A stretch of 64,000 bases of DNA from Halohasta litchfieldiae (GTDB lineage: Archaea; Halobacteriota; Halobacteria; Halobacteriales; Haloferacaceae), in NCBI RefSeq assembly GCF_002788215.1, contig NZ_CP024845.1, positions 2,666,001 to 2,730,000 on the forward strand, written 5' to 3'. The translations under genes and the position numbers were made by a program. The notes under the pieces are model-generated. The model saw only the letters and a program-made list of their open reading frames with translations. It was not told the origin of the DNA and ran no database searches. Of the stretch, positions 1 through 64,000 are shown one piece after another. Positions within the stretch are counted from its first letter, which is position 1, and the number at the start of each line of letters is the position of its first letter.

Positions 1-1
1 C

Positions 2-1513
2 CGCGAGCGACTCGCCGAGTTGGATCAGGAGTTGGTCGACGAACTCGATGCCGAAGACGAAGTCGACGAACACACCCTGCCCGATCTGCCGAACGTTGAG
101 GACTACGACACGGTCCGGCTCCGCGCCGCGCCCAACCCCAACGGCCCGTGGCATCTCGGCCACGCCCGCATGCCCTCGGTGATCGGCACCTACACCGAGC
201 GCTACGACGGCGAGTTTGTCGTCCGGTTCGACGACACCGACCCCGAAACCAAACGCCCGGATCTCTCGGCCTACGACGCAATTCTCGAAGACATCGAATA
301 CCTCGGCTTCGAGCCCGACGAAGTCTACCGCGCCTCCGACCGCGTCGAGACCTACTACGATCACGCCCGCGAACTGATCGAAATGGGCGAAGCCTACACC
401 TGCGATCTGCCCGCCGAGGAGTTTTCCGAACTCAAAAAGGAGGCCACACCATCGCCCAACCGCGACAAGGACCCCGAGACCGTCCTCGAAGAGTTCGAAG
501 CGATGGTCGACGGCGAGTACCAGTCGGGAGAAATGGTCCTCCGCGTCAAAACCGATATCGAACACAAGAACCCCGCCCTGCGGGACTGGGTGGCGTTCCG
601 CATGATCGACACACCCCACCCCCGTGAGGAGGCCGCCGACTACCGCTGTTGGCCGATGCTCGACTTCCAATCCGGTGTCGACGACCATCTCACCGGCATC
701 ACCCACATCATTCGCGGGATCGACCTGCAGGACTCGGCCAAACGCCAGCAGTTCGTCTACGACTACTTCGACTGGGAGTACCCCGAAGTGCTCCACTGGG
801 GCCACGTCCAGCTCGACGAGTACGATATCAAGATCTCGACCTCGACCATCAAGGAACTCATCGACAAGGGCGAACTCGACGGCTGGGATGACCCACGCGC
901 ACCCACGCTCCAGTCGGTCCGCCGTCGTGGAATACAGGGCCAAGCCATCGTCGAGTCGATGATCGGCCTCGGCATGTCGACCTCGGATGTCGACCTCGCG
1001 ATGTCGTCGATCTATGCCAACAACCGCGATCTGGTCGACGACGACGCGAATCGCTACTTCCTCGTCCGCGACGGCGAGGAGCTCCCGGTCGTTGGCGACG
1101 CAAAACCCGAGGCTGGCCAGCCACCACTCCACCCCAACCACGAGGATCGGGGCCGCCGCGAGATCCCGGTCGACAATGCTGTGCTCATCGAACCCGACGA
1201 CCGGCCGAGCGAGGGCGACCGCATCTGGCTCAAAGGCTACGGCTGTGTTCGCTACGAGGACGGCGAGTTCGTCGCCACCGGCGACGACATTTCGGCCGTT
1301 CGTGAGGGCGACGTCGACGTGATCCACTGGGTTCCGGCGGACAAAACTGTTGACGTGCGAATGCGAACCCCAGATGGCGACGTGGAGGGGGCCGCTGAAC
1401 CTGCCTTTGGCGATACCGAGGTCGACGAGATCATCCAGTTCGAACGCATCGGTTTCGTCCGCGTCGACCGACACGAGACCGACGAATCGGTCGTCTACTA
1501 CACCCACGCCTGA
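2..1513 (+). CDS. gltX: glutamyl-tRNA synthetase, 5'-truncated by the window edge
   Basis: Charges tRNA-Glu (and possibly tRNA-Gln, as in other archaea without GlnRS) with glutamate in the cytoplasm. The frame is open at base 2 with no stop before it, so the N-terminus lies outside; about 500 of the usual roughly 570-580 residues are present. Visible class I synthetase signatures are HLGHAR (the HIGH motif, within PNGPWHLGHAR) and KISTS (the KMSKS equivalent, near base 830). The C-terminal half is beta-rich, as in the archaeal/eukaryotic GluRS-GlnRS branch. The TTG at base 20 is not the likely start. Confidence 0.95.
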   Translation, partial: RERLAELDQELVDELDAEDEVDEHTLPDLPNVEDYDTVRLRAAPNPNGPWHLGHARMPSVIGTYTERYDGEFVVRFDDTDPETKRPDLSAYDAILEDIEYLGFEPDEVYRASDRVETYYDHARELIEMGEAYTCDLPAEEFSELKKEATPSPNRDKDPETVLEEFEAMVDGEYQSGEMVLRVKTDIEHKNPALRDWVAFRMIDTPHPREEAADYRCWPMLDFQSGVDDHLTGITHIIRGIDLQDSAKRQQFVYDYFDWEYPEVLHWGHVQLDEYDIKISTSTIKELIDKGELDGWDDPRAPTLQSVRRRGIQGQAIVESMIGLGMSTSDVDLAMSSIYANNRDLVDDDANRYFLVRDGEELPVVGDAKPEAGQPPLHPNHEDRGRREIPVDNAVLIEPDDRPSEGDRIWLKGYGCVRYEDGEFVATGDDISAVREGDVDVIHWVPADKTVDVRMRTPDGDVEGAAEPAFGDTEVDEIIQFERIGFVRVDRHETDESVVYYTHA

Positions 1514-1580
1514 GCTAGTCGGGCGGTCGACGGCCTACAATTCCTTGATCCGCAATTAGTGATAAAAATACAACACTCAG

Positions 1581-1590
1581 ATTTATATAT
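1581..1590 (+). promoter_or_regulatory. TATA box for the small ORF at 1612
   Basis: atttatatat is centred about 26 bp before ATG 1612, the spacing expected for an archaeal leaderless promoter. It lies in a short AT-rich stretch in otherwise GC-rich DNA. Confidence 0.55.
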
Positions 1591-1611
1591 CTATGTGTGA
1601 CAGTAACATAC

Positions 1612-1728
1612 ATGGACGAGAAACGGCGTATCGACTCGGACAAATCAGAGAGAGCTACACAACCAACAACGCCGAACAAGATGATATTCGAATCGGAGTT
1701 GTGGATGGAGTGTCCAAAAGGAAAGTAG
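1612..1728 (+). CDS. putative 38-residue leaderless small protein
   Basis: The ORF runs from ATG 1612 to TAG 1726-1728 and encodes a charged protein beginning MDEKRRIDSD and ending WMECPKGK, with one cysteine. No family is recognised. Support comes mainly from the TATA box at 1581-1590 placed to start transcription at the ATG. A longer overlapping frame (1593-1790) lacks this agreement. The rest of 1514-1868 shows nothing recognisable. It could be a genuine small protein or chance. Confidence 0.35.
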   Translation: MDEKRRIDSDKSERATQPTTPNKMIFESELWMECPKGK

Positions 1729-1868
1729 GTGCGTTCAGTGGTTGGCAGAGGTGTATCGGCGGTTTTCGAGCGGTGAGATGCTGTTTTTGACTGTCCTTGT
1801 ATACTGTCTCAGAGAGACGTGTCTGCTGATTGTGGGATTGTAGCTGACATAAAACGCTTCTTTCGGGA

Positions 1869-2504
1869 TTAGCAGACTGGCTTGGGGTTGACGCCCATCG
1901 ATTCAAGCGATTCGGTGTACTCATCGTAGGCTGCTTGGATCGCCTCGCTGGCGGCCTCACGGGCCCGGTCGAGATCATCGTCGCTCTCGGCAATCGACTC
2001 AACGAGGTCGACCGCACGGTCAAGTTGATCCTCGACATCTCCACCGAGCTCCCGAAAGACACTGGCGGTTCGGGGGTCGGCATCACCGACGAAGTAGCCG
2101 GTGTACTGTTCTTTCGATTTTTTGGCGACTAGACAGCGCCCGACGAGGCCACCGGCGCGTTCGATGGTCGACTCGAAGCTACGGAGCGTCGACTGGATCG
2201 CCGGAAGCTCATCGATGTCGCCAGCGTCCGGTGCATCATCGAGCTTCCCGGCTACCGTCTCGTAGTGGTCGGCTTCCTGCTCGGCGAGATCACTAAAAAG
2301 CGAGGCCGCGTCGTCGTTGGATTCGTTGTCGGCCCACAGTTCGAACGTTTCGCGTGCGGCGTCTTCAGCAATCGCTGCGGCCCGGAGCACGGTTTCGGCC
2401 TCGATGTCGCCGTCTGTCTCGGCGTACAGCGCTTTCGATGAGCCGAGTCGTGAGAGTGCGGTTTTGTTTTCGGTTCGGACGGATTCGATGAAGTCGTCGG
2501 TCAT
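1869..2504 (-). CDS. rubrerythrin/ferritin-like family protein
   Basis: 211 residues, almost wholly helical and strongly acidic. Glu-rich segments such as LAEQEADHYETVAGKL resemble the E-x(n)-ExxH metal-binding helices of ferritin-like proteins. Haloarchaeal proteins of this type are annotated as rubrerythrin-like, but no rubredoxin Cys4 domain is seen, so peroxidase activity is not implied. ATG 2504 (MTDDFIESV) is preferred to the upstream in-frame start at 2618, which would overlap the divergent gene. It is divergent from the membrane protein at 2612. Confidence 0.6.
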   Translation of the reverse strand: MTDDFIESVRTENKTALSRLGSSKALYAETDGDIEAETVLRAAAIAEDAARETFELWADNESNDDAASLFSDLAEQEADHYETVAGKLDDAPDAGDIDELPAIQSTLRSFESTIERAGGLVGRCLVAKKSKEQYTGYFVGDADPRTASVFRELGGDVEDQLDRAVDLVESIAESDDDLDRAREAASEAIQAAYDEYTESLESMGVNPKPVC

Positions 2505-2611
2505 GGTCGACACCACGCTATCATCGTTCTTGAGTCTGTGTGGTTTGGAGCCGCTGTTTGGCCACTCGAATCGGGCATAAAACCAAAGCGGCTCCGGAAC
2601 CGTGGTACTCT

Positions 2612-3073
2612 GTGCCAATCGATCCGGCCGATTTCACCAGCTACTCGAAGGATCTGCTCCGGTGGTTCGTGCTCACCACCACCTACTTTCTGCTGGCACT
2701 GTTTCTGATCGGCCTGATTGATCTCGGTCTCGGCCTGTTTCAACTCATCGTCACCGGCGAATTCACCGACCCGGTGGCTGTTGTCAGCCTGATCGATACG
2801 GTCCTGTTGTTGTTGATCATACTCGAAGTCCATCGAACGCTCATTGCCTACGCAGCCGACGATCCGGTGTTGCCGATCATCGTTAGTGCGGCCATTATCG
2901 CCGTTGCGCGGCAGATCATCAGCTTCCGTGTCGACGAGTTCGGGACAACGAGAAACGCGCTTCCGGCAGCCCTCGGGCTGGCCGCGTTGCTGCTTGCTCT
3001 CGTGCTTGTCTTCCTTGCGGTTCGGTGGGATACGATGAAAGAAGGTGAATCGCCGTCCTCTCTACGGGAGTAG
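2612..3073 (+). CDS. PsiE-like small integral membrane protein
   Basis: 153 residues with four hydrophobic segments: about residues 20-45, 58-75, 88-108 and 125-145. The layout and the EVHRTLIAY loop resemble phosphate-starvation-inducible PsiE-family proteins; function is unknown. GTG 2612 (MPIDPADFTS) is chosen because an AT-rich box near 2577-2583 suits a leaderless start. An in-frame start at 2540 exists but would add a non-hydrophobic arginine-rich stretch. Confidence 0.6.
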   Translation: MPIDPADFTSYSKDLLRWFVLTTTYFLLALFLIGLIDLGLGLFQLIVTGEFTDPVAVVSLIDTVLLLLIILEVHRTLIAYAADDPVLPIIVSAAIIAVARQIISFRVDEFGTTRNALPAALGLAALLLALVLVFLAVRWDTMKEGESPSSLRE

Positions 3074-3104
3074 TCGACTCCGACTGAGAGGGCCTGGTAG
3101 CTAT

Positions 3105-3971
3105 TTATTCGCCGCTGCCTTTCTCAATGGGCGCGCCCACGAGGTTCCCCCACTCGGTCCAGGAACCATCGTAGTTGATGGCGTCCTCGTAGCCGAGCAG
3201 TTCGTGAAGCGCGAACCAAGCAACCGACGAGCGCTCGCCGATTCGGCAGTAGGCGACCGTCGTGCTGTCGCCGTCGATGCCTTTGTCGGCGTAGAGCGCT
3301 TCGATCTCATCAGCACTTTTGAAGGTGCCGTCCTCGTTGGTGACCGCAGCCCACGAGATGTTCTGTGCGCCGGGGACGTGGCCGCCGCGCTGGGCGGTCT
3401 CGTTGAGTCCTGGCGGTGCCAGGACCTCTCCCGAGAACTCCTCTGGAGAGCGAACGTCGACAAGTGGAAGACCCTTATCGATGGCGTTGTCGACATCGTC
3501 GCGGTAGGCTCGGATGGACTCTCGTGGACCGGAGGCAGTGTAGTCGACTGCCGAGAAGTCGGGCTCCTCGTCGGTCACTGAGTAGTCGTTGTCGAGCCAG
3601 TACTCGCGGCCGCCGTCGAGGAGTTTCACGTCGTCGTGGCCGTAGTATTTGAACTGCCAGTAGGTGTAGGCCGCAAACCAGTTGGCGTTGTCACCGTAGA
3701 GGACGACCGTCGAGTCCTCGCTGATGCCGTGGGAGCCGAGCAGGTCCTCGAAGTCGTCCTTCGTGAGGATGTCTCGGGTTGTCTGATCCTGAAGCTGGGA
3801 TTCCCAGTTGAAGCCGATAGCACCGGGGGCGTGACTCTCGTCGTAGGCCTCGGTGTCGACGTCGACTTCGACCAGGCGATAGTCGGAATCGTCGCTCTGG
3901 AACTCTTCGAGGTGGTCTTCGACCCAGTCGGCCGAGACCAGCACGTCTTTTGCGTAATCTGAATCTGCCAT
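3105..3971 (-). CDS. thiosulfate sulfurtransferase (two-domain rhodanese)
   Basis: 288 residues made of two rhodanese domains. The C-terminal active-site loop is CRIGERSS with the catalytic cysteine at about residue 242. The inactive N-terminal domain carries the usual VLYGDNANWFAAY-type strand. It would move sulfane sulfur from thiosulfate or 3-mercaptopyruvate to acceptors in the cytoplasm. It is divergent from a second rhodanese at 4223; the roughly 250 bp between them should carry both promoters. Confidence 0.9.
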   Translation of the reverse strand: MADSDYAKDVLVSADWVEDHLEEFQSDDSDYRLVEVDVDTEAYDESHAPGAIGFNWESQLQDQTTRDILTKDDFEDLLGSHGISEDSTVVLYGDNANWFAAYTYWQFKYYGHDDVKLLDGGREYWLDNDYSVTDEEPDFSAVDYTASGPRESIRAYRDDVDNAIDKGLPLVDVRSPEEFSGEVLAPPGLNETAQRGGHVPGAQNISWAAVTNEDGTFKSADEIEALYADKGIDGDSTTVAYCRIGERSSVAWFALHELLGYEDAINYDGSWTEWGNLVGAPIEKGSGE

Positions 3972-4222
3972 ACAAGATGTCGTACTCCCTCCACTGTCTT
4001 AGTACTATTACAGACGGTGCTTTCGGCCGGTCCTGTTCGATTCCGGAGAGAATTGCCAGCGGTTCGAGGCGAGCAAACGATTTGTACCGTCAAAACAGCA
4101 CTGGAGCGACCCATGACTGATTGGTTCTCGAAAGATCATGCAATATTCTCCTGTATCACAGAACCCCGGCGGCGGTCGACACCGACACAGCGTTAACCAT
4201 CTCCGAGCCATACCGAACCAGT

Positions 4223-5029
4223 ATGTCCACAAACCTGCTGGCCGACCCGGCGTGGCTCGCCGACCGGCTCGATGACCCCTCAGTTCGGATCGTCGACGTC
4301 CGTGACACATGGGAGTACGACGCCATGGGCCATCTCCCCGGCGCGGTTTCGATCCCGTTCGATAGTTACCGCGACAGCGAGTCGACGGATCCCGGCACGC
4401 TCCCGGGTGCCGACGCCTTCGCCGATTTGCTCGGCGAGGCCGGAATCTCCCCCGACGACACCATCGTTGCCTACGACGACACCCACGGCGTGTTCGCCGC
4501 CCGCTTTGTCCTCACCGCGCTCGTCTACGGTCACGACGACGTTCGACTTCTCAACGGCGACTTCAGCACGTGGCGACGCAGCTACGAGGTCACTGATGAC
4601 ACTCCGGCTGTCGACCCGACAGAGTACGAGTCAAAGGAGATGGTTGCCGACGCCCCAATCGTCGACCGTGAGGCCGTCGAGGATGCAATCGAGAACGGGG
4701 ACACAACGCTGATCGACACCCGCGAGCAGTGGGAATACGAGGAGGGCCACCTACCCGGCGCAATCCGAGTCGACTGGATGGAACTCGTCGACGAGGAAAC
4801 CCGTGGCGTCAAATCCAGCGCCAAAATCGAATCGCTGTTCACCGAGCGTGGTATCGAGACCGACCGCTCCCGTCCGATCATTCTCTACTGCAATACCTCG
4901 CGTCGACTGAGCCACACCTTCGTCGTCCTTCGGTCGCTCGGCTTTGAGCAGGTTGCGGTCTACGAGGGTAGTATGACCGAGTGGAAAAACGCCAATGGCG
5001 TGCTCCAGACCATCGATTCCGGCGAGTAG
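4223..5029 (+). CDS. second two-domain rhodanese (sulfurtransferase)
   Basis: 268 residues. The active loop is CNTSRR with the cysteine at about residue 223, unlike the CRIGERSS loop of the divergent paralogue, so acceptor preference may differ. The N-terminal domain has DVRDTWEYDAMGHLPGA; the C-terminal domain has DTREQWEYEEGHLPGA. ATG 4223 (MSTNLLADPAW) is used: cgttaacc near 4189-4198 fits a TATA box about 27 bp ahead, and the longer frame from 4121 adds residues unlike the family. Confidence 0.88.
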   Translation: MSTNLLADPAWLADRLDDPSVRIVDVRDTWEYDAMGHLPGAVSIPFDSYRDSESTDPGTLPGADAFADLLGEAGISPDDTIVAYDDTHGVFAARFVLTALVYGHDDVRLLNGDFSTWRRSYEVTDDTPAVDPTEYESKEMVADAPIVDREAVEDAIENGDTTLIDTREQWEYEEGHLPGAIRVDWMELVDEETRGVKSSAKIESLFTERGIETDRSRPIILYCNTSRRLSHTFVVLRSLGFEQVAVYEGSMTEWKNANGVLQTIDSGE

Positions 5030-5040
5030 GCAGTTCCTAC
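5026..5040. repeat. GTAG-N7-CTAC palindrome, copy 1
   Basis: GTAGGCAGTTCCTAC, a 5-bp stem around 5 bases, overlapping the TAG stop of the upstream rhodanese in a convergent intergenic gap. One of at least ten copies in this window. Confidence 0.6.
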
Positions 5041-5131
5041 CCACTCTCACGAGATAGAAATATAACCGTACTCACGATCACGGTCGACGCTATCAGTCGG
5101 ACAGCCTAACAGTGTGATCGTGCTATCGGGG

Positions 5132-5479
5132 TTATTCGGTAAAATACAGCTCTCGAATAACCATCCCCAGTCCACCGAGGATCAGCACCACAGTGAACAC
5201 CGATTCGTTCCCGGAGAGGAACCGTTCGCTTCCCCAGAGAACGACCCCAAAATACAGCGCGACCCGGAACCGTTGACTCTCGGTAGCCTCCCAGAAGACA
5301 CCATAAAAGACAAGCGCCGAAACATAGATCGTGACGGCCACGTCACCGATCACAGCCGGTGTTAAGCCTTCACTACTGAGCAGACTGTAGGCGGCAAACA
5401 GCGATACTGCGAGGAGAAAGACAACAACAGTTTTGACAATCGGTTTTCCGTAGGTTTCGTACGCAGTCGGCTCCGACAT
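5132..5479 (-). CDS. small four-helix membrane protein, unknown function
   Basis: 115 residues starting MSEPTAYETYGK at ATG 5479, with four predicted membrane segments: about 15-35, 43-64, 72-90 and 93-112. No enzymatic motif is visible. It is divergent from the Dna2-like gene, with about 90 bp between the starts. Upstream codons to 5533 are in frame but run into that gene's promoter and add a Cys/Arg-rich stretch, so the shorter start is preferred. Confidence 0.65.
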   Translation of the reverse strand: MSEPTAYETYGKPIVKTVVVFLLAVSLFAAYSLLSSEGLTPAVIGDVAVTIYVSALVFYGVFWEATESQRFRVALYFGVVLWGSERFLSGNESVFTVVLILGGLGMVIRELYFTE

Positions 5480-5541
5480 TGGTGGCGGTAGGCAGGCGGG
5501 GCATATCCGTCCTCCGACTCGTCGCTCGACCACTGACAGCG

Positions 5542-5549
5542 TTTTTTAG
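5542..5549 (+). promoter_or_regulatory. TATA box for the Dna2-like gene
   Basis: ttttttag is centred about 27 bp before GTG 5572, supporting a leaderless transcript and the GTG start. Confidence 0.5.
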
Positions 5550-5571
5550 TCCCCAGCGCTGAGAGAGGGTA

Positions 5572-8262
5572 GTGACAGCGAACCTCCGCGGAGAGATTAT
5601 CACCGTCGACGAGCCGACAACCGTCGAAACCGAGTACGGCGAGCGCAAACTCGCAGAGGTTCGACTTCGACCAACTGACGGGACCGAAACGGGCGGCGAT
5701 GTAGCGGTTGATGTAACGCTGTGGGCCAAGTGGGCTGACACCGCCGACCACGCCGAGCCGGGGATGGACCTGATCGTCACCGAACCGGATGTCGAAGACG
5801 ATCAGGGTGGAGTGACCTACAGCACCACCAAGGAGTCGTATGTTGTCCTTGAACCCGACTTTCTGGTCGACGTGACGGCGATTCGCTCGTGGGTGCAGTG
5901 TCCACGAATGTACTATCTGAACAAGCTGTCGGCGATCCCGCTCAACTACCCGGTCGTCAAGGGGACCATCGTCCACGACGTGTTCGGGGATCTACTTCGT
6001 GGCCGGGATCTCGACGCGTCGATCACCGACCGCGTCGAGGAGGCCGGGTTGGAACTCGGCCTGCTGGGTCGGGAGCTGGCGGAGGTCGAAGGCGAAGTCC
6101 GGGGCAACGCCGCCGCAATCGAGGGCTGGCTCGCCCAAGGGACCCTGACTGACGAAGATGCGTGGCGATCCGAGTACACCCTTATCAGTCCGACATTTGG
6201 GCTGAAAGGACGGGCCGATGCGCTCCGGCGTGGGATGCCGGTCGAACTCAAGACGGGCAAAAACACCTCCCGTGAGCCACGGTTTCAGGACAAGATTCAG
6301 GCGGCGAGCTACGCCTTGATGCTCGAAGAACGCGGCGTCTCGGTCGACACCGGGACCCTTCTGTATACCAAAAACACGACGCTCGAACGCACCGAAGAGT
6401 CCGGCGACCTCTCGCCAGCCAAGGAGTTCACGATGGGGAAAGGATTGCTGGAGTTCGTCGTCAGAAGCCGAAACGAACTCGCCGCGATGGAGGCCCGCGA
6501 GGAGATCCCGACAGGGTACGAAGCCGATGCGAAGTGCGAGTATTGTTTCGAACAGGACACCTGTATGGTAGTTTCGGGCCGACTCAACCAGGAGTCGAAA
6601 GCGGGCGCGGTCGGTCGACCGATCCCCGACGACGAGCAGGCGTACTTCGAGCGGTTTTATGGGGCAATTGAGGCCGAACGCCGGTCGACCCACGACGAGT
6701 ACCGCAAGCTCTGGGAGCAGGGCGATCAAGAACGGGCCGACGACGACCGGGCGTTGATCGATCTCGAACCGCTGGGCCAGCGTGAGATCGACGGTAACCG
6801 CTGGGAGCTTCGCGCGCGAAAGCCACGCGAGGCCGTTTCAAAACTCCGAGAGGGCGACGTTGCACTCGCCAGCGAGGGGAACCCGGTCGAAGGCCACGCC
6901 GAACTGTGTCGGATTACCCAACTCGACGAGGAGATCGTCGTCACCGCCGACGAACCGGTTGAGCTCCGTCGACTCGACGTCTATCCCTCCGAGATCTCGG
7001 TCGACCGAATGTTGACCGCGCTCCACGATACCGTTCTCAAGAGTAGCGAGGAGCGCAAGGAGATCCTCTTCGGCCGCCGAGCGCCCGAGTTCGACGACTC
7101 CCACGAGACGTTTATCGACAACAACGAGGGACAAAATCAGGCCGTCAATCTGGGGGTCAACGCCAACGACTGCGCACTGATCCACGGCCCACCCGGCACC
7201 GGGAAAACGTATACTATCGCGCGGTTGATACGCGCCCTCGTCGACCGAGGCGACCGGGTGCTGTTGACCGCGTTCACGAACCGGGCGGTCGACAACGCGC
7301 TTGAAGCCCTCCGCGACCAAGGCTTCGAAGACATTTGTCGTGTTGGCACCGACACTGGTATCCGCGAAGATATGTTGGACGTCCAGCTCGAAACACGGGG
7401 TGACCCCAACGAGCGGGCCGCCGAACTCCGAACCGCGCCGGTCGTCGCCGCGACAACGGCGAGTTGTGGCTCACGCGTGATGCGCGAACAGAGCTTCGAC
7501 GTCGCAGTGGTCGACGAGGCCTCCCAACTCACCGAACCGAGCGCGATGGCAGCGCTCAACCGAGCCGACCGGTTCGTGCTCGTGGGCGATCACGAACAGC
7601 TCCCACCTGTCGTACAGGCTGCTGAGGCTGGCGACGACTCGACCGATGGGAACCCGCTGTCGACCTCGCTGTTCGAGCGATTGATCGAGCAGTATCCCGA
7701 CGCAGCGGTCATGCTCACTCGCCAGTACCGAATGTCCCAGCGGATTCAGGCCTTTTCGTCGGCCGAGTTCTACGACGGCGCGCTCCGACCCGCAACGGGC
7801 GCGGTCGCCGCCCAGTTGTTGTCGGAACTCTGCGATCCCGACTCGCTGCCAGCGGAACTCAGAGATGCGGTGACGTTTCTCGACCCCGGCGGCACGCGTG
7901 TCGGTAACACGAACCCGACCGAGGCCGACCGGGTCGCCGAGATCGTCGACGCCTATCTACAGGCCGGTGTCGACCCCGAGGATATCGGCGTCATTGCACC
8001 GTTCCGGGCACAGGTCGCCGAGATCAGCCGCCGAGTCGACGTGACCGTCGACACGGTCGACCGCTTTCAGGGATCGAGCAAGGAGATCATCATCGTCTCG
8101 TTTGTGGCAACCGGCCAGCTTGAAGGGCCGTTATTCGATGACTACCGCCGGATCAACGTCGCCCTCTCCCGAGCCAAGAAGGGACTGGTGCTCGTCGGCG
8201 ACCGAGGGGCGCTCTCAACCGAGCCGTTCTACCGTCGACTGCTCGACTGGGCGGATCGCTAA
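5572..8262 (+). CDS. Dna2-type Fe-S nuclease fused to superfamily 1 helicase
   Basis: 896 residues starting at GTG 5572. Residues about 100-335 form a PD-(D/E)XK nuclease of the Cas4/AddB/Dna2 kind: an early histidine (KGTIVHDVFG), GRAD and VELKTGK motifs, and cysteines 110, 322, 325 and 331 spaced C-x(n)-C-x2-C-x5-C, the iron-staple 4Fe-4S pattern. Residues about 510-890 are an SF1B helicase: GPPGTGKTYT near 538, VDEAS near 646, GDHEQLPP near 671, RQYRMS, and ALSRAKKGLVLVGD at the end. This is the Dna2 order, implying flap or end processing in replication and repair. The gene appears to be transcribed alone. Confidence 0.85.
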   Translation: MTANLRGEIITVDEPTTVETEYGERKLAEVRLRPTDGTETGGDVAVDVTLWAKWADTADHAEPGMDLIVTEPDVEDDQGGVTYSTTKESYVVLEPDFLVDVTAIRSWVQCPRMYYLNKLSAIPLNYPVVKGTIVHDVFGDLLRGRDLDASITDRVEEAGLELGLLGRELAEVEGEVRGNAAAIEGWLAQGTLTDEDAWRSEYTLISPTFGLKGRADALRRGMPVELKTGKNTSREPRFQDKIQAASYALMLEERGVSVDTGTLLYTKNTTLERTEESGDLSPAKEFTMGKGLLEFVVRSRNELAAMEAREEIPTGYEADAKCEYCFEQDTCMVVSGRLNQESKAGAVGRPIPDDEQAYFERFYGAIEAERRSTHDEYRKLWEQGDQERADDDRALIDLEPLGQREIDGNRWELRARKPREAVSKLREGDVALASEGNPVEGHAELCRITQLDEEIVVTADEPVELRRLDVYPSEISVDRMLTALHDTVLKSSEERKEILFGRRAPEFDDSHETFIDNNEGQNQAVNLGVNANDCALIHGPPGTGKTYTIARLIRALVDRGDRVLLTAFTNRAVDNALEALRDQGFEDICRVGTDTGIREDMLDVQLETRGDPNERAAELRTAPVVAATTASCGSRVMREQSFDVAVVDEASQLTEPSAMAALNRADRFVLVGDHEQLPPVVQAAEAGDDSTDGNPLSTSLFERLIEQYPDAAVMLTRQYRMSQRIQAFSSAEFYDGALRPATGAVAAQLLSELCDPDSLPAELRDAVTFLDPGGTRVGNTNPTEADRVAEIVDAYLQAGVDPEDIGVIAPFRAQVAEISRRVDVTVDTVDRFQGSSKEIIIVSFVATGQLEGPLFDDYRRINVALSRAKKGLVLVGDRGALSTEPFYRRLLDWADR

Positions 8263-8344
8263 CTGGTCGCCAGTTCGTCCACTCAACGAAACTATCTCTT
8301 CTGTCTGAACTACACTTTTTGCCATCCTCGGCGTGGGTATGTGT

Positions 8345-8836
8345 ATGAGTAACGAATCGGAGACACGCAGTTCAAAGGAGATCTCACGACAGTCAGGACA
8401 GATTGGCGTTCGTGAGATTTCGGTTGCCGGTCTCTCCGGCCTCATCGGGATGGCCGCCATGCAACCGATTTTCGGTGTTGCAACGATTCTGGGTGTTCTC
8501 GATCCAGTCGCGTTTTCGGGATTTGCGAACATCGTCGGCTACGGGTTGAACTTCTGGGGTGGCGTTGCGATCTTCGTGCTCGGTGGGATGACAGTGTTGC
8601 CGCTGCTGTTCATCACGCTTGGCAACTACCTCCCGCCGGCCAACAGCGTCCCCCTCCGCGGTGTGACCTTCGGGACAATCATCTGGACCGGGTTCGTCCT
8701 CGCCTTTTATACCGATCAGAGTGGCGTCTCGCTCGTCATCTATCTGGTGATGACGCTCGTTAATCACTGGGTATACGGCGCCGTTCTCGGGACCGTCTAC
8801 ACGCGGTACGCCTCGATTGCAGCCTACGAGGTCTGA
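8345..8836 (+). CDS. multipass membrane protein (DUF6789-like)
   Basis: 163 residues: a polar N-terminus, then about four membrane helices with glycine- and methionine-rich segments (GLSGLIGMAAMQPIFG and FWGGVAIFVLGGMTVLPLL). This matches haloarchaeal proteins annotated DUF6789, from memory only; the role is unknown. Three in-frame starts lie close together (GTG 8333, ATG 8339, ATG 8345). The T-rich box at 8311-8320 favours 8345 as a leaderless start. Confidence 0.6.
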   Translation: MSNESETRSSKEISRQSGQIGVREISVAGLSGLIGMAAMQPIFGVATILGVLDPVAFSGFANIVGYGLNFWGGVAIFVLGGMTVLPLLFITLGNYLPPANSVPLRGVTFGTIIWTGFVLAFYTDQSGVSLVIYLVMTLVNHWVYGAVLGTVYTRYASIAAYEV

Positions 8837-9063
8837 ACCGCGGTAGGTATCCCTTACTCGGCAGTATGTCGACGATGAAACCAGCTGTCCTGTTCCAAGT
8901 AGATCCCCGACAGTCAGCTATTGCGGATAGTTGCGTCTGAGTGACTATCGGCAAAAGCGGTATGTAAACAGTATGCAGTCGCTACTTAGTCGACGTTGAT
9001 CGTCTCTATCAGTCTACTATAAATCTCTAAATAAATACTATTTCTATACAATTGGTCAGAAAT

Positions 9064-9070
9064 ACTATAT
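9064..9070 (+). promoter_or_regulatory. TATA box for the beta-helix protein
   Basis: actatat is centred 27 bp before ATG 9094. It lies in an AT-rich gap (8837-9093) with no other recognisable gene. Confidence 0.6.
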
Positions 9071-9093
9071 GTGAAACCTGATCCTAACGGGAT

Positions 9094-11013
9094 ATGGCAA
9101 AACGCCATTCGGACGACTCCGGGCAGAAGGGACAGCTTAACAGACGAGATTATATGCGGCTCAGTGGTGCCGCAGTCGGTGCAGCCGCACTCGGTGGCGT
9201 CGGGGCAACGACGTCGGTCGCGGCGGCTCCCGAGACGGTCGTCGACCTCGGTCAGCAGGGATTGAGTCAGGGCGATACGATTGATCCGTATCTCGAGGAG
9301 TATGTCGACAACGGTGTCGAAGTACGCGTTCCCGAAGGCGAGTACGACTGGGATGGCGACGGGTTTACCGGCGCAACGAGGAATGCCGCCATTGTTGGCC
9401 AAGGCGAAGTTATTCTCAACAACGTCGCTGGCGACTACTACCAGACGATCAAGGCCAGTGGCACAGTCGAAATTCGGAACTTTACCATCCGAGGACGGGC
9501 AACCGGTAACAGTTCGCGATTCCGCCTCGATGCAGATGACGATGGTCACATCATCATTGACAACGTCAACTTCCCCGACGGTGGTGAAGAGGGCGCAGAG
9601 TCGAAAGCGTTCTACGCACCCCGCGACCACGCCGGTGTTATCGAGATCCGAAACTGCTACTACGCGAACTTCGACGACAACGGCATCTATGCGAGTTCGC
9701 CGGGCTACAGCGACGGAGCCGGTGGGCAGGTTATCGTCGAGAACTGCACCTCACACAACAACAATATCTCCGGCATCCGTATCGGATCACCTGACAGCAT
9801 CGTCAGAAACTGTCTCGTGATCAATGATAAGGCACCCCGGACAAGCCCGAGTGGATACCAGAACTCCCGTGGGATTCGTGTCCGTGCGCCCGGTGAGAAT
9901 CAGCTGATCGAGGACACCGAGATCATTCACTCCTACGATGGGGCCGGAATACCGATCCAGCTCCACGGGACTGCAGAAGGTGGATCTGGAACGATCAAAA
10001 ACGTTCGCATCCTGAACAACACGAGCAACGACGCGATTCAGGATCAGGAGGGCGAGACCGCCGAGACGTGGACCGGAACGAACATCGACATTACCGGCGA
10101 CGGAAACCTCAGCTACCCCTCGAACTTCGATGCCACGACCGGAAGCAGCGCCGAGGCACCAACTGGTGAGGATCCACAGGGCGACACGACGGTCGACACG
10201 TCTGACGACACTGATTCGACGGACTCGGACAGTTCGGATTCGTCTGGCAGCACCGGTTCAACCGATTCGGGCAGCTCAGAAGAGCCTGCTGAGGGTACTG
10301 ACCGACTCCTCGTGACGACGTCGCCATCCGACGGCGCAACCTACGAGTTTACAGCCAGCGGTGAGATCACGCCACGATACGATCTCGAACAGTACAATGC
10401 AAATGACGACTCGGTCGGCGAGAGTGCAAGCCAGAACGACGACGGCACTTGGACGGCTACCGGCGCGCTTTCGGGAGCCGGCTCCAGCGGCGACTCCTTC
10501 GATGTCGCAGGCGACATCACCGCCTTCTCCATTAGCGGTGACAGTGATGCCGTATCGCTGTTGCTCAACGGAACCGAGGTTTCGATGGACGATCTCCTCG
10601 TCGACCAGTCCAGCGGGGACGACCAACAGACCGACGACAGTTCCTCGGACGATAGTTCATCTGACGATGGTTCATCTGACGATGGTTCGTCGGATGATGG
10701 TTCGTCGGATGATGGTTCGTCGGATGATGGCTCGTCGGACGCAGGTGACCTCACCAACGTTCTCATGCTCGATGGCACGGTCAGCGACGACCTCGCCCAG
10801 TACAAAGTCGTTGTCAGTGGTCAGATCGAGCGGAGCGATTCGATCAGCTCGACCACCGACAGTCCATGGGACGAGATCGAGGACCGCGTCGACGAATCGA
10901 CCGCGACTGGCGTTGTCGCCAAAGGTATCGATGGCTACCGGTTCTCCGGCGAACTGGTCAGCTTCCAAGTCAAAGGTCACGTCGACCTCACCGTCGAACA
11001 GGCCACACAGTAG
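9094..11013 (+). CDS. Tat-exported right-handed beta-helix surface protein
   Basis: 639 residues. It has a Tat signal (Arg17-Arg18 in NRRDYMRLSG, cleavage expected after about residue 43). Residues about 45-345 form a parallel beta-helix of the pectate-lyase type, with repeating VEIRNF, IIDNVNF, IEIRNCYY and VIVENC strands. A Ser/Asp/Thr-rich linker follows (about 345-400), then two related beta-sandwich-like modules (about 405-510 and 550-635) separated by a DDGSS repeat linker. It is probably a secreted polysaccharide-binding or -cleaving protein; no catalytic triad can be assigned. A leaderless start is supported by the TATA box at 9064. Confidence 0.75.
   Translation: MAKRHSDDSGQKGQLNRRDYMRLSGAAVGAAALGGVGATTSVAAAPETVVDLGQQGLSQGDTIDPYLEEYVDNGVEVRVPEGEYDWDGDGFTGATRNAAIVGQGEVILNNVAGDYYQTIKASGTVEIRNFTIRGRATGNSSRFRLDADDDGHIIIDNVNFPDGGEEGAESKAFYAPRDHAGVIEIRNCYYANFDDNGIYASSPGYSDGAGGQVIVENCTSHNNNISGIRIGSPDSIVRNCLVINDKAPRTSPSGYQNSRGIRVRAPGENQLIEDTEIIHSYDGAGIPIQLHGTAEGGSGTIKNVRILNNTSNDAIQDQEGETAETWTGTNIDITGDGNLSYPSNFDATTGSSAEAPTGEDPQGDTTVDTSDDTDSTDSDSSDSSGSTGSTDSGSSEEPAEGTDRLLVTTSPSDGATYEFTASGEITPRYDLEQYNANDDSVGESASQNDDGTWTATGALSGAGSSGDSFDVAGDITAFSISGDSDAVSLLLNGTEVSMDDLLVDQSSGDDQQTDDSSSDDSSSDDGSSDDGSSDDGSSDDGSSDDGSSDAGDLTNVLMLDGTVSDDLAQYKVVVSGQIERSDSISSTTDSPWDEIEDRVDESTATGVVAKGIDGYRFSGELVSFQVKGHVDLTVEQATQ
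10633..10737 (+). repeat. seven 15-bp tandem repeats coding DDGSS linker
   Basis: Seven units of the form gatgatggttcgtcg, the last five almost identical, encode the acidic linker between the two C-terminal modules of the beta-helix protein. The near-identity at synonymous positions suggests recent slippage or unequal exchange, so copy number may vary between strains. Confidence 0.9.
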
Positions 11014-11017
11014 ATCC

Positions 11018-11230
11018 ATGTCCGCATACAGTGACTGGGAGTCCCTTTCGGCGGACCCGGATCCGAAGGACGACCTCGGATACGACGGCACCGAATGGGA
11101 CGTCATTCGAACGACGCAAAAAGAGAGCTCTCATCTGCTCTTTTTGCCCCAAGACGAGCAACTCCTGAAACAGGAAGCGTTCGTGATTGTCAACGAATCA
11201 TCGGTTGTCGACATCTCGACCCACCGCTGA
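11018..11230 (+). CDS. 70-residue hypothetical protein, cotranscribed
   Basis: Begins MSAYSDWESLS and ends NESSVVDISTHR; acidic, with a hydrophobic core LLFLPQDEQLL. The start lies 4 bp after the beta-helix stop, so cotranscription is likely. Small haloarchaeal conserved proteins of this size are common, but no family can be named from sequence. Nothing recognisable lies between it and the next gene (11231-11374). Confidence 0.6.
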   Translation: MSAYSDWESLSADPDPKDDLGYDGTEWDVIRTTQKESSHLLFLPQDEQLLKQEAFVIVNESSVVDISTHR

Positions 11231-11374
11231 CTGATACCGTCTGCTGTAGACGGGTCCCGCCCAGTTGAGCGGTCAAGACGTACCTTCCGACTGCAAACCG
11301 TCTGAGCGATCCCTGGGTAGGGGTTTTGGACGGTTCGATCTTGTCCCACACTGCTGGGATCTTTGTTTTGTCTT

Positions 11375-12040
11375 TTAGCTAGTTTCGTGACTGACATGGA
11401 TCTCGTACGGTAGTGTCGGATGTGAATGTCGACCGGGGGTCGCGGACTCCTCGACGATGGTCGCCGAAATCGGCGCGATATCGGCCGTTCGGTCGGTCGG
11501 ATACCAGGCTCGACCAACCGGGATCACCACAAACCGGGCATGTCGGTCGCCAACCCACCCGAAGGTATCGCTCGGTGAGCCCCACGCCGAAAGCCCGACA
11601 GTCGCTTCGAGCCAGTCGACGAGCGCCAATGGCTCGGGAGCCGGCAGGCCGACCTCGGTTACCCCGTCGAAAACTCCTTTTGAGTCCGGTTCTTGGCGTG
11701 GATCACCCACATAACAAAGTCCTTCGAGCACGTTGGCCGCCGGGTCCTCGAAGTAGATCGCTGTCGCATCCAGAAACTCGAACCACCGACTCGGCTCGCC
11801 ATCGATAGGAACCATTGGTACGCGGTCGACCAGCCAGTCGACAGCCGCCTCGGGATCGGCGAGGAGCCGAACTGCCAGATGCACCGGCGGAGTCCCGCTG
11901 TGTTCGGTGAACTGCAGGGTTGTCTCGCCAAGCCGAACCTGTGATTCTGCCGCCGGACCGCCGTCACCGAACCGCTCGCCGTACCACCTACTCAGGGATT
12001 CGGGATCAGCCGCCGGAACGCCTACCCGTTCGAACTTCAT
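11375..12040 (-). CDS. VOC (glyoxalase/bleomycin-resistance) superfamily protein
   Basis: 221 residues with two beta-alpha-beta-beta-beta halves. The first begins MKFERVGVPAADPESLSRWYGERFG and later has IYFEDPAANVLEG; the second begins VTEVGLPAPEPLALVDWLE. These are typical vicinal oxygen chelate folds. Metal ligands are only partly recognisable, so enzymatic activity and substrate are unknown. It is probably a monomer with two modules. Its start is 59 bp from the Lhr stop, in the same direction. Confidence 0.75.
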   Translation of the reverse strand: MKFERVGVPAADPESLSRWYGERFGDGGPAAESQVRLGETTLQFTEHSGTPPVHLAVRLLADPEAAVDWLVDRVPMVPIDGEPSRWFEFLDATAIYFEDPAANVLEGLCYVGDPRQEPDSKGVFDGVTEVGLPAPEPLALVDWLEATVGLSAWGSPSDTFGWVGDRHARFVVIPVGRAWYPTDRTADIAPISATIVEESATPGRHSHPTLPYEIHVSHETS

Positions 12041-12088
12041 TGGTGGTGGTTCGTTTGATAGGCGCTTGTAGATGGTGGCTCCGACGCA

Positions 12089-12103
12089 GTAGGCAGCGAC
12101 TAC
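12089..12103. repeat. GTAG-N7-CTAC palindrome, copy 2
   Basis: GTAGGCAGCGACTAC overlaps the TAG stop of the Lhr helicase gene (minus strand) and lies about 50 bp upstream of the VOC gene start. Confidence 0.6.
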
Positions 12104-14871
12104 TCGGTTTCGAGGGCGTCGACCTGGTCTTCACCATCGATTTCAGCGAGCACTCGATCATGGAACTCTTGGAGCACCGCACTTTCGTCCTCGGCGAGCA
12201 CCACATCGCTGGCCATCAGTGTCGCCAAGCCGAACGCCCGCGGGCTTGGGGAGTCGACGGTGTGAGACACGATTTCTATATCGCCATCGTCGACCGCCTG
12301 TAGGACCTGCTTAATTCCAGTTATGTTGAGCTTGTCCTCCATGATTTCCCGGTAGGTCTCCTCGATGACAGCAAACGAGTCGAGGTTCTGAGCGAACGAC
12401 AGCAGCATCTCGCTGGAGACCTGCTGTTGGGCGGCGGATTTCTCGTAGCCCTTGTACCGTTTGAGAATCATCAGCGACCGAGTCGCGTTGATACGGAAAT
12501 ACCGCTGGAGCAGATCGGTCCCGTCGAGCGCTGACCGGAGATCAGCGGTGATCGCATCTGGATCAAGTTCCTGAATGATTCCTGCGACGTCGACCTTCCG
12601 ATTCAGCGGCATCTGGATCGAAAACCCGTTGTCGGCGACCGCAACCTGAACATTCGTCGTCGCGTGTTGGGCACAGTGGTAGGCGACGAGCCGCGAGAGG
12701 CCATCGTTGAACGCCCGGCCGTAGTTCGAGTGGATATAAAATCGACGCCGGTACTCGGTGCGGTCGATCTCGGTCTCGATGACGATCCGTTGGTCGGTGC
12801 TAATCGAATCCTCGCCGAGATACCGTTGCTGTTCATCGAACAGTCGACTGATCGCCCGAACGCTGTGTTCGTCTATCGGGAACTCCCGAAGCCACGCTCT
12901 GAGCCCCTCGATCCCGCCAGCGTCGAACCGGTCGGCAAGCTCGCGCTGGAAGTCGATGATTGCCCGGCCTAAATCGTACGACAGCGGGAGTCGTTCGGAG
13001 AACCACGACGGAACGGTCGGCCGCGCGGACGTTGGGTCGACGTACACCTTCGAGCCGCGCCGGTAGCTGTATTCGAAGTTCTGGCCGCCGAGAACGAACA
13101 CGTCGCCGGGGTCGATGGTGTCGAGATACCCCTCATCGAGCGTGCCAACCCACTCCTTGTCACTCCGTGTATGGACCGCACAGCTGAAGGAGTCCGGAAT
13201 CGTCCCGATATTGGTCATATAAATCACGCGGGCGAGTCGACCGCGCTTGCCGATCAGCGGCTCGCCGACCGGGAACTCCTCGTAGTGATGCTCGCCATCC
13301 GGCCGGTCGTTGGTATCTCGCCAAATCTTCGCGTAGACGTTTTTGTCTTCAAGCCCGGGGTAGTCAGACGTCAAATACCGCATCAGTCGTTCCCAGTCGG
13401 TCGGATCGAAGTTACGGTAGGGATAGGCCTGCCGAAGAGTCGACTTGAGATCGTCCTCCCGCCAGACGCGGTTTATCGCCATCCCGTAGACGTGTTGGGC
13501 GGCGACATCCGCCGCGTTGTCCGGGATGAACACGCGGTCGACGAACCCCTCCTCGGCCTTGTTGAGCATCACCGCACACTCGATGAGCTCGTCGCGGTCC
13601 AAGGCGATGACGCGTCCTGTTACGGTCTGGCCGAGTTGGTGGCCCGCCCGGCCAACGCGCTGGAGGAGCGAAGCAACGGATTTCGGCGAGCCGATCTGGA
13701 CCACCAGATCGATGTGGGGCATATCGATCCCGAGTTCGAGACTGGTCGAAGTGGTCACCACGTCCAACTCGCCGGCCTTCAATCCCTCTTCGATTGCTTT
13801 GCGCCGATCTTTCGAGAGACTCCCATGGTGACAGCCGGAGTTAGCCTCACCATACTCGTCTGGAAACCGTTCTCGGAGCGTCTTCAGCACGCGTTCTGCA
13901 CCCGACCGCGTGTTGGTAAAGACGAGCGTGTTGGTGTGGTCGTCGACGAGTTCGTGGAGGCGGTCATAAAACCGATTCTGGATCGTCTCTCTGGGGGTGT
14001 TGATCAGGTCGTCGGTCGGACATTCGAGTTCCATATCGAACTCCCGGACGAACCGACTGTCGACCAGTTCGTACTCCCGCGGTGGGCCACCCGGCTCTTT
14101 GCGACCAACGAGGAACTCCGCAACCGTCGACAGCGGTTCGACGGTGGCCGAACAGCCGATCCGGGTCGGTGAACTCTCGGCCATCTTTTCGAGCCGTTCC
14201 AACGAGACCGAGAGATGTGTCCCGCGTTTGTTTTCGGCCAGACTGTGGATTTCGTCGACGATCACGTACTCGACGTTTTCGAGTTTCTTCTTGAATTTCG
14301 GGGAGTTCAGCAAGATTGCCAGCGTTTCGGGGGTCGTGTTGAGGATGTGTGGCGTCTCGTGTAACATCTGCTGGCGGGCCGCGCTATCGGTGTCACCATG
14401 GCGAATCGCGTGTCGGAGCTCGGTGTCGACGCCTGCCTCGGCCAGCCGGTCCGAGATCCCGTCCAACGGAACAGTCAGATTCCGGTGGATGTCGTTGGCC
14501 AGCGACTTCAGTGGCGAAATATAGAGACAGTACACCGAGTTGTCGAGGCCATCTTCTTCGGCTTGATCCCGGCGAAACAGTTCATTAATGATCGCCGCAA
14601 ACGACGCCAGCGTCTTGCCGGAGCCGGTCGGCGCACAGATCAGAGCGTTTTCCTCGTCGTGGATGTGTGGAACCGCGCCGCGTTGTGGTGGGGTAAAGAA
14701 GCCGCCGTTGTCGCCGACGAACGCGCCGAACTCCTCGACCCACCACTCGCGTACTGCCGGCTCGAACAGGTCCAGCACGTCCTCGTCGGCGATGTCGACT
14801 GTCTCCGGATCGAACTCGTAGTCGGCGTCGGCTGCTGCCGTACGGAGAAGGTCGCGACCGGAGGTGGCCAT
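12100..14871 (-). CDS. lhr: Lhr-family ATP-dependent DNA helicase
   Basis: 923 residues, the usual archaeal Lhr core length. Visible motifs are Walker A APTGSGKT (about residues 80-87), DEIHSLAENKRG (motif II, about 215), the CSATV motif III, and a RecA2 domain with TSTSLELGIDMPHID and VGRAGHQ (motif VI). The C-terminal winged-helix and beta-barrel region (after about residue 480) contains the EYSYRRGSKVYVDP stretch. Lhr proteins are 3'-5' translocases linked to DNA repair and replication stress. The start at ATG 14871 gives MATSGRDLLR and faces the MBL gene. Confidence 0.88.
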   Translation of the reverse strand: MATSGRDLLRTAAADADYEFDPETVDIADEDVLDLFEPAVREWWVEEFGAFVGDNGGFFTPPQRGAVPHIHDEENALICAPTGSGKTLASFAAIINELFRRDQAEEDGLDNSVYCLYISPLKSLANDIHRNLTVPLDGISDRLAEAGVDTELRHAIRHGDTDSAARQQMLHETPHILNTTPETLAILLNSPKFKKKLENVEYVIVDEIHSLAENKRGTHLSVSLERLEKMAESSPTRIGCSATVEPLSTVAEFLVGRKEPGGPPREYELVDSRFVREFDMELECPTDDLINTPRETIQNRFYDRLHELVDDHTNTLVFTNTRSGAERVLKTLRERFPDEYGEANSGCHHGSLSKDRRKAIEEGLKAGELDVVTTSTSLELGIDMPHIDLVVQIGSPKSVASLLQRVGRAGHQLGQTVTGRVIALDRDELIECAVMLNKAEEGFVDRVFIPDNAADVAAQHVYGMAINRVWREDDLKSTLRQAYPYRNFDPTDWERLMRYLTSDYPGLEDKNVYAKIWRDTNDRPDGEHHYEEFPVGEPLIGKRGRLARVIYMTNIGTIPDSFSCAVHTRSDKEWVGTLDEGYLDTIDPGDVFVLGGQNFEYSYRRGSKVYVDPTSARPTVPSWFSERLPLSYDLGRAIIDFQRELADRFDAGGIEGLRAWLREFPIDEHSVRAISRLFDEQQRYLGEDSISTDQRIVIETEIDRTEYRRRFYIHSNYGRAFNDGLSRLVAYHCAQHATTNVQVAVADNGFSIQMPLNRKVDVAGIIQELDPDAITADLRSALDGTDLLQRYFRINATRSLMILKRYKGYEKSAAQQQVSSEMLLSFAQNLDSFAVIEETYREIMEDKLNITGIKQVLQAVDDGDIEIVSHTVDSPSPRAFGLATLMASDVVLAEDESAVLQEFHDRVLAEIDGEDQVDALETE

Positions 14872-14960
14872 CTTGCCAGAGAGTGGCGCTCGCCGCCTAA
14901 GTCGGTTGTGTTGGCTGTCCCCCCACGATCCGAACCCCTTTGCAGGACGGCGATGTTCGG

Positions 14961-15722
14961 ATGAGTATGCAGGTTACGTTTCTCGGAACGGGAAGCGCAC
15001 TGCCGACTGGGAGCCGGATGCAGACCGGGGTCCTGCTGTCGGCTGGTAGGCAGTCCCTACTAGTGGACTGTGGAAGCGGTATTCTCCACCGGCTGGCGAA
15101 CACCGAGACCGGCTATGAAGGCGTCAGTAGCGTGCTGCTCACTCACCACCATCTCGACCACGTCGCCGATCTGTTGCCGCTGTTGAAAGCCCGGTGGCTC
15201 GCCGGCGAAGAACACCTCGAAATCGTCGGCCCGCAGGGAACCAAGGAGTTGGTCGACGGACTGCTATCGCTCCATGACTATCTGGATGGTCGAATCGATC
15301 TCCAGATGCGGGAAGTGACTGCCGGCCACTCCTTCGAGATTGCGGGATTCAGCGTTGAAGGGTACGAAACCAGACACTCGATGGACGGGTTGGCCTATCG
15401 ATTTGCCGAGGCCGACGACGAGCAGCCACTGTTCGCGTTCAGCAGCGACACGGAGGCGTTCACCGGATTAGGGCGGTTCGCCAGTGGTTGTCGGGTTCTG
15501 GCCCACGATTGTTCGTTCCCCGACGGGGTCGACGTGTCGGGCCACCCGACTCCCACACAGTTGGGTGACGCACTGGCTGACTGCGAGGTCGACCGCCTCT
15601 ACCTAACGCATCTCTACCCCCACACCGAGGGAAAACACGACGAAATGCGCCAGGCAATCGCCTGCGGTGGGTTCGACGGCGAGATCCGGTTCGCCCGCGA
15701 CGGGCTGCGTGTCGACCTCTAA
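14961..15722 (+). CDS. MBL-fold metallohydrolase (RNase Z-like)
   Basis: 253 residues starting MSMQVTFLGTGSA at ATG 14961. The zinc motif THHHLDH is near residue 60, with further ligands in FSSDTEAF, LAHDCSF and the terminal LTHLYPH. The opening FLGTGSALPTGSRMQTG is typical of tRNase Z/arylsulfatase-like MBL enzymes, but the RNase Z exosite arm is not evident, so the substrate is open. A GTAG-N7-CTAC palindrome occurs inside the gene at 15046-15060. Confidence 0.75.
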   Translation: MSMQVTFLGTGSALPTGSRMQTGVLLSAGRQSLLVDCGSGILHRLANTETGYEGVSSVLLTHHHLDHVADLLPLLKARWLAGEEHLEIVGPQGTKELVDGLLSLHDYLDGRIDLQMREVTAGHSFEIAGFSVEGYETRHSMDGLAYRFAEADDEQPLFAFSSDTEAFTGLGRFASGCRVLAHDCSFPDGVDVSGHPTPTQLGDALADCEVDRLYLTHLYPHTEGKHDEMRQAIACGGFDGEIRFARDGLRVDL

Positions 15723-15775
15723 ACTCGGTAGGAAGATCATATATCAGCGATACTGTGTTAGTCTCGGGCAGAGAT

Positions 15776-16459
15776 ATGGGGACGAGCGGGGAGCCGACAG
15801 TTAGCTTCATCATACCGGCACGGAACGAGACGTCGTATCTGCCGGCTACCCTTGAGAGTCTGGCACGGCTGAAGACCACTGTCGAGTACGAGCAGATCGT
15901 TGTCGACGGAAAAAGCGACGACGGGACACCGGAGATTGCCCGCGAGTACGACACTCGTCTGATTGCGGGAACGGGAACTGGACAGGGTGACGACCGGCAT
16001 CTGGGTGTGGAGGCGGCGTCGGGTCGCTGGCTGGCGTTTATCGATGCCGACACCTGTGTTCGGTAGTATCTGGAGACGATGCTGTCGTTCGTCGACGACC
16101 ACGGACTCAAAGGCGCGGGGTCTCGGTGCCGTGTCAGCGGTGGCTGGCGAACCGTCCCGATTGAGTGGCTGTTTAATCACGTCCTACCGTAGTTGTCTCC
16201 GCCGCCGTTTCCGGGGTTCAACGTATTTGTCGACCGTGCGGCCTACTTCGAAACCGGCGGGTTTCGGAGCAGTCCGAACGAAGATATGACCTTCAGCCGC
16301 AAGTTCGGCACCCGGTATCCGACCGGTTGTGTTGGTCGAAACGTCGGGTCGACGCTGTATATCGAGGACGATGGCGTCGGTATCCCCGAAGACGAACGCA
16401 ACGTCGACGAAACTGTGACGTGCTCACCACGCAGAAGCCCAGGGTTACATCTCGAATAG
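15776..16459 (+). pseudogene. glycosyltransferase family 2 remnant with two in-frame TAG stops
   Basis: The start MGTSGEPTVSFIIPARNET is a classic GT2 opening, followed by VDGKSDDGT and the nucleotide-sugar motif FIDADT. A TAG at 16064-16066 stops the frame, yet the same frame continues with YLETMLSF to a second TAG at 16190-16192, then PFPGFNVFVDRAAYFETGGF and NEDMTFSRKFG, both expected downstream in GT2 enzymes. Both stops could come from single C-to-T changes in CAG. After about 16330 the match fades, so a further frameshift is possible. It is likely nonfunctional. Confidence 0.75.
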
Positions 16460-16812
16460 TCCGTACCATATGACTACGTAGATATGAATATGATTTTATG
16501 ACGACATCAAAAACAGTCTTTTCTACCGCGCCCGAGTGCACCAATCATTTTACTGCCACTATTTTTATTTATTTACTGACACTAATGAAAAATCCGAGAG
16601 ATAAATGTTTGTATATAATATAACAAATATTTACTCAGTTCTGAATGAAAGATTTTTAGGCAGTGAAAATATATAATTGAAAAACATTATTAAATACATA
16701 TTATTTACATTGGTTTTTATCCAGTGATTATTAATGTGGGTTTTCACCACTCACGGATGCAGTAATTTACCGTGCCGACAGCAGACTCTGTCGGATCCAA
16801 CGGTGACATACC
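16460..16812. promoter_or_regulatory. AT-rich leader upstream of the carbohydrate ABC operon
   Basis: A gene-free stretch whose core (about 16545-16735) is extremely AT-rich, with many TATA-like strings. attattaat at 16727-16735 would place transcription near 16757. A GGTGA at 16801-16805, about 7 bases before ATG 16813, resembles a Shine-Dalgarno site, so this operon may have a leader, unlike most genes here. No riboswitch fold is recognised. It could also be the scar of an inserted element. Confidence 0.5.
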
Positions 16813-18084
16813 ATGACAGGAAACCAACCGAAGATCTCGCGTCGTACTGCGCTGAAAACAACGGGCGTTGCTGTTGCAACCGGGTTGGCAGGCTGCACCG
16901 GAAACGGCAGCGAGGGCGCTTCGAACCAGTTGGAACTGTTGCACGCGTGGTCCTCCGGCGACGGAAACGCGGCCATTGCCGCACTCATCGAGGGGTTCCA
17001 GGAGGAACACCCCGACATCGAATTCGCAGAAGAGCCGGTCAACGGCGCGGCCCGCGGCAACCTCGATCAGGTCATGCAAAACCGGTTGCAGGCCAACGAC
17101 CCACCCAGTACGTTCCAGACGTGGCCGGGCAAAACCCTCGGGAAGTTCGGGGGCGCGTACGAAGACATCGAGGGCGACGTGTGGAACGACGACCTCAAGG
17201 AGAACTACCTTTCGGGTCCACAGGCACAAGCCCAGTACGACGGCAGCTACGTCACCGTCCCGCTGAACATCCACCGAATCAACAACCTGTTTTACAACAC
17301 GGCTGTCCTCGACGAGGCCGGCGTCGACCCCGAGAGCCTCTCGTCGCCGAGCGACGTGGTCGACGCCTGCGCGACGATTGACGAGAACACCGACGCCGTC
17401 CCCTTCGCCCACCAGACCAGCGGGGCGTGGTCGACAACCCAACTGTGGGAGACGATCCTGCTGGCACAGGCCGGGATCGAAGGCTACGAGGCGTTTATCA
17501 ACGGGAACGGCGACAGCGGGCAGGTCCAAGACGCACTGCAGTCGGTCGTCGACCTCAGCGAGTACTACCCGAGTGACTCCTCGTCGATCTCACTCACGGA
17601 GGCCAACACGATGGTCATGGAAGGCGACGCCGCGTTCATCCATCAGGGAGACTGGGCGGCAGGTGCCTACGGTGGCAACGACGAGTTCAATTACGGCGAG
17701 GACTGGGGCCACGTTACCTACCCCGGAAGCGAGGGGAGCTACCTGCTAAACATGGACTCGTTCCCGTACCTCGCCAACAATCCCTCACCGGAGGCGACCA
17801 AACAGTTCCTCAGCTACTGCGGCACTGCCGAGGCACAGGTGTTGTTCAACGCCGAAAAGGGGTCGATCCCGCCGCGGAGCGACGCCGACGTGTCCAGTCT
17901 CAACCAGTTCCAGCAGGACCAGTTCGAGGACTTCAACGCCGCCGACAGCCAGCCGCCGTCGGTCGAGCACGGACTGGCCGTCTCGCCGGGGGTCAAAACC
18001 AACATCAGCAGCGCCTTCAGCGGCTTCCTCGAAAGCGCCGATCCGGCCTCGACGGCCGACGACCTCATCGGATCGTTCAACTAG
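16813..18084 (+). CDS. sugar ABC transporter substrate-binding lipoprotein
   Basis: 423 residues. It has a Tat signal (SRRTALKTTG, Arg10-Arg11) and lipobox LAGC with the lipidated cysteine at about 28. The mature protein is a family 1 extracellular solute-binding protein: AALIEGFQEEHPDIEF near the N-terminus and FIHQGDWAAGAYG in the middle. The closest recognised functional type is the haloarchaeal glucose/oligosaccharide binder. It heads a four-gene operon with two permeases and an ATPase. The cargo cannot be settled from sequence. Confidence 0.85.
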   Translation: MTGNQPKISRRTALKTTGVAVATGLAGCTGNGSEGASNQLELLHAWSSGDGNAAIAALIEGFQEEHPDIEFAEEPVNGAARGNLDQVMQNRLQANDPPSTFQTWPGKTLGKFGGAYEDIEGDVWNDDLKENYLSGPQAQAQYDGSYVTVPLNIHRINNLFYNTAVLDEAGVDPESLSSPSDVVDACATIDENTDAVPFAHQTSGAWSTTQLWETILLAQAGIEGYEAFINGNGDSGQVQDALQSVVDLSEYYPSDSSSISLTEANTMVMEGDAAFIHQGDWAAGAYGGNDEFNYGEDWGHVTYPGSEGSYLLNMDSFPYLANNPSPEATKQFLSYCGTAEAQVLFNAEKGSIPPRSDADVSSLNQFQQDQFEDFNAADSQPPSVEHGLAVSPGVKTNISSAFSGFLESADPASTADDLIGSFN

Positions 18085-18099
18085 TTGCCCTCTCTCACC

Positions 18100-19092
18100 A
18101 TGCGTAATTTATTGACGCGGCTGAAACGCCGGTGGTCGGATACCGACAGGGCTCGCACCGATGGCGGCGTCGATTCGACCGCTTCCTTTTGGGAGCGGGA
18201 CGTTGTCAGATCCGCGCCGTTCTGGCTGCCGCCGTTCCTCTTGATCGGGCTGTTCGTCTACGGAGCAGTCCTGTGGAACATCGTCCTCTCGTTGACGAGC
18301 TTTACGGGGTTGGGCAGTCCCGACTACGGCAGTCTCAGTCTCGAAAACTACGTTATCGCGTTTCAGGGCGGGGTTCCCTCGTGGTCGGAGCTGACTGTCT
18401 CACCGATCTGGAACTCCGCGTGGAACACGGTCGTTCTGATGGTCACCTTCTCGGTTGTCTGTCTCGCCTTGGGACTCATCTTGGCCATCTTGGTCGACCA
18501 GCAGATCCGCTTCGAGAACACCTTTCGGACGATCTACCTGCTGCCGATGAGCCTCTCGTTCGTCGTGACGGCGAAGTTCTGGCTGTATATGTACAATCCA
18601 CAGACGGGGCTCATCAATATCGCGGTCCAGTCGCTTGGGTTCCAACCGGTCGAAATCGTTCAGAACCCGGACCTGAAGCTGGCGGCGGTCGCCTTTGCGC
18701 TGATCTGGCAGTTTAGCGGCTATGCGATGATCGTCTATCTGGCTGGCCTGCGGGCGATTCCGACGGGCCATTTCGAGGCTGCCCGCGTCGACGGAGCCTC
18801 GACGATCCGGATGTACTGGCGCGTGATCATCCCACAGCTTCGGACTGCCACAGTGAGCGCACTCGTCGTGCTGACGGTGTTCTCGCTGAAGGCCTTCGAC
18901 TTCCTGTTTTCGATGTACGGAGGCTACCAGCCCGGTCCCTCGGCGGACATCTTGGCTACCCGAATGGTTCGGGAGGCCTACGCCAACGGGAACTGGGCCT
19001 ACGGGTCGACGATAGCGGTAATTCTGTTCGTGATGGCACTGATGATCGTCACGCCGTACATCTACTCGCAGTACAAGCGAGGTGAGCTATGA
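18100..19092 (+). CDS. sugar ABC transporter permease, MalF/UgpA type
   Basis: 330 residues, six membrane helices, with the EAA loop EAARVDGASTIRMYWRVIIPQL near residues 225-246. The polar N-terminus precedes the first helix (PFLLIGLFVYGAVLW). ATG 18100 is preferred; a TTG at 18085 immediately follows the previous stop. It forms the heterodimeric channel with the product of 19089. Confidence 0.87.
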   Translation: MRNLLTRLKRRWSDTDRARTDGGVDSTASFWERDVVRSAPFWLPPFLLIGLFVYGAVLWNIVLSLTSFTGLGSPDYGSLSLENYVIAFQGGVPSWSELTVSPIWNSAWNTVVLMVTFSVVCLALGLILAILVDQQIRFENTFRTIYLLPMSLSFVVTAKFWLYMYNPQTGLINIAVQSLGFQPVEIVQNPDLKLAAVAFALIWQFSGYAMIVYLAGLRAIPTGHFEAARVDGASTIRMYWRVIIPQLRTATVSALVVLTVFSLKAFDFLFSMYGGYQPGPSADILATRMVREAYANGNWAYGSTIAVILFVMALMIVTPYIYSQYKRGEL

Positions 19093-20024
19093 GCCACGAG
19101 ACAGCCACACCCGACGACACCACGACACGATCACTGCTCGGCTACCCGCTCCGCCGAATCGGACTGTATCTGGTCCTCGGGGCGATGGCCGCCTTCTACC
19201 TCATCCCGATCGAAACGGGGCTGATGACCGCCATCACGAGCCCCGAAACCTACACCGGGACCCATCCGTACTTGCCGCCGCTGGAGCCACTGATTCCGGG
19301 GACCGGCGAGTTCTCGCTGCAGCCGTGGGGGACCGCCTTCGAGGGGCTCCAGTCGGGGCTCGTCAACAGCCTGATCATGGTGATCCCGGCGACAATCCTC
19401 TCGGGACTGCTCGGCAGCATGGCCGCCTACGGGCTGACGACGATCAGCTGGCGGGGACAGATCGGGATCTACATCCTCTTTGTCGCGGGAATCTTCATCC
19501 CATACCAAGCCGTCTTGGTGCCGCTGACGCAGTTCTGGTACAACGTTGTCCCGCTACGGACGCTGTTCGAGCCGATTGCGCTCACCCTGCCGTTCGTCCA
19601 AGAGTACCACTGGAAACTCGTCGCGCTGACGATCACCCACGTGGCCTACGGGCTACCGATCTGTACGCTGCTGTTCCGGGCCCACTACAAGAAGCTCTCC
19701 GACGAGATGATCGAGGCCGCCCGGCTCGATGGCGCATCGATCTACCGGATCTACCGGCGGATCATCCTGCCGCTGTCGATCCCGATGTTCGCGGTCGTCT
19801 TCATCTACCAGTTCACCCAGCTCTGGAACGACCTGCTGTTCGCGCTCACCATCGTCCAGTTCGGTGACGCCGCAGTCGTCACCCAGGAACTGGTCGGCAT
19901 CGGCGTCTCACAGTCCGGCACCAACTTCCCGCTTCGGATGGCGGCTGCACTGCTCGCGGCGCTCCCGACACTCCTCGTGTACATCGTCTTCGGCGACAAG
20001 TTCGCCAAGGGAGTCGCTGCGTAA
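19089..20024 (+). CDS. sugar ABC transporter permease, MalG/UgpE type
   Basis: 311 residues overlapping the upstream permease by ATGA (19089-19092), so translation is probably coupled. It has six helices; the EAA loop is EAARLDGASIYRIYRRIILP. A long extracytoplasmic segment after helix 1 is typical of MalG-type subunits. It is the partner of the MalF-like subunit and should contact the ATPase encoded at 20053. Confidence 0.87.
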   Translation: MSHETATPDDTTTRSLLGYPLRRIGLYLVLGAMAAFYLIPIETGLMTAITSPETYTGTHPYLPPLEPLIPGTGEFSLQPWGTAFEGLQSGLVNSLIMVIPATILSGLLGSMAAYGLTTISWRGQIGIYILFVAGIFIPYQAVLVPLTQFWYNVVPLRTLFEPIALTLPFVQEYHWKLVALTITHVAYGLPICTLLFRAHYKKLSDEMIEAARLDGASIYRIYRRIILPLSIPMFAVVFIYQFTQLWNDLLFALTIVQFGDAAVVTQELVGIGVSQSGTNFPLRMAAALLAALPTLLVYIVFGDKFAKGVAA

Positions 20025-20052
20025 TGACACCCAGATCACCACCTCACAAGTT

Positions 20053-21207
20053 ATGGCAGAACTAACACTCGACGGCGTCACGAAAGTATTCACAGAAGAC
20101 GACGGCAACGAGATCGTCGCGGTCGACGAGGTCTCGGTCGACATCCAAGACGGCGAGTTCCTTGTCCTCGTTGGCCCATCGGGCTGTGGGAAATCAACAA
20201 CCCTGCGGATGGTCGCTGGGCTCGAATCCATCACGTCCGGTGAGATCCGTCTCGCCGGAAACCGAATCAACGACAAACCACCTGCCGAGCGGGATATCGC
20301 GATGGTGTTCCAGTCCTATGCGCTGTACCCTCACATGACGGTGGCCGAAAACATGAGCTTCGGGCTCGAAGAGTCGACCGAGATGGCCGACGACGAGATC
20401 AGTCGGATCGTCGACGAAACCACCGAAATGATGGGAATCAGTGACCTCCGAGAACGGAAACCCGCTGATCTCTCCGGCGGCCAACAACAGCGTGTCGCAC
20501 TCGGCCGAGCCATCGTCCGCGATCCCGAGGCATTCTTGATGGATGAACCGCTCAGCAACCTCGATGCCAAACTCCGGGCAACGATGCGGACCGAACTCCA
20601 ACGCTTGCAGGAGGAACTCGGCGTGACGACGATCTACGTCACCCACGACCAGACCGAAGCGATGACGATGGGTGACCGAATCGCCATCCTCGACGGGGGT
20701 GTGCTCCAGCAGGTCGGCACGCCACTGGAGTGTTATCACACACCGAACAACGAGTTCGTCGCCGGCTTCATTGGCGATCCGTCGATGAATTTCTTCGAGA
20801 TGGACGTCGACCGGAACCAACTTCTCGGAGATCTATTCGAGTACCCGCTCACGCCAGCCCAACAAGAGTCGGTCGACGAAGCCCGGGAGGTCACCTTCGG
20901 CATTCGGCCCGAAGACATCGATATCGAGGTCGACGGAACGGTCGACTCGGAGTTCGAGTTCGAGGTGACCGTCGACGTAGTCGAGCCACGAGGCGACGAA
21001 AACACGATCCACCTTACGTTCGACCGGGACGTCGACGACCCCGAGACGTTCACCGCGACCGTCAGCGGGCTTCGCCAGCTACAGGCCGGAGACGCGGTCG
21101 TCGCAACGTTCCCACCGGAGGCGATCCACCTGTTCGATGTCGACTCCGGGGCGGCGCTCCACAATCGCTCGCTGGACGTGCCCGAAGCGACCGAACAGCT
21201 CGTTTAG
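20053..21207 (+). CDS. sugar ABC transporter ATPase, MalK/UgpC/MsmK type
   Basis: 384 residues. Walker A is GPSGCGKST, signature LSGGQQQR, Walker B LMDEP, and the H-loop sits in YVTHD. A C-terminal OB/TOBE regulatory region starts after about residue 235 (FGIRPEDI) and is longer than in uptake ATPases without MalK-type control. Longer upstream frames only overlap the permease gene; ATG 20053 gives the family start MAELTLDGV. This completes the importer. Confidence 0.9.
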   Translation: MAELTLDGVTKVFTEDDGNEIVAVDEVSVDIQDGEFLVLVGPSGCGKSTTLRMVAGLESITSGEIRLAGNRINDKPPAERDIAMVFQSYALYPHMTVAENMSFGLEESTEMADDEISRIVDETTEMMGISDLRERKPADLSGGQQQRVALGRAIVRDPEAFLMDEPLSNLDAKLRATMRTELQRLQEELGVTTIYVTHDQTEAMTMGDRIAILDGGVLQQVGTPLECYHTPNNEFVAGFIGDPSMNFFEMDVDRNQLLGDLFEYPLTPAQQESVDEAREVTFGIRPEDIDIEVDGTVDSEFEFEVTVDVVEPRGDENTIHLTFDRDVDDPETFTATVSGLRQLQAGDAVVATFPPEAIHLFDVDSGAALHNRSLDVPEATEQLV

Positions 21208-21212
21208 CAAGC

Positions 21213-21227
21213 GTAGCCTCCGGCTAC
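21213..21227. repeat. GTAG-N7-CTAC palindrome, copy 3, possible terminator
   Basis: GTAGCCTCCGGCTAC can form a 6-bp stem with a 3-base loop and is followed by tgttttg. It begins 6 bp after the ABC operon stop and lies between convergent genes, so it could terminate transcription. Confidence 0.55.
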
Positions 21228-21239
21228 TGTTTTGTATAG

Positions 21240-21443
21240 CTACTCTAACAGCCCGATATCTTTGGCAACCAGATCCTGAATTTGGGATTTGAGTGCAGGC
21301 TCGATTTCGGCGCATTCCTCACCATCGTGTCGGTTCTCGTTGTGGGTCTCCAGTTGGTCGCCAACGTCCGAAAGCGGAACGCTCGTCTCGGTGCCGCACT
21401 CCTCACAAATAATCGGAACCTGTGGGTCGGTGTCGTCAGTCAT
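21240..21443 (-). CDS. small C2H2-type zinc-finger-like protein
   Basis: 67 residues starting MTDDTDPQVP. CEEC is followed, after 17 residues, by HNENRH, giving C-x2-C-x17-H-x4-H, a plausible single zinc site. The tail is helical and acidic. Haloarchaea carry many such small zinc proteins of unknown role. ATG 21443 is preferred over a longer frame that runs into the upstream region. Confidence 0.6.
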   Translation of the reverse strand: MTDDTDPQVPIICEECGTETSVPLSDVGDQLETHNENRHDGEECAEIEPALKSQIQDLVAKDIGLLE

Positions 21444-21678
21444 ACCGACCAGTTGCCCTGTGGGATGAAAACCGGTCCGGTTTCGGGGAACGCCTTCCAG
21501 CCTCCCGGATGGCATCCGGCAACAATCCCTTCTACGTTGTATTCGGCGGTGTTATTCGCCACTTATATTAGTGTCTGTAGCCAGCGTTGAGTCGATGAAA
21601 GGGTGCTATCCGTGCGTGTCGTGTCGACACCAAACGTTCAACGAGTACCGACCGACCGTAGTACAGGGGGTGTGGTGA

Positions 21679-23208
21679 GTGGTCTCCCAAACGGCGGCGC
21701 TCGCCGCGACCGTGGTTACGCTGGCCACGTTTACCGCCGCAGGGCTGTGGTATGCTCACGGTCGCGTCGGATCAGTCGAGGATCTGCTGACTGCCCGAAA
21801 CTCGACGGGGACCGCGATGACCACTGCGACGTTGATTGCGTCGACGATGGGTGCGTGGATCCTGTTCAGTCCCGCCGAGGCCGGAGCCGCCTTTGGTGGC
21901 CTGCCTGCCATCCTCGGCTATGCCATTGGGAGTGCGATCCCCCTGCTGTTGTTCATTCCTGTCGGCGTCCGTATCCGCGAACTGATGCCGACCGGCCACT
22001 CACTGACTGAGTTCGTCCTCGTTCGGTTCGGTCCGGTGATGTACGTCTTCGTGCTCGTGGTCTCGGTGTTCTACATGTTCATCTTCCTCGCAGCGGAGAT
22101 GACCGCGATTGCAGGCTCGCTCGAACTGGTCGCCGGGATTCCAGCGTGGCAGACCGCAACTGCGGTCGGCCTGTTCGTCCTCGTTTATACGGCCTACGGT
22201 GGCCTCGTCGCTAGCATCTTCACCGATACCATCCAGACGCTCGTTATCCTCCCCCTACTGGCAGTCGGCTTCGGGGCGGCGGTCCTCGCGTTGGGCGGCA
22301 CCGGCGAGATCCATGCCACCGCGCTCGCCACCGATCCGAGCCTGCTCGATCCGGGTTTCCGTCCGGGACTGGAGTTCGGGCTGTATGTCGTATTCGCCAT
22401 TTTGGGTGCAAATATGCTGAACCAGGGGATCTGGCAGCGCGTGTACGCGGCCGATGGTGAGTCGACGCTCACCCGGTCGTTTGCGGTCGCCGCGCTGACG
22501 GTCGTGCCGATGGTACTGCTGGCGGGGCTGTTCGGGGTTGTTGCCTCGGGTCTCGGCTTGGTGACGCCCGAAACCCAAAGTGTCGCTTTCTTTCTCGTTG
22601 TGATTGAGGTTCTCCCTGAATCGATTGCTTTCGTGGTCGTCCTGTTGGTCGTCCTCTTGGTGATGAGTTCAGCCGATACGATGCTGAATGCGATTTCGAG
22701 TCTGATTACCGTCGACCTCGCCCGAATTATCGACGTCGACAACGACCGTTCGCTTCGACTGACCGGTCGGGGTCTCACGGTCTTGGTTGCCATCGGAGCG
22801 ATCATCATCGGCGCACAAGGCTACAGCGTCCTCCGGCTGTTTTTGACCGCTGATCTGCTTGCGGCCGCGGTTTTTGTCCCGCTCATCTGGGGACTCTACT
22901 CACGGAGCTTGACCGAACTCGGCGGACTGGTCGCAAGCCTCGCTGGGCTCGTGGTAGGCATTGCCTACTTCCCGATGCTCCGGGGGGTCGTGATGCTGGT
23001 GCCCGGTGTCGGACCGCTGCTTCCAGAGCCAGCGTTCCTGCCCGCGTTCCTCGGGGCCACTGCAGTCTCGACACTGGTGACCGGTCTCGCAGTCGCTGTC
23101 GGCTCCGCGAACTTTGAGTTCGATTCGCTGACAACCAAGATTCGGTCGTTCGACGAGTCGACCACCGAGGACCCATCAGCGGCCGCAGCTGGGGAGGTGT
23201 CGGACTGA
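21679..23208 (+). CDS. sodium:solute symporter (SSS family)
   Basis: 509 residues, about 13 membrane helices, GTG start. Typical segments are STMGAWILFSPAEAGAAFGG, AEMTAIAGSLELVAGIPAW and MSSADTMLNAISSLITVDLAR, the last being the conserved TM8 Ser-rich sodium-binding region. The substrate is unknown; proline, pantothenate, acetate and urea types share this fold. The next gene starts on the stop codon's last base. A GTAG-N7-CTAC palindrome lies inside at 22954-22968. Confidence 0.85.
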   Translation: MVSQTAALAATVVTLATFTAAGLWYAHGRVGSVEDLLTARNSTGTAMTTATLIASTMGAWILFSPAEAGAAFGGLPAILGYAIGSAIPLLLFIPVGVRIRELMPTGHSLTEFVLVRFGPVMYVFVLVVSVFYMFIFLAAEMTAIAGSLELVAGIPAWQTATAVGLFVLVYTAYGGLVASIFTDTIQTLVILPLLAVGFGAAVLALGGTGEIHATALATDPSLLDPGFRPGLEFGLYVVFAILGANMLNQGIWQRVYAADGESTLTRSFAVAALTVVPMVLLAGLFGVVASGLGLVTPETQSVAFFLVVIEVLPESIAFVVVLLVVLLVMSSADTMLNAISSLITVDLARIIDVDNDRSLRLTGRGLTVLVAIGAIIIGAQGYSVLRLFLTADLLAAAVFVPLIWGLYSRSLTELGGLVASLAGLVVGIAYFPMLRGVVMLVPGVGPLLPEPAFLPAFLGATAVSTLVTGLAVAVGSANFEFDSLTTKIRSFDESTTEDPSAAAAGEVSD

Positions 23209-23321
23209 TGGCGGTCGGGTCGACGCTGTTTGCAGTCCTGATCTGGGGATCAGTCGGCAGTGTCCTCGCCGTGTTCGGCTACATCTCGTGGCTGCTTATC
23301 AGGCTTCGGCGAACCAAGTAG
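23208..23321 (+). CDS. 37-residue single-helix protein coupled to the symporter
   Basis: ATG 23208 overlaps the symporter stop as TGATG. The product starts MAVGSTLFAVLIWGSVGS and ends with basic residues IRLRRTK after one membrane helix, implying an N-out/C-in orientation. Tiny membrane partners of SSS symporters are known in other lineages (for example YhdT beside PanF, or DUF4212 proteins), so a symporter accessory subunit is the best reading. Its TAG stop lies inside the 10-bp palindrome gtagcgctac (23317-23326). Confidence 0.65.
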   Translation: MAVGSTLFAVLIWGSVGSVLAVFGYISWLLIRLRRTK

Positions 23322-23410
23322 CGCTACTCACGTTTTGAGACTGTTTATACCAACACAATTCTCTTTACGTAATTAATATCGGTTTCAATATTCGTCGGGA
23401 AGCCCGCTCA

Positions 23411-23416
23411 TTTAAG
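23411..23416 (+). promoter_or_regulatory. TATA box for moaA
   Basis: tttaag is centred 27 bp before ATG 23441, supporting a leaderless moaA transcript. Confidence 0.55.
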
Positions 23417-23440
23417 TCTGCGTGGCAAGCATACTACCGT

Positions 23441-24457
23441 ATGAGCGAGCCACTCGCAGACGAGTTCGGACGGGAGGTGACCGGGGTCCGAATCTCGTTG
23501 ACCGACCGCTGTAACTTCGACTGCATCTACTGCCACAACGAGGGGCTCGGCGACACCCGTGGACCGATGGAGCCGTCCGACGACGAGATCACTGCCGACG
23601 AGGTCGTTCGGTTTCTTGAGGTTGTCGAGGAGTTCGGCGTCGAAAAGGTGAAATTCACCGGCGGCGAGCCGATGTTGCGCGCCGACCTCGAAGAGATCAT
23701 CCGCCGCACGCCCGAGTCGATGGAAGTCTCGCTGACGACCAACGGCACGTTCCTTCGTGGACGCGCCGAAGATCTCAAAGAAGCCGGCCTTGCTCGCGTC
23801 AATGTCTCACAGGACGCTCTCGATCCCGACGAGTTCGCGGCGGTCACGAAATCCGGTGCGTACGAAGAAGTCCTCGACGGGGTCGAAGCCGCCATCGAGG
23901 CCGGATTAACCCCCGTAAAACTAAATATGGTTGTCTTCGAGCACACCGCTGGCTACGTCGAGGGGATGGTCGACCACGTCGCCGAAAACGAAGGCCTCCA
24001 GCTCCAACTGATCGAGTATATGCCGGAACTCACCGGTCGACCGGAGTGGAACATCGACATTCAACGGGTCCACGACTGGCTGGAGGATATTTCGGATCGG
24101 GTCGAACACCGCGAGATGCACGACCGGAAACGCTACTGGGTTAGCAGTACCGACCGCGATACCGCGACCGACAGCGAGGGCGACGACAGCAACTGCGGAA
24201 TGGTCGAAATCGTCGACCCCGTTGAGAACCCGACTTTTTGTGCGAACTGCCATCGCGTACGCGTAACACATGAAGGATATCTCAAGGGCTGTCTGAACCG
24301 GAACGACGACCTCCGGTCGATGGGTGAAATGAGCCGCGAGGAAATCCGCGAGACGTTTCGGGCGGTCGTCGACAACCGAGTGCCCTACTACGGCGAGTAT
24401 CTGATCGAGGGCGACGACGGCGAGTGGGAACTCAACGAGGAGTATATCGGAGCCTGA
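23441..24457 (+). CDS. moaA: GTP 3',8-cyclase (molybdenum cofactor biosynthesis)
   Basis: 338 residues. The N-terminal radical SAM cluster motif is CNFDCIYC (C-x3-C-x2-C), with the GGEP motif in [10 protein letters not shown]. The C-terminal second 4Fe-4S site is FCANC with a later GCL cysteine. It converts GTP to 3',8-cyclo-GTP, the first step of molybdopterin synthesis. An acidic insertion near residues 240-250 ([10 protein letters not shown]) is a haloadaptive loop. The family's C-terminal GG appears degenerate: the protein ends EEYIGA. Confidence 0.9.
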
Positions 24458-24483
24458 TGCCGTAGGATGTGCTTGATCCGCCC

Positions 24484-24498
24484 GTAGCTACCGACTAC
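24484..24498. repeat. GTAG-N7-CTAC palindrome, copy 4, at a promoter
   Basis: GTAGCTACCGACTAC abuts the TATA-like cttatta (24497-24503) of the NmrA-like gene, 22 bp before its start: an operator-like position. Confidence 0.6.
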
Positions 24499-24520
24499 TT
24501 ATTATGTGGTACTGATAGCT

Positions 24521-25153
24521 GTGACTGTGAAGCTGACCGTCTTCGGCGCGAGTGGACCAACTGGCCAACAAGTAGTCGACCAGGCAGTTGGCCGTGGTCA
24601 CGAGGTGACAGCCGTCGTCACGTCGACCGCCCCGGAGTCACGGTTTCCTGACGAGGTGGATGTGGTCGAAGCCAATGTCTACGAGGGTGAGAACATCGAG
24701 GAAACCCTCAACGAGTCGACGGTGGTGTGTAACGTCATACGGCATTCGAAGAATAGCCCACCGGATTATCTCACTGTCTGTGGAGCACACATTCTGGATG
24801 CGATGGAGGCCGCTGAGGTCGGCCGGTATCTGACGGTCGTCCCCGCGGCCGTGCAGCGGGATGGCGAACAGTTCGGAGTCGGTGAGTCGATTGGGACCTC
24901 GGTGTTCCAGTTGCTCCGCCCCACGGTCACCGTCGACGCCACCAATCACGTCGCCGATGTGACCGCACGTGATCTCAACTGGACAGTGATTCGTGTGCTT
25001 CGGCTCACGGAGGGAACGACGACTCGTCAGTACACAACGGGAAACATCAGTCTCGGCATCGGCAGTGTCTCCTACGGGGATGTCGCTGCCTTCCTGCTGG
25101 ACTGCTGTGATCGCGGAATCTATCTTCGTATGCAGCCGAAAATCCGAACCTGA
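24521..25153 (+). CDS. NmrA-like NAD(P)-binding protein
   Basis: About 210 residues. The N-terminal Rossmann motif is VFGASGPTGQQ (GxxGxxG), followed by VTAVVTSTA and VVEANVYEGENIEE as in atypical short-chain dehydrogenases/NmrA regulators. No YxxxK catalytic pair is clear, so a redox sensor or reductase remains open. GTG codons at 24506, 24521 and 24527 are possible starts; the TATA-like box at 24497-24503 favours 24521 or 24527. Confidence 0.7.
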   Translation: MTVKLTVFGASGPTGQQVVDQAVGRGHEVTAVVTSTAPESRFPDEVDVVEANVYEGENIEETLNESTVVCNVIRHSKNSPPDYLTVCGAHILDAMEAAEVGRYLTVVPAAVQRDGEQFGVGESIGTSVFQLLRPTVTVDATNHVADVTARDLNWTVIRVLRLTEGTTTRQYTTGNISLGIGSVSYGDVAAFLLDCCDRGIYLRMQPKIRT

Positions 25154-25181
25154 GTGGACGGGAAGTGGCCGGTCGGTAGCG

Positions 25182-25907
25182 TCAGTTGGTAGGTGTAAGG
25201 CGGCGAGCATCGAACCCGTCGACAACCGCTCGCATCGCGTCGATAATCGATGGCCGGTACGTCCAAAACCCGGTGTAATCGCCGGGAGACTGTTCCTCTG
25301 CTAGGAGGGCCGCATGGGAGCTGTTCTCTGCGGTGCCATCGAAGATCACCCACCAGTAGTCGGTGTTGCTCTCGACGTCCGGATCGTAGGCCTCGATACC
25401 GCTGTCGGCTGGCGGCACCCAGTCCGGCTCGCCGTACAGCGATACCGTGACAGCCGATGGCAGCGCCTCGTAAAACGATAGTTGCGGTTCTGCCAACGAT
25501 AGTTGCTGGAAGCCAGCCGCCAGTCGACCGTCGCCGACTGTCGCCGCTCGGGTTTCGATCAGCCGTGAGGCAAGCAGGAGCTGACGTCTGTTCGAGGACC
25601 GAAACACCGTCTCGTCGAGTGCCCCGAACAGTGATGGCTGCTCGTCGACAGCCGTCAGCTCCGACTCCCACGCATTGAGGTAGTTCGCGACGGTTTCGAT
25701 ACTGTCCACCGAGAGCACCTCCTCGCCGTTCTGTACAGCGACCGTCGACTCGGGGAACCGCTCGTCAGTGGTGTACTTGATGAGGACATCGTGTACACCG
25801 ACGTAGTCGATGATTCGATCACAGTAGTCGGACTGGGTGTCGACGTTGTAGAACACCACTCTCCGGCGTTTTCCTCTTACCTCCGCAAGGATCTCACCGA
25901 AGACCAT
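25182..25907 (-). CDS. DICT sensory domain protein
   Basis: 241 residues from ATG 25907 (MVFGEILAEV). The C-terminal half carries the DICT-type pattern: AVTVSLYGEPDWVPP, then WWVIFDGTAENSSHAALLAEEQ and GFWTYRP. DICT domains are found with diguanylate cyclases and two-component proteins; haloarchaeal stand-alone versions are of unknown role. Longer in-frame starts up to 26018 exist, but an aatatt box near 25935-25940 (minus strand) fits 25907. Confidence 0.7.
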   Translation of the reverse strand: MVFGEILAEVRGKRRRVVFYNVDTQSDYCDRIIDYVGVHDVLIKYTTDERFPESTVAVQNGEEVLSVDSIETVANYLNAWESELTAVDEQPSLFGALDETVFRSSNRRQLLLASRLIETRAATVGDGRLAAGFQQLSLAEPQLSFYEALPSAVTVSLYGEPDWVPPADSGIEAYDPDVESNTDYWWVIFDGTAENSSHAALLAEEQSPGDYTGFWTYRPSIIDAMRAVVDGFDARRLTPTN

Positions 25908-26038
25908 ACAGCCATAATCAAACACATAATGATGAATATTCCGCTTGTGGGAACGCAATCGACCGCTTGCCTGCACTGTGTTAGCGGCTGTAGCCGGCAC
26001 CGTGGTAGGCGTCGACACCCCGGCAGCTATTCGTGATG

Positions 26039-26044
26039 TTTAAG
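26039..26044 (+). promoter_or_regulatory. TATA box of the tRNA-Ser/rps13 operon
   Basis: tttaag in the only AT-richer patch before tRNA-Ser would start transcription near 26068, leaving a leader of about 55 nt. Moderate support only. Confidence 0.4.
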
Positions 26045-26124
26045 TGGTGGACACGAGTTCATTCGACCGTAGTACTGTAGGGGCGGATGTCCCGAGTCCG
26101 TGATGGGCGACAATACGAACGCGT

Positions 26125-26210
26125 GTTGCGGTAGCCAAGCATGGCCCAAGGCGCAGGGTTGCTAACTCTGTGGCGTCACTGCCTCCGGGGTTCGAATCCC
26201 CGCCGCAACG
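26125..26210 (+). tRNA. tRNA-Ser (anticodon GCT)
   Basis: Acceptor GTTGCGG pairs with CCGCAAC. The anticodon loop TTGCTAA gives GCT, there is a long class II variable arm, and GGTTCGAATCC is the T arm. Discriminator G is at 26210; CCA is not encoded. It immediately precedes rps13, an arrangement known in haloarchaea. Confidence 0.95.
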
Positions 26211-26231
26211 CTCGCACAACTGACAATAGCT

Positions 26232-26768
26232 ATGAGTGCAGAAGAACCAGAAGACGGCTTGACAGAGGAGGAAGAAGAGAACCTCCGCTACTTCGTCCGG
26301 ATCGGACAGACCGATCTCGACGGCACGAAGAGTGTCGAGCGCAGTCTCACAGACATGAAAGGCATCGGACAGCGGACGGCACGCATCGTGTCGGACGCTT
26401 CCGGGGTAGACCGAACGGCAACGTTCGGCCTACTCGACGAGGAAGAGATCGACGCCGTCGTCGACGTCGTCGAAAACATTGAGGACCACGTCCCAGAGTG
26501 GATGCGCAACCGGCAGCACGACTTCTACACCGGTGAGAACACCCACATCGTTGGGAACGACCTCAACCAACAGCGGCGCCAAGACATCAACCGGATGCAG
26601 ATGATCGACTCCTACAAGGGCGTTCGACACAAGCGCGGACAGAAAGTCCGCGGGCAGCGCACCAAGTCCACCGGTCGTACCGAGGGGACAATCGGTGTCA
26701 ACGTCGAACGGATCAAACAGGAGCAGGCTGAAGACGCCGCAGCAGCAGAAGAGGGTGACGACGAATGA
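26232..26768 (+). CDS. rps13: 30S ribosomal protein uS13
   Basis: 178 residues. [14 protein letters not shown] and [10 protein letters not shown] form the conserved N-terminal H2TH region; [18 protein letters not shown] is the rRNA-contacting tail. The acidic C-terminal extension ([13 protein letters not shown]) is a halophile feature. It overlaps rps4 by ATGA. It lies in the head of the small subunit and forms bridges to the large subunit. Confidence 0.97.
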
Positions 26769-27292
26769 CGACCGGACAGAACACCAAACTGTACGAGACG
26801 CCCAACCACCCCTACCAGGGCGAGCGGATCGCCGACGAAAGCAGTCTGCTCGGTCGGTACGGGCTGGCAAACAAAGAAGAACTCTGGCGAGCACAGTCGG
26901 AGCTTCGCTCGATTCGACGCGAGGCCCGTCGACTCATCGGCGAGTCACAGGGTGACGTCGAGGCCGCCGAAGAGGCCGGCATCGAGTTCCTGACCAAACT
27001 CCGCCGCTACGGGATTCTCGGAGACAACGAGACGATCAGCGACGTGCTGTCGCTCGACGAGACCGATATCCTTGAACGACGACTCCAGACGGTCGTCTAC
27101 CGGAAAGGACTGGCTACCACGCCACAGCAGGCCCGCCAGTTCATCACCCACGGCCACATCACCGTCGACGGTGCCCGCGCAAAGGCTCCCTCACGGAAGA
27201 TTGAGGCCGGCCAAGAGGACCTCGTCGACTACGACGAGCGGAGTCCCATCGCTGACGAACTCCACCCATCACGGGCGGAGGCACAGGAGTAA
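26765..27292 (+). CDS. rps4: 30S ribosomal protein uS4
   Basis: 175 residues. The archaeal N-terminus is [17 protein letters not shown]; an S4 RNA-binding domain is seen at about residues 100-150 ([15 protein letters not shown] and [14 protein letters not shown]). It is a primary 16S-binding assembly protein. It overlaps rps13 and is followed after 6 bp by rps11. Confidence 0.97.
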
Positions 27293-27298
27293 CTACCA

Positions 27299-27688
27299 AT
27301 GAGTGAAACACAAGACGACAAGTGGGGCATCGCCCACGTGTTTTCGTCGTTCAACAACACGCTCATCACGATCACCGATCTGACGGGGGCCGAGACCATC
27401 GTCAAATCCTCCGGTGGGACCGTGGTGAAGCAGAACCGAGACGAGGCATCGCCGTACGCCGCCATGCAGATGGCCGAAACCGTCGCCGAGGAAGTCAAGG
27501 CAGCGGGCATCGCCGGACTGCATATTCGCGTTCGCGGACCGGGCGGAAATGGAAACAAATCCCCCGGCCCCGGTGCCCAAGCGACGATTCGCGCACTGGC
27601 ACGAGCCGGTATCGAGATCGGTCGGATCGAAGACGTGACGCCGATCCCACACGACGGCACACGCGCACCGAAGAACAAGCGAGTTTAA
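27299..27688 (+). CDS. rps11: 30S ribosomal protein uS11
   Basis: 129 residues. [22 protein letters not shown] and [17 protein letters not shown] are diagnostic, and the basic tail [16 protein letters not shown] is intact. It is a platform protein near the mRNA exit. It sits in the operon between rps4 and rpoD. Confidence 0.97.
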
Positions 27689-27694
27689 CGACCT

Positions 27695-28444
27695 ATGGCA
27701 CCAGAATTCGACGTTGAGTTCATCGAGGCCGACGAGCGGAACGCTCGCTTCCTGGTCCGTGGACTGACACCGGCACTCGCAAACGGCTTCCGGCGCGCGA
27801 TGATCGCCGACGTGCCGACGTTCTCGATGGACACCATCAGTTTCGTCGAGAACACCTCGGTGATGTTCGACGAGATGATCGCCCTGCGACTCGGGCTCAT
27901 CCCGTTGACCACGCCGCTGGACGACTTCGAGATCGGTGACACCGTCACGGTCGCACTCGATGTCGAAGGGCCGGCGACCGCCTACTCGGGCGATATCGAA
28001 TCGTCCGATCCGCTGGTCGAGCCAGCCGATCAGAACGTGCCGATCATCGAGCTCAAAGAGGGCCAGCGCCTGGAGTTCGAGGCCGAGGCAGTCTTGGACC
28101 ACGGCAAAAGCCACGCCAAACATCAGGGCGGCGTCTCGGTCGGCTTCCGTCACCTCCAGCAGGTTGAGGTCGGTGACGACATCGGCGAGTTCGACGACCA
28201 AGAGCCACAGATCCTTCGCGGGGTTATCGAAACCGAAGACGGCGAACTCGTTCTCACCAACGAGTTCGACAACGATCTCACGAATCGGTACCCCGGCAAG
28301 GAACTCGAAGTGACCGACGTGCCCGGAGCCTACGTCTTCCACGTGGAGACTGACGGCTCCTTCTCGGTTGAGGAACTAGTGCTTCGCGCCGCCGAATCGA
28401 TCGGTGCCCGCGCGGACGAACTACACGACGCAGTTACGGCCTAA
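27695..28444 (+). CDS. rpoD: RNA polymerase subunit Rpo3 (D)
   Basis: 249 residues. The N-terminal alpha-like dimerisation part is [23 protein letters not shown], with [12 protein letters not shown] further on. The insert that carries Fe-S clusters in some archaeal D subunits is present (about residues 165-215), but the whole protein contains no cysteine, so no cluster can form. It pairs with Rpo11 as the assembly platform of RNA polymerase. This is archaeal rpoD, not bacterial sigma-70. Confidence 0.95.
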
Positions 28445-28611
28445 CGAAACCCACATGACCACACCACTCTCGATCCAACTGGCCGCCCGCGCTGCTGGTG
28501 AGACACCTGTCTCGCCATCGCTCGGGGGTCGACACGGTCGCCTGATGACAGGCCGACAGTGTGGGAGGATCGAAAGTGGTAATAGGTGGAGTGGAGTACA
28601 CCGGAGTGCGA

Positions 28612-28697
28612 GCAGGGATAGCCAAGTCTGGCCAACGGCGCAGCGTTCAGGGCGCTGTCCTGTAGAGGTCCGCAGGTTCAAATCCTGCTCCCTGCAC
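28612..28697 (+). tRNA. tRNA-Leu (anticodon CAG)
   Basis: Acceptor GCAGGGA pairs with TCCCTGC. The anticodon stem CAGCG/CGCTG encloses the loop TTCAGGG, giving CAG; a class II variable arm and the T arm GGTTCAAATCC are present. Discriminator A is at 28697. It lies 25 bp before rpl18e. The 167 bp between rpoD and this tRNA hold nothing else recognisable. Confidence 0.95.
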
Positions 28698-28722
28698 TCC
28701 GTTTTCTATCAGGAGCATTATA

Positions 28723-29076
28723 ATGAGCAGTAAGACGAATCCGAGACTTCAGAGTCTCATCGCCGAGCTGAAGACGGCCGCGGGCGACTCCGATGCCGCA
28801 GTCTGGCAGGACGTCGCCGACCGTCTCGAAAAGCCACGGCGCACCCACGCAGAAGTCAATCTCGGTCGCATCGAACGGTACGCCCGTGACGATGAGACCA
28901 TTGTTGTTCCAGGAAAGGTCCTGGGCAGTGGTGTGCTTGAAACGAACGTCACCGTCGCCGCCGTCGACTTCTCGTCGACAGCCCAAACGAAGATCGGGCA
29001 GGTCGGCGACGCAGTGAGCCTCGAAGAAATCATCGAGTCGAATCCAGACGGAACGAACGTCCGGGTGATTCGATGA
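28723..29076 (+). CDS. rpl18e: 50S ribosomal protein eL18
   Basis: 117 residues. [16 protein letters not shown], the [10 protein letters not shown] stretch and [10 protein letters not shown] match archaeal L18e, which is related to bacterial L15. It overlaps rpl13 by ATGA and is the first protein gene after tRNA-Leu in the block. Confidence 0.96.
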
Positions 29077-29510
29077 GCGCAGCCGAGTTCGAGGTCGACG
29101 TCGTCGTCGATGCCCGAGACTGTATTCTCGGTCGCGTCGCCAGCGAGGTCGCACAGAAGGTCCTCTCCGGACAGCGTGTCGCGGTGGTCAACGCCGAACA
29201 CGCCGTCATCACCGGGAACAAAGAGGATACACTGGACACCTACCGAACACGCGCAGAGCTTGGTTCGGATCGCGGCCCGTACTACCCGAAACGGCCCGAC
29301 CGCATCTTCAAGCGCGCGATTCGTGGGATGATCCCGTACAAAAAGAAACACGGCCGTGAGGCCTTCGAGAACGTCCGCGTCTACGTCGGCAACCCGTACG
29401 ACGAAGAGGGCGAAGTTCTCGACGGCACCTCACTGGACCGCCTGTCGAACATCAAATTCATTTCTCTGGGAGAGGTCTCGGAGAAACTGGGAGCGAACGT
29501 CACATGGTAA
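29073..29510 (+). CDS. rpl13: 50S ribosomal protein uL13
   Basis: 145 residues. [31 protein letters not shown] and [18 protein letters not shown] are conserved uL13 segments. It is an early large-subunit assembly protein. It overlaps the start of rps9 by 7 bases. Confidence 0.96.
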
Positions 29511-29902
29511 CTAACACATCAGGCAAAAAGAAGACGGCCGTCGCTCGCGCCACCGTGCGCGAGGGCGAGGGTCGTATTCGTATCAACTCCCAGCCAGTCG
29601 AGCTGGTTGAACCGGAGATGGCACGTCTCAAGATGCTCGAACCGTTCCGCATCGCGGGCGACGACCTTCGTGACAGCGTCGACATCGACGTCACTGTCAA
29701 CGGTGGCGGCTTCAGTGGTCAGGCAGACGCCGTTCGGACGGCGCTGGCCCGTGGACTTGTGCAGCATCTTAATGATGCTGAACTGCGTGAAGCATACATG
29801 CAGTTCGACCGCTCGCTGCTGGTCAACGACGTTCGGCAGTCCGAACCCAAAAAATGGGGTGGCCCTGGTGCCCGTGCCCGCTACCAGAAGTCCTACCGCT
29901 AA
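29504..29902 (+). CDS. rps9: 30S ribosomal protein uS9
   Basis: 132 residues. [20 protein letters not shown] opens the protein, [20 protein letters not shown] is in the middle, and the basic tail [10 protein letters not shown] is complete; its last Arg contacts P-site tRNA in the family. rpoN follows after 12 bp. Confidence 0.97.
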
Positions 29903-29914
29903 GGTGACCCAACT

Positions 29915-30106
29915 ATGATGATCCCAGTCCGGTGTTTCACCTGTGGCAATGTCATCGGTGAACACTACGAGGAGTTCGACGAACGGTCCGAGAGTGGCGA
30001 AGATCCCGCTGAGGTCCTCGACGACCTCGGCGTGACCCGTCACTGCTGTCGGCGCATGATGGTGTCGCACACAGATCTCGTCGACGTTGTTGCCCCCTAC
30101 CAATGA
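29915..30106 (+). CDS. rpoN: RNA polymerase subunit Rpo10 (N)
   Basis: 63 residues. CFTCG at the N-terminus and HCCRRMMV near residue 46 make the Rpb10 zinc bundle. Tandem ATGs at 29915 and 29918 are both possible. The stop TGA overlaps the rpoK ATG. This is the archaeal RNA polymerase subunit, unrelated to bacterial sigma-54. Confidence 0.96.
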
Positions 30107-30273
30107 GAGGCCAGTACAACCGCTACGAGAAAGCCCGCATTCTCGGGGCGCGCGCACTGCAGATCTCCTACGGTGCGCCGGTCCTCGTTGAGACCGCCCA
30201 GAGCGAGCCCATCCTCATCGCGGCAGAGGAGTACGACGCGGGCGTGTTGCCGTTCACGGTCAAACGAGACTAA
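30103..30273 (+). CDS. rpoK: RNA polymerase subunit Rpo6 (K)
   Basis: 56 residues starting [20 protein letters not shown], followed by the Rpb6/omega core [10 protein letters not shown] and the ending [11 protein letters not shown] 30103 overlaps the rpoN stop as ATGA. It stabilises the largest polymerase subunit. Its stop is 2 bp from the eno start. Confidence 0.95.
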
Positions 30274-30275
30274 CC

Positions 30276-31481
30276 ATGACACAAATCAGCTCAGTTTCCC
30301 TACGACGTGTGCTCGACTCCCGTGGCAACCCCACGGTTGAAGCGGATGTACTCACCGAATCCGGCGGCTTCGGCCGTGCGGCAGCGCCCTCGGGCGCTTC
30401 GACCGGCGAGTACGAGGCAATCGAACTCCCGGCCAACGAGGCGATTGCCAACGCGAGAGAACATGCGGTCCCCCGACTCGTCGACACCGTCTACGCTGGC
30501 GACCAGCGCGCGGTCGACGGCGCACTTCGTGCCGCAGACGGCACGGATAACTTCTCGGAGATCGGCGCAAACAGCGCGGTCGCCATCTCGATGGCCGCCG
30601 CAAAGGCCGGCGCAGACGTGCTCGGTGCCCCGCTGTACCAGCACCTCGGCGGCGCGTTCCGCGGCGACAACTTCCCGATTCCGCTCGGGAACGTGATTGG
30701 CGGCGGCGAACACGCCAAAGACGCCACCGATATCCAAGAGTTCCTCGCCGCACCCGTCGGTGCGCCGAGTGTCGAAGAGGCCGTCTTCGCTAACGCGAAA
30801 GTCCACGGCGAGGCTGGCAACATCCTCGACGAGCGTGGCATCGGCGCAGGCAAAGGCGACGAGGGTGCATGGGCACCCCCGATTTCGGACGCCGAAGCCT
30901 TCGAGATCATGGAGGAGGCGACCTCCCGCGTTTCGGAGGCGGTCGGCTTCGAGATCCGATTCGGACTCGACGTTGCAGCCACCGAGATGTACGACGAGGA
31001 CAGCGACTCCTACGTCTACAGCGACGAAGAGAAGTCGACCGACGAGCAGATCGAGTATATGGTCGATCTGGTCGAGGAGTACGACCTCGCGTATGTCGAG
31101 GACCCACTCGACGAGAACGACTACGAGGCGTTCGCCGAGATCACCGAGCTGGTCGGTGACCGGACGATGATCTGTGGTGACGACCTGTTCGTGACCAACG
31201 TCTCGCGGCTCGAAGAGGGAATCGAAACCGGCGCTGGCAACAGCATCCTCATCAAACCAAACCAGATCGGTTCGCTGTCGGATACCTTCGACGCGATCGA
31301 ACTGGCGGTTCGAAACGAGTACAAGACGATCATCTCTCACCGCTCGGGCGAAACCGAAGACACGACGATTGCACACCTCGCGGTCGCAACCGACGCCGAC
31401 TACATCAAGACCGGCACGGTTGCGGGCGAGCGAACCGCCAAGCTGAACGAACTTATCAGAATCGCGGAAGACGCAGTATGA
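30276..31481 (+). CDS. eno: enolase
   Basis: 401 residues. [16 protein letters not shown] and [13 protein letters not shown] form the N-terminal capping loops. The barrel has [47 protein letters not shown] and [10 protein letters not shown] with the catalytic lysine and metal acidic residues. It converts 2-phosphoglycerate to phosphoenolpyruvate. It overlaps rps2 by ATGA; its place among ribosomal genes is conserved in haloarchaea. Confidence 0.97.
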
Positions 31482-32257
31482 GCGACAACGAAACCGAAAC
31501 CGTAGAGACACAGGACGAGCCCGACGAGGTCGACGAGGCCCCAGTCGACGACGAGCCTGTCGAAGCCGAACCGGACGCCGAGGAGTCTGCCGACGAGGCA
31601 GCCGCCGAGGCCGAACCAGAAGACGAGGAAGAAGAGGAGTCCTCGCCGTTCGATGACAATGTCATGCCGGACGACGATGTCGACCTCCTCATCCCCGTCG
31701 AGGACTACCTCAGCGCAGGTGTCCACATCGGGACCCAACAGAAGACCAAGGACATGGAGCGGTTCATCCACCGCGTCCGTGACGACGGTCTTTACGTCCT
31801 CGATGTGAGCCAGACCGACAGCCGCATCCGCACGGCGGCTGACTTCCTCGCGGGCTACGACCCAGAGCAGGTGCTTGTCACCTCCTCGCGGCAGTATGGT
31901 CGATTCCCAGCCGAGAAGTTTGCCGAGGCAATCGGCGCACGCGCTCGCACGGGTCGGTTCATCCCCGGCACGCTGACCAACCCCGACTACGCAGGCTACA
32001 TCGAGCCTGACGTGCTTGTGGTTACGGACCCAATCGGTGACGCCCAAGCGGTCAAAGAGGCGATCACGGTTGGCATCCCGGTCATCGCAATGTGTGACTC
32101 GAATAATCAGGTCAGCAACGTCGACCTGGTTATCCCGACGAACAACAAGGGTCGACGCGCGCTGTCTGTCGTCTACTGGCTGCTGGCCAACGAGACGCTC
32201 GACCGCCGCAACGCTGGCACGATGTTCGCGCTCGAAGACTTCGAAGCCGACCTATAA
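31478..32257 (+). CDS. rps2: 30S ribosomal protein uS2
   Basis: 259 residues. The first roughly 60 are almost entirely Asp, Glu, Ala and Pro, a haloarchaeal acidic extension absent from most uS2. The core has [35 protein letters not shown] and [15 protein letters not shown]. It is the last gene of the block; a T7 run follows at 32278. Confidence 0.97.
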
Positions 32258-32277
32258 TCGGTTTCGAACTCCTACGA

Positions 32278-32284
32278 TTTTTTT
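32278..32284 (+). terminator. T-run terminator after rps2
   Basis: Seven consecutive T residues 21 bp past the rps2 stop, the type of U-tract used for archaeal termination. Confidence 0.55.
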
Positions 32285-32320
32285 GGCGTAGTAATAGTCT
32301 GAATAGTCTCAACTGTTAAC

Positions 32321-32580
32321 AACCAGAAAGCCCCGGCAGGCTCCAGTCGAGGGCCTCGCTGCGGTCTTCACTGCGTTGCGGTCCTTGCATCGGCCGTCTT
32401 CCCGGAGCCTGCCGCCCCTTTCAACCCACCCACAGCAGGTAGATCAGCCACAATGGGTGGGACTGAAAGGGGCCGCCGTCTCGACGAACCCCGACGACGT
32501 AAGCACCGGAAGAGCGAACGCAGTGAGTGACGAGGAGCGCAACGAGTCGCGGGAGTCGAGACGGCGGGGGCTTTCTGGTT
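32321..32580. repeat. 260-bp nested inverted-repeat (MITE-like) element
   Basis: The outer ends aaccagaaagcccc (32321-32334) and ggggctttctggtt (32567-32580) are perfect 14-bp inverted repeats. Inside, gcccctttca plus cccaccca near 32410-32430 pairs with tgggtgggactgaaaggggc near 32453-32472. Between these, ctcgctgcggtcttcactgcg on the left mirrors cgcagtgagtgacgaggagcgc on the right. No credible ORF is present. It fills most of the gene-free 32258-32688 interval. It may be a non-autonomous transposable element or a large cruciform/RNA structure. Confidence 0.7.
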
Positions 32581-32688
32581 CTCTAAAATCTCTATGGCTG
32601 AATTTAGATCTGTCACACTAAACTCAGATCAAACACGAACCTTGTTCGATGGCCAACAGTCATATCTGTTGACTCCCAACGCCGGGAC

Positions 32689-34014
32689 ATGGATGGGCAG
32701 CTCCCGGGAGCCACCGTCGACTCCGAGGACCGAATCATCCTCCACGTCGACATGGACTGCTTTTATGCCTCCTGTGAGCGGCTGCGAGAGCCCGCCCTCG
32801 AAGGGAAGCCTGTCGTCGTTGGGATGGGATACGAACCCGGCGAGGGCCACGGCGCGGTGGCCACCGCCAGCTACGAAGCCCGCGAGTACGGCGTCGAGAG
32901 CGCCCAAGCCATCGGCCAAGCCCTCGACGCACTCCCCCATGCACCAGACGTCGACGATGACCACGATGGCCCAGTCGGCTTCTACCGGTCGGTCGACATG
33001 GACTTTTATAAATCGGTCGCGGGCGACGTGAAGGAGATTCTCCACGACCACGCCAACACGGTGCGGGAGGTGAGCATCGACGAGGCGTATCTCGACGTGA
33101 CCAACCGGACGAGTTGGGACCCAGTCGACAGTGGTGACCGGACCATCGCCGAGGGCTACGGCCGCCATATCAAACAGCAGATCAGCCGCGAGGTCGGCGT
33201 CCCCGCCAGCGTCGGGGTCGCGCCGAACATGTCGACCGCGAAAATCGCCAGCGATTTCGACAAACCGAATGGGCTGACGGTTGTCCGACCCACTGAAGTC
33301 AGTGCGTTTCTCGATCCGCTGCCGGTCGACGAGATCCACGGCGTCGGCCCGGTGACAGCGCGTGAACTCCGTGATCTGAGTATCGAGACCGCGGGTGATC
33401 TGGCCGACGCCGATCAGGGGGTGATCGTCGACCAGTTCGGCCAGCGCGGTCGGGAACTCTACGCTCGCGCTCGCGGCGAGGACGACCGCGAGGTGACGCC
33501 ACAGGGCCGACCCAAAAGTCTCTCACGGGAGTCGGCGTTCACCGAGTCGACCGCCGACAGCGAGGCCAAACGGGAAAAAGTGGGCGCACTGGCGGCGGAT
33601 GTGGCCGCCCGCGCCCAAAGTCGGGGTGCGATGTACCGGACGATTGGCATCAAGGTCGTGACGCCCCCGTTCGATGTCAACACGCGAGCGTCGTCGTTAT
33701 CGGGGCCGGTCGACGAACCTGATCTCGTCGAGTCGGTCGCACTGGATCTTCTGACCGAGTTCGCTGACGACAAGGTTCGGAAACTCGGCGTCCGTGTCTC
33801 GAACCTCGATTTTGAGGGCCAAGATCAGGCTCGACTCGATGGGTTCGAGTCGACTGGCGGAGGGGGTGCGATTGAGAGAGACGTGGAGTCGGTCGAGACC
33901 GTCGACACCTCGGGAGGTCAGATTACGGATTGGGTTGAGGAGGGTGAGTCGACGGAGTCCGATACAAAACGGAGGGTGCGTGACGGACAGTCGTCGCTCG
34001 GAGAATTTGAATAA
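32689..34014 (+). CDS. dinB: Y-family DNA polymerase IV with PCNA-binding tail
   Basis: 441 residues. DMDCFYASCE (residues 21-30) and SIDEAYLDVT carry the catalytic acidic residues; DEIHGVGPVTARELRDL is the HhH in the thumb, followed by the little-finger domain. The C-terminus is a flexible acidic linker ending GQSSLGEFE, a PIP-box-like PCNA-docking peptide (Q-x-x-L-x-x-F). It performs translesion synthesis. catatc at 32661 may be a weak TATA box for ATG 32689. The same tail is found in the small ORF at 37830. Confidence 0.93.
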   Translation: MDGQLPGATVDSEDRIILHVDMDCFYASCERLREPALEGKPVVVGMGYEPGEGHGAVATASYEAREYGVESAQAIGQALDALPHAPDVDDDHDGPVGFYRSVDMDFYKSVAGDVKEILHDHANTVREVSIDEAYLDVTNRTSWDPVDSGDRTIAEGYGRHIKQQISREVGVPASVGVAPNMSTAKIASDFDKPNGLTVVRPTEVSAFLDPLPVDEIHGVGPVTARELRDLSIETAGDLADADQGVIVDQFGQRGRELYARARGEDDREVTPQGRPKSLSRESAFTESTADSEAKREKVGALAADVAARAQSRGAMYRTIGIKVVTPPFDVNTRASSLSGPVDEPDLVESVALDLLTEFADDKVRKLGVRVSNLDFEGQDQARLDGFESTGGGGAIERDVESVETVDTSGGQITDWVEEGESTESDTKRRVRDGQSSLGEFE

Positions 34015-34024
34015 GTGTCTCTGG

Positions 34025-35257
34025 TCACTCCTCGCTGGGTCGACTCGGTCGACGGCCAAACACATCGAGGACGGGTTCTGGCTCCGACAACAACGGAACA
34101 CGGTGTTCGATATCACCGAGTTCCACCACAACCGTTTCGGTGCCGAGCCAGTCGTCAATCCATGTGGTTTCGACGCGGAGCCCGCGTTCGTCCCACGCGT
34201 CGACGCGCCACTGCGGTCCCCCAAGCAGGCGGTCGTGGCCGACGATGGTGGTGTCCTCAATTTGGTACTCCATCCAGCCATACCGAATCCAAGTGTCAAA
34301 GGTAGAGGTGATAACCGGGAGGCCGACGCTTGCAAGCAGTAATCCGACACCAACCATCCGAGCACCGTCAGAAAAGAACGCAGCTGCGAACAAGAAACCG
34401 AACAAGAGGATACTCGGCGTTTCGGGAATTCGGCTGGCGTTGACGATCCCGGACACAAAGAGGTTCCGGCGAGACGGTGCCAGTCGCGTGGTGACATCCG
34501 CCAGTGGCTCGATGGGTTCCGGTTCGGGTGGGTTGGTCGACCAGCCGAAGATCCCTCCGTTTCGCCGGTCGAATGCGGCGAGACGATCATCGTAGTGGCT
34601 GGCCAGGTCGAAACCGAACTTCAGTACAACAATAACGACGAGCAAGGCCATTCCCTGTCCGATATTCTCGCCGAAGGCTTCGGCGGCGAACGGAAGCATC
34701 ACCAACACGATGAGGAAGGTGACGCCGAGTTGTTTGAGCACGCTCATCGTTGCCGTCTGAGCACTGTGGTCACGGTACTCCCCATCGCCGATGTAGGTGA
34801 TCCCAGTGGCGATTCCATGGCTCACGAAAATCCCAGCAGCACAAAGCATGACCGCAGAACCGGCAGCCGGGGAGACCGTCTCGGTGGTACTCGCGCCGAC
34901 CGTGACAGCGCCGACGAACAGCCAGAGAAATCCGAGGAGTGGCCCAGCGAAACAGACGACTGGAACCGACGTGGGATGGATCTGGAGGCTCAAATAGGGA
35001 ATCTTGATCGGCGTTCGCTTCCGTCCGATAGCACCGAGGATAACGTGGTTGTCCTCCAGCTGGGACGGTCGACCGGCCAAAAGGGCCCGAACGAGCGCCC
35101 AGCAGGTCGCACTCCCGAACTCAAGCCAGTACAACATCAAAAGCGCCGCCGCGTTCCAACCGAGGGTGACGACACCGACCAACGGGAGCAGCGAGTTCAC
35201 CACCAGAGCCACGAGTTCAACGCTGGGGCGGGTTCGCCATCTCACCTCGGCTAGCAT
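34025..35257 (-). CDS. haloarchaeal integral membrane protein (DUF6498-like)
   Basis: 410 residues, about eight membrane helices (for example VALVVNSLLPLVGVVTLGW and FLIVLVMLPFAAEAFG) and a soluble C-terminal domain from about residue 325 (WRVDAWDERGLRVETTW). The overall pattern resembles proteins annotated DUF6498, from memory. Function is unknown. ATG 35257 is used; GTG 35263 is two codons upstream. Convergent with dinB, 10 bp between stops. Confidence 0.65.
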   Translation of the reverse strand: MLAEVRWRTRPSVELVALVVNSLLPLVGVVTLGWNAAALLMLYWLEFGSATCWALVRALLAGRPSQLEDNHVILGAIGRKRTPIKIPYLSLQIHPTSVPVVCFAGPLLGFLWLFVGAVTVGASTTETVSPAAGSAVMLCAAGIFVSHGIATGITYIGDGEYRDHSAQTATMSVLKQLGVTFLIVLVMLPFAAEAFGENIGQGMALLVVIVVLKFGFDLASHYDDRLAAFDRRNGGIFGWSTNPPEPEPIEPLADVTTRLAPSRRNLFVSGIVNASRIPETPSILLFGFLFAAAFFSDGARMVGVGLLLASVGLPVITSTFDTWIRYGWMEYQIEDTTIVGHDRLLGGPQWRVDAWDERGLRVETTWIDDWLGTETVVVELGDIEHRVPLLSEPEPVLDVFGRRPSRPSEE

Positions 35258-35362
35258 AATCACTCATACAGATATGACACGACCAAATACAATCTTTCGA
35301 TCACAGGATCGAGATCGCGGACGGAGGCTTTCATTTTAGTTTCTTGCGGGCAAATGTGGGGT

Positions 35363-36379
35363 GTGTCCGACACAATGCACGCAGCAGTTATCCACGAGGC
35401 AGGTGGCGAGTTCGAACTCGAAGAACGCGAGATTCCGACCCCAGACTCAAACGAGGTCCGAATCGCAGTCGACGCCTGTGGCATCTGCCACAGTGACGAG
35501 TTTGTGAAAGCGGGAACCTATCCCGGAATTTCGTATCCACGAATCCCGGGCCACGAAATCGCGGGCCGAATCGATGCGGTAGGAGATGGAGTCTCGCAGT
35601 GGTCGACCGACGACCGTGTCGGTGTCGGCTGGCACGGCGGCCATTGTTTTACCTGTGAGGCCTGTCGACGCGGCGATTTCAAGATGTGTGACAACGTCGA
35701 GACGACCGGTGTGACGTACGATGGCGGCTACGCCGAGTACGTCACCGTGCCAGCCGAAGCCGTCGCTGCGATTCCCGACTCGCTTGATGCGGTCGACGCT
35801 GCACCGTTGCTTTGTGCGGGCGTGACAACGTTCAATGCCCTGCGTAACAGCGATGCTCTGCCGGGTGAGTTGGTTGCCGTGCAGGGTGTTGGCGGGCTGG
35901 GCCATCTCGCGATTCAGTACGCACACGCTGCTGGCTTCGAAACGGCTGCGATCTCCCGAAGCCCCGACAAAGAGGCGCTTGCGATGGAGCTAGGCGCAGA
36001 TCACTTTATTAATGCGACCGAAACCGATCCCGCAGAACAGCTCCAAGCACTGGGTGGCGCAAAGGTTGTTCTCGCGACAGCACCGTCGAGCGACGCTATC
36101 GAGTCCATCGTTGGTGGCATTGGAACCGACGGCACTGTCCTCGTCGTCGGCGTCCCTGATGAGCCGGTGTCGGTCGACGCCAATCAACTGGTCGGCAGCC
36201 GTGGGGCGGTCGCTGGCTGGGCCTCCGGCGACGCCCGGGACTCACAAGATACACTTGAGTTCAGTTCCCTCCGGGAGGTCACACCCCAGATAGAAACCTA
36301 CCCACTGTCGGAGGTCGAGAGCGCCTACGAGCGGATGATTCAAAACGACGCTCGGTTCCGCGTTGTGCTTGAACCATAG
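35363..36379 (+). CDS. zinc-dependent alcohol dehydrogenase (MDR family)
   Basis: 338 residues. Catalytic zinc ligands are in CGICHSDEF and the GHEIAGRI segment. Structural-zinc cysteines in CFTCEACRRGDFKMC keep the spacing of class I enzymes, and VQGVGGLGHLAIQYA is the NAD(P)-binding loop. It probably oxidises or reduces alcohols and aldehydes; cofactor choice is not clear. GTG 35363 (MSDTMHAAV) fits attttag at 35332-35338 as TATA box; ATG 35375 is the alternative. Confidence 0.85.
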   Translation: MSDTMHAAVIHEAGGEFELEEREIPTPDSNEVRIAVDACGICHSDEFVKAGTYPGISYPRIPGHEIAGRIDAVGDGVSQWSTDDRVGVGWHGGHCFTCEACRRGDFKMCDNVETTGVTYDGGYAEYVTVPAEAVAAIPDSLDAVDAAPLLCAGVTTFNALRNSDALPGELVAVQGVGGLGHLAIQYAHAAGFETAAISRSPDKEALAMELGADHFINATETDPAEQLQALGGAKVVLATAPSSDAIESIVGGIGTDGTVLVVGVPDEPVSVDANQLVGSRGAVAGWASGDARDSQDTLEFSSLREVTPQIETYPLSEVESAYERMIQNDARFRVVLEP

Positions 36380-36415
36380 TCACGGCTCGACAAGCAGGTC
36401 TCCGGGCTGAGAAAC

Positions 36416-37801
36416 TCAGTCGTCGCTCGGGTGGTCGACGCTGTCGGCCTGCCACTGACACGCAGCAAGCAATGCGAGCGGGATTCCGAACAGTGCAGCC
36501 GCCATCGCGCCACCGACAGCAATCACCACAACAAGCCCCCACAGCTGTCTGTCGAACGGGACGAACACCACCCCCGCGAGCATGACGGTGGCACTCGCGC
36601 CGCCGAAGGCGAGTAGCGTCGACCGTCGACTCCCACGTGCTTTGGCGCGTGTCACCGCAAGGCCGAACGCCGGAGCGACCGACAGCGGGAGGAAATACAC
36701 CAGCCAGTCGAGCTGTTCGACTGGGTGGGAGCCGAGGCCAACCCCCATCAGCACCCCGGCAACAGCGACGAGCCCGACGATCCCGACTGCGAGCGTGCCA
36801 CGAACCGACCGAAGCCACCGTGGGCGGTACATTCCAGTTCCCCCAACAACCAGATAGAGAACACCGAGACCGCCAAACAGGATCGTGAACGTCGACTCTC
36901 CGACCGTTGCAATACAGAGACTGAGACCGCCGAGTCCAGCAATGGCGACTGAGATTCGGTCGACCGTGTCAGTCATTTCGGCGGCCGCCCAGCGCGCAGT
37001 GGCGCTGACACCGGTGAGACAGAGCCCGTAGACGAGGACTGCGGGGAACACGTATGAGGTCATATTACCGAGCCAGATCGGAAACGACGCAAGCCAGACG
37101 GCGGCGTCGACGCGTAGCGATCCACTGTTGGGTTCTCCGTACGCAAGATACACATCGTCCTCTAGGACAGTCTGACGGTCTTGTGTCGTAGTACGGTGCC
37201 ACGTTGCATTCCCACCAGTCACCGTCGGAACCTCGTCCGTGGAGGTGTATTCGTCGATGATCGTCGGCCGTAGATCGTTGACGACGACCGTCTCGGGAGG
37301 GCCGACAAAGGATATGCGATCCGTATTCAGTATCCATCCTGCACCAGTACCTTCCGAGTGGAGATAGTCGACCACCACGCCGAACTGGGTACTGCCAGCA
37401 TCCGAATCCCGAAACCGGATCCGAACCGTTCGGTTCTCTATGGTGGTCGACTGGACAGTTATCTCGCCGCCATCGAAGGCATGTGGGCGTTGCCGTCCGG
37501 TCGTCTGGGCTTGCACCAACTGATCGAGTTGCTGTGGGGTTTCGGACAACTGATCGGCAGCGTCCTCGTCGACCCGATTTGTCACGAGCCACGTCGCCGA
37601 GCCATTGGCGTGAATCTGGATGGATATCGTACTCTGTATCACGGTCACTGCGAGTCCCTGTTCCTCGGCGGCATCTTCGAACGAGGAGCCACACACGTTA
37701 CAGATTTCCTGTGGCTGTGGACTCGCCCCAACTGGCACAACGACTGCGAGGAGACTCCCACCAAGCAAGAGCACTGCCAGCAGGATGACAGCACGCTTCA
37801 T
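36416..37801 (-). CDS. secretory membrane protein with extracellular domain, unknown
   Basis: 461 residues. It has a cleavable signal (VILLAVLLLGGSLLAVVVPVG), then an extracellular domain of about 230 residues with CNVCGSS near its start and strands such as GSATWLVTNRVDEDA and VRIRFRDSD. Six or more helices and a short acidic tail follow. The layout suggests a surface sensor or processing protein. No catalytic motif is visible and no family is recognised. Confidence 0.65.
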   Translation of the reverse strand: MKRAVILLAVLLLGGSLLAVVVPVGASPQPQEICNVCGSSFEDAAEEQGLAVTVIQSTISIQIHANGSATWLVTNRVDEDAADQLSETPQQLDQLVQAQTTGRQRPHAFDGGEITVQSTTIENRTVRIRFRDSDAGSTQFGVVVDYLHSEGTGAGWILNTDRISFVGPPETVVVNDLRPTIIDEYTSTDEVPTVTGGNATWHRTTTQDRQTVLEDDVYLAYGEPNSGSLRVDAAVWLASFPIWLGNMTSYVFPAVLVYGLCLTGVSATARWAAAEMTDTVDRISVAIAGLGGLSLCIATVGESTFTILFGGLGVLYLVVGGTGMYRPRWLRSVRGTLAVGIVGLVAVAGVLMGVGLGSHPVEQLDWLVYFLPLSVAPAFGLAVTRAKARGSRRSTLLAFGGASATVMLAGVVFVPFDRQLWGLVVVIAVGGAMAAALFGIPLALLAACQWQADSVDHPSDD

Positions 37802-37829
37802 TACGGATTATTGTCGTCTTACCTGATAT

Positions 37830-38000
37830 ATGTCTTCTGTACAGACAGTCGGCTATGGAAGTACAGGAGTCGACCGACGGTTCGCCACGCACGTCGACGC
37901 CGGGAGTCGGCTTACAGACTGGCTCGAAGCCGACGGTTCGACTGAGTCAGCGGTCGACGACCGCCGCGAGGGCCAATCCTCGCTCGGGGAGTTCGAGTGA
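37830..38000 (+). CDS. 56-residue protein consisting of a PCNA-binding (PIP-like) tail
   Basis: ATG 37830 to TGA 37998-38000. The product begins MSSVQTVGYGSTGVDRRF; its second half (LTDWLEADGSTES, then GQSSLGEFE at the end) parallels the last 30 residues of the dinB product (ITDWVEEGESTES, then GQSSLGEFE). In the nine terminal codons, seven differ from dinB, all synonymously, so the peptide has been kept while the DNA diverged. There is no catalytic domain. Either a stand-alone PCNA-binding microprotein or a relic of a polymerase tail. It overlaps in another frame the unlikely N-terminal extension of the next gene. Confidence 0.6.
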   Translation: MSSVQTVGYGSTGVDRRFATHVDAGSRLTDWLEADGSTESAVDDRREGQSSLGEFE

Positions 38001-38076
38001 GCCAGCAAGCGGCGGTTCGGGTTCCGAAACCGGTGCCGGAATTATAAGTGAGACGGCTCCAGAGAGTTGTACAGAC

Positions 38077-38955
38077 GTGTCTACAATCCAACGACTCGCG
38101 GCCGGGGCGACCGACGACTCCCTTCGCGTCGCAATCGCGGTCGGGCTCGCCTCGGTCCCGGTCTCGCTACTGCTCTCGTGGGACTCGCTGTCGGGCGAGA
38201 CGGCTGCTACTGGCGCGCAGTTCGACGGACTCGCGGTTCTCGTCGCTGGCGTGATCGTCGGCTTCTACTACCACGACCGGTCGACGTCGACCAAGCGGGC
38301 CGGGATCTGGACCGGCCTGACCGGCGGCCTCGCGGCGGTGATCGTCTTCGGGTTTCCGACGCTCGGGGCGATCACCTCGCCGTCCGAAACCCACAGTATT
38401 ATCGTCGTGTTTGCCCCGGTTGTCGCCGTCCTCGCAGTCGGGCTCTCTGTCGGCATCGCCGTCGTCACGGCCCTCGGCACCGACTGGGTTCTCGGACGCC
38501 TCGACCGCGACCATCGGAGACGGGAGCCGGTCGACATCGATGGCCAACCCACCGGCTCACGATGGTGGGTTGCTGTAGCCCTCTATGCGGTCGTCGCGCC
38601 GGTGTGGCTGGCGGTCCTGTTGTGGCCCGACCCCGACACCTTCGGGTTCGGCCTCTCATTTCTAAGCGCGTTCGGTCTGTTTGCCTGCTCGGTCGTCGCG
38701 TTCATCGGACTGTTCCTCGATGCGACGACCCCGCGAGCCGTCGACACGTGGCAGCCGACGTGGTGGCTCTACGTGGGAGTTCCACCGGCGGTCGCCGGTT
38801 TCGTCTACCTCGCCGCGACGGTCCGGGACTCGGTCTATCCGGCTGGCGATGCGACGTTCGGGTTTTATATTGGGCTTGCGGCAGTCGCGGTCGTCTACGC
38901 CGTGGTCCGACACCGCCAGACTGGGACCGATTCGTCGTCGACCAACTTCGAGTAG
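38077..38955 (+). CDS. haloarchaeal multipass membrane protein, unknown
   Basis: 292 residues from GTG 38077 (MSTIQRLAAGATDDS), with about seven helices and a central GWTG-like loop (TKRAGIWTGLTGGLAAVIVFG). The longer ORF from 37855 would add about 75 Ser/Gly/Arg-rich residues and overlap the small ORF at 37830. attataag at 38041-38048 supports the short start. Function is not recognised. Confidence 0.6.
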   Translation: MSTIQRLAAGATDDSLRVAIAVGLASVPVSLLLSWDSLSGETAATGAQFDGLAVLVAGVIVGFYYHDRSTSTKRAGIWTGLTGGLAAVIVFGFPTLGAITSPSETHSIIVVFAPVVAVLAVGLSVGIAVVTALGTDWVLGRLDRDHRRREPVDIDGQPTGSRWWVAVALYAVVAPVWLAVLLWPDPDTFGFGLSFLSAFGLFACSVVAFIGLFLDATTPRAVDTWQPTWWLYVGVPPAVAGFVYLAATVRDSVYPAGDATFGFYIGLAAVAVVYAVVRHRQTGTDSSSTNFE

Positions 38956-38964
38956 TGGGTAAAC

Positions 38965-38972
38965 GGTTTTAC
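38965..38972 (+). promoter_or_regulatory. TATA box for the gene at 38995
   Basis: ggttttac is centred about 27 bp before GTG 38995, supporting that start as leaderless. Confidence 0.5.
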
Positions 38973-38994
38973 CAGTCGACCGACTCATCAGAGT

Positions 38995-39306
38995 GTGAAA
39001 CGATTCGTCGGCCTGCTGTCTGTCGCTGGGGCCGTGCTGTTGGCGTTTGCGGGGGCGGTTGTGTCGACTGCCGAGTTCACACTTGGTCCAGCGATGATTG
39101 GTGGCGTTCTGACCACGGAGCTACTTATCAAGGGACTGTTCGCTGGAGCGGTCGTCCTTGGACTCTGGGGGGTACATCTCCTTGTCTTGGAGTTCCTGTT
39201 GCGGACCGCGTCCAAACGCCGCGCTCACGACATCCGCAACGTGCTTCGTCTCGTCTTCGGTGCAGCCGGAATCATTGCCCTGCTGGGCGTTCTTACCGAT
39301 CAGTGA
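38995..39306 (+). CDS. small membrane protein possibly cut short by an IS
   Basis: 103 residues, with helices at about 5-25 and 40-62 and a third at about 85-100. Its TGA stop (39304-39306) uses the first two bases of the adjacent insertion element, so the original C-terminus may have been longer. Function is unknown. Confidence 0.6.
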   Translation: MKRFVGLLSVAGAVLLAFAGAVVSTAEFTLGPAMIGGVLTTELLIKGLFAGAVVLGLWGVHLLVLEFLLRTASKRRAHDIRNVLRLVFGAAGIIALLGVLTDQ

Positions 39307-40373
39307 GGGTGTCATAGAAAGCGTCACACACGAAGACGCAGGATGTTGGAACTGTGTCTACGAGCGCCAGCATCCTGCAAGAGGAGACTTCTATCGACGA
39401 GTTCTTCAATGTAATGGCGACCGAGACGCTCGCGTTGTTCGAGCATCTTGAGTTCGACTTTCTCGAAGAATTCGATGTGTTCGCCCCCGCTCGCCGGGGG
39501 CGAACACGAGATCATCACCCACCAGCACTCTTCCGAGCGTTCCTGCACTGCTACTACAAGAACGTCTACGGCATCCGTCCAGTCACGCGAGAACTCCAGA
39601 ACACGGTCGTCTGGCTCAGCTGTGGCTTCGATCGACCGCCGTCGAGAGACGCGGTCGATCGCTTCCTCACCGACCTCGAACACGTCGTCGACGAGGTCTT
39701 CGACCGCCTCGTCGAGCAGGCCGCCTGCCGCGGCCTGCTCGACTTGACCTACTCCATCGATTCCACCGACGTGAGGACGATGCCCGCCGACCAAGACGCG
39801 TCGAAAGGCTACGATCCAACCGCCGAAGAGTACTACCACGGCTACGGCTGTACGATCGTCTCGACCGGGCAAAAGATCCCGATTGCCGCGGAGTTCACCG
39901 AGAGCAAGCAAGCGCCAGAGGAGACGGCGATGCGCGTCACGTGTGACGCGCTCGCCGTCGAGAAACCGATCTGGATGCTTGGAGACAGCGCCTACGACAC
40001 GCTCGGCTGGCACGACCACCTGCTGGCCGCAGGGGTCGTGCCAGTCGCTCCGTACAACGCACGAAACACCGACGATCCGAAAGACATCGAGTACAGGGTC
40101 GAAGCCCGCATCGACGAACACAGCGAGGACGTTCAGCTGAAGCAATCGACGCTAGACGAGACGTACAACCGCCGGAGTGGAGTCGAACGAACCAACGACG
40201 CCGTCAAGGACTGCGGCCTCGGGCACGTTCGCGCCCGAGGCCGCGTCCACGCACGAGCACAAGTGTTCCTCGCGCTGTGCCTTCGTCTCGTTATTGCGAT
40301 CACCAACGACGAACGCGGAGACAATCCAGGAAGCACCGTCATCACGCTATGAGAACTATTCTATGACACCCTC
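39305..40373 (+). mobile_element. ISH11-like insertion sequence (IS5 group), 1069 bp
   Basis: Perfect 15-bp terminal inverted repeats: gagggtgtcatagaa (39305-39319) and its complement (40359-40373). The length matches the roughly 1068 bp I recall for ISH11. The flanking heptamers, gatcagt on the left and gacagct on the right, are not duplicates, so the element is not in an undisturbed insertion site. It contains one intact transposase gene. Confidence 0.9.
39354..40352 (+). CDS. IS5/ISH11-type DDE transposase
   Basis: 332 residues from GTG 39354. The catalytic aspartates are in SIDSTDVR and MLGDSAYDT. The third region YNRRSGVERTNDAVK shows the Y-x2-R-x3-E-x6-K signature of IS4/IS5 transposases. 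No frameshift or stop is seen, so the element may still be active. Confidence 0.9.
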   Translation: MSTSASILQEETSIDEFFNVMATETLALFEHLEFDFLEEFDVFAPARRGRTRDHHPPALFRAFLHCYYKNVYGIRPVTRELQNTVVWLSCGFDRPPSRDAVDRFLTDLEHVVDEVFDRLVEQAACRGLLDLTYSIDSTDVRTMPADQDASKGYDPTAEEYYHGYGCTIVSTGQKIPIAAEFTESKQAPEETAMRVTCDALAVEKPIWMLGDSAYDTLGWHDHLLAAGVVPVAPYNARNTDDPKDIEYRVEARIDEHSEDVQLKQSTLDETYNRRSGVERTNDAVKDCGLGHVRARGRVHARAQVFLALCLRLVIAITNDERGDNPGSTVITL

Positions 40374-40751
40374 GACAGCTACCCCAAGGCGCTCTCCGGC
40401 GGGATGAAACAGCGCGTTGGCATCGCGCGTGCGCTCGCCGTCGACCCCGAAATCCTCCTGCTGGACGAACCCTTTGGTAGCGTCGACGTCCGAACGCGCG
40501 ACCGCCTGCATGCCGAACTGCTCGACATCTGGAGAGAAACCGACCAGTCGGTCGTCTTCGTCACTCACGATATCGACGAGGCGGTAATGTTGGCCGACAG
40601 AATCGTGGTTATGGATTCGGAGCCGGGAACCGTTCAATCGGTGCATTCCGTTGATCTCTCGCGGCCCCGGGATCGGACAACGACGGCATTCGTCGACTAC
40701 GTTGCCCGGATTCGAGACGAACTCGGCAGTCCAACCGAAACGGGTTGCTGA
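40374..40751 (+). pseudogene. 3' remnant of a nitrate/sulfonate/taurine-type ABC ATPase
   Basis: Begins at the IS edge with SYPKALSGGMKQRVGIARAL (signature motif), then LLLDEPFGSVD (Walker B) and FVTHDIDEAVMLADR (H-loop). Walker A and everything before it are missing on the other side of the IS, where an unrelated gene lies. The 5' half was therefore deleted rather than simply split. The tail ending SPTETGC is complete. Not expected to function. Confidence 0.85.
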
Positions 40752-40787
40752 ACGCTACCGGCTGATCGGGTCGTCGATTCTCGAACA

Positions 40788-40802
40788 GTAGGGAGCACCT
40801 AC
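40788..40802. repeat. GTAG-N7-CTAC palindrome, copy 5
   Basis: GTAGGGAGCACCTAC, a 5-bp stem, lies 36 bp past the ABC remnant and about 175 bp before the acetyl-CoA synthetase gene. Confidence 0.55.
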
Positions 40803-40944
40803 CGCTGTCGACTCCCGGACCTGAACGGTGGTTCGAGTGACGCCACATGAGATAATGTGACAATTCTAGTATCAGGACGTATAAATAATGAAAAATAACG
40901 GATGAGATGACCTATCATATCGCATGTTGGTCATAGTACACCGT

Positions 40945-40952
40945 ACTTTAAG
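40945..40952 (+). promoter_or_regulatory. TATA box for the ADP-forming acetyl-CoA synthetase
   Basis: actttaag is centred about 29 bp before ATG 40978. Confidence 0.5.
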
Positions 40953-40977
40953 AGCGCAGGGCCGAAAGATATGGGCG

Positions 40978-43071
40978 ATGGGAACCCTAACCGAGCTATT
41001 CGCGCCGGAGCGCGTGGCGGTTGTCGGTGCGACCGCACGCGAGGGGTCGATCGGGCGAGCGGTTACTGATAATCTTCTTTCAGCATATGAGGGGACGATT
41101 ATTCCGGTCAACCCCAACTACGACGAGGTGTTGGGCCTCTCCTGTGTCGACGACATCGGAGCGGCCGACGCCGATATGGCTGTGATCGTTGTCCCGCCGA
41201 AGATCGCCCTGCCCGCCGTCGAGCAGGCCGGTGAGGCGGGAGTCACAAACGTGGTGGTCATCACCGCTGGCTTCGGTGAAACCGGCGGCGACGGCGCAAG
41301 CCGCGAGAAAGAACTGAAGAAAATCGCTGCCGAGTACGACATGAAACTGGTCGGCCCCAACAGCCTCGGCATCATGTCGACGGCCAACGGGATGAACGCC
41401 TCCTTCGGTCCCGACAGCCCCAAAGAGGGCAACATGTCATTCATGAGCCAGTCGGGCGCGTTCATCACGGCCGTCCTCGACTGGGCCAACGACGAGGACG
41501 TCGGCTTCAAAGACGTTGCCTCGCTTGGTAACAAGGCGGTCCTCGACGAAACCGACTTCGTCGACCACTGGGGCGACGACGAAGATACCGACGTCATCAT
41601 CGGCTATCTCGAAGGAATTAGTCAGGGCCGAGAGTTCATCGACACCGCCCGCGAGGTCACACAGGACACCCCAATCGTCCTCGTGAAATCCGGGCGAACG
41701 GACGCTGGTGCACAGGCCGCGTCCTCCCACACCGGCACAATCGCCGGCTCCGAGCAGGCCTACGAGGCTGGACTCGATCAGGCGGGCGTCCTGCGGGCCG
41801 AATCGGTCCAGGATTTGTTCGACGCTGCCCAGATGTTGGCCAACCAGCCAGTGCCGGAGAACAACGATGTCGCCGTGATCACCAACGCTGGTGGTCCCGG
41901 TGTGATGTCGACCGACGCGGTCGGCGACTCGGGCCTCGAAATGGCGACGTTCAATCAAGAAACGCTCAATGAGTTCTCCGAGCAGTTGCCCCCCGAGGGC
42001 AACATCTACAACCCGGTCGACATCGTCGGCGACGCCGACGTCGACCGGTTCCGTGACGCACTCGATATTGCGCTGGCCGACGACAACGTCGGCTCGGCGA
42101 TGGTGTTGTCCTGCCCAACCGCAGTCCTCGACTACGAGCAGTTAGCCAAAGAGACCGTCGAGATGCGAGAGAAACACGGCAAACCTGTCGCTGCCTGTTT
42201 CATGGGCGGCGAAAGCGTCGACGAGTCCGCCGAAATTCTCTCGGATGCCGGGATTCCGAACTACTTCGATCCCTCCCGAGCCATCGGCGCACTCGATTCG
42301 CTCTGGGAGTACCGCGGCATTCAGCGCCGGGAGTACGAACCCCCTGCCGACTTCGATGTGGACCAAGAGGCCGCCCGGGAAATCCTCGAACGTGTCGAAA
42401 GCCGCGAGGACAACCGCCTCGGCGTCGAAGCCATGGGCCTTCTTGAGGCCTACGGCATTCCGATGCCAGATAGCGATATCGTCGACTCACCCGAGGACGC
42501 TCTTGAGGTCGCCAAACGAATCGAGGGCGACGTGGTAATGAAGATCGTTAGCCCCGATATCCTCCACAAATCCGACATCGGCGGCGTCAAAGTCGGCGTT
42601 TCGGACGACGAGGTCGAAGACGCCTACGAGGACCTGATTACGCGAGCCCGAAACTACCAGCCGGATGCGAACCTCTTGGGTGTCCAGCTTCAGGAGATGG
42701 CGGATCTGGATTCGGGCACCGAAACCATCGTCGGGATGAACCGCGATCCGCAGTTCGGCCCGCTGATGATGTTCGGGCTGGGCGGTATTTTCGTGGAAAT
42801 CTTAGAGGATACGACGTTCCGCGTTGCCCCCGTTTCGGAGTCCGAAGCCCGTGAAATGACAGAAGAAATCAAGACGGCACCGCTCCTACGTGGTGCACGT
42901 GGTCGTGATCCGGCCGATGTCGACGGAATCGTCGAGACGATCCAGCGACTCTCCCAACTGGTCGCGGACTTCCCGGCGATCATGGAGTTCGACATCAACC
43001 CACTGGTCGCAACGCCCGACGGCGTCGACGCCGTCGACATCAGACTCACCGTCGACCCCAAGAAACTATGA
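40978..43071 (+). CDS. ADP-forming acetate-CoA ligase, fused alpha-beta
   Basis: 697 residues from ATG 40978 (MGTLTELFAP). The CoA-binding domain has VVGATAREGSIGRAV and IIPVNPNY; the ligase domain carries the phospho-histidine in ASSHTGTIAGS. A C-terminal ATP-grasp module starts near residue 470 (GLLEAYGIPMPDSD), with MKIVSPDILHKSDIGGVKVG. It makes ATP from acetyl-CoA or related acyl-CoAs, the haloarchaeal alternative to Pta-AckA. Acyl specificity is not set by sequence. It overlaps the next gene by ATGA. Confidence 0.88.
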   Translation: MGTLTELFAPERVAVVGATAREGSIGRAVTDNLLSAYEGTIIPVNPNYDEVLGLSCVDDIGAADADMAVIVVPPKIALPAVEQAGEAGVTNVVVITAGFGETGGDGASREKELKKIAAEYDMKLVGPNSLGIMSTANGMNASFGPDSPKEGNMSFMSQSGAFITAVLDWANDEDVGFKDVASLGNKAVLDETDFVDHWGDDEDTDVIIGYLEGISQGREFIDTAREVTQDTPIVLVKSGRTDAGAQAASSHTGTIAGSEQAYEAGLDQAGVLRAESVQDLFDAAQMLANQPVPENNDVAVITNAGGPGVMSTDAVGDSGLEMATFNQETLNEFSEQLPPEGNIYNPVDIVGDADVDRFRDALDIALADDNVGSAMVLSCPTAVLDYEQLAKETVEMREKHGKPVAACFMGGESVDESAEILSDAGIPNYFDPSRAIGALDSLWEYRGIQRREYEPPADFDVDQEAAREILERVESREDNRLGVEAMGLLEAYGIPMPDSDIVDSPEDALEVAKRIEGDVVMKIVSPDILHKSDIGGVKVGVSDDEVEDAYEDLITRARNYQPDANLLGVQLQEMADLDSGTETIVGMNRDPQFGPLMMFGLGGIFVEILEDTTFRVAPVSESEAREMTEEIKTAPLLRGARGRDPADVDGIVETIQRLSQLVADFPAIMEFDINPLVATPDGVDAVDIRLTVDPKKL

Positions 43072-44138
43072 AATCGCTACTCATCACCGCAACCGAAGAA
43101 AGCACCGGCAAGACCGCTATCGCCCTCGCCTTAGCGAGTATCGCCCGCGACCGGGGCCAGTCGGTCGGCTACATGAAGCCGAAAGGCACGCGTCTCCAGA
43201 GCAACGTCGGCAAAACGCTCGACGAAGATCCAATGCTCGCCCGTGAGCTACTGGATATCGACGCCGAAATGCACGAACTCGAACCCGTCGTCTACTCGCC
43301 AACGTTCATCGACGGCGCGATGCGTGGCCGCGAGGACCCCGCCGAACTCCAACAGCAGATCAAAACCCAGTTCGACGGCCTCGCTGAGGGACGTGACCTC
43401 ATGGTCGTCGAAGGCGGCGGCTCGCTCAACACCGGCGGCATCGTCGACCTCACAGACGTCGACATCGCCGAACTCCTCGACGCCGAGGTCCTGCTCGTCG
43501 CCGACTACACCCAGCCGGGCGATATCGACAACCTGCTGGCGGCGGTCGACGACATCGGCGACAATCTCGGCGGCGTCGTCTTCAACCGGATCACTGATGC
43601 TGCCTTCGAGGAACTCAACAGCGACGTGATCCCGTTCCTCGAAAGCAGGGATGTCGAAGTCTTCGGCGCGATTCCACAGGAGACGACGCTGGCAGGCGTC
43701 ACAATCGAGGAACTCGCCGACGAACTCGGTGCGGACGTCCTGACCGACGTCGACTCCGACGAGATCGTCGAACGCTTCCTCGTCGGCGCAATGGGTGGCG
43801 ACGAGGCGCTCCGTTACTTCCGACGAGCGCGCAACGCCGCGGTCATCACCGGCGGCGACCGCTCGGACATCCACACCGCTGCCCTCGAAGCCTCCGGCGT
43901 CAACTGCCTCATTCTGACGGGAGGCCACCGGCCATCCCCAGCAATCCTGGGCCGCGCCGCCGAGGCCAACACCCCCGTGCTGGCGATCAACACCGACACG
44001 CTCACCGCTGTCGAGCGTGCCGAATCGGTCGTCCGAAGTGGTCGCACCCGCGACCGCCGGACGGTCGACACGATGGCCAATCTGTTGAGTGAGCGCGTCG
44101 ACGTCGACGCGCTGATCGGCGGCGAATCCGACGAGTAG
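43068..44138 (+). CDS. phosphotransacetylase-family regulatory protein (P-loop + DRTGG)
   Basis: 356 residues. The N-terminal BioD-like P-loop domain has TATEESTGKTAIALALA and VVEGGGSL; the C-terminal DRTGG domain has RNAAVITGGDRSDIH and CLILTGG. This matches the N-terminal regulatory half of long Pta enzymes, but the catalytic PTA domain is absent. Coupled by ATGA to the acetyl-CoA synthetase, it probably modulates that enzyme, perhaps by nucleotide or CoA-ester binding (inference). Confidence 0.8.
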   Translation: MKSLLITATEESTGKTAIALALASIARDRGQSVGYMKPKGTRLQSNVGKTLDEDPMLARELLDIDAEMHELEPVVYSPTFIDGAMRGREDPAELQQQIKTQFDGLAEGRDLMVVEGGGSLNTGGIVDLTDVDIAELLDAEVLLVADYTQPGDIDNLLAAVDDIGDNLGGVVFNRITDAAFEELNSDVIPFLESRDVEVFGAIPQETTLAGVTIEELADELGADVLTDVDSDEIVERFLVGAMGGDEALRYFRRARNAAVITGGDRSDIHTAALEASGVNCLILTGGHRPSPAILGRAAEANTPVLAINTDTLTAVERAESVVRSGRTRDRRTVDTMANLLSERVDVDALIGGESDE

Positions 44139-44208
44139 TCCGGCACTGTCGGTGCGCTTTTATAAGTGAACGCAAACGACTGTTTTGGTAGCCACACTAT
44201 ATTTAATT

Positions 44209-44382
44209 ATGGTCGACCGTCCACGGCTGCAGAATAGCATCATCTACGGCGGAATCGCCGCCTTCGGGCTTGCCGTGCTCGTGCCCGATCCGACAGGGAC
44301 GACGTTCGTGTTCCTCTTTCCGATCCTCACGCTCGTGGGAACAATTGTGCTCTACTGGACCGGCTGGTTCGTCACCGAGTGA
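44209..44382 (+). CDS. 57-residue membrane protein with two helices
   Basis: MVDRPRLQNSIIYGG, two hydrophobic segments (about 10-28 and 35-52), ending WFVTE. ATG 44209 is preferred to an upstream in-frame start at 44185 that adds a hydrophobic stretch. Function is unknown. It is convergent with the HTH gene, 10 bp between stops. Confidence 0.5.
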   Translation: MVDRPRLQNSIIYGGIAAFGLAVLVPDPTGTTFVFLFPILTLVGTIVLYWTGWFVTE

Positions 44383-44392
44383 GACGAGTCGA

Positions 44393-44746
44393 TCAGTGGT
44401 CTTCGTAGGCGAGATTCATCAGCCACTGCGAGAAGGAGTCGCTCTGTGGGTTGACTTCCTCCTCGCCGATAAACGGCGACAGCATGTCGCCGGCCATCAG
44501 CAGGCGGAAATCGAGATCTCGGGCGGCGGGTTCGAGATAATAGGTGTTGTGGCCGTTGTAGACGGTGTCTTCGCGTTTGATCAGTCCGGAGTCGACCAGC
44601 GCTTCGGCGATCCGACTTCCCTTTCGGGACGACACATCGAGGTCCTTCCAGAAGTCGCTCTGATGGATCCCACCCGTCTCACGGATCAGTTCCAGCCCAC
44701 GATACTCGTCCTCAGAAAGACTGTCTTCGATCTCGGCGGCACTCAT
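44393..44746 (-). CDS. small winged-helix transcriptional regulator (MarR-like)
   Basis: 117 residues from ATG 44746. QSDFWKDLDVSSRKGSRIAE is the HTH and LIKREDTVYNGHNTYYL the wing; the C-terminal helix probably mediates dimerisation. An in-frame ATG at 44755 exists, but the minus-strand box at about 44772-44777 (ttaaac) favours 44746. It is divergent from the thiamine-type ABC operon at 44917, so it may control that operon (inference). Confidence 0.7.
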   Translation of the reverse strand: MSAAEIEDSLSEDEYRGLELIRETGGIHQSDFWKDLDVSSRKGSRIAEALVDSGLIKREDTVYNGHNTYYLEPAARDLDFRLLMAGDMLSPFIGEEEVNPQSDSFSQWLMNLAYEDH

Positions 44747-44916
44747 ATATGTCATATCCGGACGCGAGTCGTTTAACAGTTTAGGTACTGAATTCCACGC
44801 CAGTCGACAAGCGGTTTCCGACGGTCGGCGAGCGCGCCACCAGTTGGGAGGCGTCGACTGTTGTCGGCGGGGATACAACGATTCCTTCAAGTATTCCCTA
44901 GTGAAACAACCGAGGT

Positions 44917-45972
44917 ATGAAACGACGCACGCTTCTCAAACGCAGTGGAGCCAGTGTCGCCGGGGCGGCGGCACTGACAGGCTGTCTCGGCGGGTCCAGC
45001 AGCTCAGGGCAAACACTCACCGTGGCGACCTACTCCTCGTTTACCGGGGAGGACACCGCAGGCAACTGGCTCAAATCCGCCTTCGAAGACGAACAGGCAG
45101 ACACCACAGTAGAGTTCACGACGCCGGAAAGCGGCGTCAACGAGTTCATCCAGCGCAAATCCGAGGGGGCACCGATTGATGCGGACCTCTTTGTCGGTCT
45201 CAACACGGGCGAACTCGTCCGGGCCGACGAACAGCTCGACGATCCGCTGTTTGCCTCGACAACCGACCAGGTCCAAGGCGTCGACACGGTCAAACCGGAG
45301 CTGAACTTCGATCCCGACAACCGAGTGATCCCCTACGACACGGGGTATATCAGTCTCGTCTACGACGAGGGCGAAGTCGAGGAGCCAGCCACCTTCGACA
45401 CGCTCTTAGAGCCCGAATACGAGGACGGCCTCATCACCCAGAACGCCCAGCAGTCCGACCCCGGTCGGGCGTTCCTGTTGTGGACGATCAACGAGAAAGG
45501 TGCTGACGGCTACCTCGACTACTGGAGCCAACTGGCCGACAATGGCGTCCAGATTATTTCGAGCTGGGGAGACGCCTACGAAGCCTACCAAAACGAGGAG
45601 GCACCGATGGTCGTCTCCTACTCGACCGATCAGGTGTTCTACAACGGCGAGGGCGTCGACATGTCCCGGCACCAAGTCGGCTTCCTCAACGACCAAGGCT
45701 ACGCCAACCCCGAAGGCATGGCCGAGTTCGTCGACGCGGAGAACCCGGAACTGGCCCGCGAATTTATGTCCTTTATGCTCACCAACGAGGCGCAGTCCGA
45801 GATCGCCACAAGAAACGTCCAGTTCCCATCGGTCGAAGGCGTCGACCCCGGTGGCGACTTCAGCGAGTTCGCACTCGAACCCCCCGAACCGGTGACGTTT
45901 AGCTACGACGAACTGGTCGGCAACGTCAGCGGTTGGATCGACGACTGGGCACGCCAAATCGTGAGCAACTAA
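44917..45972 (+). CDS. thiamine-type ABC substrate-binding lipoprotein
   Basis: 351 residues. It has a Tat signal (KRRTLLKRSG, Arg3-Arg4) and lipobox LTGC with Cys23. The mature part, including VATYSSFTGEDTAGNWL, VIPYDTGYISLVYDEG and LLWTINEKGADGYLDYW, follows the TbpA/ThiB and Fe3+-binder fold. Thiamine is the best guess because of the overall TbpA resemblance; iron is the alternative. The permease starts 2 bp after its stop. Confidence 0.8.
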   Translation: MKRRTLLKRSGASVAGAAALTGCLGGSSSSGQTLTVATYSSFTGEDTAGNWLKSAFEDEQADTTVEFTTPESGVNEFIQRKSEGAPIDADLFVGLNTGELVRADEQLDDPLFASTTDQVQGVDTVKPELNFDPDNRVIPYDTGYISLVYDEGEVEEPATFDTLLEPEYEDGLITQNAQQSDPGRAFLLWTINEKGADGYLDYWSQLADNGVQIISSWGDAYEAYQNEEAPMVVSYSTDQVFYNGEGVDMSRHQVGFLNDQGYANPEGMAEFVDAENPELAREFMSFMLTNEAQSEIATRNVQFPSVEGVDPGGDFSEFALEPPEPVTFSYDELVGNVSGWIDDWARQIVSN

Positions 45973-45974
45973 CC

Positions 45975-47672
45975 GTGCGGCTCCGGGCATTCCGGCTCCT
46001 CCCGGCTGGGGTCGCCGCCATGCTGGCGACGCTCGTCGTCGTGTTTTATTATCCGGTCGGTAGCGTCCTGAGCAGTGCCATCCTCGTCGACGGCCAATTC
46101 ACCGTCGACCCACTTGTTGCTGTGCTCGGTGACCCCTTCTACGTCGATCTGTTTGGGTTCACCGCCTACCAAGCACTGCTGTCGACAGTCGTCAGCGTTG
46201 CGGTCGGATTGCCGGGTGCCTACCTTCTCGCCCGCTTCGAGTTTCCGGGCCGGAAGTTCCTCCGGTCGGTAACAATTTTGCCCTTCGTGCTACCCTCAAT
46301 TATGGTCGCAGTCGGCTTCCTAGCAATGTTCGGCCAAACCGGCGTCTTCAACGATCTGCTGTCGGTTGTTGGACTCGGTCCCGTCAAACTGGTGGGGACA
46401 TTGAATATCATTATTCTCGCCCACGCATTCTACAACGCGCCACTGGTGACGCGGCTGGTGACCGCCGCTTGGGAGTCGGTCGACACCCGTCGCGTCGAAA
46501 CGGCCCGAACCCTCGGTGCGTCGCCGCTCAGAGCATTCTATGACGTGACGCTCCCACAGCTCATACCGGCTATCCTCACCTCGGCCGTCCTTACGTTCAT
46601 TTTTACGTTCATGTCGTTTCCCATCGTCCTCGCGCTTGGGGGACTGCAGCTCGCCACGGTCGAGGTGTGGCTGTACGCCCGCGTGCAGGATCTCGCACTC
46701 ACCGAGGCGGCGACACTGGGCGCTATCGAAACGGCGCTCTCGCTGGGATTGATCTACATCTATCTTCGCTACGAGGCTACCCAGATCAAATCGAGTAGTG
46801 GCGGCCGGAGGCTGGCCCGAAAACCGCTGTTTGTGGGGTGGCGGTCGCTTGTCGACCCGCGTCGACTCGGCCTGTTTGCCTACAGCCTCCTCGCCGTCGT
46901 GCTGTTTGTCGGTCCGTTAGCAAGCCTCGTTATAGAGAGCCTAACGACGCCACAGGGGGCGTTTACCCTCGACTACTACGGGTTCCTCCTCTCGCAGCAG
47001 TCCTCGGCAGCGGTCGGGACGACCCAACCACTTCCGGCGATCAGTAACTCGCTGTTGTTCGGTGTGGGCGCGCTGGCATTGGCGTTGCCGATGGGGGTGC
47101 TGGTCTCGGTGGTCGCCATCCGTGAAAGTCGCGGCTCTCGGCTCGCCGAGGCACTGCTGACTGCGCCGCTGGCGGTCAGTGGGATCGTCTTGGGACTCGG
47201 AATGCTCCGGACGCTCGTCTTCGGCACGGAGCTGTTCGGCCACCGAATCACCGTTACGGGACCGATTGTCATCGTCACCGTCCACGCGGTCGCAGCCTAC
47301 CCCTTTGTAACACGGAACATAACGCCGGCACTGAGCGGGATCGACGACCGGCTCGTCGACGCCGCGCGAGCACTGGGAGCCGACCGACAAACTGCGTTGG
47401 TCGACATCGAACTCCCGCTGATCGCGCCGGCGCTCGTCGCCGGGGCAGCCTTCGCGTTTGCGATCAGTATCGGGGAGTTTGACTCGACAGTGTTGTTAGC
47501 CGAGGGCGTCGACAGTGCGACGATGCCGGTCGCTCTCGAACGCTATATCGGAAACCGGTCGCTGGGGCCGAGCCTCGGCCCAGCAACGGCGATGGGGACG
47601 GTGCTGCTGGCGGTGACGACGATCAGTTTCGTCCTCATCGACCGCACTGGACGGCGGTGGAACAGACGATGA
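45975..47672 (+). CDS. ThiP/FbpB-type fused ABC permease
   Basis: 565 residues, about 12 membrane helices in two permease halves. The EAA-type loops are ETARTLGASPLRAFYDVTLP in the first half and DAARALGADRQTALVDIELP in the second. Such duplicated permeases serve thiamine and ferric-iron importers. GTG 45975 directly follows the binding-protein stop. It overlaps the ATPase gene by ATGA. Confidence 0.85.
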   Translation: MRLRAFRLLPAGVAAMLATLVVVFYYPVGSVLSSAILVDGQFTVDPLVAVLGDPFYVDLFGFTAYQALLSTVVSVAVGLPGAYLLARFEFPGRKFLRSVTILPFVLPSIMVAVGFLAMFGQTGVFNDLLSVVGLGPVKLVGTLNIIILAHAFYNAPLVTRLVTAAWESVDTRRVETARTLGASPLRAFYDVTLPQLIPAILTSAVLTFIFTFMSFPIVLALGGLQLATVEVWLYARVQDLALTEAATLGAIETALSLGLIYIYLRYEATQIKSSSGGRRLARKPLFVGWRSLVDPRRLGLFAYSLLAVVLFVGPLASLVIESLTTPQGAFTLDYYGFLLSQQSSAAVGTTQPLPAISNSLLFGVGALALALPMGVLVSVVAIRESRGSRLAEALLTAPLAVSGIVLGLGMLRTLVFGTELFGHRITVTGPIVIVTVHAVAAYPFVTRNITPALSGIDDRLVDAARALGADRQTALVDIELPLIAPALVAGAAFAFAISIGEFDSTVLLAEGVDSATMPVALERYIGNRSLGPSLGPATAMGTVLLAVTTISFVLIDRTGRRWNRR

Positions 47673-48748
47673 CAATGAAAGAAACAAACAGTATACCGAC
47701 ACCCGATGCGAGCGTCGACGTGACGGACCTCAGAGTCAGGTTCGGCAGTGTGACTGCTCTCGACGACGTTTCGCTGTCCATCCGTGATGGTGAGTTCTTC
47801 ACCCTTGTTGGGCCCTCGGGCTGTGGGAAAACGACACTACTGCGTTCGATTGCTGGACTGGAAACTCCCTCGGAGGGACAAGTGATCATCGACGGACGAG
47901 AGGTCACCGCGGAGCCACCGGAATCCCGGAATATTGGCATTGTCTTCCAGAACTACGCGCTGTTCCCCCACATGAGCGTCGCCGAAAACATCGCCTACGG
48001 GCTGCGGTTCCACGACCTCTCGGGCGACCGCGACCCCGACGAGCGTGTCGCGGAATTGTTGGAGTTGGTCGACCTCGCGGGCTTCGGCGACCGTGAGCCG
48101 GACCAACTGTCGGGTGGGCAGCAACAGCGCGTCGCGCTGGCCCGAGCGCTGGCTCCCGAGCCGGATGTACTTCTGTTGGACGAACCCCTGTCGGCGCTCG
48201 ATGCGCGGCTCCGCAAACAGCTCCGGGTACAGATCAAAACCATCCAGCGCGAGCTAGATATTACGACCGTCTACGTCACCCACGATCAGGCCGAAGCGTT
48301 GGCAATCAGCGACCGGATCGCCGTGATGCAGGACGGGCAGCTCCAGCAGGTCGACACGCCGGAGGCGGTGTACCGCGATCCGGCTTCCCGCGCAGTCGCC
48401 GAGTTCATCGGCGACAACAACGTGTTCAGCGGGCGCGTCACCGACGACGGCTCGCAGCTTTCGATTGAGGGTGGATTACTACCGCTTCCAACCGGAACCG
48501 ACACAGCAGACGGCACATCGGTGACGCTGTCGATCCGACCCGAACTGCTGTCGATTTATACGGACAATCAACCGGTCGACGGCCAGACACTGTCAGCGAC
48601 GGTCAACACAGTCGAATTCCTCGGGGATGCCTACCATGTACACTGTCTGTGGAACAACCGTACTATCGTCGTGAAAGCAGCCGCCACCACACCGCCGAAG
48701 GGCGAGGTCACACTCCAGTTCGATGCCGACGATATCCACATACTGTGA
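47669..48748 (+). CDS. ThiQ/FbpC/PotA-type ABC ATPase
   Basis: 359 residues. Walker A is GPSGCGKTT, signature LSGGQQQR, Walker B LLLDEP, H-loop YVTHD. A TOBE-like C-terminal domain follows after about residue 240 (ADGTSVTLSIRPELLS). This is longer than classic ThiQ and nearer to FbpC/PotA. ATG 47669 overlaps the permease stop. Confidence 0.87.
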   Translation: MTMKETNSIPTPDASVDVTDLRVRFGSVTALDDVSLSIRDGEFFTLVGPSGCGKTTLLRSIAGLETPSEGQVIIDGREVTAEPPESRNIGIVFQNYALFPHMSVAENIAYGLRFHDLSGDRDPDERVAELLELVDLAGFGDREPDQLSGGQQQRVALARALAPEPDVLLLDEPLSALDARLRKQLRVQIKTIQRELDITTVYVTHDQAEALAISDRIAVMQDGQLQQVDTPEAVYRDPASRAVAEFIGDNNVFSGRVTDDGSQLSIEGGLLPLPTGTDTADGTSVTLSIRPELLSIYTDNQPVDGQTLSATVNTVEFLGDAYHVHCLWNNRTIVVKAAATTPPKGEVTLQFDADDIHIL

Positions 48749-48777
48749 CTCGTCGTGTTCTACGTTAGCGTGTCCGG

Positions 48778-49533
48778 TTAGAGGCTCTCTGTGACTCGTT
48801 TAAGTGATGTCCTGCAGGGTGGACCATCCGCAAACCAGTAGCGGTCGACGATCTTGTCTTCCTTTTGTATGAGCTGAATCAACGATGCCGACCGCGTGCC
48901 GAACCCATCACCGTGAACACAGACACCGTACTCGTGGTTGCCGAGCGCATCGCCCGCCCGGTCGACCCACTGATCGGCGGTCTCTCTGTCTTTGGGTTTG
49001 AGCGCAGTCCGAAGCGTCTCGGCGTTGTCAGCCTGCTGTCGACCCACTTCGGGCCGAGCCGCCGGTTCGAAGAAATCGCCATCCGCGCCGACGTTGACGA
49101 TGACGTGGACGCCGGGATCGAAGTCGGTCACAGCGAGGTCACCATCCCACTCCAGTAGTGCAGCGCGGTCGGGATCGGCCACAACGAGATTGAAGCCTGC
49201 GTAGGCGTCGGTCGCAGTCGACTCCCTGACGTGGTCGAGGGCCTCGCTGGCTGACTGGAGACCGAGACAGTCGGCGACTAGCTGCCCCCGCGAGCGTTCG
49301 CCCTCACGGTCGACCCACCGATTGGTGATCGCAACGAACAGCCCCGCCTCGTTGTAGCCGATCCACGTCCCACCCGCGGTGCTGTCACGTGGCGCGATTG
49401 CAGTCGGCCCGGTAACTCCGTCGAGATACTGACTCGGGGGTTCGGATGGTCGACCCAGCGCCTCATCACGATTGGCGGCAGCAACGATAGGCGAGTCAGG
49501 AAACACCTGCCACGCAAAGACGAGCGTACACAC
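48778..49533 (-). CDS. NRDE/TANGO2-family protein
   Basis: 251 residues from GTG 49533, giving the expected second-residue cysteine (MCTLVFAWQV) and then the diagnostic AANRDEALGRPS. Further matches are GGTWIGYNEAGLFVAITNRW and RGQLVADCL. N-terminal cysteine suggests an Ntn-type fold; eukaryotic TANGO2 relates to lipid/heme handling, the archaeal role is unknown. The TATA box at 49556-49563 fixes the GTG start. Confidence 0.8.
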   Translation of the reverse strand: MCTLVFAWQVFPDSPIVAAANRDEALGRPSEPPSQYLDGVTGPTAIAPRDSTAGGTWIGYNEAGLFVAITNRWVDREGERSRGQLVADCLGLQSASEALDHVRESTATDAYAGFNLVVADPDRAALLEWDGDLAVTDFDPGVHVIVNVGADGDFFEPAARPEVGRQQADNAETLRTALKPKDRETADQWVDRAGDALGNHEYGVCVHGDGFGTRSASLIQLIQKEDKIVDRYWFADGPPCRTSLKRVTESL

Positions 49534-49555
49534 GGGTGACAGTAGCACATCGTGG

Positions 49556-49563
49556 TATAAAAC
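49556..49563 (-). promoter_or_regulatory. TATA box for the NRDE-family gene
   Basis: On the minus strand, gttttata is centred about 26.5 bp before GTG 49533: a clear leaderless promoter. Confidence 0.65.
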
Positions 49564-49648
49564 AACAGGTCCGGTCGGAGACACCGGCACGACCGGCCCG
49601 AACCGATGAACATAACAGGCGTTCACACAAATCTGAGAGTCAACTCAC

Positions 49649-50284
49649 ATGACCAATGATGATACATCCCATCTGACCCCGAGTGATGTGACCGACGAGC
49701 CGATTGACTCGACGCTGTTTATTACTGTTTCGGGGCCACCAGGCTGTGGGGCGACGACGCTCTGTAAGCGCCTCTCGGCGGCGATGGACTGTCCCTACGT
49801 CTCCGGGGGCGACATCTTCCGCGAGCTCGCCGAGGAGAAAGGGTTCAGTCTGAATCAGCAGACTGCTGCGGCCGACACGTCGGATTCAATCGACCGCGCA
49901 CTCGACAACAAACTCCAGACGATTGCCGAAAAGTGGGGTGCGGCCGACAAACCGTTCATCCTCGAATCCCGGCTGGCGGGCTGGCTTGCTGGCTCCCACG
50001 CCGACCTGCGGCTCTGGTTGGATGCGCCCGACGAGGTTCGACTCGAACGGATCGACGGGCGGGTCGAAACCGAGCCCGAAATGCAGGTTCGCGAAGTCAG
50101 CGAGGCCGGTCGGTATCAGGCCTACTACGATATCGACGTCGACGACCGCGAGTTCTACGACATCCAGCTCAACACCGCCCGCTGGAGCAAAGAGGGCGTC
50201 TTCCAACTCGTGCGTGCGGCAATCGAATCCTACGATCACGACGCCGACGAGGGTGCCTTCGACACGCCGCCGGTCGAACTCTGA
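49649..50284 (+). CDS. cytidylate-kinase-like protein with altered P-loop
   Basis: 211 residues. VSGPPGCGATTL (Gly29-Leu38) is a Walker A whose invariant Lys is replaced by Ala35 (codon gcg). The rest is CMP-kinase-like: GGDIFRELAEEKG, LESRLAGWLAG, and VRLERIDGRVETEPE in the lid region. The N-terminus has about 20 extra polar residues. It may be a non-catalytic or atypical NMP-kinase paralogue; a canonical cmk would be expected elsewhere in the genome. Confidence 0.75.
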   Translation: MTNDDTSHLTPSDVTDEPIDSTLFITVSGPPGCGATTLCKRLSAAMDCPYVSGGDIFRELAEEKGFSLNQQTAAADTSDSIDRALDNKLQTIAEKWGAADKPFILESRLAGWLAGSHADLRLWLDAPDEVRLERIDGRVETEPEMQVREVSEAGRYQAYYDIDVDDREFYDIQLNTARWSKEGVFQLVRAAIESYDHDADEGAFDTPPVEL

Positions 50285-50312
50285 ATCCACTTTTGACGGT
50301 CAACCCATCACA

Positions 50313-50327
50313 GTAGTCGCCGGCTAC
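50313..50327. repeat. GTAG-N7-CTAC palindrome, copy 6
   Basis: GTAGTCGCCGGCTAC overlaps the TAG stop of the minus-strand glutamate-cysteine ligase gene in a convergent gap. Confidence 0.6.
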
Positions 50328-51865
50328 CGTGACTGAACTGTCTCTTTGTCCCACTCGGCAAACGGTGTGCCAGTCGACGAGCGGGCGGCGTACTCCTGTT
50401 GCATCTCCCGCACTGCCTCGGGGAACGTCAGACCCGACGTGAGCCCAGCCCGCACCTGATCGAGTTTCCACTGACTCGGCGTGAGTTGACGATCCCAGCG
50501 TGCTTCAATCGGGTCGAGATACCGGTCTATCGTGTCGTCGCTCACGCCCTGCTCACGGAGGCCGTGTCGAGCAATTTCGAACAGTTCCGCGTAGATCTTC
50601 CCGGAGTCGGTCGTCTCCTCGCCGTCGGCGGTAATCCATGCGAGGTCGGCATCGAGGCCGTTTCTGACAGCGCTGTAGAACGCCGCCTCGGCAGTCGACT
50701 GATCGAGCGTTTTGGCGGGGTGGTCAGTGAGCAGAAGCCCGCGGATAACGCCAGTAACCAGACACTGAAGCCCGATGATATCGTCGACGGTCGGCTGGGT
50801 CGGAATCGGTCGGTACTCGATACGAAGCGACTGCTCGTCGCCGTCGCCAACCGGTTGGCCGCCCGTCACCGCACGAAGCCAGCGCCAGTAGGTGCCGCGC
50901 TTGTGATCGAGTTCCCAAAAGTCGTCGGCAAACGTCTCACGCGGCCCATCTTCCAGCCACTCTCGGAGGAATGGGGCAACGGTTGGATCGTCGACTAACA
51001 GATCGATGACGTCAGTTGTGGAGTCGATTTTGTCCGGGAATTTGACCTTCTCCCATGCTCCGTTGATCGACTGCTCGAAGACATCGATCCGGAGTTCGTG
51101 GTGGGTGTCATCGAGGAGGGATTCGGGATCGTTGACATCGTAGCAATCGACAGGCAGTAGTGGGGAGTTGGTCGACAGCGCAAGGATCGGTCCAAGCGTT
51201 GCGATGGCGGCGTTGTAGGCCTCGGGAAACGTCTCCGTGTCGGGAATCTGAAGATGTGGCTGGATCGAACTCGTGAGCGACTCGACGAGAATCGTCGGGA
51301 ACGAGACGTCGGCTCCCGGGACGGAAATCGAGACGCTCCCGCCGCATTTGTCGAGGATCTCGGTATCAATCGCGCTGTACCGCGGTGAATGCGCCATGTT
51401 GTTCGCAATCAGCACCCCGTCCTCGCGGTCGACATCGCCGAAGTACGACTGAGTTCCCTCCGCGGGTGGGACCGACCACATCGCATCAAGGACGATCTCG
51501 CAGTCCTCCTCGCTTGCCGCGGCCTGTGTCGACTCATAACTGGCCCGGAGTTTGTCGGCTTGGGCTTCGATGCCAGCCTCGGTCAGCGTGTCGGGCGAGG
51601 TGTTGAGTTCGGCGTTGTGCAAGCCGAGTTCCTTGGCACAGTCGGCCTCAAACACCGATTTCGGAAGCCGCGTCAGCGTTCCCTCGTCGTCGACGGCGTA
51701 CACTTCGAGTTCCATGCCGATACCGAAGTCGGGCGATTCGAGGTGGCCCGCTTCGAGTGTCTCTGTGAGTCGTCGGGCCTGATCGTCGACGCGATCTTCG
51801 AACTCGGCGGCCGTCTCATCGGATCTAGATCTAGTTACGAGATCGATAAACTCGCTCCGTTTCAT
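50324..51865 (-). CDS. glutamate-cysteine ligase (GCS2) family protein
   Basis: 513 residues. FGIGMELEVYAVDDEG is the substrate-binding strand typical of GCS2 enzymes, with AELNTSPD and RIEYRPIPTQPT further on. The family makes gamma-glutamylcysteine, the main low-molecular thiol of haloarchaea, but this protein is longer than typical GshA, so another amine or amino acid substrate is possible. It is divergent from DUF2797; two palindromes lie 61-106 bp upstream. Confidence 0.75.
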   Translation of the reverse strand: MKRSEFIDLVTRSRSDETAAEFEDRVDDQARRLTETLEAGHLESPDFGIGMELEVYAVDDEGTLTRLPKSVFEADCAKELGLHNAELNTSPDTLTEAGIEAQADKLRASYESTQAAASEEDCEIVLDAMWSVPPAEGTQSYFGDVDREDGVLIANNMAHSPRYSAIDTEILDKCGGSVSISVPGADVSFPTILVESLTSSIQPHLQIPDTETFPEAYNAAIATLGPILALSTNSPLLPVDCYDVNDPESLLDDTHHELRIDVFEQSINGAWEKVKFPDKIDSTTDVIDLLVDDPTVAPFLREWLEDGPRETFADDFWELDHKRGTYWRWLRAVTGGQPVGDGDEQSLRIEYRPIPTQPTVDDIIGLQCLVTGVIRGLLLTDHPAKTLDQSTAEAAFYSAVRNGLDADLAWITADGEETTDSGKIYAELFEIARHGLREQGVSDDTIDRYLDPIEARWDRQLTPSQWKLDQVRAGLTSGLTFPEAVREMQQEYAARSSTGTPFAEWDKETVQSR

Positions 51866-51925
51866 TTTCCTGACGGTCGCAACCCACGCCCATAGACCTG
51901 TCGCAGACGGCAGTCGACAGCCTGA

Positions 51926-51971
51926 GTAGCCACTGGCTACGCGACCGAGTGGAACCGTAGCTACCGGCTAC
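51926..51971. repeat. GTAG-N7-CTAC palindromes, copies 7 and 8, in a divergent promoter region
   Basis: GTAGCCACTGGCTAC (51926-51940, 6-bp stem) and GTAGCTACCGGCTAC (51957-51971, 5-bp stem). Their starts are 31 bp apart, close to three helical turns, between two divergently transcribed genes. An operator arrangement is plausible. Confidence 0.6.
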
Positions 51972-52013
51972 CACACGTGATTATCGGGAGCGACCACGCA
52001 CGATGGATACGGA

Positions 52014-52021
52014 TTTATTTA
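52014..52021 (+). promoter_or_regulatory. TATA box for the DUF2797 gene
   Basis: tttattta lies about 24 bp before GTG 52041. Confidence 0.5.
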
Positions 52022-52040
52022 TCCGTCCTGTAGACTGAGT

Positions 52041-52784
52041 GTGCAGATCGTGGGCTACGATTCGTCGACGGGTGGGCTACTGGTGAGCGACAGCGATGGC
52101 CTCACCTACCGTGAACTCGACCCGGGAGCTGAACTCGAATACACTCTCGGCGAGCGCCACTGCGCCGGAACGGTTCACGACGATAGTCACATCGCCTGCG
52201 AAAACTCAGCCGCCCCCTACTGCCCGGATCACCAACACACGTGGGTTTGTGCCCGCTGTACCGGCAGCTGTCTCAAGGATGAGATGGACTGCTTCGATGA
52301 TCACGCGATCTATCTCGCCGCCTTCGCACCCGACCAGTTCAAAGTCGGCGTCACCAAGGAGTGGCGGCTTGAGACGCGGCTCCGCGAGCAGGGTGCAGAT
52401 CGGGCAGCCCACATCCGAACCGTCGACGATGGCCGAATCGCCCGTCGACTGGAGGCCGAGATCGCCGAGGAGATCCCGGATCGCGTGCGGGTGCCAACCA
52501 AACTGGCTGGCCTCGGCCAGTCGGTCGACGCGTCGGCGTGGCAGAATCTTCTCGACCAGTTCGATCCAATCGAGACGTTCACATTCGACTACGGGCTCGG
52601 CCTTGAGAGCCAGCCAGTCGACGAGACGATAGCGACCGGCACTGTTCGCGGGACAAAAGGGCGACTGTTAGTGGTTGATCGAGGTGGGTCGACCTACGCG
52701 GTCGATATGCGGAATTTGGTTGGCTACGAGGTCACAGACGGGCGGAGTAGTCGGGAGCTACAGTCGAGTCTCGGCTCGTTTTAA
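52041..52784 (+). CDS. DUF2797 family protein (cysteine-rich)
   Basis: 247 residues from GTG 52041. The early cysteine/histidine cluster (RHCAG, IACENSAAPYCPDH and CARCTGSC) suggests zinc binding. A GIY-YIG-like core follows: AIYLAAFAPDQFKVGVTKEW and RLREQGADRAA, typical of DUF2797. Its role is unknown, possibly nucleic-acid related through the GIY-YIG resemblance. It is convergent with the chemotaxis transducer, 7 bp between stops. Confidence 0.8.
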   Translation: MQIVGYDSSTGGLLVSDSDGLTYRELDPGAELEYTLGERHCAGTVHDDSHIACENSAAPYCPDHQHTWVCARCTGSCLKDEMDCFDDHAIYLAAFAPDQFKVGVTKEWRLETRLREQGADRAAHIRTVDDGRIARRLEAEIAEEIPDRVRVPTKLAGLGQSVDASAWQNLLDQFDPIETFTFDYGLGLESQPVDETIATGTVRGTKGRLLVVDRGGSTYAVDMRNLVGYEVTDGRSSRELQSSLGSF

Positions 52785-52791
52785 CTGATAG

Positions 52792-54147
52792 TTAGTTGTT
52801 CGTTAACTGCCGGATGCTCCGGCTGATATCGTCGACGTTGTCGGCCTGTTTTTCATTCGCCGCAGCGATCTTCTCGATCTCGCTGGCGACAGCTTCGGTC
52901 TCGTCGACCAACTCGGTGACCATGCTGGCGACCTCCTCGGTCGAGACGGCCTGATCGTCGGTCGCGCTTGAGACCTCCTGAATACCTTCGGAGGCCTCTT
53001 GGACGGCTTGGGCGATATCTTGGAGCGTGTCCATCGCGTTTTCGACTTTGTCGATTCCTTGGTCGACCTGATGGGTAGTCTCTTCGAGGCTGGCCACCGT
53101 ATCGTCGGCATCAGATTTGATCTCCTCGATCATGTTTTCGATCTCGGTGGCGTGTTCTTGGGATTCGCCGGCCAGTGATTTGACCTCGTCGGCGACGACT
53201 GCAAACCCTTCGCCCGCTTCACCGGCGCGTGCAGCCTCAATGGAGGCGTTCAGTGCGAGAATGTTCGTTTGGTCGGCGATCTCGTTGATGACTTCGACGA
53301 TCTCGTCGATCTCATCGATTCGGTCCTGCAGAGTGCCGACATCGGTCGAGACGTCTTGGGTCGACTCGTCGACGCGCTGCATCACGTCGATGGCTTCGGT
53401 CGCGGCATCCCGGCCCTCCTCGGCGAGGTCTTCGGCGTTCGCGCTCGTCGCCGCAACCTCCTCGGCGGTCGAGGCAATTTCCTCGACGGTCGCCGACATA
53501 TCCGAAATCTCTCGGGCGACCTCGCTCATCGAATCCGCCGAGTTGCGGGCGTGGTCGCTGATCTCGTCGGTGCTCGCTGACATTTCGTCGGCAGTCTGTT
53601 TGACCGTTTGAACGCCGGATTCGACGTCATCGGCGACGATCTGCTGTTGTTGGAGCTGTTGTTCGATCTGCTGTCGGTGCTCCAACTGGTTGAGGTGGCC
53701 CTTAATAAAGCCGAGCAGCGTCTCCACGAGGTCGTGTTCCTCGGTGAGCCATGGGCCGTCGTCCTCGGCGGGTCGATCCTCGGTGTAGACGACATCGATC
53801 ACGATCCGAGTTCCGTTCTCGGTCACCGCCTCGTGGGTCAGCGGATCGGCGGTTCGTTCGAAGCCGCTCGATTCGGCAATCTGATCCCCGGCGGCGATCT
53901 GGGCCTCGGTCACGCTGGGGTACTGGAACCACTGCGGAAGCTCGCTGACGTAGGTATCGATCAGTTCTCCGATTGGTTGGCCGAGGTCGCTGAACAACTC
54001 GTTGGCGCGTGTGATCGCTGACAGCTCTTTGCTCCGCTCTTGGAGCTGTACCTTGGCGGCCGTCTCGCTGAGGTCCCTGTACTTCTCGGCCAACTGAAAC
54101 TGCGTCGAGGGAAGCTCCGAGTCCGCATCCCCACCAGACTGACTCAT
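52792..54147 (-). CDS. soluble methyl-accepting chemotaxis transducer
   Basis: 451 residues from ATG 54147, no membrane helix. Residues about 40-165 are a GAF-like haloarchaeal sensory domain (FSDLGQPIGELIDTYVSELP and VIDVVYTEDRP). A coiled coil (QQIEQQLQQQQ) leads into the MCP signalling domain with the hairpin NEIADQTNILALNASIEAAR and AGEGFAVVADEVKSLA. It probably senses a cytoplasmic cue and signals to CheA/CheW. TATA box at 54172. Confidence 0.9.
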   Translation of the reverse strand: MSQSGGDADSELPSTQFQLAEKYRDLSETAAKVQLQERSKELSAITRANELFSDLGQPIGELIDTYVSELPQWFQYPSVTEAQIAAGDQIAESSGFERTADPLTHEAVTENGTRIVIDVVYTEDRPAEDDGPWLTEEHDLVETLLGFIKGHLNQLEHRQQIEQQLQQQQIVADDVESGVQTVKQTADEMSASTDEISDHARNSADSMSEVAREISDMSATVEEIASTAEEVAATSANAEDLAEEGRDAATEAIDVMQRVDESTQDVSTDVGTLQDRIDEIDEIVEVINEIADQTNILALNASIEAARAGEAGEGFAVVADEVKSLAGESQEHATEIENMIEEIKSDADDTVASLEETTHQVDQGIDKVENAMDTLQDIAQAVQEASEGIQEVSSATDDQAVSTEEVASMVTELVDETEAVASEIEKIAAANEKQADNVDDISRSIRQLTNN

Positions 54148-54171
54148 ACCAACACTGTATGAAAGCATTCC

Positions 54172-54179
54172 AAAATAAA
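54172..54179 (-). promoter_or_regulatory. TATA box for the chemotaxis transducer
   Basis: On the minus strand, tttatttt is centred 28 bp before ATG 54147. Confidence 0.6.
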
Positions 54180-54321
54180 CTGCTGGCTCAATTATTCGAC
54201 GTGATAACTAGATTTCATGATGGTGTCGACGAGCGACTCAGTTGGAGCGCGCGTGGTGACAGTCGGGGTCGGGGCGTATGGATGAACAACCGTTTTCCGT
54301 TCCCCGGTCGAACGGTGAGTC

Positions 54322-54759
54322 ATGACAGACGACGAATCAGAGACACCGAACGGCGAGGATGAAGTCGAAGAGTCGACCGGCGCCGAGGGCGACGAGGAGA
54401 AATCCTTCCGCGAGCGCGTCGAGGAAATCCGCGAGAAACGACAGCAGGAGCGAGAAGAACGCGGCGAGGGTGGCGCACCGAATCCCGAGGAGATGATGGG
54501 CGGCGGTGGCGGCCCGGGCGGCATGGGTGGCGGTGGCGGCGGCAACCCCTTCGCACAGATGATGGGTGGCATGATGGGCGGCGGTGGCGGCCCGGGCGGC
54601 ATGGGTGGCGGTCCCGGCGGTCCCGGTGGCGCTGGCGCCCCCGGCGAGGAGTCGGGCGTCGGCAACGAGGAACTCGTCCGCGAGGTTCGACAGCTCCGCG
54701 ACGAAGTCCGTGATGCCAACCGCGAACTCCGCCGAATCGCTGACGCACTCGAAGACTAA
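54322..54759 (+). CDS. Gly/Met-rich low-complexity protein with coiled-coil ends
   Basis: 145 residues in three parts. First an acidic/charged helix (residues about 25-50, RERVEEIREKRQQEREER). Then about 55 residues of Gly-Gly-Met-Pro repeats (MMGGGGGPGGMGGG occurs twice, partly as a DNA repeat). The C-terminal heptad helix is ELVREVRQLRDEVRDANREL. The look is of a self-associating, perhaps membrane- or chaperone-linked protein. No family is recognised. Confidence 0.65.
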   Translation: MTDDESETPNGEDEVEESTGAEGDEEKSFRERVEEIREKRQQEREERGEGGAPNPEEMMGGGGGPGGMGGGGGGNPFAQMMGGMMGGGGGPGGMGGGPGGPGGAGAPGEESGVGNEELVREVRQLRDEVRDANRELRRIADALED

Positions 54760-54805
54760 GCCGAGAATCGAATCGGTTAGGTACCGTCTTCGCTTTTAGT
54801 CGATA

Positions 54806-56068
54806 ATGGATGAGCGTTCTCCACTGCCTGCCACGAGCATCGGCAGCAGAATCTCCCGTCGCAGCGCATTGGCTGCGGCCGGGAGTCTGCTGTCGGTCTC
54901 GGTAGCTGGCTGTCTCGGTCTCCGAGAACGGGTTTCGCAGACGCTCTCTTCGACCGAACTTAGATCGCTGTGGACGAGTGATCGGACAACCGAGTACGGC
55001 GGCAACCACCACCAGTTTGCCGCGATTGATAGCGTCGACGAGCCGAGAGTCGTCGCCCCCCATAGCAGTCTCACTGGGAGTGACGACTGTGGTGTCACCG
55101 CCGCCGACGGGGCCGGCGAGTCGGCGTGGACCGAACCCATCGACCGAACCCACTGCACCCCACACGCAGTCGGTGATATCGGCACTGGCGTTCGTGACGG
55201 CGGTCGTGAGGTGTTCACCAGCACCGAAAACGGCGAACTGCTGGGATTCGACGCAGTAAGCGGCGACCAAACACTCGACGCCACCGTACTCGACTCGATT
55301 GGCTACACCGCGCCCGTCGTCGGCGATTTTATTGGATCGAACCACGTTGTCGCCGCCGATTTCGAGGGGTTGATCGTCGCCATCAGCCCAGAGTCCGAGG
55401 TCGTCTGGAGCCACGATATCGACACGCGAATCAGTACATCGCCGATTCTCACGGACCTCACAGGCGACAGTGAGCAGGTTCTCGCCATCGCCCACGGTCG
55501 ACGAAGCGATTCGGGAGTGTCGGTGTTCGGAGCCAGCGGCCAGCGGCAGTGGACCGAGCCGGTCGACGCAACGCCGCGGTCGTTCACGACGGTCACGGAC
55601 GGCAGCGACCAACTGCTCGCGGTCGGCACCAGAGAGACCGCAGTCTGTATCGATGCGAACGGTGAGACCCAATGGACGACCCCGTTTGGAGAGGTGGTTT
55701 CTGTCGGCGACAGTCACGACGACCAGCTCCTCGTTGCGGTGAACGATGGTCTCCTGCGGTCGCTATCGGTCGCTGATGGGACCGTCAGTTGGGAGCAATC
55801 GCTGGTCGACGGCGACGAGACCCGGCTCAACGCGCCGGTCGTCGGTGATCCGTTCGGTGATGGAACTCCCACAATCGCCGCGACGACCTACACCGGGGCA
55901 GTCGTCCTGCTGGATACGGCGGGCGAGATCATTGTCCGTCACGAAGGCGACGACTCGATTCACGTCTCACCACAGTTTGTGGATCTCACCGGCGACGGGA
56001 GCGACGACCTCGTGAGTATGGATGGTCACGGTCGACTGAGCGCCTTCGACGTTGGCGACACAGCATAG
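54806..56068 (+). CDS. Tat lipoprotein with PQQ-type beta-propeller
   Basis: 420 residues. It has a twin-arginine signal (Arg18-Arg19 in SRISRRSALAAAG) and lipobox VAGC with Cys36. The mature protein is built of repeated strands such as LLGFDAVSGDQTLDAT, VVWSHDI, LVDGDETRLNAPVVGDPFGDG and FVDLTGDGSDDLVSMD, as in PQQ/FG-GAP propellers. It is probably an outer-surface binding scaffold; no catalytic site is visible. The ending DVGDTA is natural. Confidence 0.75.
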   Translation: MDERSPLPATSIGSRISRRSALAAAGSLLSVSVAGCLGLRERVSQTLSSTELRSLWTSDRTTEYGGNHHQFAAIDSVDEPRVVAPHSSLTGSDDCGVTAADGAGESAWTEPIDRTHCTPHAVGDIGTGVRDGGREVFTSTENGELLGFDAVSGDQTLDATVLDSIGYTAPVVGDFIGSNHVVAADFEGLIVAISPESEVVWSHDIDTRISTSPILTDLTGDSEQVLAIAHGRRSDSGVSVFGASGQRQWTEPVDATPRSFTTVTDGSDQLLAVGTRETAVCIDANGETQWTTPFGEVVSVGDSHDDQLLVAVNDGLLRSLSVADGTVSWEQSLVDGDETRLNAPVVGDPFGDGTPTIAATTYTGAVVLLDTAGEIIVRHEGDDSIHVSPQFVDLTGDGSDDLVSMDGHGRLSAFDVGDTA

Positions 56069-56111
56069 CGGTCCGGAACACCTAACCGACCGCCGCGTCC
56101 CCGTTAGGCTG

Positions 56112-56387
56112 ATGAGCATCGCTGAGGAGCGAATCGATATTCTGTTCGATCTCGCCAAGGAACGAACCTCCGCTGGCGAGTTCGACCGCTCGCGGGAGTA
56201 TATTCGGCTGGCTCGCCGGATTTCCGAGCGAAACCGTTGTGGGCTCCCCCGTGAGTTCAAACGGTTTACCTGCAAGCAGTGCGACGTCGCGCTCCGCCCC
56301 GGTGTCAACGCCCGGGTGCGACTCAACAACGGCCACGTCGTCGTTCGGTGTGACTGTGGCGCAACCCAGCGCTATCCGTATGAATAG
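56112..56387 (+). CDS. rnp4: ribonuclease P protein component 4
   Basis: 91 residues from ATG 56112. The N-terminal helices (SIAEERIDILFDLAKE, SREYIRLARRI) are followed by the Rpr2/Rpp21 zinc ribbon: FTCKQC, then RCDCG. It binds the RNase P RNA and helps process pre-tRNA 5' ends. The longer frame from 56052 overlaps the propeller gene and is not used. The 256 bp after it hold nothing recognisable. Confidence 0.9.
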   Translation: MSIAEERIDILFDLAKERTSAGEFDRSREYIRLARRISERNRCGLPREFKRFTCKQCDVALRPGVNARVRLNNGHVVVRCDCGATQRYPYE

Positions 56388-56643
56388 TCGACTACGATTG
56401 CCACGAAATCAGGACGCTCTCATCGGACCGAATCTAGGCTTCTTCGTTTTCAGTCGAAGATACATCGTCTCCCGCTTGGGTTCTTCGGGGCTCTGGGAGC
56501 CATCAGTCCCGAGCAAACCATAATCGAGCGGCAACTCCTCACGCTGCAGCCTCGACAAGAGAAAGGTGACTATCCGGTCAGATGTACGATGTAGCTGGGC
56601 AAAACTGCTATTGGAACCTGCGGCAACTCATTAACGCAATAGT

Positions 56644-57516
56644 ATGGGCGAGATAGATCGGCGAGGGTCCAGTGGCTACACACACAGTCGACCATCAGTG
56701 CTCACTCGCGTGAGTGAAACGTACCACGCGGTTCGGACGGTACGGAACCGTGCGGGGATGTATCTCCGACGGCGGCTTCGGCCAGCCTCGGCTACTCCCG
56801 TCGACGAACGGAAGTTGGGGGCGATCCTCGACCGCTACAGCGATGACACCGTCTTCGTTCACATCGGGCTCAGCGACATCAATGCCGCCGTCGAGGGCAA
56901 CCCGTTCGAATTCGTGCTGCAAGCCCTCGATAGCCGGTTCGACAGCATCATGGCCCCCGGCTTTACCCCCTCGTTTCGGAAAGACGATGGACGGGTCTAC
57001 CACAAACAATTTTGTGCCCCACGGTTCGGGACGTTCTCGAAGCTGTTTCACGCTGCGGCTGACTACCGAACGGACGATGCGACCAACTCGATTTTGGTCC
57101 GTGGTCCCTCCCGCTTCGAGGACTGTGACCACCACGATAGCTGGGCCGAAACGGGCTGTTTTGGCCTGCTCGACCAAGAGAACGTTCGCTACCTGAATAT
57201 CGGTACTGACTGGCTCACCGCCTCACAGCTCCATTATATCGAGTGCTACTTCGATGTGCCCTATGTTCGAACGGCTGCGTACGACGGCATCCTGTATCAC
57301 GACGAGACCAACCACGAGCAGATTACCCAGCGGAGTCACGAGTACCGTAGGCCAGTGACGTGGAACCGAGCCAAAATCAGTGCGTATCTCGCAAGCGAGG
57401 GTGTTCTCGACCGGTATAATTGCAACGGGCTCCGGCTGTTCGCGTTCAACGCCCGTGAGATGCGTGAGGCACTCGCCCCGAAGATCGCCGGGGACCCATA
57501 CTATCTGGTTACCTGA
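56644..57516 (+). CDS. AAC(3)-family N-acetyltransferase-like protein
   Basis: 290 residues. TVFVHIGLSDINAA, IMAPGFTPSF, RTDDATNSILVRG and LNIGTDWLTASQLHYIECYF align with the conserved elements of aminoglycoside 3-N-acetyltransferase-like proteins. Such proteins in archaea usually act in surface-glycan or cofactor acetylation rather than drug resistance. Several usual glycine and histidine positions look changed, so activity is uncertain. The basic N-terminus (RRRLRPAS) may be membrane-associated. Confidence 0.7.
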   Translation: MGEIDRRGSSGYTHSRPSVLTRVSETYHAVRTVRNRAGMYLRRRLRPASATPVDERKLGAILDRYSDDTVFVHIGLSDINAAVEGNPFEFVLQALDSRFDSIMAPGFTPSFRKDDGRVYHKQFCAPRFGTFSKLFHAAADYRTDDATNSILVRGPSRFEDCDHHDSWAETGCFGLLDQENVRYLNIGTDWLTASQLHYIECYFDVPYVRTAAYDGILYHDETNHEQITQRSHEYRRPVTWNRAKISAYLASEGVLDRYNCNGLRLFAFNAREMREALAPKIAGDPYYLVT

Positions 57517-57637
57517 CTGTCGACGGGCAGAGTACGCTGTGCGGATTCGACTGTGTGACTGCCTCACAGGCCGCGAAACCGCGAGATCCCATCGAAGGCT
57601 TTATTCGGGGCTGTGGCCTTCGACTCGATAAGTAACC

Positions 57638-58168
57638 ATGGGAGAGAAACCTGCCTCGATGTACAGGGATATCGACAAGCCCTCGTACACACGACGTGAC
57701 TACATCACCGGTATTCCGCAGTCGAAGGTCGCACAGCACAGCATGGGAGACCTCCAGGCCGATCCCGACGACTACCCCGTCCAGATCAGCCTCGTCTCCG
57801 AAGAGGCCGTTCAGCTCCGCCACGGCTCCCTTGAGTCCTCGCGGCTCTCGGCCAACCGCCACCTGCTGAAAACTCTCGGTGAGGGCAACTACAAGATGCT
57901 GCTTCGGAAGTTCCCTCACCAGATCCTTCGGGAAAACAAACAGGCAACCGGCGCGGGTGCCGACCGTGTTTCCGACGGAATGCGCCAGTCGTTCGGTAAA
58001 ATCGTCGGCACGGCCGCCCGCATGGGTGCCGACGAGCCGATCTTCACGGCCTACTGTACCGCCGAGCAGGCCCCAGTCGTCAAGGAAGCGTTCCGACGCG
58101 CCTACAACAAGATCTCGCCGCCGTGCCGCATCGTTGTCGAGCGTGGCGAAGATCTCCTCGTCTCGTAA
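57638..58168 (+). CDS. rpl10e: 50S ribosomal protein uL16 (L10e)
   Basis: 176 residues. [20 protein letters not shown], the [15 protein letters not shown] stretch, [22 protein letters not shown] and [11 protein letters not shown] are diagnostic. It contacts the P-site region of the large subunit. A ttta box near 57600 precedes it. It is monocistronic or followed by the ATP-grasp gene after 50 bp. Confidence 0.97.
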
Positions 58169-58218
58169 ACTGAATCGAATCACCACCACTTTTGCAGTCT
58201 CCCCCTAATCACCAGCGT

Positions 58219-59094
58219 ATGCTCCGGCTCGCGGTCTCGACCAGCTCCGAAACCTTCGACCGAATACGCGAGCCACTCGCTGATCGCGGCATCGAAATCG
58301 GCCATCTACAGGCCAAAGAGCGGTTGATTCAGCTCACTGGCCGCGAGCCAGTCGACCCCACAGCCGAGTTCGATGTCGGTTTTGTTTATCCCGGTCGACT
58401 GATGGAGGGCGCAGCCATCGACGCGGTCCACGACCTCCCGTGGGTCAATAGCCGCGAGTCAGTCCTCACCTCTCGAAACAAAGGTGGCGTCATCGCGGCC
58501 CTCGATGCCGCCAACCTGCCGGTTCCCGAGAGCGTCATGCTCTCGAACCCGGTCGATGAGTCAGTCGTCACCGACGCAGTGGGCGACCTCTCGTTTCCAG
58601 TCGTCATCAAACCCAACTCCGCGACTCGGGGGGTCGGCGTCGCAAAGGCGGCCGATATGGATAGCCTGCTTGGGATCGTCGACTACCTCAACCTCATCCA
58701 CGATTTCCGGTCGACCGGCGACAAATCCTATCTGATTCAGGAGTACCTACCGGATGCTCGGGACTACCGCGTGATGGTCGTGGATGGCGACTGTGTGGGA
58801 GCCGTTGAGCGTCGACTGCCCGAGAAACTCGCAGATGGTCGGTGGAAACACAACGTCCACCGCGGTGCGGAGGCGACTGGGATTGAACTGCCCGCCGAGC
58901 ATCAGCAGCTTGCTGAGCAGGTTGCTGAGGTGCTTGGAATCTCGTATCTGGGTGTCGACCTGCTCGAAACTCCTGACCGACTCGTGGTCAACGAAACCAA
59001 TGCCCGGCCAACCGTGGATGCAGCGACCAAGTACGACGAGGACTTCTATGATCGGCTGGCTACGCTTATCAACCGAACCGCGAACACAGCGTAG
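58219..59094 (+). CDS. RimK-like ATP-grasp ligase
   Basis: 291 residues from ATG 58219 (MLRLAVSTSSETFDR). A pre-ATP-grasp domain precedes SFPVVIKPNSATRGVGVAKA (the ATP-lysine loop), YLPDARDYRVMVVDGD, HRGAEATG and VNETNARPTVD (Mg ligands). RimK-type ligases add glutamate or other amino acids to proteins or cofactors, for example F420 or tetrahydromethanopterin tails or LysX-type substrates; which one is undetermined. cttttg near 58190 is a likely TATA element. Confidence 0.8.
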   Translation: MLRLAVSTSSETFDRIREPLADRGIEIGHLQAKERLIQLTGREPVDPTAEFDVGFVYPGRLMEGAAIDAVHDLPWVNSRESVLTSRNKGGVIAALDAANLPVPESVMLSNPVDESVVTDAVGDLSFPVVIKPNSATRGVGVAKAADMDSLLGIVDYLNLIHDFRSTGDKSYLIQEYLPDARDYRVMVVDGDCVGAVERRLPEKLADGRWKHNVHRGAEATGIELPAEHQQLAEQVAEVLGISYLGVDLLETPDRLVVNETNARPTVDAATKYDEDFYDRLATLINRTANTA

Positions 59095-59327
59095 CGACCC
59101 TGTATTCACCGATTGTAGTACTCAAATCGTCGCGAACCGAAGCCGGAGCCGCAGCGGCGAAATCACACACTGGCTCGATGGCAGGCAGTTGTTCGGAGTG
59201 GTCTCTCTATGCCGTTTTTGAAAGATGAAGCTATCTGGACACGAGATGTGTACTGAGTAGATGTACTTGGAAAGTAGAGGTTTGTTCTCCCTCACGCAAA
59301 GTTAGCACCATACAATCGGATGGAAAC

Positions 59328-60194
59328 ATGTATGACAAAATTCTCGTTCCAACAGATGGAAGCAATGCCGCAAAAAAAGCCGTTGCAGAAGGAATCGCTC
59401 TTGCCAAGCGGTTCAACGCATCTCTCCACGCCATCTATGTTATCGAATACAACAATCACCCCGACAGGGTCAAATCCGAACTTTCCACCGAGTTAGCTAC
59501 CCAGGGAAAACGAGTGCTCGGCGATGTCTCCGCCAGAGCCGATGATAAAGAGGTCGACATCACGACCCAGGTCATCGAACCCGGCCAGCCAGTGCATCAG
59601 GAAATCATCGAGTATGGCACCGAACACGATGTCGACGTGGTGGTAATGGGAACCCACGGACGGACTGGACTGAACCGCCTGGTTCTTGGCAGCGTCGCCG
59701 AGCGAACGCTCCGGATCTCGCCGATACCGGTTCTCACCGTCCACGAAGCGTCCGATATCGTCTCGGAGTTCGAAACGATACTCCTACCGACCGATGGCAG
59801 TAAGACGGCCACTACAGCCGCAACACACGCGATACAACTCGCGGTAATGACTGATGCGACGCTCCACGTCGTTCACGCTGTCGACCTCACGATTATCGCG
59901 GGTGAGTACGGCAGTGGCAAAGTACTGGACTCATTGGAGACCGCAGGCCAACAGGCAGTCGACACCGTCATCGAACGCGCCACTGACGCGGGTGTCCAGT
60001 CGGTTGAGGCATCTATCCTGAGTGGGTCTCCCTCCAGAGCAATCGCCGACTACGCTGCTGATCGCGATGTCGACCTCGTCGTGATGGGAACGCATGGTCG
60101 AAGCGGTCTTGAGAGGTTCCTCATCGGGAGTGTGACCGAGAAAGTCGTCCGTCTCGCCGAGATGCCGGTGTTGTCGGTGTCGCCCTCAAAGTAG
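59328..60194 (+). CDS. universal stress protein, tandem UspA domains
   Basis: 288 residues as two Usp domains, about 1-142 and 145-288. Each ends with the nucleotide-binding loop: MGTHGRTGLNRLVLGSVAE and MGTHGRSGLERFLIGSVTE (G-x2-G-x9-G-S). Both keep the glycines needed for ATP binding. It is probably a stress-linked nucleotide sensor. The 233 bp upstream (59095-59327) show nothing clear. Confidence 0.88.
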   Translation: MYDKILVPTDGSNAAKKAVAEGIALAKRFNASLHAIYVIEYNNHPDRVKSELSTELATQGKRVLGDVSARADDKEVDITTQVIEPGQPVHQEIIEYGTEHDVDVVVMGTHGRTGLNRLVLGSVAERTLRISPIPVLTVHEASDIVSEFETILLPTDGSKTATTAATHAIQLAVMTDATLHVVHAVDLTIIAGEYGSGKVLDSLETAGQQAVDTVIERATDAGVQSVEASILSGSPSRAIADYAADRDVDLVVMGTHGRSGLERFLIGSVTEKVVRLAEMPVLSVSPSK

Positions 60195-60627
60195 GACGTA
60201 GTGGGACACTGCCACGACAGTTACTCAGAGTACGAAACTGACCGCCACCCACTAATGAACTGCCACACCGTTCGATCATAGAGGTCGACGACGCATTCGA
60301 CACCGTCTCGGAGGTTTGATTTCCGACCTCCTCATCGAACCAACTCGATATCACGATGATTGTGCTCCTGATTATCGGGGTGGGTGTCCTGCTTCCCGTG
60401 CTCATGATGGGGATGTGATTTGGTAGCATGATAGAGATGTGATTTGGTGGCATGATGGGTCAGTATGAAACAACCGACGGTCGACAAAAGATTGAACGAG
60501 CACAATATAGAAAACCCAACTGGGTGAGGCTATAGCGATTGTTTGTATTTCTTTTTTAAGTGTTCGAGAACTGTTCGAGAGTCGACTGACGGGGAGAGTT
60601 AGGTTGCTGGATGACGCCTCTTGAGAC
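60195..60627. other. gene-free interval with direct repeats and a possible 20-residue ORF
   Basis: Two near-identical 21-bp direct repeats, gatgtgatttggtagcatga and its twin, lie at 60412-60432 and 60436-60456. An ORF 60356-60418 (MIVLLIIGVGVLLPVLMMGM) could be a single-helix peptide or the relic of a membrane protein, and an imperfect inverted repeat (ggaggt and acctcc) lies at about 60309-60331. No convincing gene is present. Confidence 0.4.
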
Positions 60628-61056
60628 ATGCTCTCACGAGTTCTTGTGCCGATGGATGATTCCGACCATGCCGCTGAAGCCCTCGAATACGCTCTTGACA
60701 ACCATCCTGAAGCCGATGTTACCGTCTTACACGTCGTCGGCGTCCCATCGATGATGATGGGTGATGTAGTGGCTCTCGCTCTCGATGAGGATATCAGTGA
60801 GGCTGCCGCTGACCGTGCCGAGCCAGCGTTCGAACGCGCCCGTGAGATCGGCGACGAGCGTGATCGGGAAATCAAAACGGTGGTCGGCATCGGCCACCCT
60901 ACCCGAAATATTCTCGACCGAGCTGAGGACTACGATACGATTGTGGTTGGTGCCCACGGTGCAGATTGGAGTCGTGCGTCGCGACAGTTTCTTGTCGGAA
61001 ACGTGGCTGAGACAGTGTCTAAACGGGCTCCAATTCCCGTAATCATCGTCCGCTGA
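60628..61056 (+). CDS. universal stress protein, single UspA domain
   Basis: 142 residues. VLVPMDDSDHAAEALEYAL opens the domain; the ATP loop is VGAHGADWSRASRQFLVGN, with Asn in place of the final Ser and an altered spacing, so nucleotide binding may be weaker than in the tandem UspA upstream. VVGIGHPTRNILDRA is the usual mid-domain strand. Confidence 0.85.
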   Translation: MLSRVLVPMDDSDHAAEALEYALDNHPEADVTVLHVVGVPSMMMGDVVALALDEDISEAAADRAEPAFERAREIGDERDREIKTVVGIGHPTRNILDRAEDYDTIVVGAHGADWSRASRQFLVGNVAETVSKRAPIPVIIVR

Positions 61057-61075
61057 CCGTTGGCTCACTAGCGTA

Positions 61076-61228
61076 GTGTCGTCGACACCGGTTCACCGAG
61101 ACAGATCGGTTGGGATCACGGTCGACGTTGTCGAGGCGAGTGCCACTGAGGAGGGGATTCGCCGCCACATACAGCGGGAGGAACACGATGGTGGGATGGA
61201 GACTGTGGCTGTCGAAGAAATCGAATAG
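61076..61228 (+). other. possible 50-residue ORF or gene fragment
   Basis: GTG 61076 to TAG 61226-61228, encoding an acidic stretch with TVDVVEASATEEGIRRH and METVAVEEIE. Amino-acid make-up is protein-like and haloarchaeal, but no promoter is clear and no family is recognised. It may be the tail of a decayed gene in this degraded zone. Confidence 0.3.
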
Positions 61229-61307
61229 GCTGAACTCGCTATGGAGGGTCGATACCAGACAGTGGATTCGACGTCGACGCTCTAGAGGGGAGCAACCCTT
61301 CAGTATC

Positions 61308-61787
61308 TCATTTTCGGAGGTTTTCGGAGCGGAGTTCACCTTTGGCGTACCACGTCCGAGGACGAATGGCAGTACCAACCGCGCCAAGGTAGAATACGGC
61401 CACAGTAGCGACGACAACCCAACCCGGGATCATCCCAACTGCTGCAGTTGCGGTCAGCGACTCTGGAGAGAACGCTGTGATTCGAACCAGCCACGCAGCG
61501 ATCAAGATCGTGAACAGCGGCAGGTAGACTCGTCGGAGACGGTGGGCAATGGCTTCTTCAGCACTGGTTTTGATCGTTGGCTCCCGATAATCCTGACTGA
61601 GTTTTTGACGCCAATCGGGGTCGACTAATCCGGCGGAGGGGTCAAGCCCATAGGCAAAGACGTTCTCTTGGAGCTTCCTGACCCTGCTTCGCCAGATATC
61701 GTATCCGCGATACCGTCGCGCTTCGAGTTCAGCGCGAGTCCGTGTCTCATCATCGGCGTCTGGTGTCTGTTTGGGTTCCGTACTCAT
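61308..61787 (-). CDS. DUF2270 family membrane protein, shortened at the N-terminus
   Basis: 159 residues from ATG 61787. LEARRYRGYDIWRSRVRKLQ and the ENVFAYGLDPSAGL, PTIKTSAEEAIAHRLRR segments are typical of DUF2270. From memory, full-length members have a membrane-helix pair before the EARRYRGYD point; here that point follows an 18-20-residue acidic leader directly. Two helices remain (about 92-110 and 120-142). It looks like an in-frame internal or 5' deletion. Confidence 0.6.
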   Translation of the reverse strand: MSTEPKQTPDADDETRTRAELEARRYRGYDIWRSRVRKLQENVFAYGLDPSAGLVDPDWRQKLSQDYREPTIKTSAEEAIAHRLRRVYLPLFTILIAAWLVRITAFSPESLTATAAVGMIPGWVVVATVAVFYLGAVGTAIRPRTWYAKGELRSENLRK

Positions 61788-62102
61788 GTTGTTACTCCGT
61801 TTTGCGGATGTAGTGCGTGAAGACGTCGACACCCTCATTTTGGTCGACGAGATCGCCGAGAAAATCGACCGTGAACGGTCGACTGCCTATCGCTCAGTCC
61901 AGCGGCTGATGCAAGCCGGGTTCATACAGAAACAACAGGTCAACTACGATCACGGTGGCTACTACCATGTGTATCGCCCACGAGATGGTGACGAAATCGC
62001 CCAAGAGATGCAGCGAATGCTCAACGACTGGTACGCACAGATGGACAGCTCATCGGCGAGTTCAGCGACAAGTACGCGACCGAACCCAGTATGGAAACCT
62101 AA
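61786..62102 (+). pseudogene. HTH regulator gene with a single-base frameshift
   Basis: LLLRFADVVREDVD starts abruptly at an ATG that overlaps the divergent DUF2270 start. RERSTAYRSVQRLMQAGFIQ is a winged-helix recognition helix and GGYYHVYRP the wing. After LNDWYAQMD (about 62046) the frame goes Ser-rich, while the next frame gives LIGEFSDKYATEPSMET then TAA at 62100-62102, the expected ending. One missing C (GACCAG to GACAG) would explain it. The N-terminus may also be truncated. Confidence 0.6.
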
Positions 62103-62120
62103 TTTGTTTCGTGATTTGTC

Positions 62121-62388
62121 TCAGATAGCAGTACTCAATTCTTTTCGGCCGCTTAGTTCGTCCGGAACGAGCCGGTAGAATTCGAACTGAACGTCTCGTG
62201 GCGGGCGTCCGAATATGTCGACAAGCGGAATGTGAACTCGTTCGAGCCCCTGAAGCGTTTCAGTGGCAATTGACTCAGTAGTCGTTTCTTCGAGCCGCCC
62301 GCCAGCGATAACGCTCTGCCACATGTCGTTTTGCTGTCCATAGGTCACGAACGTCACAGCACGGTCGGCGAGGTTTCCCTTCTCACTA
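62121..62388 (-). pseudogene. 3' part of a PNPOx-like flavoprotein gene split by an IS
   Basis: KGNLADRAVTFVTYG, the WQSVIAGGRLEE stretch, and the ending LVPDELSGRKELSTAI form the C-terminal half of a pyridoxamine 5'-phosphate oxidase-like (FMN-binding) protein. The N-terminal half is at 63444-63627. Removing the element and one TA restores an uninterrupted 150-codon gene. Confidence 0.85.
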
Positions 62389-63443
62389 TAGTAACCGTTA
62401 GAATTATCAGCCCGTTGTATGTAGTAGGCAGTAATGGCACACCTCGAAGAGACCGGGCTCGACGAACTCCATAAAGCACTCGAAGAAGTCGAGGGGAAAC
62501 GACCGGCACAACGGCTATTAACGGCAATTGCGTACAAAAACGGGATTAGCCAAACCGAGCTTGCAGAATGGAACGACACGGGCCGGCGAACGATCTACAG
62601 TTGGCTCAAACGACTCAATACAGATGAACCGCTTTCGGAAGCAGTTACAGATGATCATCGTTCTGGTAGAAATCGAAAATTATCGGATAAACATCTCGAA
62701 AAATTTCGTGAAACCGTCCGAGATCCTCCGGCTGAAGCTGGATACGATGAACCAGCTTGGACAACATCACTTGCCCGGCACCATCTCAAGGAAACCTACG
62801 ACGTCGAGTACTCGATTCCGAGCTGTCGGCGCCTCCTCAAGGAAGCGGGTCTTAGCTATCAGAAACCGCGGCCGTCGAACGCCAAAGCCGAGCCGGAAGA
62901 CCGCGAGGAGTTCGACGAAACCCTCAAAAAAACCGCCGGGAGCTGGACGCTACAGTCGTCTGTATCGATCAGAAGAAGACATCGGTGAATGGCGATTCAA
63001 CGCAGGCCTGGTTTCGACGAAATTCACGGCCTAGCGTCGAACTATCAGGCCTTCGAGACTGGACGTGTTTACTTGGTGCTGTCACTGACGATGGCCGGTC
63101 GTTTTTCTCACGATTTCCTGAATATGTGACCGCCGAACACGCCAAACATTTCATTTTAGCAGTATATGATGAATTCGAAGAGGATTTGATCGTTGTACTG
63201 GATGGAGCGTCGTACTTTCGGGCGTCGGCCGTCACCGAACTTGCGGAGCGTGATGGACTCGAATTCGTTCGATTGCCGGCGTATCGTCCTGACCTTAATC
63301 CGGTCGAAGAGTGCTGGAGACAGCTCGAATCGGCGTTGGGCAATCGCTACTTCGAGTCAATGAATGAACTCACGACCACCATCGATGCCGCCCTCCATCA
63401 ACTAAGCCTACCTGAAGTGAGTAATTATATCTAACGGTTACTA
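62389..63443 (+). mobile_element. IS630-type insertion sequence, 1055 bp, TA target duplication
   Basis: Terminal inverted repeats TAGTAACCGTTAGA at the left and TCTAACGGTTACTA at the right, each flanked by TA (62387-62388 and 63444-63445). TA duplication and the DDE transposase are IS630/Tc1-mariner features. It is inserted in a PNPOx-like gene in the opposite orientation. Confidence 0.9.
62434..63434 (+). CDS. IS630-family transposase in two frames joined at an A7 tract
   Basis: Frame one (62434-62988) carries the HTH domains: ISQTELAEWNDTGRRTIYSWL and LARHHLKETYDVEYS. Frame two (ORF 62985-63434) carries LIVVLDGASYF and LPAYRPDLNPVEECW, the second Asp and the Glu of DDE. In the -1 frame the missing middle reads NRRELDATVVCIDQKK, with the first Asp. 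The switch point is seven A residues at 62926-62932 (ctc aaa aaa acc). Either programmed -1 frameshifting joins the halves or one A was lost. Confidence 0.75.
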
Positions 63444-63627
63444 TAGCTGCATCGACAGCAAGTCGAAAGTAGAACGTCGACTCCGTTGGATCGTAGCCGT
63501 AGGAGACCGGCATCGAATGGGGGCGTTCGTCGCCCGTCGTACTGAGCGACATGACACCGGTTCCGCCATCTTCGAGAAACGAATCTCGCTCCGCGTCGTC
63601 CATCGCTGTTGCATCGGGGTCACTCAT
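63444..63627 (-). pseudogene. 5' part of the interrupted PNPOx-like flavoprotein gene
   Basis: Starts at ATG 63627 (MSDPDATAMDDAERDSFL) with GTGVMSLSTTGDERPHSMPV, the FMN-binding start typical of the family, and runs to FYFRLAVDA at the IS. A minus-strand TATA-like box near 63650 is intact, so a truncated product may still be made. Confidence 0.85.
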
Positions 63628-63696
63628 ATACGGTGCTACGGCTGGCAGGGTCAAAAGTACGCTCCCGAACGAATCGAAACAGAGCCTGCTTGAGTG

Positions 63697-64000
63697 CTAC
63701 GAGAACGTGTCGACCGCGAGAATCCGACCGGTACCGTCGAAGCGGAAGACGTCGATGAACGAGAATAGTTCAGTGTCGTCGGCATCGAACAGGCGACCGT
63801 AGGCCGCGAGGCTCGCAGTCGATTCGAGGAGATTTTGGACGCTGTGTGTCGTTTCGGTTTGCGGTCGACCTGACTGCATGAACTCGACGAACGCCTCGCG
63901 ACCGTCGAAACTCCGGTCGGGGCGGTGCTGGACGAACTCGGGATGGAGAATCGACCGCAGGGTTTCGTACTCATCTTCATCGAGACACCGATAGTATTCA
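63697..64000 (-). CDS. NTF2/SnoaL-like protein, N-terminus beyond the window
   Basis: The frame is open to the window edge (start upstream of 64000). EYYRCLDEDEYETLRSILHP, the EFVQHRPDRSFDGREAFVEF stretch and LLESTASLAAYGRLFD match the cone-shaped SnoaL/NTF2 fold used for small-molecule binding. It ends RILAVDTFS at the TAG 63697-63699. Its direction matches the broken flavoprotein gene downstream, with about 70 bp between. Confidence 0.7.
   Translation of the reverse strand, partial: EYYRCLDEDEYETLRSILHPEFVQHRPDRSFDGREAFVEFMQSGRPQTETTHSVQNLLESTASLAAYGRLFDADDTELFSFIDVFRFDGTGRILAVDTFS

Follow-up and report, generated by a model that had tools for sequence, protein, structure and literature searches.

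The palindromic 260 bp between the genes of ribosomal protein S2 and DNA polymerase IV in Halohasta litchfieldiae (positions 32321 to 32580 of the window, the whole 64,000-nucleotide stretch that was analyzed) is probably the conserved core of a longer insertion. We consider it likely that this insertion is an old, non-autonomous transposable element of the Halobacteriales, in which a conserved folded core lies within outer arms with IS6-like tips, and which is moved by an IS6 transposase acting in trans. Archaeal miniature elements are usually seen as tips plus filler, whereas in this family it is the filler that is conserved, as a covarying, strand-biased, and order-wide fold of which one 2.6-Mb genome has as many as 95 matches. 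This provides a testable case of a mobile element carrying, or carried by, a structured RNA, and the annotation of many haloarchaeal intergenic regions would improve.

Architecture of the element in the window

A sequence-only reading of the region had described perfect 14-bp inverted repeats that enclose further mirrored segments and no gene, placed between rps2 and dinB, and each of these observations was confirmed. The repeats AACCAGAAAGCCCC (32321 to 32334, plus strand) and GGGGCTTTCTGGTT (32567 to 32580, plus strand) match exactly, and four further inverted-repeat pairs are nested between them. Two mechanical open reading frames (ORFs) of 81 to 82 amino acids cross the 260 bp with no sign of being genes, and a transposase gene is absent from the element, which holds chance ORFs only. 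Both neighboring genes lie on the plus strand and are named by NCBIfam as ribosomal protein S2 upstream (31478 to 32257; TIGR01012) and DNA polymerase IV (dinB) downstream (32689 to 34014; NF002677). An Rfam scan of the window at gathering cut-offs returned two tRNAs only and left the element unmatched.

The 260 nt fold with a predicted energy of −149.3 kcal/mol, compared to a mean of −105.0 (standard deviation, 5.5) for 200 dinucleotide shuffles (z = −8.0), none of which folded as well. In the predicted fold, a closing stem carries three hairpin arms, of which the first and third are homologous, being copies of one ∼116-nt unit (layout GGGTGGGACTGAAAGGGG-stem-hairpin-stem-GGGGCTTTC) read on opposite strands. 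The middle arm forms a short hairpin at the center, and the core is built of two hairpin units placed head to head around it. A model built from 37 units (R1) located the first unit at 32326 to 32430 on the minus strand (103.1 bits) and the second at 32457 to 32575 on the plus strand (124.4 bits). Units are typed by their second stem on alignment columns, and the two belong to types b and a, respectively. The central hairpin CCCACCCA/TGGGTGGG (32425 to 32461, plus strand) is drawn from the predicted fold and from the gaps between paired units, which measure 22 to 39 nt in 57 of the 75 minus-then-plus pairs listed. Of 14 doubles typed in this way, 12 are a plus b and 2 are a/a, and overall 56 units are of type a, 52 of type b, and 7 of another kind. 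The widest minus-then-plus pairs span 944 nt (L106, with two short called ORFs between the units) and 6921 nt (L126), and neither makes a convincing candidate for an autonomous element in which units bracket a gene.

Distribution among haloarchaea

The BLASTN search that the sequence-only reading had proposed found the element at five places in the source genome and in 37 of 60 relatives. Model R1 recognized six units in the source genome, the sixth being weak (42 bits), and it matched 40 of the 60 relatives and left 20 without a match, with the best 60 candidates scored per genome and several genomes at or near that number. When the best 150 candidates were scored, 91 units were counted in Haloarcula rara and 95 in Halonotius roseus. 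Among 120 genomes drawn from the phylum, R1 matches occurred in 17 of the 19 that belong to the same order (the source genome included) and in none of the 101 others. A pattern scan of named genomes returned at least 120 stretches, and the 80 titles among the matches listed are all haloarchaeal by name. The 31 plasmid records with a match likewise bear haloarchaeal organism names; 26 of these matches lie off any annotated gene, 3 lie on a hypothetical protein, and 2 are in unannotated records. Phage records gave no match to the element, and viral contigs gave no exact match to its pattern. Searches of the open-licence PMC literature, where absence is weak evidence, brought up no description of the element sequence, and one with sequence strings returned no archaeal paper by title. 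One genome (G018, C2, 2675891 to 2733909; L305 to L308) carries seven units within 58 kb, three on the minus strand followed by four on the plus strand, some of them nearly identical; only called, unannotated ORFs accompany them, in no pattern that could be named.

Mobility in Halonotius and the link to IS6

In Halonotius roseus, two elements at unlinked places (L255 and L256) share 95.4% identity over 327 nt, and the similarity stops ∼40 nt beyond the units, where the tips include CTGAACAGTACC and CTGAACACGACC. The Halonotius elements around the core measure ∼339 bp and end in IS6-like tips. A perfect 8-bp direct repeat at the expected distance flanks 5 of 13 Halonotius roseus doubles and none of the mismatched-end controls, in which the left end of one double was paired with the right end of another; a repeat of at least 7 of 8 positions flanks 8 of 13 (controls: mean 0.8, maximum 4), leaving 5 of 13 without one. 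Two sites, L254 and L258, are empty in all four congeners compared (G025, G069, G071, and G072; G070 is the Halonotius roseus genome itself, with a 100% match). At the L254 site the flanks join with a 9-nt overlap in G025 and G069, and the target CACCGATC, present once in G025, is found as CAACGATC twice at L254. Similarly, CGCCGCAG occurs once in G072 and CGTCGCAG twice at L258. In the other congeners the flanks do not join exactly at the compared empty sites.

Halonotius roseus has 17 occurrences of the pattern GTGTTCAGATAAG and the source genome has two (reversed control, 0 in both). Between one pair of these sites, a 213-codon ORF encodes an IS6-family transposase, which scores 189 bits with NF033587 (cut-off, 125) and matches Pfam DDE_Tnp_IS240. 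The IS6 model matched nine times in the source genome and four times in Halonotius roseus, with four and one of these above the curated cut-off, respectively, and had no match in the Haloarcula rara genome. Two IS6-family loci of the source genome, L360 and L364, have the tips GGYACTGTCTAG, and an 8-bp direct repeat, TGCTCAGG, stands at the ends of L360.

The IS6-tip motif was counted 20 to 60 nt outside the units, where its occurrences number 34 at 54 ends in Halonotius roseus (0.2 expected), 1 at 41 ends in Haloarcula rara (0.5 expected), 2 at 12 ends in the source genus (the L005 copy accounts for both), and 29 at 214 other ends (0.8 expected). In the same interval, CTAG occurs 20 times in Haloarcula rara (1.2 expected) and 36 times at the 214 other ends (2.2 expected). 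The counts for these 214 ends are slightly too high because a few repeats of the listed genomes remain among them (L186 is L260 of Halonotius roseus, and L009 is the L005 copy of the source genome). Since Haloarcula rara is rich in units, has CTAG ends, and yielded no IS6 gene, IS6 cannot be the sole mobilizer. Two or more kinds of outer tip are thus joined to the core, which seems to be a module in its own right, being found with other tips in Haloarcula.

The simplest view of the element is that of a miniature element of IS6 type whose core is conserved. In the IS6 family, target repeats are described as 8 bp long and tips as carrying GG and a cTGTt motif, and two IS6-family MITEs, of 227 and 336 bp, are given for ISfinder (PMC7986276). 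The element resembles these in its lack of a gene, its dispersed copies, and the presence of an IS6 transposase gene in the source genome and in Halonotius roseus, and its Halonotius copies do so in their IS6-like tips, 8-bp target duplication, and length (∼339 bp); it differs from them as they are described there in its long, covarying, strand-biased core, its sharing across genera, and its use of other tips too. Small mobile repeats (SMRs), MITEs, and PATEs have been reported from Haloquadratum walsbyi (PMC3119063). The likeness to these is in the haloarchaeal host, the ∼110-nt repeats with inverted ends (SMR-A), the many copies, and the nested insertions; by the description in that source, SMRs insert without a target duplication and PATEs are devoid of terminal inverted repeats, while the Halonotius roseus elements have duplications, so they depart from the SMR pattern of inverted ends without one.

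In the mechanism that we favor, the core of two unlike ∼116-nt units, head to head around the central hairpin, would travel within outer arms that end in tips similar to the ends of IS6-family insertion sequences and would insert with 8-bp target duplications, as the elements of relatives indicate. The IS6-family DDE transposase of a full insertion sequence may act on these tips in trans, and inserted copies would then decay in place, often with the loss of one unit. In Haloarcula, the core presumably also rides a mobile chassis with other tips.

The window copy as a probable old insertion

The rps2-dinB spacer measures 432 bp in the window and 84 bp in the congener G002, which lacks the element, and homology to G002 on the right picks up again just after 32641. 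The right outer arm (32581 to 32641, plus strand), read inward, starts with GGTTCGTGTTTGAT, close to the tip GGCCGTGTTTAGAT of Halonotius L254, and by-eye comparison marks its outer end as a probable decayed IS6-like tip. The left end is placed near 32285 to 32291 from the G002 comparison, in which the left alignment is poor, and from a weak tip resemblance; two IS6 elements of the source genome have the tips GGCACTGTCTAG and GGTACTGTCTAG, to which the left arm in the window is only loosely alike. The right tip is probable and the left one weak, and the full, unstranded insertion is put at a probable 32291 to 32641, with old, decayed ends accurate to about 10 nt. G001 and G003 are uninformative on an empty site because a different sequence stands after rps2 in both. 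Judged from these comparisons, the copy in the window appears to have inserted long ago, in the manner of the Halonotius elements.

The suggestion of a MITE-like element made by the sequence-only reading holds for the family, which has dispersed copies, two Halonotius empty sites, 8-bp duplications, and IS6 transposase genes, and is weaker for the window copy, where no clear target duplication was seen and the left tip is weak. The 14-bp repeats, which that reading took as terminal, are not the mobile tips; these sit 30 to 60 nt further out. An autonomous insertion sequence with ends matching these repeats was not found, the 14 bp not having been searched alone.

Genomic context and turnover of units

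We listed 249 distinct elements, 210 single and 39 double, of which 39 overlap a called ORF. Genes were taken from a home-made ORF caller that was checked on the window and on four annotated plasmid loci, where it was partly wrong on the left of one (L211). One orthologous site is occupied by a double in one Haloarcula and by a single in a second (L235 and L230), another such site retains different units (L244 and L229), and a third shared site (L019 and L275) shows stem changes on both sides. Such copies at the same site in different species argue for slow turnover. On five of the eight plasmids examined, all five haloarchaeal, a unit has the same position upstream of the gene of an OB-fold DNA-binding protein (L207, L208, L209, L210, and L214, near 2900 to 3610), where it ends a partly conserved non-coding region of ∼600 nt.

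Retention at shared sites, the constant position beside the OB-fold gene, and strong covariation would also be expected if the unit were a resident structured RNA or a 5′-region regulator of host genes, found in mobile DNA only by chance in some species. In 107 of the 169 usable singles, the 3′-side gene is oriented away from the unit, which agrees with such a role. Empty sites and target duplications speak against it, as do neighbors that vary from copy to copy and the 20 relatives devoid of units, and we regard this explanation as unlikely.

A comparably improbable alternative is that the element carries a transcription insulator or terminator, working at the DNA or RNA level. The hairpins are very stable, and doubles lie between genes and beside promoters, with 0 of 34 usable ones in convergent gaps compared to 62 of 301 other gaps longer than 100 bp. 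A terminator should be frequent in just those convergent gaps, and the units as terminators, our first guess, were set aside for this reason; in addition, the gene on the 5′ side shows no bias toward the unit strand (directed towards the unit in 82 of 169 usable singles, by the home-made ORF calls).

The element also resembles bacterial REP, BIME, and REPIN sequences in having palindromic units that form inverted pairs around a short spacer, in its mixture of singles and doubles, in its intergenic location, and in its high copy number. In a REPIN-like origin, an HUH (Y1) transposase would mobilize head-to-head hairpin pairs in the form of single-stranded DNA, and singles would be what is left after decay; this would accommodate the unit loss at shared sites and the strand-biased folding. 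REPINs are not known to make a target duplication, whereas the Halonotius roseus elements do, and the 8-bp duplications and IS6-like tips indicate a DDE transposase. The units, at ∼116 nt, are also far from the 20 to 40 bp given for REPs (PMC3733652), and we consider this origin quite unlikely.

Covariation and strand bias of the core

An RNAalifold analysis of 37 units in a sequence-only alignment predicted 34 pairs, 29 of which have at least one two-sided change. When 115 units (114 distinct) were aligned to R1, 96.6% of the cells pair, and two-sided changes number 795 (shuffles, 226). The covariation score of 0.541 compares with 0.143 after shuffling and with 0.03 to 0.05 when the partner is slid by 1 to 3 columns; this alignment leans towards R1 because it is fitted to the model. 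The helices thus covary beyond the controls, as in the structured RNAs of Rfam, with which the units also share the tolerance of G.U on one strand; the element in the window matches no Rfam family at gathering cut-offs.

In unit orientation, the R1 alignment contains 119 G.T and 18 A.C pairs. When first-stem pairs were counted from sequence anchors alone, with gapless pairing, 231 of 296 units were usable and gave 65 G.T and 13 A.C at the inner positions, or 42 to 12 by subtraction of one G.T-rich position. Because a strand-blind palindrome should give equal numbers, the tolerance of G.T over A.C suggests that one strand of the unit seems to be under selection. Strand-biased mutation could also yield or add to the G.T excess, but would not keep the pairs. 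The counts suggest that folded RNA, or single-stranded DNA, formed from the inner hairpins matters, and the selected form is most likely a single strand, with RNA read across the element the simplest candidate and single-stranded DNA fitting the counts too. Of the two structural alternatives offered by the sequence-only reading, the large structured RNA gains from the strand-biased covariation, and the plain cruciform does not predict that bias. The four G-runs around the hairpin (GGG, GGG, GGGG, and GGGG) are all of length 3 or longer in 220 of the 293 units from fetched loci, and a group of 27 among these has runs of 2, 2, 3, and 3; the conserved runs could form a G-quadruplex read by a protein of the host or the element.

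The core must matter for itself, since it is kept with different tips and shows strand-biased selection. Our leading guess is that the folded strand shapes or stabilizes transcripts that cross the element and would so lessen the harm to neighboring genes. A further reading, which we think less likely than not, is that the ∼116-nt unit represents a new haloarchaeal class of structured nucleic acid, probably RNA, that forms a module swapped between mobile chassis, with the a/b pairs as its mobile core; candidate chassis are the IS6-like tips in Halonotius, the CTAG-type ends in Haloarcula, and plasmids beside the OB-fold gene. A functionless DNA palindrome, extruded only as a cruciform and perfected by template switching between arms, would explain stems that change in step, and nearby tandem tip duplications suggest hairpin slippage, but it is very improbable given the conserved mismatches and bulges that were not converted to perfect pairs and the excess of G.T over A.C.

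Sequences nested in and repeated beside the units

The 3′ tip GGGGCTTTCTGG, or a variant of it, is repeated in tandem outside the element together with 30 to 60 nt of flank at L018, L184, L194 (four or more times), L286, L292, L294, L296, and L297. By eye, a second element of ∼60 to 70 nt with two hairpins is inserted within units, often at the same spot beside GACG/AAGCACC, at L005 (source genome, near 659 kb), L257, L285, L286, L288, L289, L291, L297, L298, and L300.

Follow-up and report, generated by a model that had tools for sequence, protein, structure and literature searches.

An orphaned dinB 3' end as the probable source of a micro-ORF with a PCNA-binding-type tail in Halohasta litchfieldiae

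The genome of Halohasta litchfieldiae is a single 3.33-Mb replicon, of which we analysed a stretch of 64,000 nt (hereafter the window). Within it, a short reading frame of 56 codons (micro-ORF, 37830-38000, + strand, product MSSVQTVGYGSTGVDRRFATHVDAGSRLTDWLEADGSTESAVDDRREGQSSLGEFE) ends like the product of the DNA polymerase gene dinB, which lies upstream on the same strand. The locus raises the question whether this frame is a gene of its own, i.e., encodes a microprotein acting on PCNA, or whether it is a leftover of a polymerase gene. Our answer, given a probability of roughly 0.92, is that the micro-ORF represents the native 3' terminus of dinB, orphaned by a ~4-kb insertion that carried a replacement tail.

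dinB (32689-34014, +) encodes a 441-aa Y-family polymerase (Pfam IMS, IMS_HHH and IMS_C; NCBIfam DNA polymerase IV) with the C-terminus ...ITDWVEEGESTESDTKRRVRDGQSSLGEFE. In a whole-genome search, the micro-ORF peptide shows significant matches only to itself and to the tail of DinB (51% across residues 8-56 at E=2.7e-5), which confirms the initial annotation of a 56-codon ORF with a DinB-like end. The last nine residues, GQSSLGEFE, are identical in both products, and the reported codon count holds as well, i.e., seven of the nine terminal codons differ between the micro-ORF and dinB, all of them synonymously (GGC CAA TCC TCG CTC GGG GAG TTC GAG vs GGA CAG TCG TCG CTC GGA GAA TTT GAA). The similarity reflects homology and not chance. 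The homology to dinB stops short of the micro-ORF start, and the micro-ORF tail is closer to the DinB of sister species (66-70%) than to the DinB of its own genome (51%). The frame has stayed open and keeps both conserved motifs, RLTDW and GQSSLGEFE. The latter is of the PCNA-binding type found in haloarchaeal DinB tails; compared with the consensus QxxhxxAA (PMC4929162), the micro-ORF motif is missing the second of the two aromatic residues. Searches with the micro-ORF product gave no match in Pfam, NCBIfam or among PDB sequences, and RNA structure across the ORF region shows no signal (z=0.05). A single-sequence structure model (mean pLDDT 65) has no confident fold and contains one helix at residues 15-34 (low confidence).

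With regard to gene order, dinB is intact in Halohasta litorea R30 (G001) as well as in a second sister genome (G002). In both, it is directly followed on the same strand by an orthologue of the membrane-protein gene that occupies 38077-38955 (+) in the window (76% and 70% identical, respectively). This gene thus appears to be the ancestral neighbor of dinB in Halohasta, and the element TATAAGTGAGACGGC upstream of it is conserved between the window and the sisters. In the window, it directly follows the micro-ORF and not dinB. Against G001, BLASTN pairs window positions 32644-33856 with 9090-7876 and 37892-39305 with 7829-6420; in the DNA alignment with G002, 32650-33849 pairs with 10826-9625 and 37871-38918 with 9581-8550. 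That is, the native catalytic body of dinB with its Pfam domains, up to ...ARLDGFES (32689-33856, +), aligns continuously (81% nt for G001, 82% nt for G002), and the alignment starts again with the native 3' end ~4 kb past 33856, at about 37871-37892. Between the two aligned blocks lie 43-46 bases in the sisters, a stretch that belongs to the fast-evolving linker of dinB. The orphaned end (37871-38000, +; linker remnant, RLTDW, GQSSLGEFE and stop), the intergenic DNA behind it and the TATA element of the 38077 gene form one unbroken alignment with both sisters, such that the remnant is collinear with its native flanking DNA. Within the orphan linker, a 2-nt indel relative to G002 suggests a broken frame in a part where the alignment is weak. 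The region downstream of dinB thus varies within Halohasta also elsewhere: in a metagenome-assembled genome of the same genus (G003; L006 and L019), the ORF after dinB resembles a GNAT-type acetyltransferase rather than a membrane protein of the 38077 type.

The beginning of the micro-ORF is of different origin. Its ATG (37830) and the five codons after it correspond, on the opposite strand, to the BRE/TATA region of the divergent gene P0005, whose promoter-like element (ACAGAAGACATATATC, 37825-37840, -) lies about 39 nt upstream of the P0005 ATG. In P0005 as well as in its homologues from two other genera, ACAGAAGAC stands some 39-42 nt before the ATG with an AT-rich box (ATATATC or TTTACC) behind it, an arrangement that fits an archaeal BRE/TATA pair. 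The element recurs at similar spacing before the P0005 homologues in G034 and G102, a match reached in 1/1000 and 4/1000 shuffles, respectively. Homology on the side of the inserted DNA extends to about 37848 (G102) and the native dinB sequence is recognisable from 37871 at the latest (G002). The micro-ORF is therefore a chance fusion across a junction, in which P0005 promoter DNA (the first ~6 codons) precedes a dinB tail remnant that is truncated at its 5' side. The junction lies within 37849-37870; its exact place is uncertain within these about 22 bp since the linker evolves fast. We also considered AGTCGGCT, shared by the right junction and the dinB linker of the sisters, as a mark of the breakpoint and rejected it, its sharing being not above chance. 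On the left side, the alignment with the sisters stops at 33856, and the breakpoint could sit further upstream than 33857; sliding identity along dinB shows a trend towards the 3' end and no clear step.

The insert, i.e., about 33857 to 37849-37870, holds three main ORFs. P0003 (34025-35263, -) encodes a DUF6498 membrane protein (Pfam PF20108, E=5.6e-28), the best-matching homologues of which within the family show about 45% identity or less and stand beside dinB in none of the 80 loci read. P0004 (35354-36379, +) is a zinc-dependent alcohol dehydrogenase gene (Pfam ADH_N, ADH_zinc_N) with homologues of up to 73% DNA identity in other contexts. P0005 (36416-37801, -) encodes a membrane protein that falls into no known family and has homologues of 50-52% identity in G034 and G102 and of 43-45%, at other loci, in the sister Halohasta genomes. 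Apart from a weak (30%) dehydrogenase match at one locus, none of these cargo genes was seen beside dinB in 80 named dinB loci. The three together beside dinB occur in no genome examined, and a donor was not found; the nearest long DNA matches to the insert (64-73%) are located at scattered places. An origin of the cargo from a mobile element was considered and dropped, P0005 having no relative in IMG/VR. None of the three main ORFs resembles an integrase, which makes site-specific integration less likely than homologous or illegitimate recombination. Beyond the membrane-protein gene, the window contains an insertion sequence (39311-40370) with a DDE_Tnp_1 transposase (39354-40352) and the inverted ends GGTGTCATAGAA and TTCTATGACACC. 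Right after it follows an ABC-transporter ATPase ORF (40404-40751) that begins at the signature motif and whose 5' part seems to be missing.

Which of the two tails is native follows from their relatedness. Over its last 31 codons, the orphan tail agrees with G001 in 83% of the nucleotides and 84% of the residues (78% nt for G002), compared to 59% nt and 58% aa for the tail that the window's own dinB carries today, where dS is saturated. This present 3' end of dinB (33857-34014, +; linker, TDW motif and PCNA-binding-type tail) reaches 53-59% aa with the sisters, with dS saturated or above 2. The orphan is thus the native tail, while the tail now on DinB is foreign, i.e., of a donor type that replaced the one seen in the sisters. 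The same values bear on whether the dinB tail was duplicated in tandem inside this genome and the copies later separated by three genes, as the two copies in the same orientation 4 kb apart could suggest. The copies are not mutual nearest relatives, however, and this course of events has a next to negligible probability such that we consider it ruled out. The suggestion of the initial annotation that the ORF could be a relic of a duplicated polymerase tail is nevertheless supported in a more precise form: the ~4-kb insertion displaced the native end of dinB. Its observation that the peptide is conserved while the DNA is not finds its explanation in the divergence of two functional dinB lineages: each tail was under selection in its own lineage as the end of a working DinB before the two were united, which leaves a shared peptide with diverged codons. 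It is also very unlikely that the insertion arose before G001 and G002 branched off and has since disappeared from them. Recombination between the two tails could restore an intact dinB, and the uninterrupted state is known from two sister genomes only, but an extra loss is needed and the tails and downstream intergenic DNA of the sisters resemble the orphan tail throughout. We thus infer an insertion rather than a loss.

A search of 170 genomes of the family with the micro-ORF peptide recovers Halohasta dinB only, and IMG/VR holds no homologue of the micro-ORF. A profile built from 11 tails, when applied to 170 related genomes, yields strong matches at the C-termini of dinB in long frames and in a second class of 830-950-aa frames. 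No other free-standing tail is among them, the only short frames being the micro-ORF and one dinB that is truncated where its contig ends. The 830-950-aa class was discarded as a source of free tails, since the one member read (L181; G111:C60:392700-395800, minus) looks like a Hel308-type helicase by eye. This long protein ends in GDGQASLGDFG, i.e., in a tail of the DinB type, and similar profile matches of 830-950 aa occur in many genomes of the family. As to the DinB tails themselves, those of haloarchaea often contain [KRQ][LI]TDW, placed about 20-50 residues N-terminal of the closing GQ-S-L-G-[ED]-[FW]. A near-exact TDW is present in 23/80 tails (L018-L097) and other tails have SLDEF/TLDEW-like variants, such that the DinB tail looks as if it held two PCNA-binding-like motifs.

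These searches bear on the proposal of the initial annotation that the ORF encodes a free competitor or regulator of PCNA clients, i.e., that the 56-aa peptide is made and docks to PCNA via QSSLGEF. Such a role would agree with the intact RLTDW and GQSSLGEFE motifs, with the low dN/dS of the orphan tail relative to the sister tails (0.13-0.20, 31 codons) and with the existence of a small PCNA-binding inhibitor, TIP, in Thermococcales (PMC4929162). We nevertheless regard it as highly improbable. None of the 170 family genomes contains a free-standing orthologue, an outcome which the initial annotation itself had named as refuting its proposal, and the start codon, judged from sequence, lies inside the BRE/TATA element of another gene. 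On the + strand, the TATA-like ATATAT (37826-37831) would, at the usual archaeal spacing, place a transcript start downstream of the ATG. The structure model adds no confident fold. The conservation, finally, is accounted for by the time that the tail spent inside a functional dinB. Since nearly all divergence may predate the orphaning, the low dN/dS mainly reflects this period and does not inform on constraint, i.e., a recent relic and a constrained peptide are indistinguishable by it; an intact frame with low dN/dS is expected if the insertion is recent. An accidental new gene, in which the tail is expressed at a low level together with the upstream ATG such that the 56-aa peptide titrates PCNA, seems slightly harder still to believe, even if the peptide, having DinB's motif, could bind PCNA if made. 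The remnant is presumably untranslated or without function, and the micro-ORF is most probably a scar in the genome that encodes no novel regulatory microprotein.

For the preferred reading, an orphaned dinB 3' end, we propose the following course of events. The ancestral Halohasta order would have been an intact dinB followed by the membrane-protein gene now found at 38077. In the lineage of the window, about 4 kb (33857 to about 37849-37870) may then have been inserted into the variable linker of dinB. The most likely route is recombination within dinB with DNA that came from a related, unsampled haloarchaeon and included a dinB 3' end. With this end, the polymerase would have been completed in frame, so that DinB kept a PCNA-binding-type tail, and the native tail would have been left behind beside its old neighbor gene. 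There, a chance ATG in the P0005 promoter would make the remnant resemble a stand-alone gene. H. litchfieldiae tADL, with one replicon of 3.3 Mb, originates from a lake in which different genera exchange genes extensively (PMC6011602).

The feature is thus real but ordinary, i.e., a gene-end relic of an insertion that swapped the tail of a polymerase. It illustrates that a conserved peptide with diverged DNA can arise within one genome without any function of the second copy, namely when two dinB lineages that diverged as functional genes are united by gene exchange. It also shows clearly how an insertion can exchange the PCNA-binding end of a repair polymerase and leave the former end as a scar. 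For the annotation of microproteins in GC-rich archaea it is a caution, since start codons often occur there by chance close to the remnants of genes.

Among known systems, TIP is a 64-aa PCNA-binding inhibitor of Thermococcales, the gene of which is conserved in its order and the product of which has a putative N-terminal PIP and a partial PH-like region (PMC4929162). The micro-ORF product is similarly small and has a proposed PCNA-binding motif; in contrast to TIP, it is unique to one genome, its motif is C-terminal and it has no domain, i.e., the resemblance in size and motif is not membership. With other DinB/Pol IV tails of Haloferacaceae it shares GQ-S-L-G-[ED]-[FW] and the upstream TDW motif, while it is detached from the polymerase and its sequence gives no evidence of a gene start of its own. 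The arrangement as a whole recalls archaeal integrative elements at tRNA genes, where the integrating DNA supplies a replacement 3' end and a remnant of the gene end is left. The locus in the window differs from these in that a protein gene is the target, the old and the new end differ in sequence instead of being identical and no main ORF is integrase-like. The likeness lies in the outcome: dinB appears to have been completed by an incoming end, and a piece of its old end lies beyond the insert.
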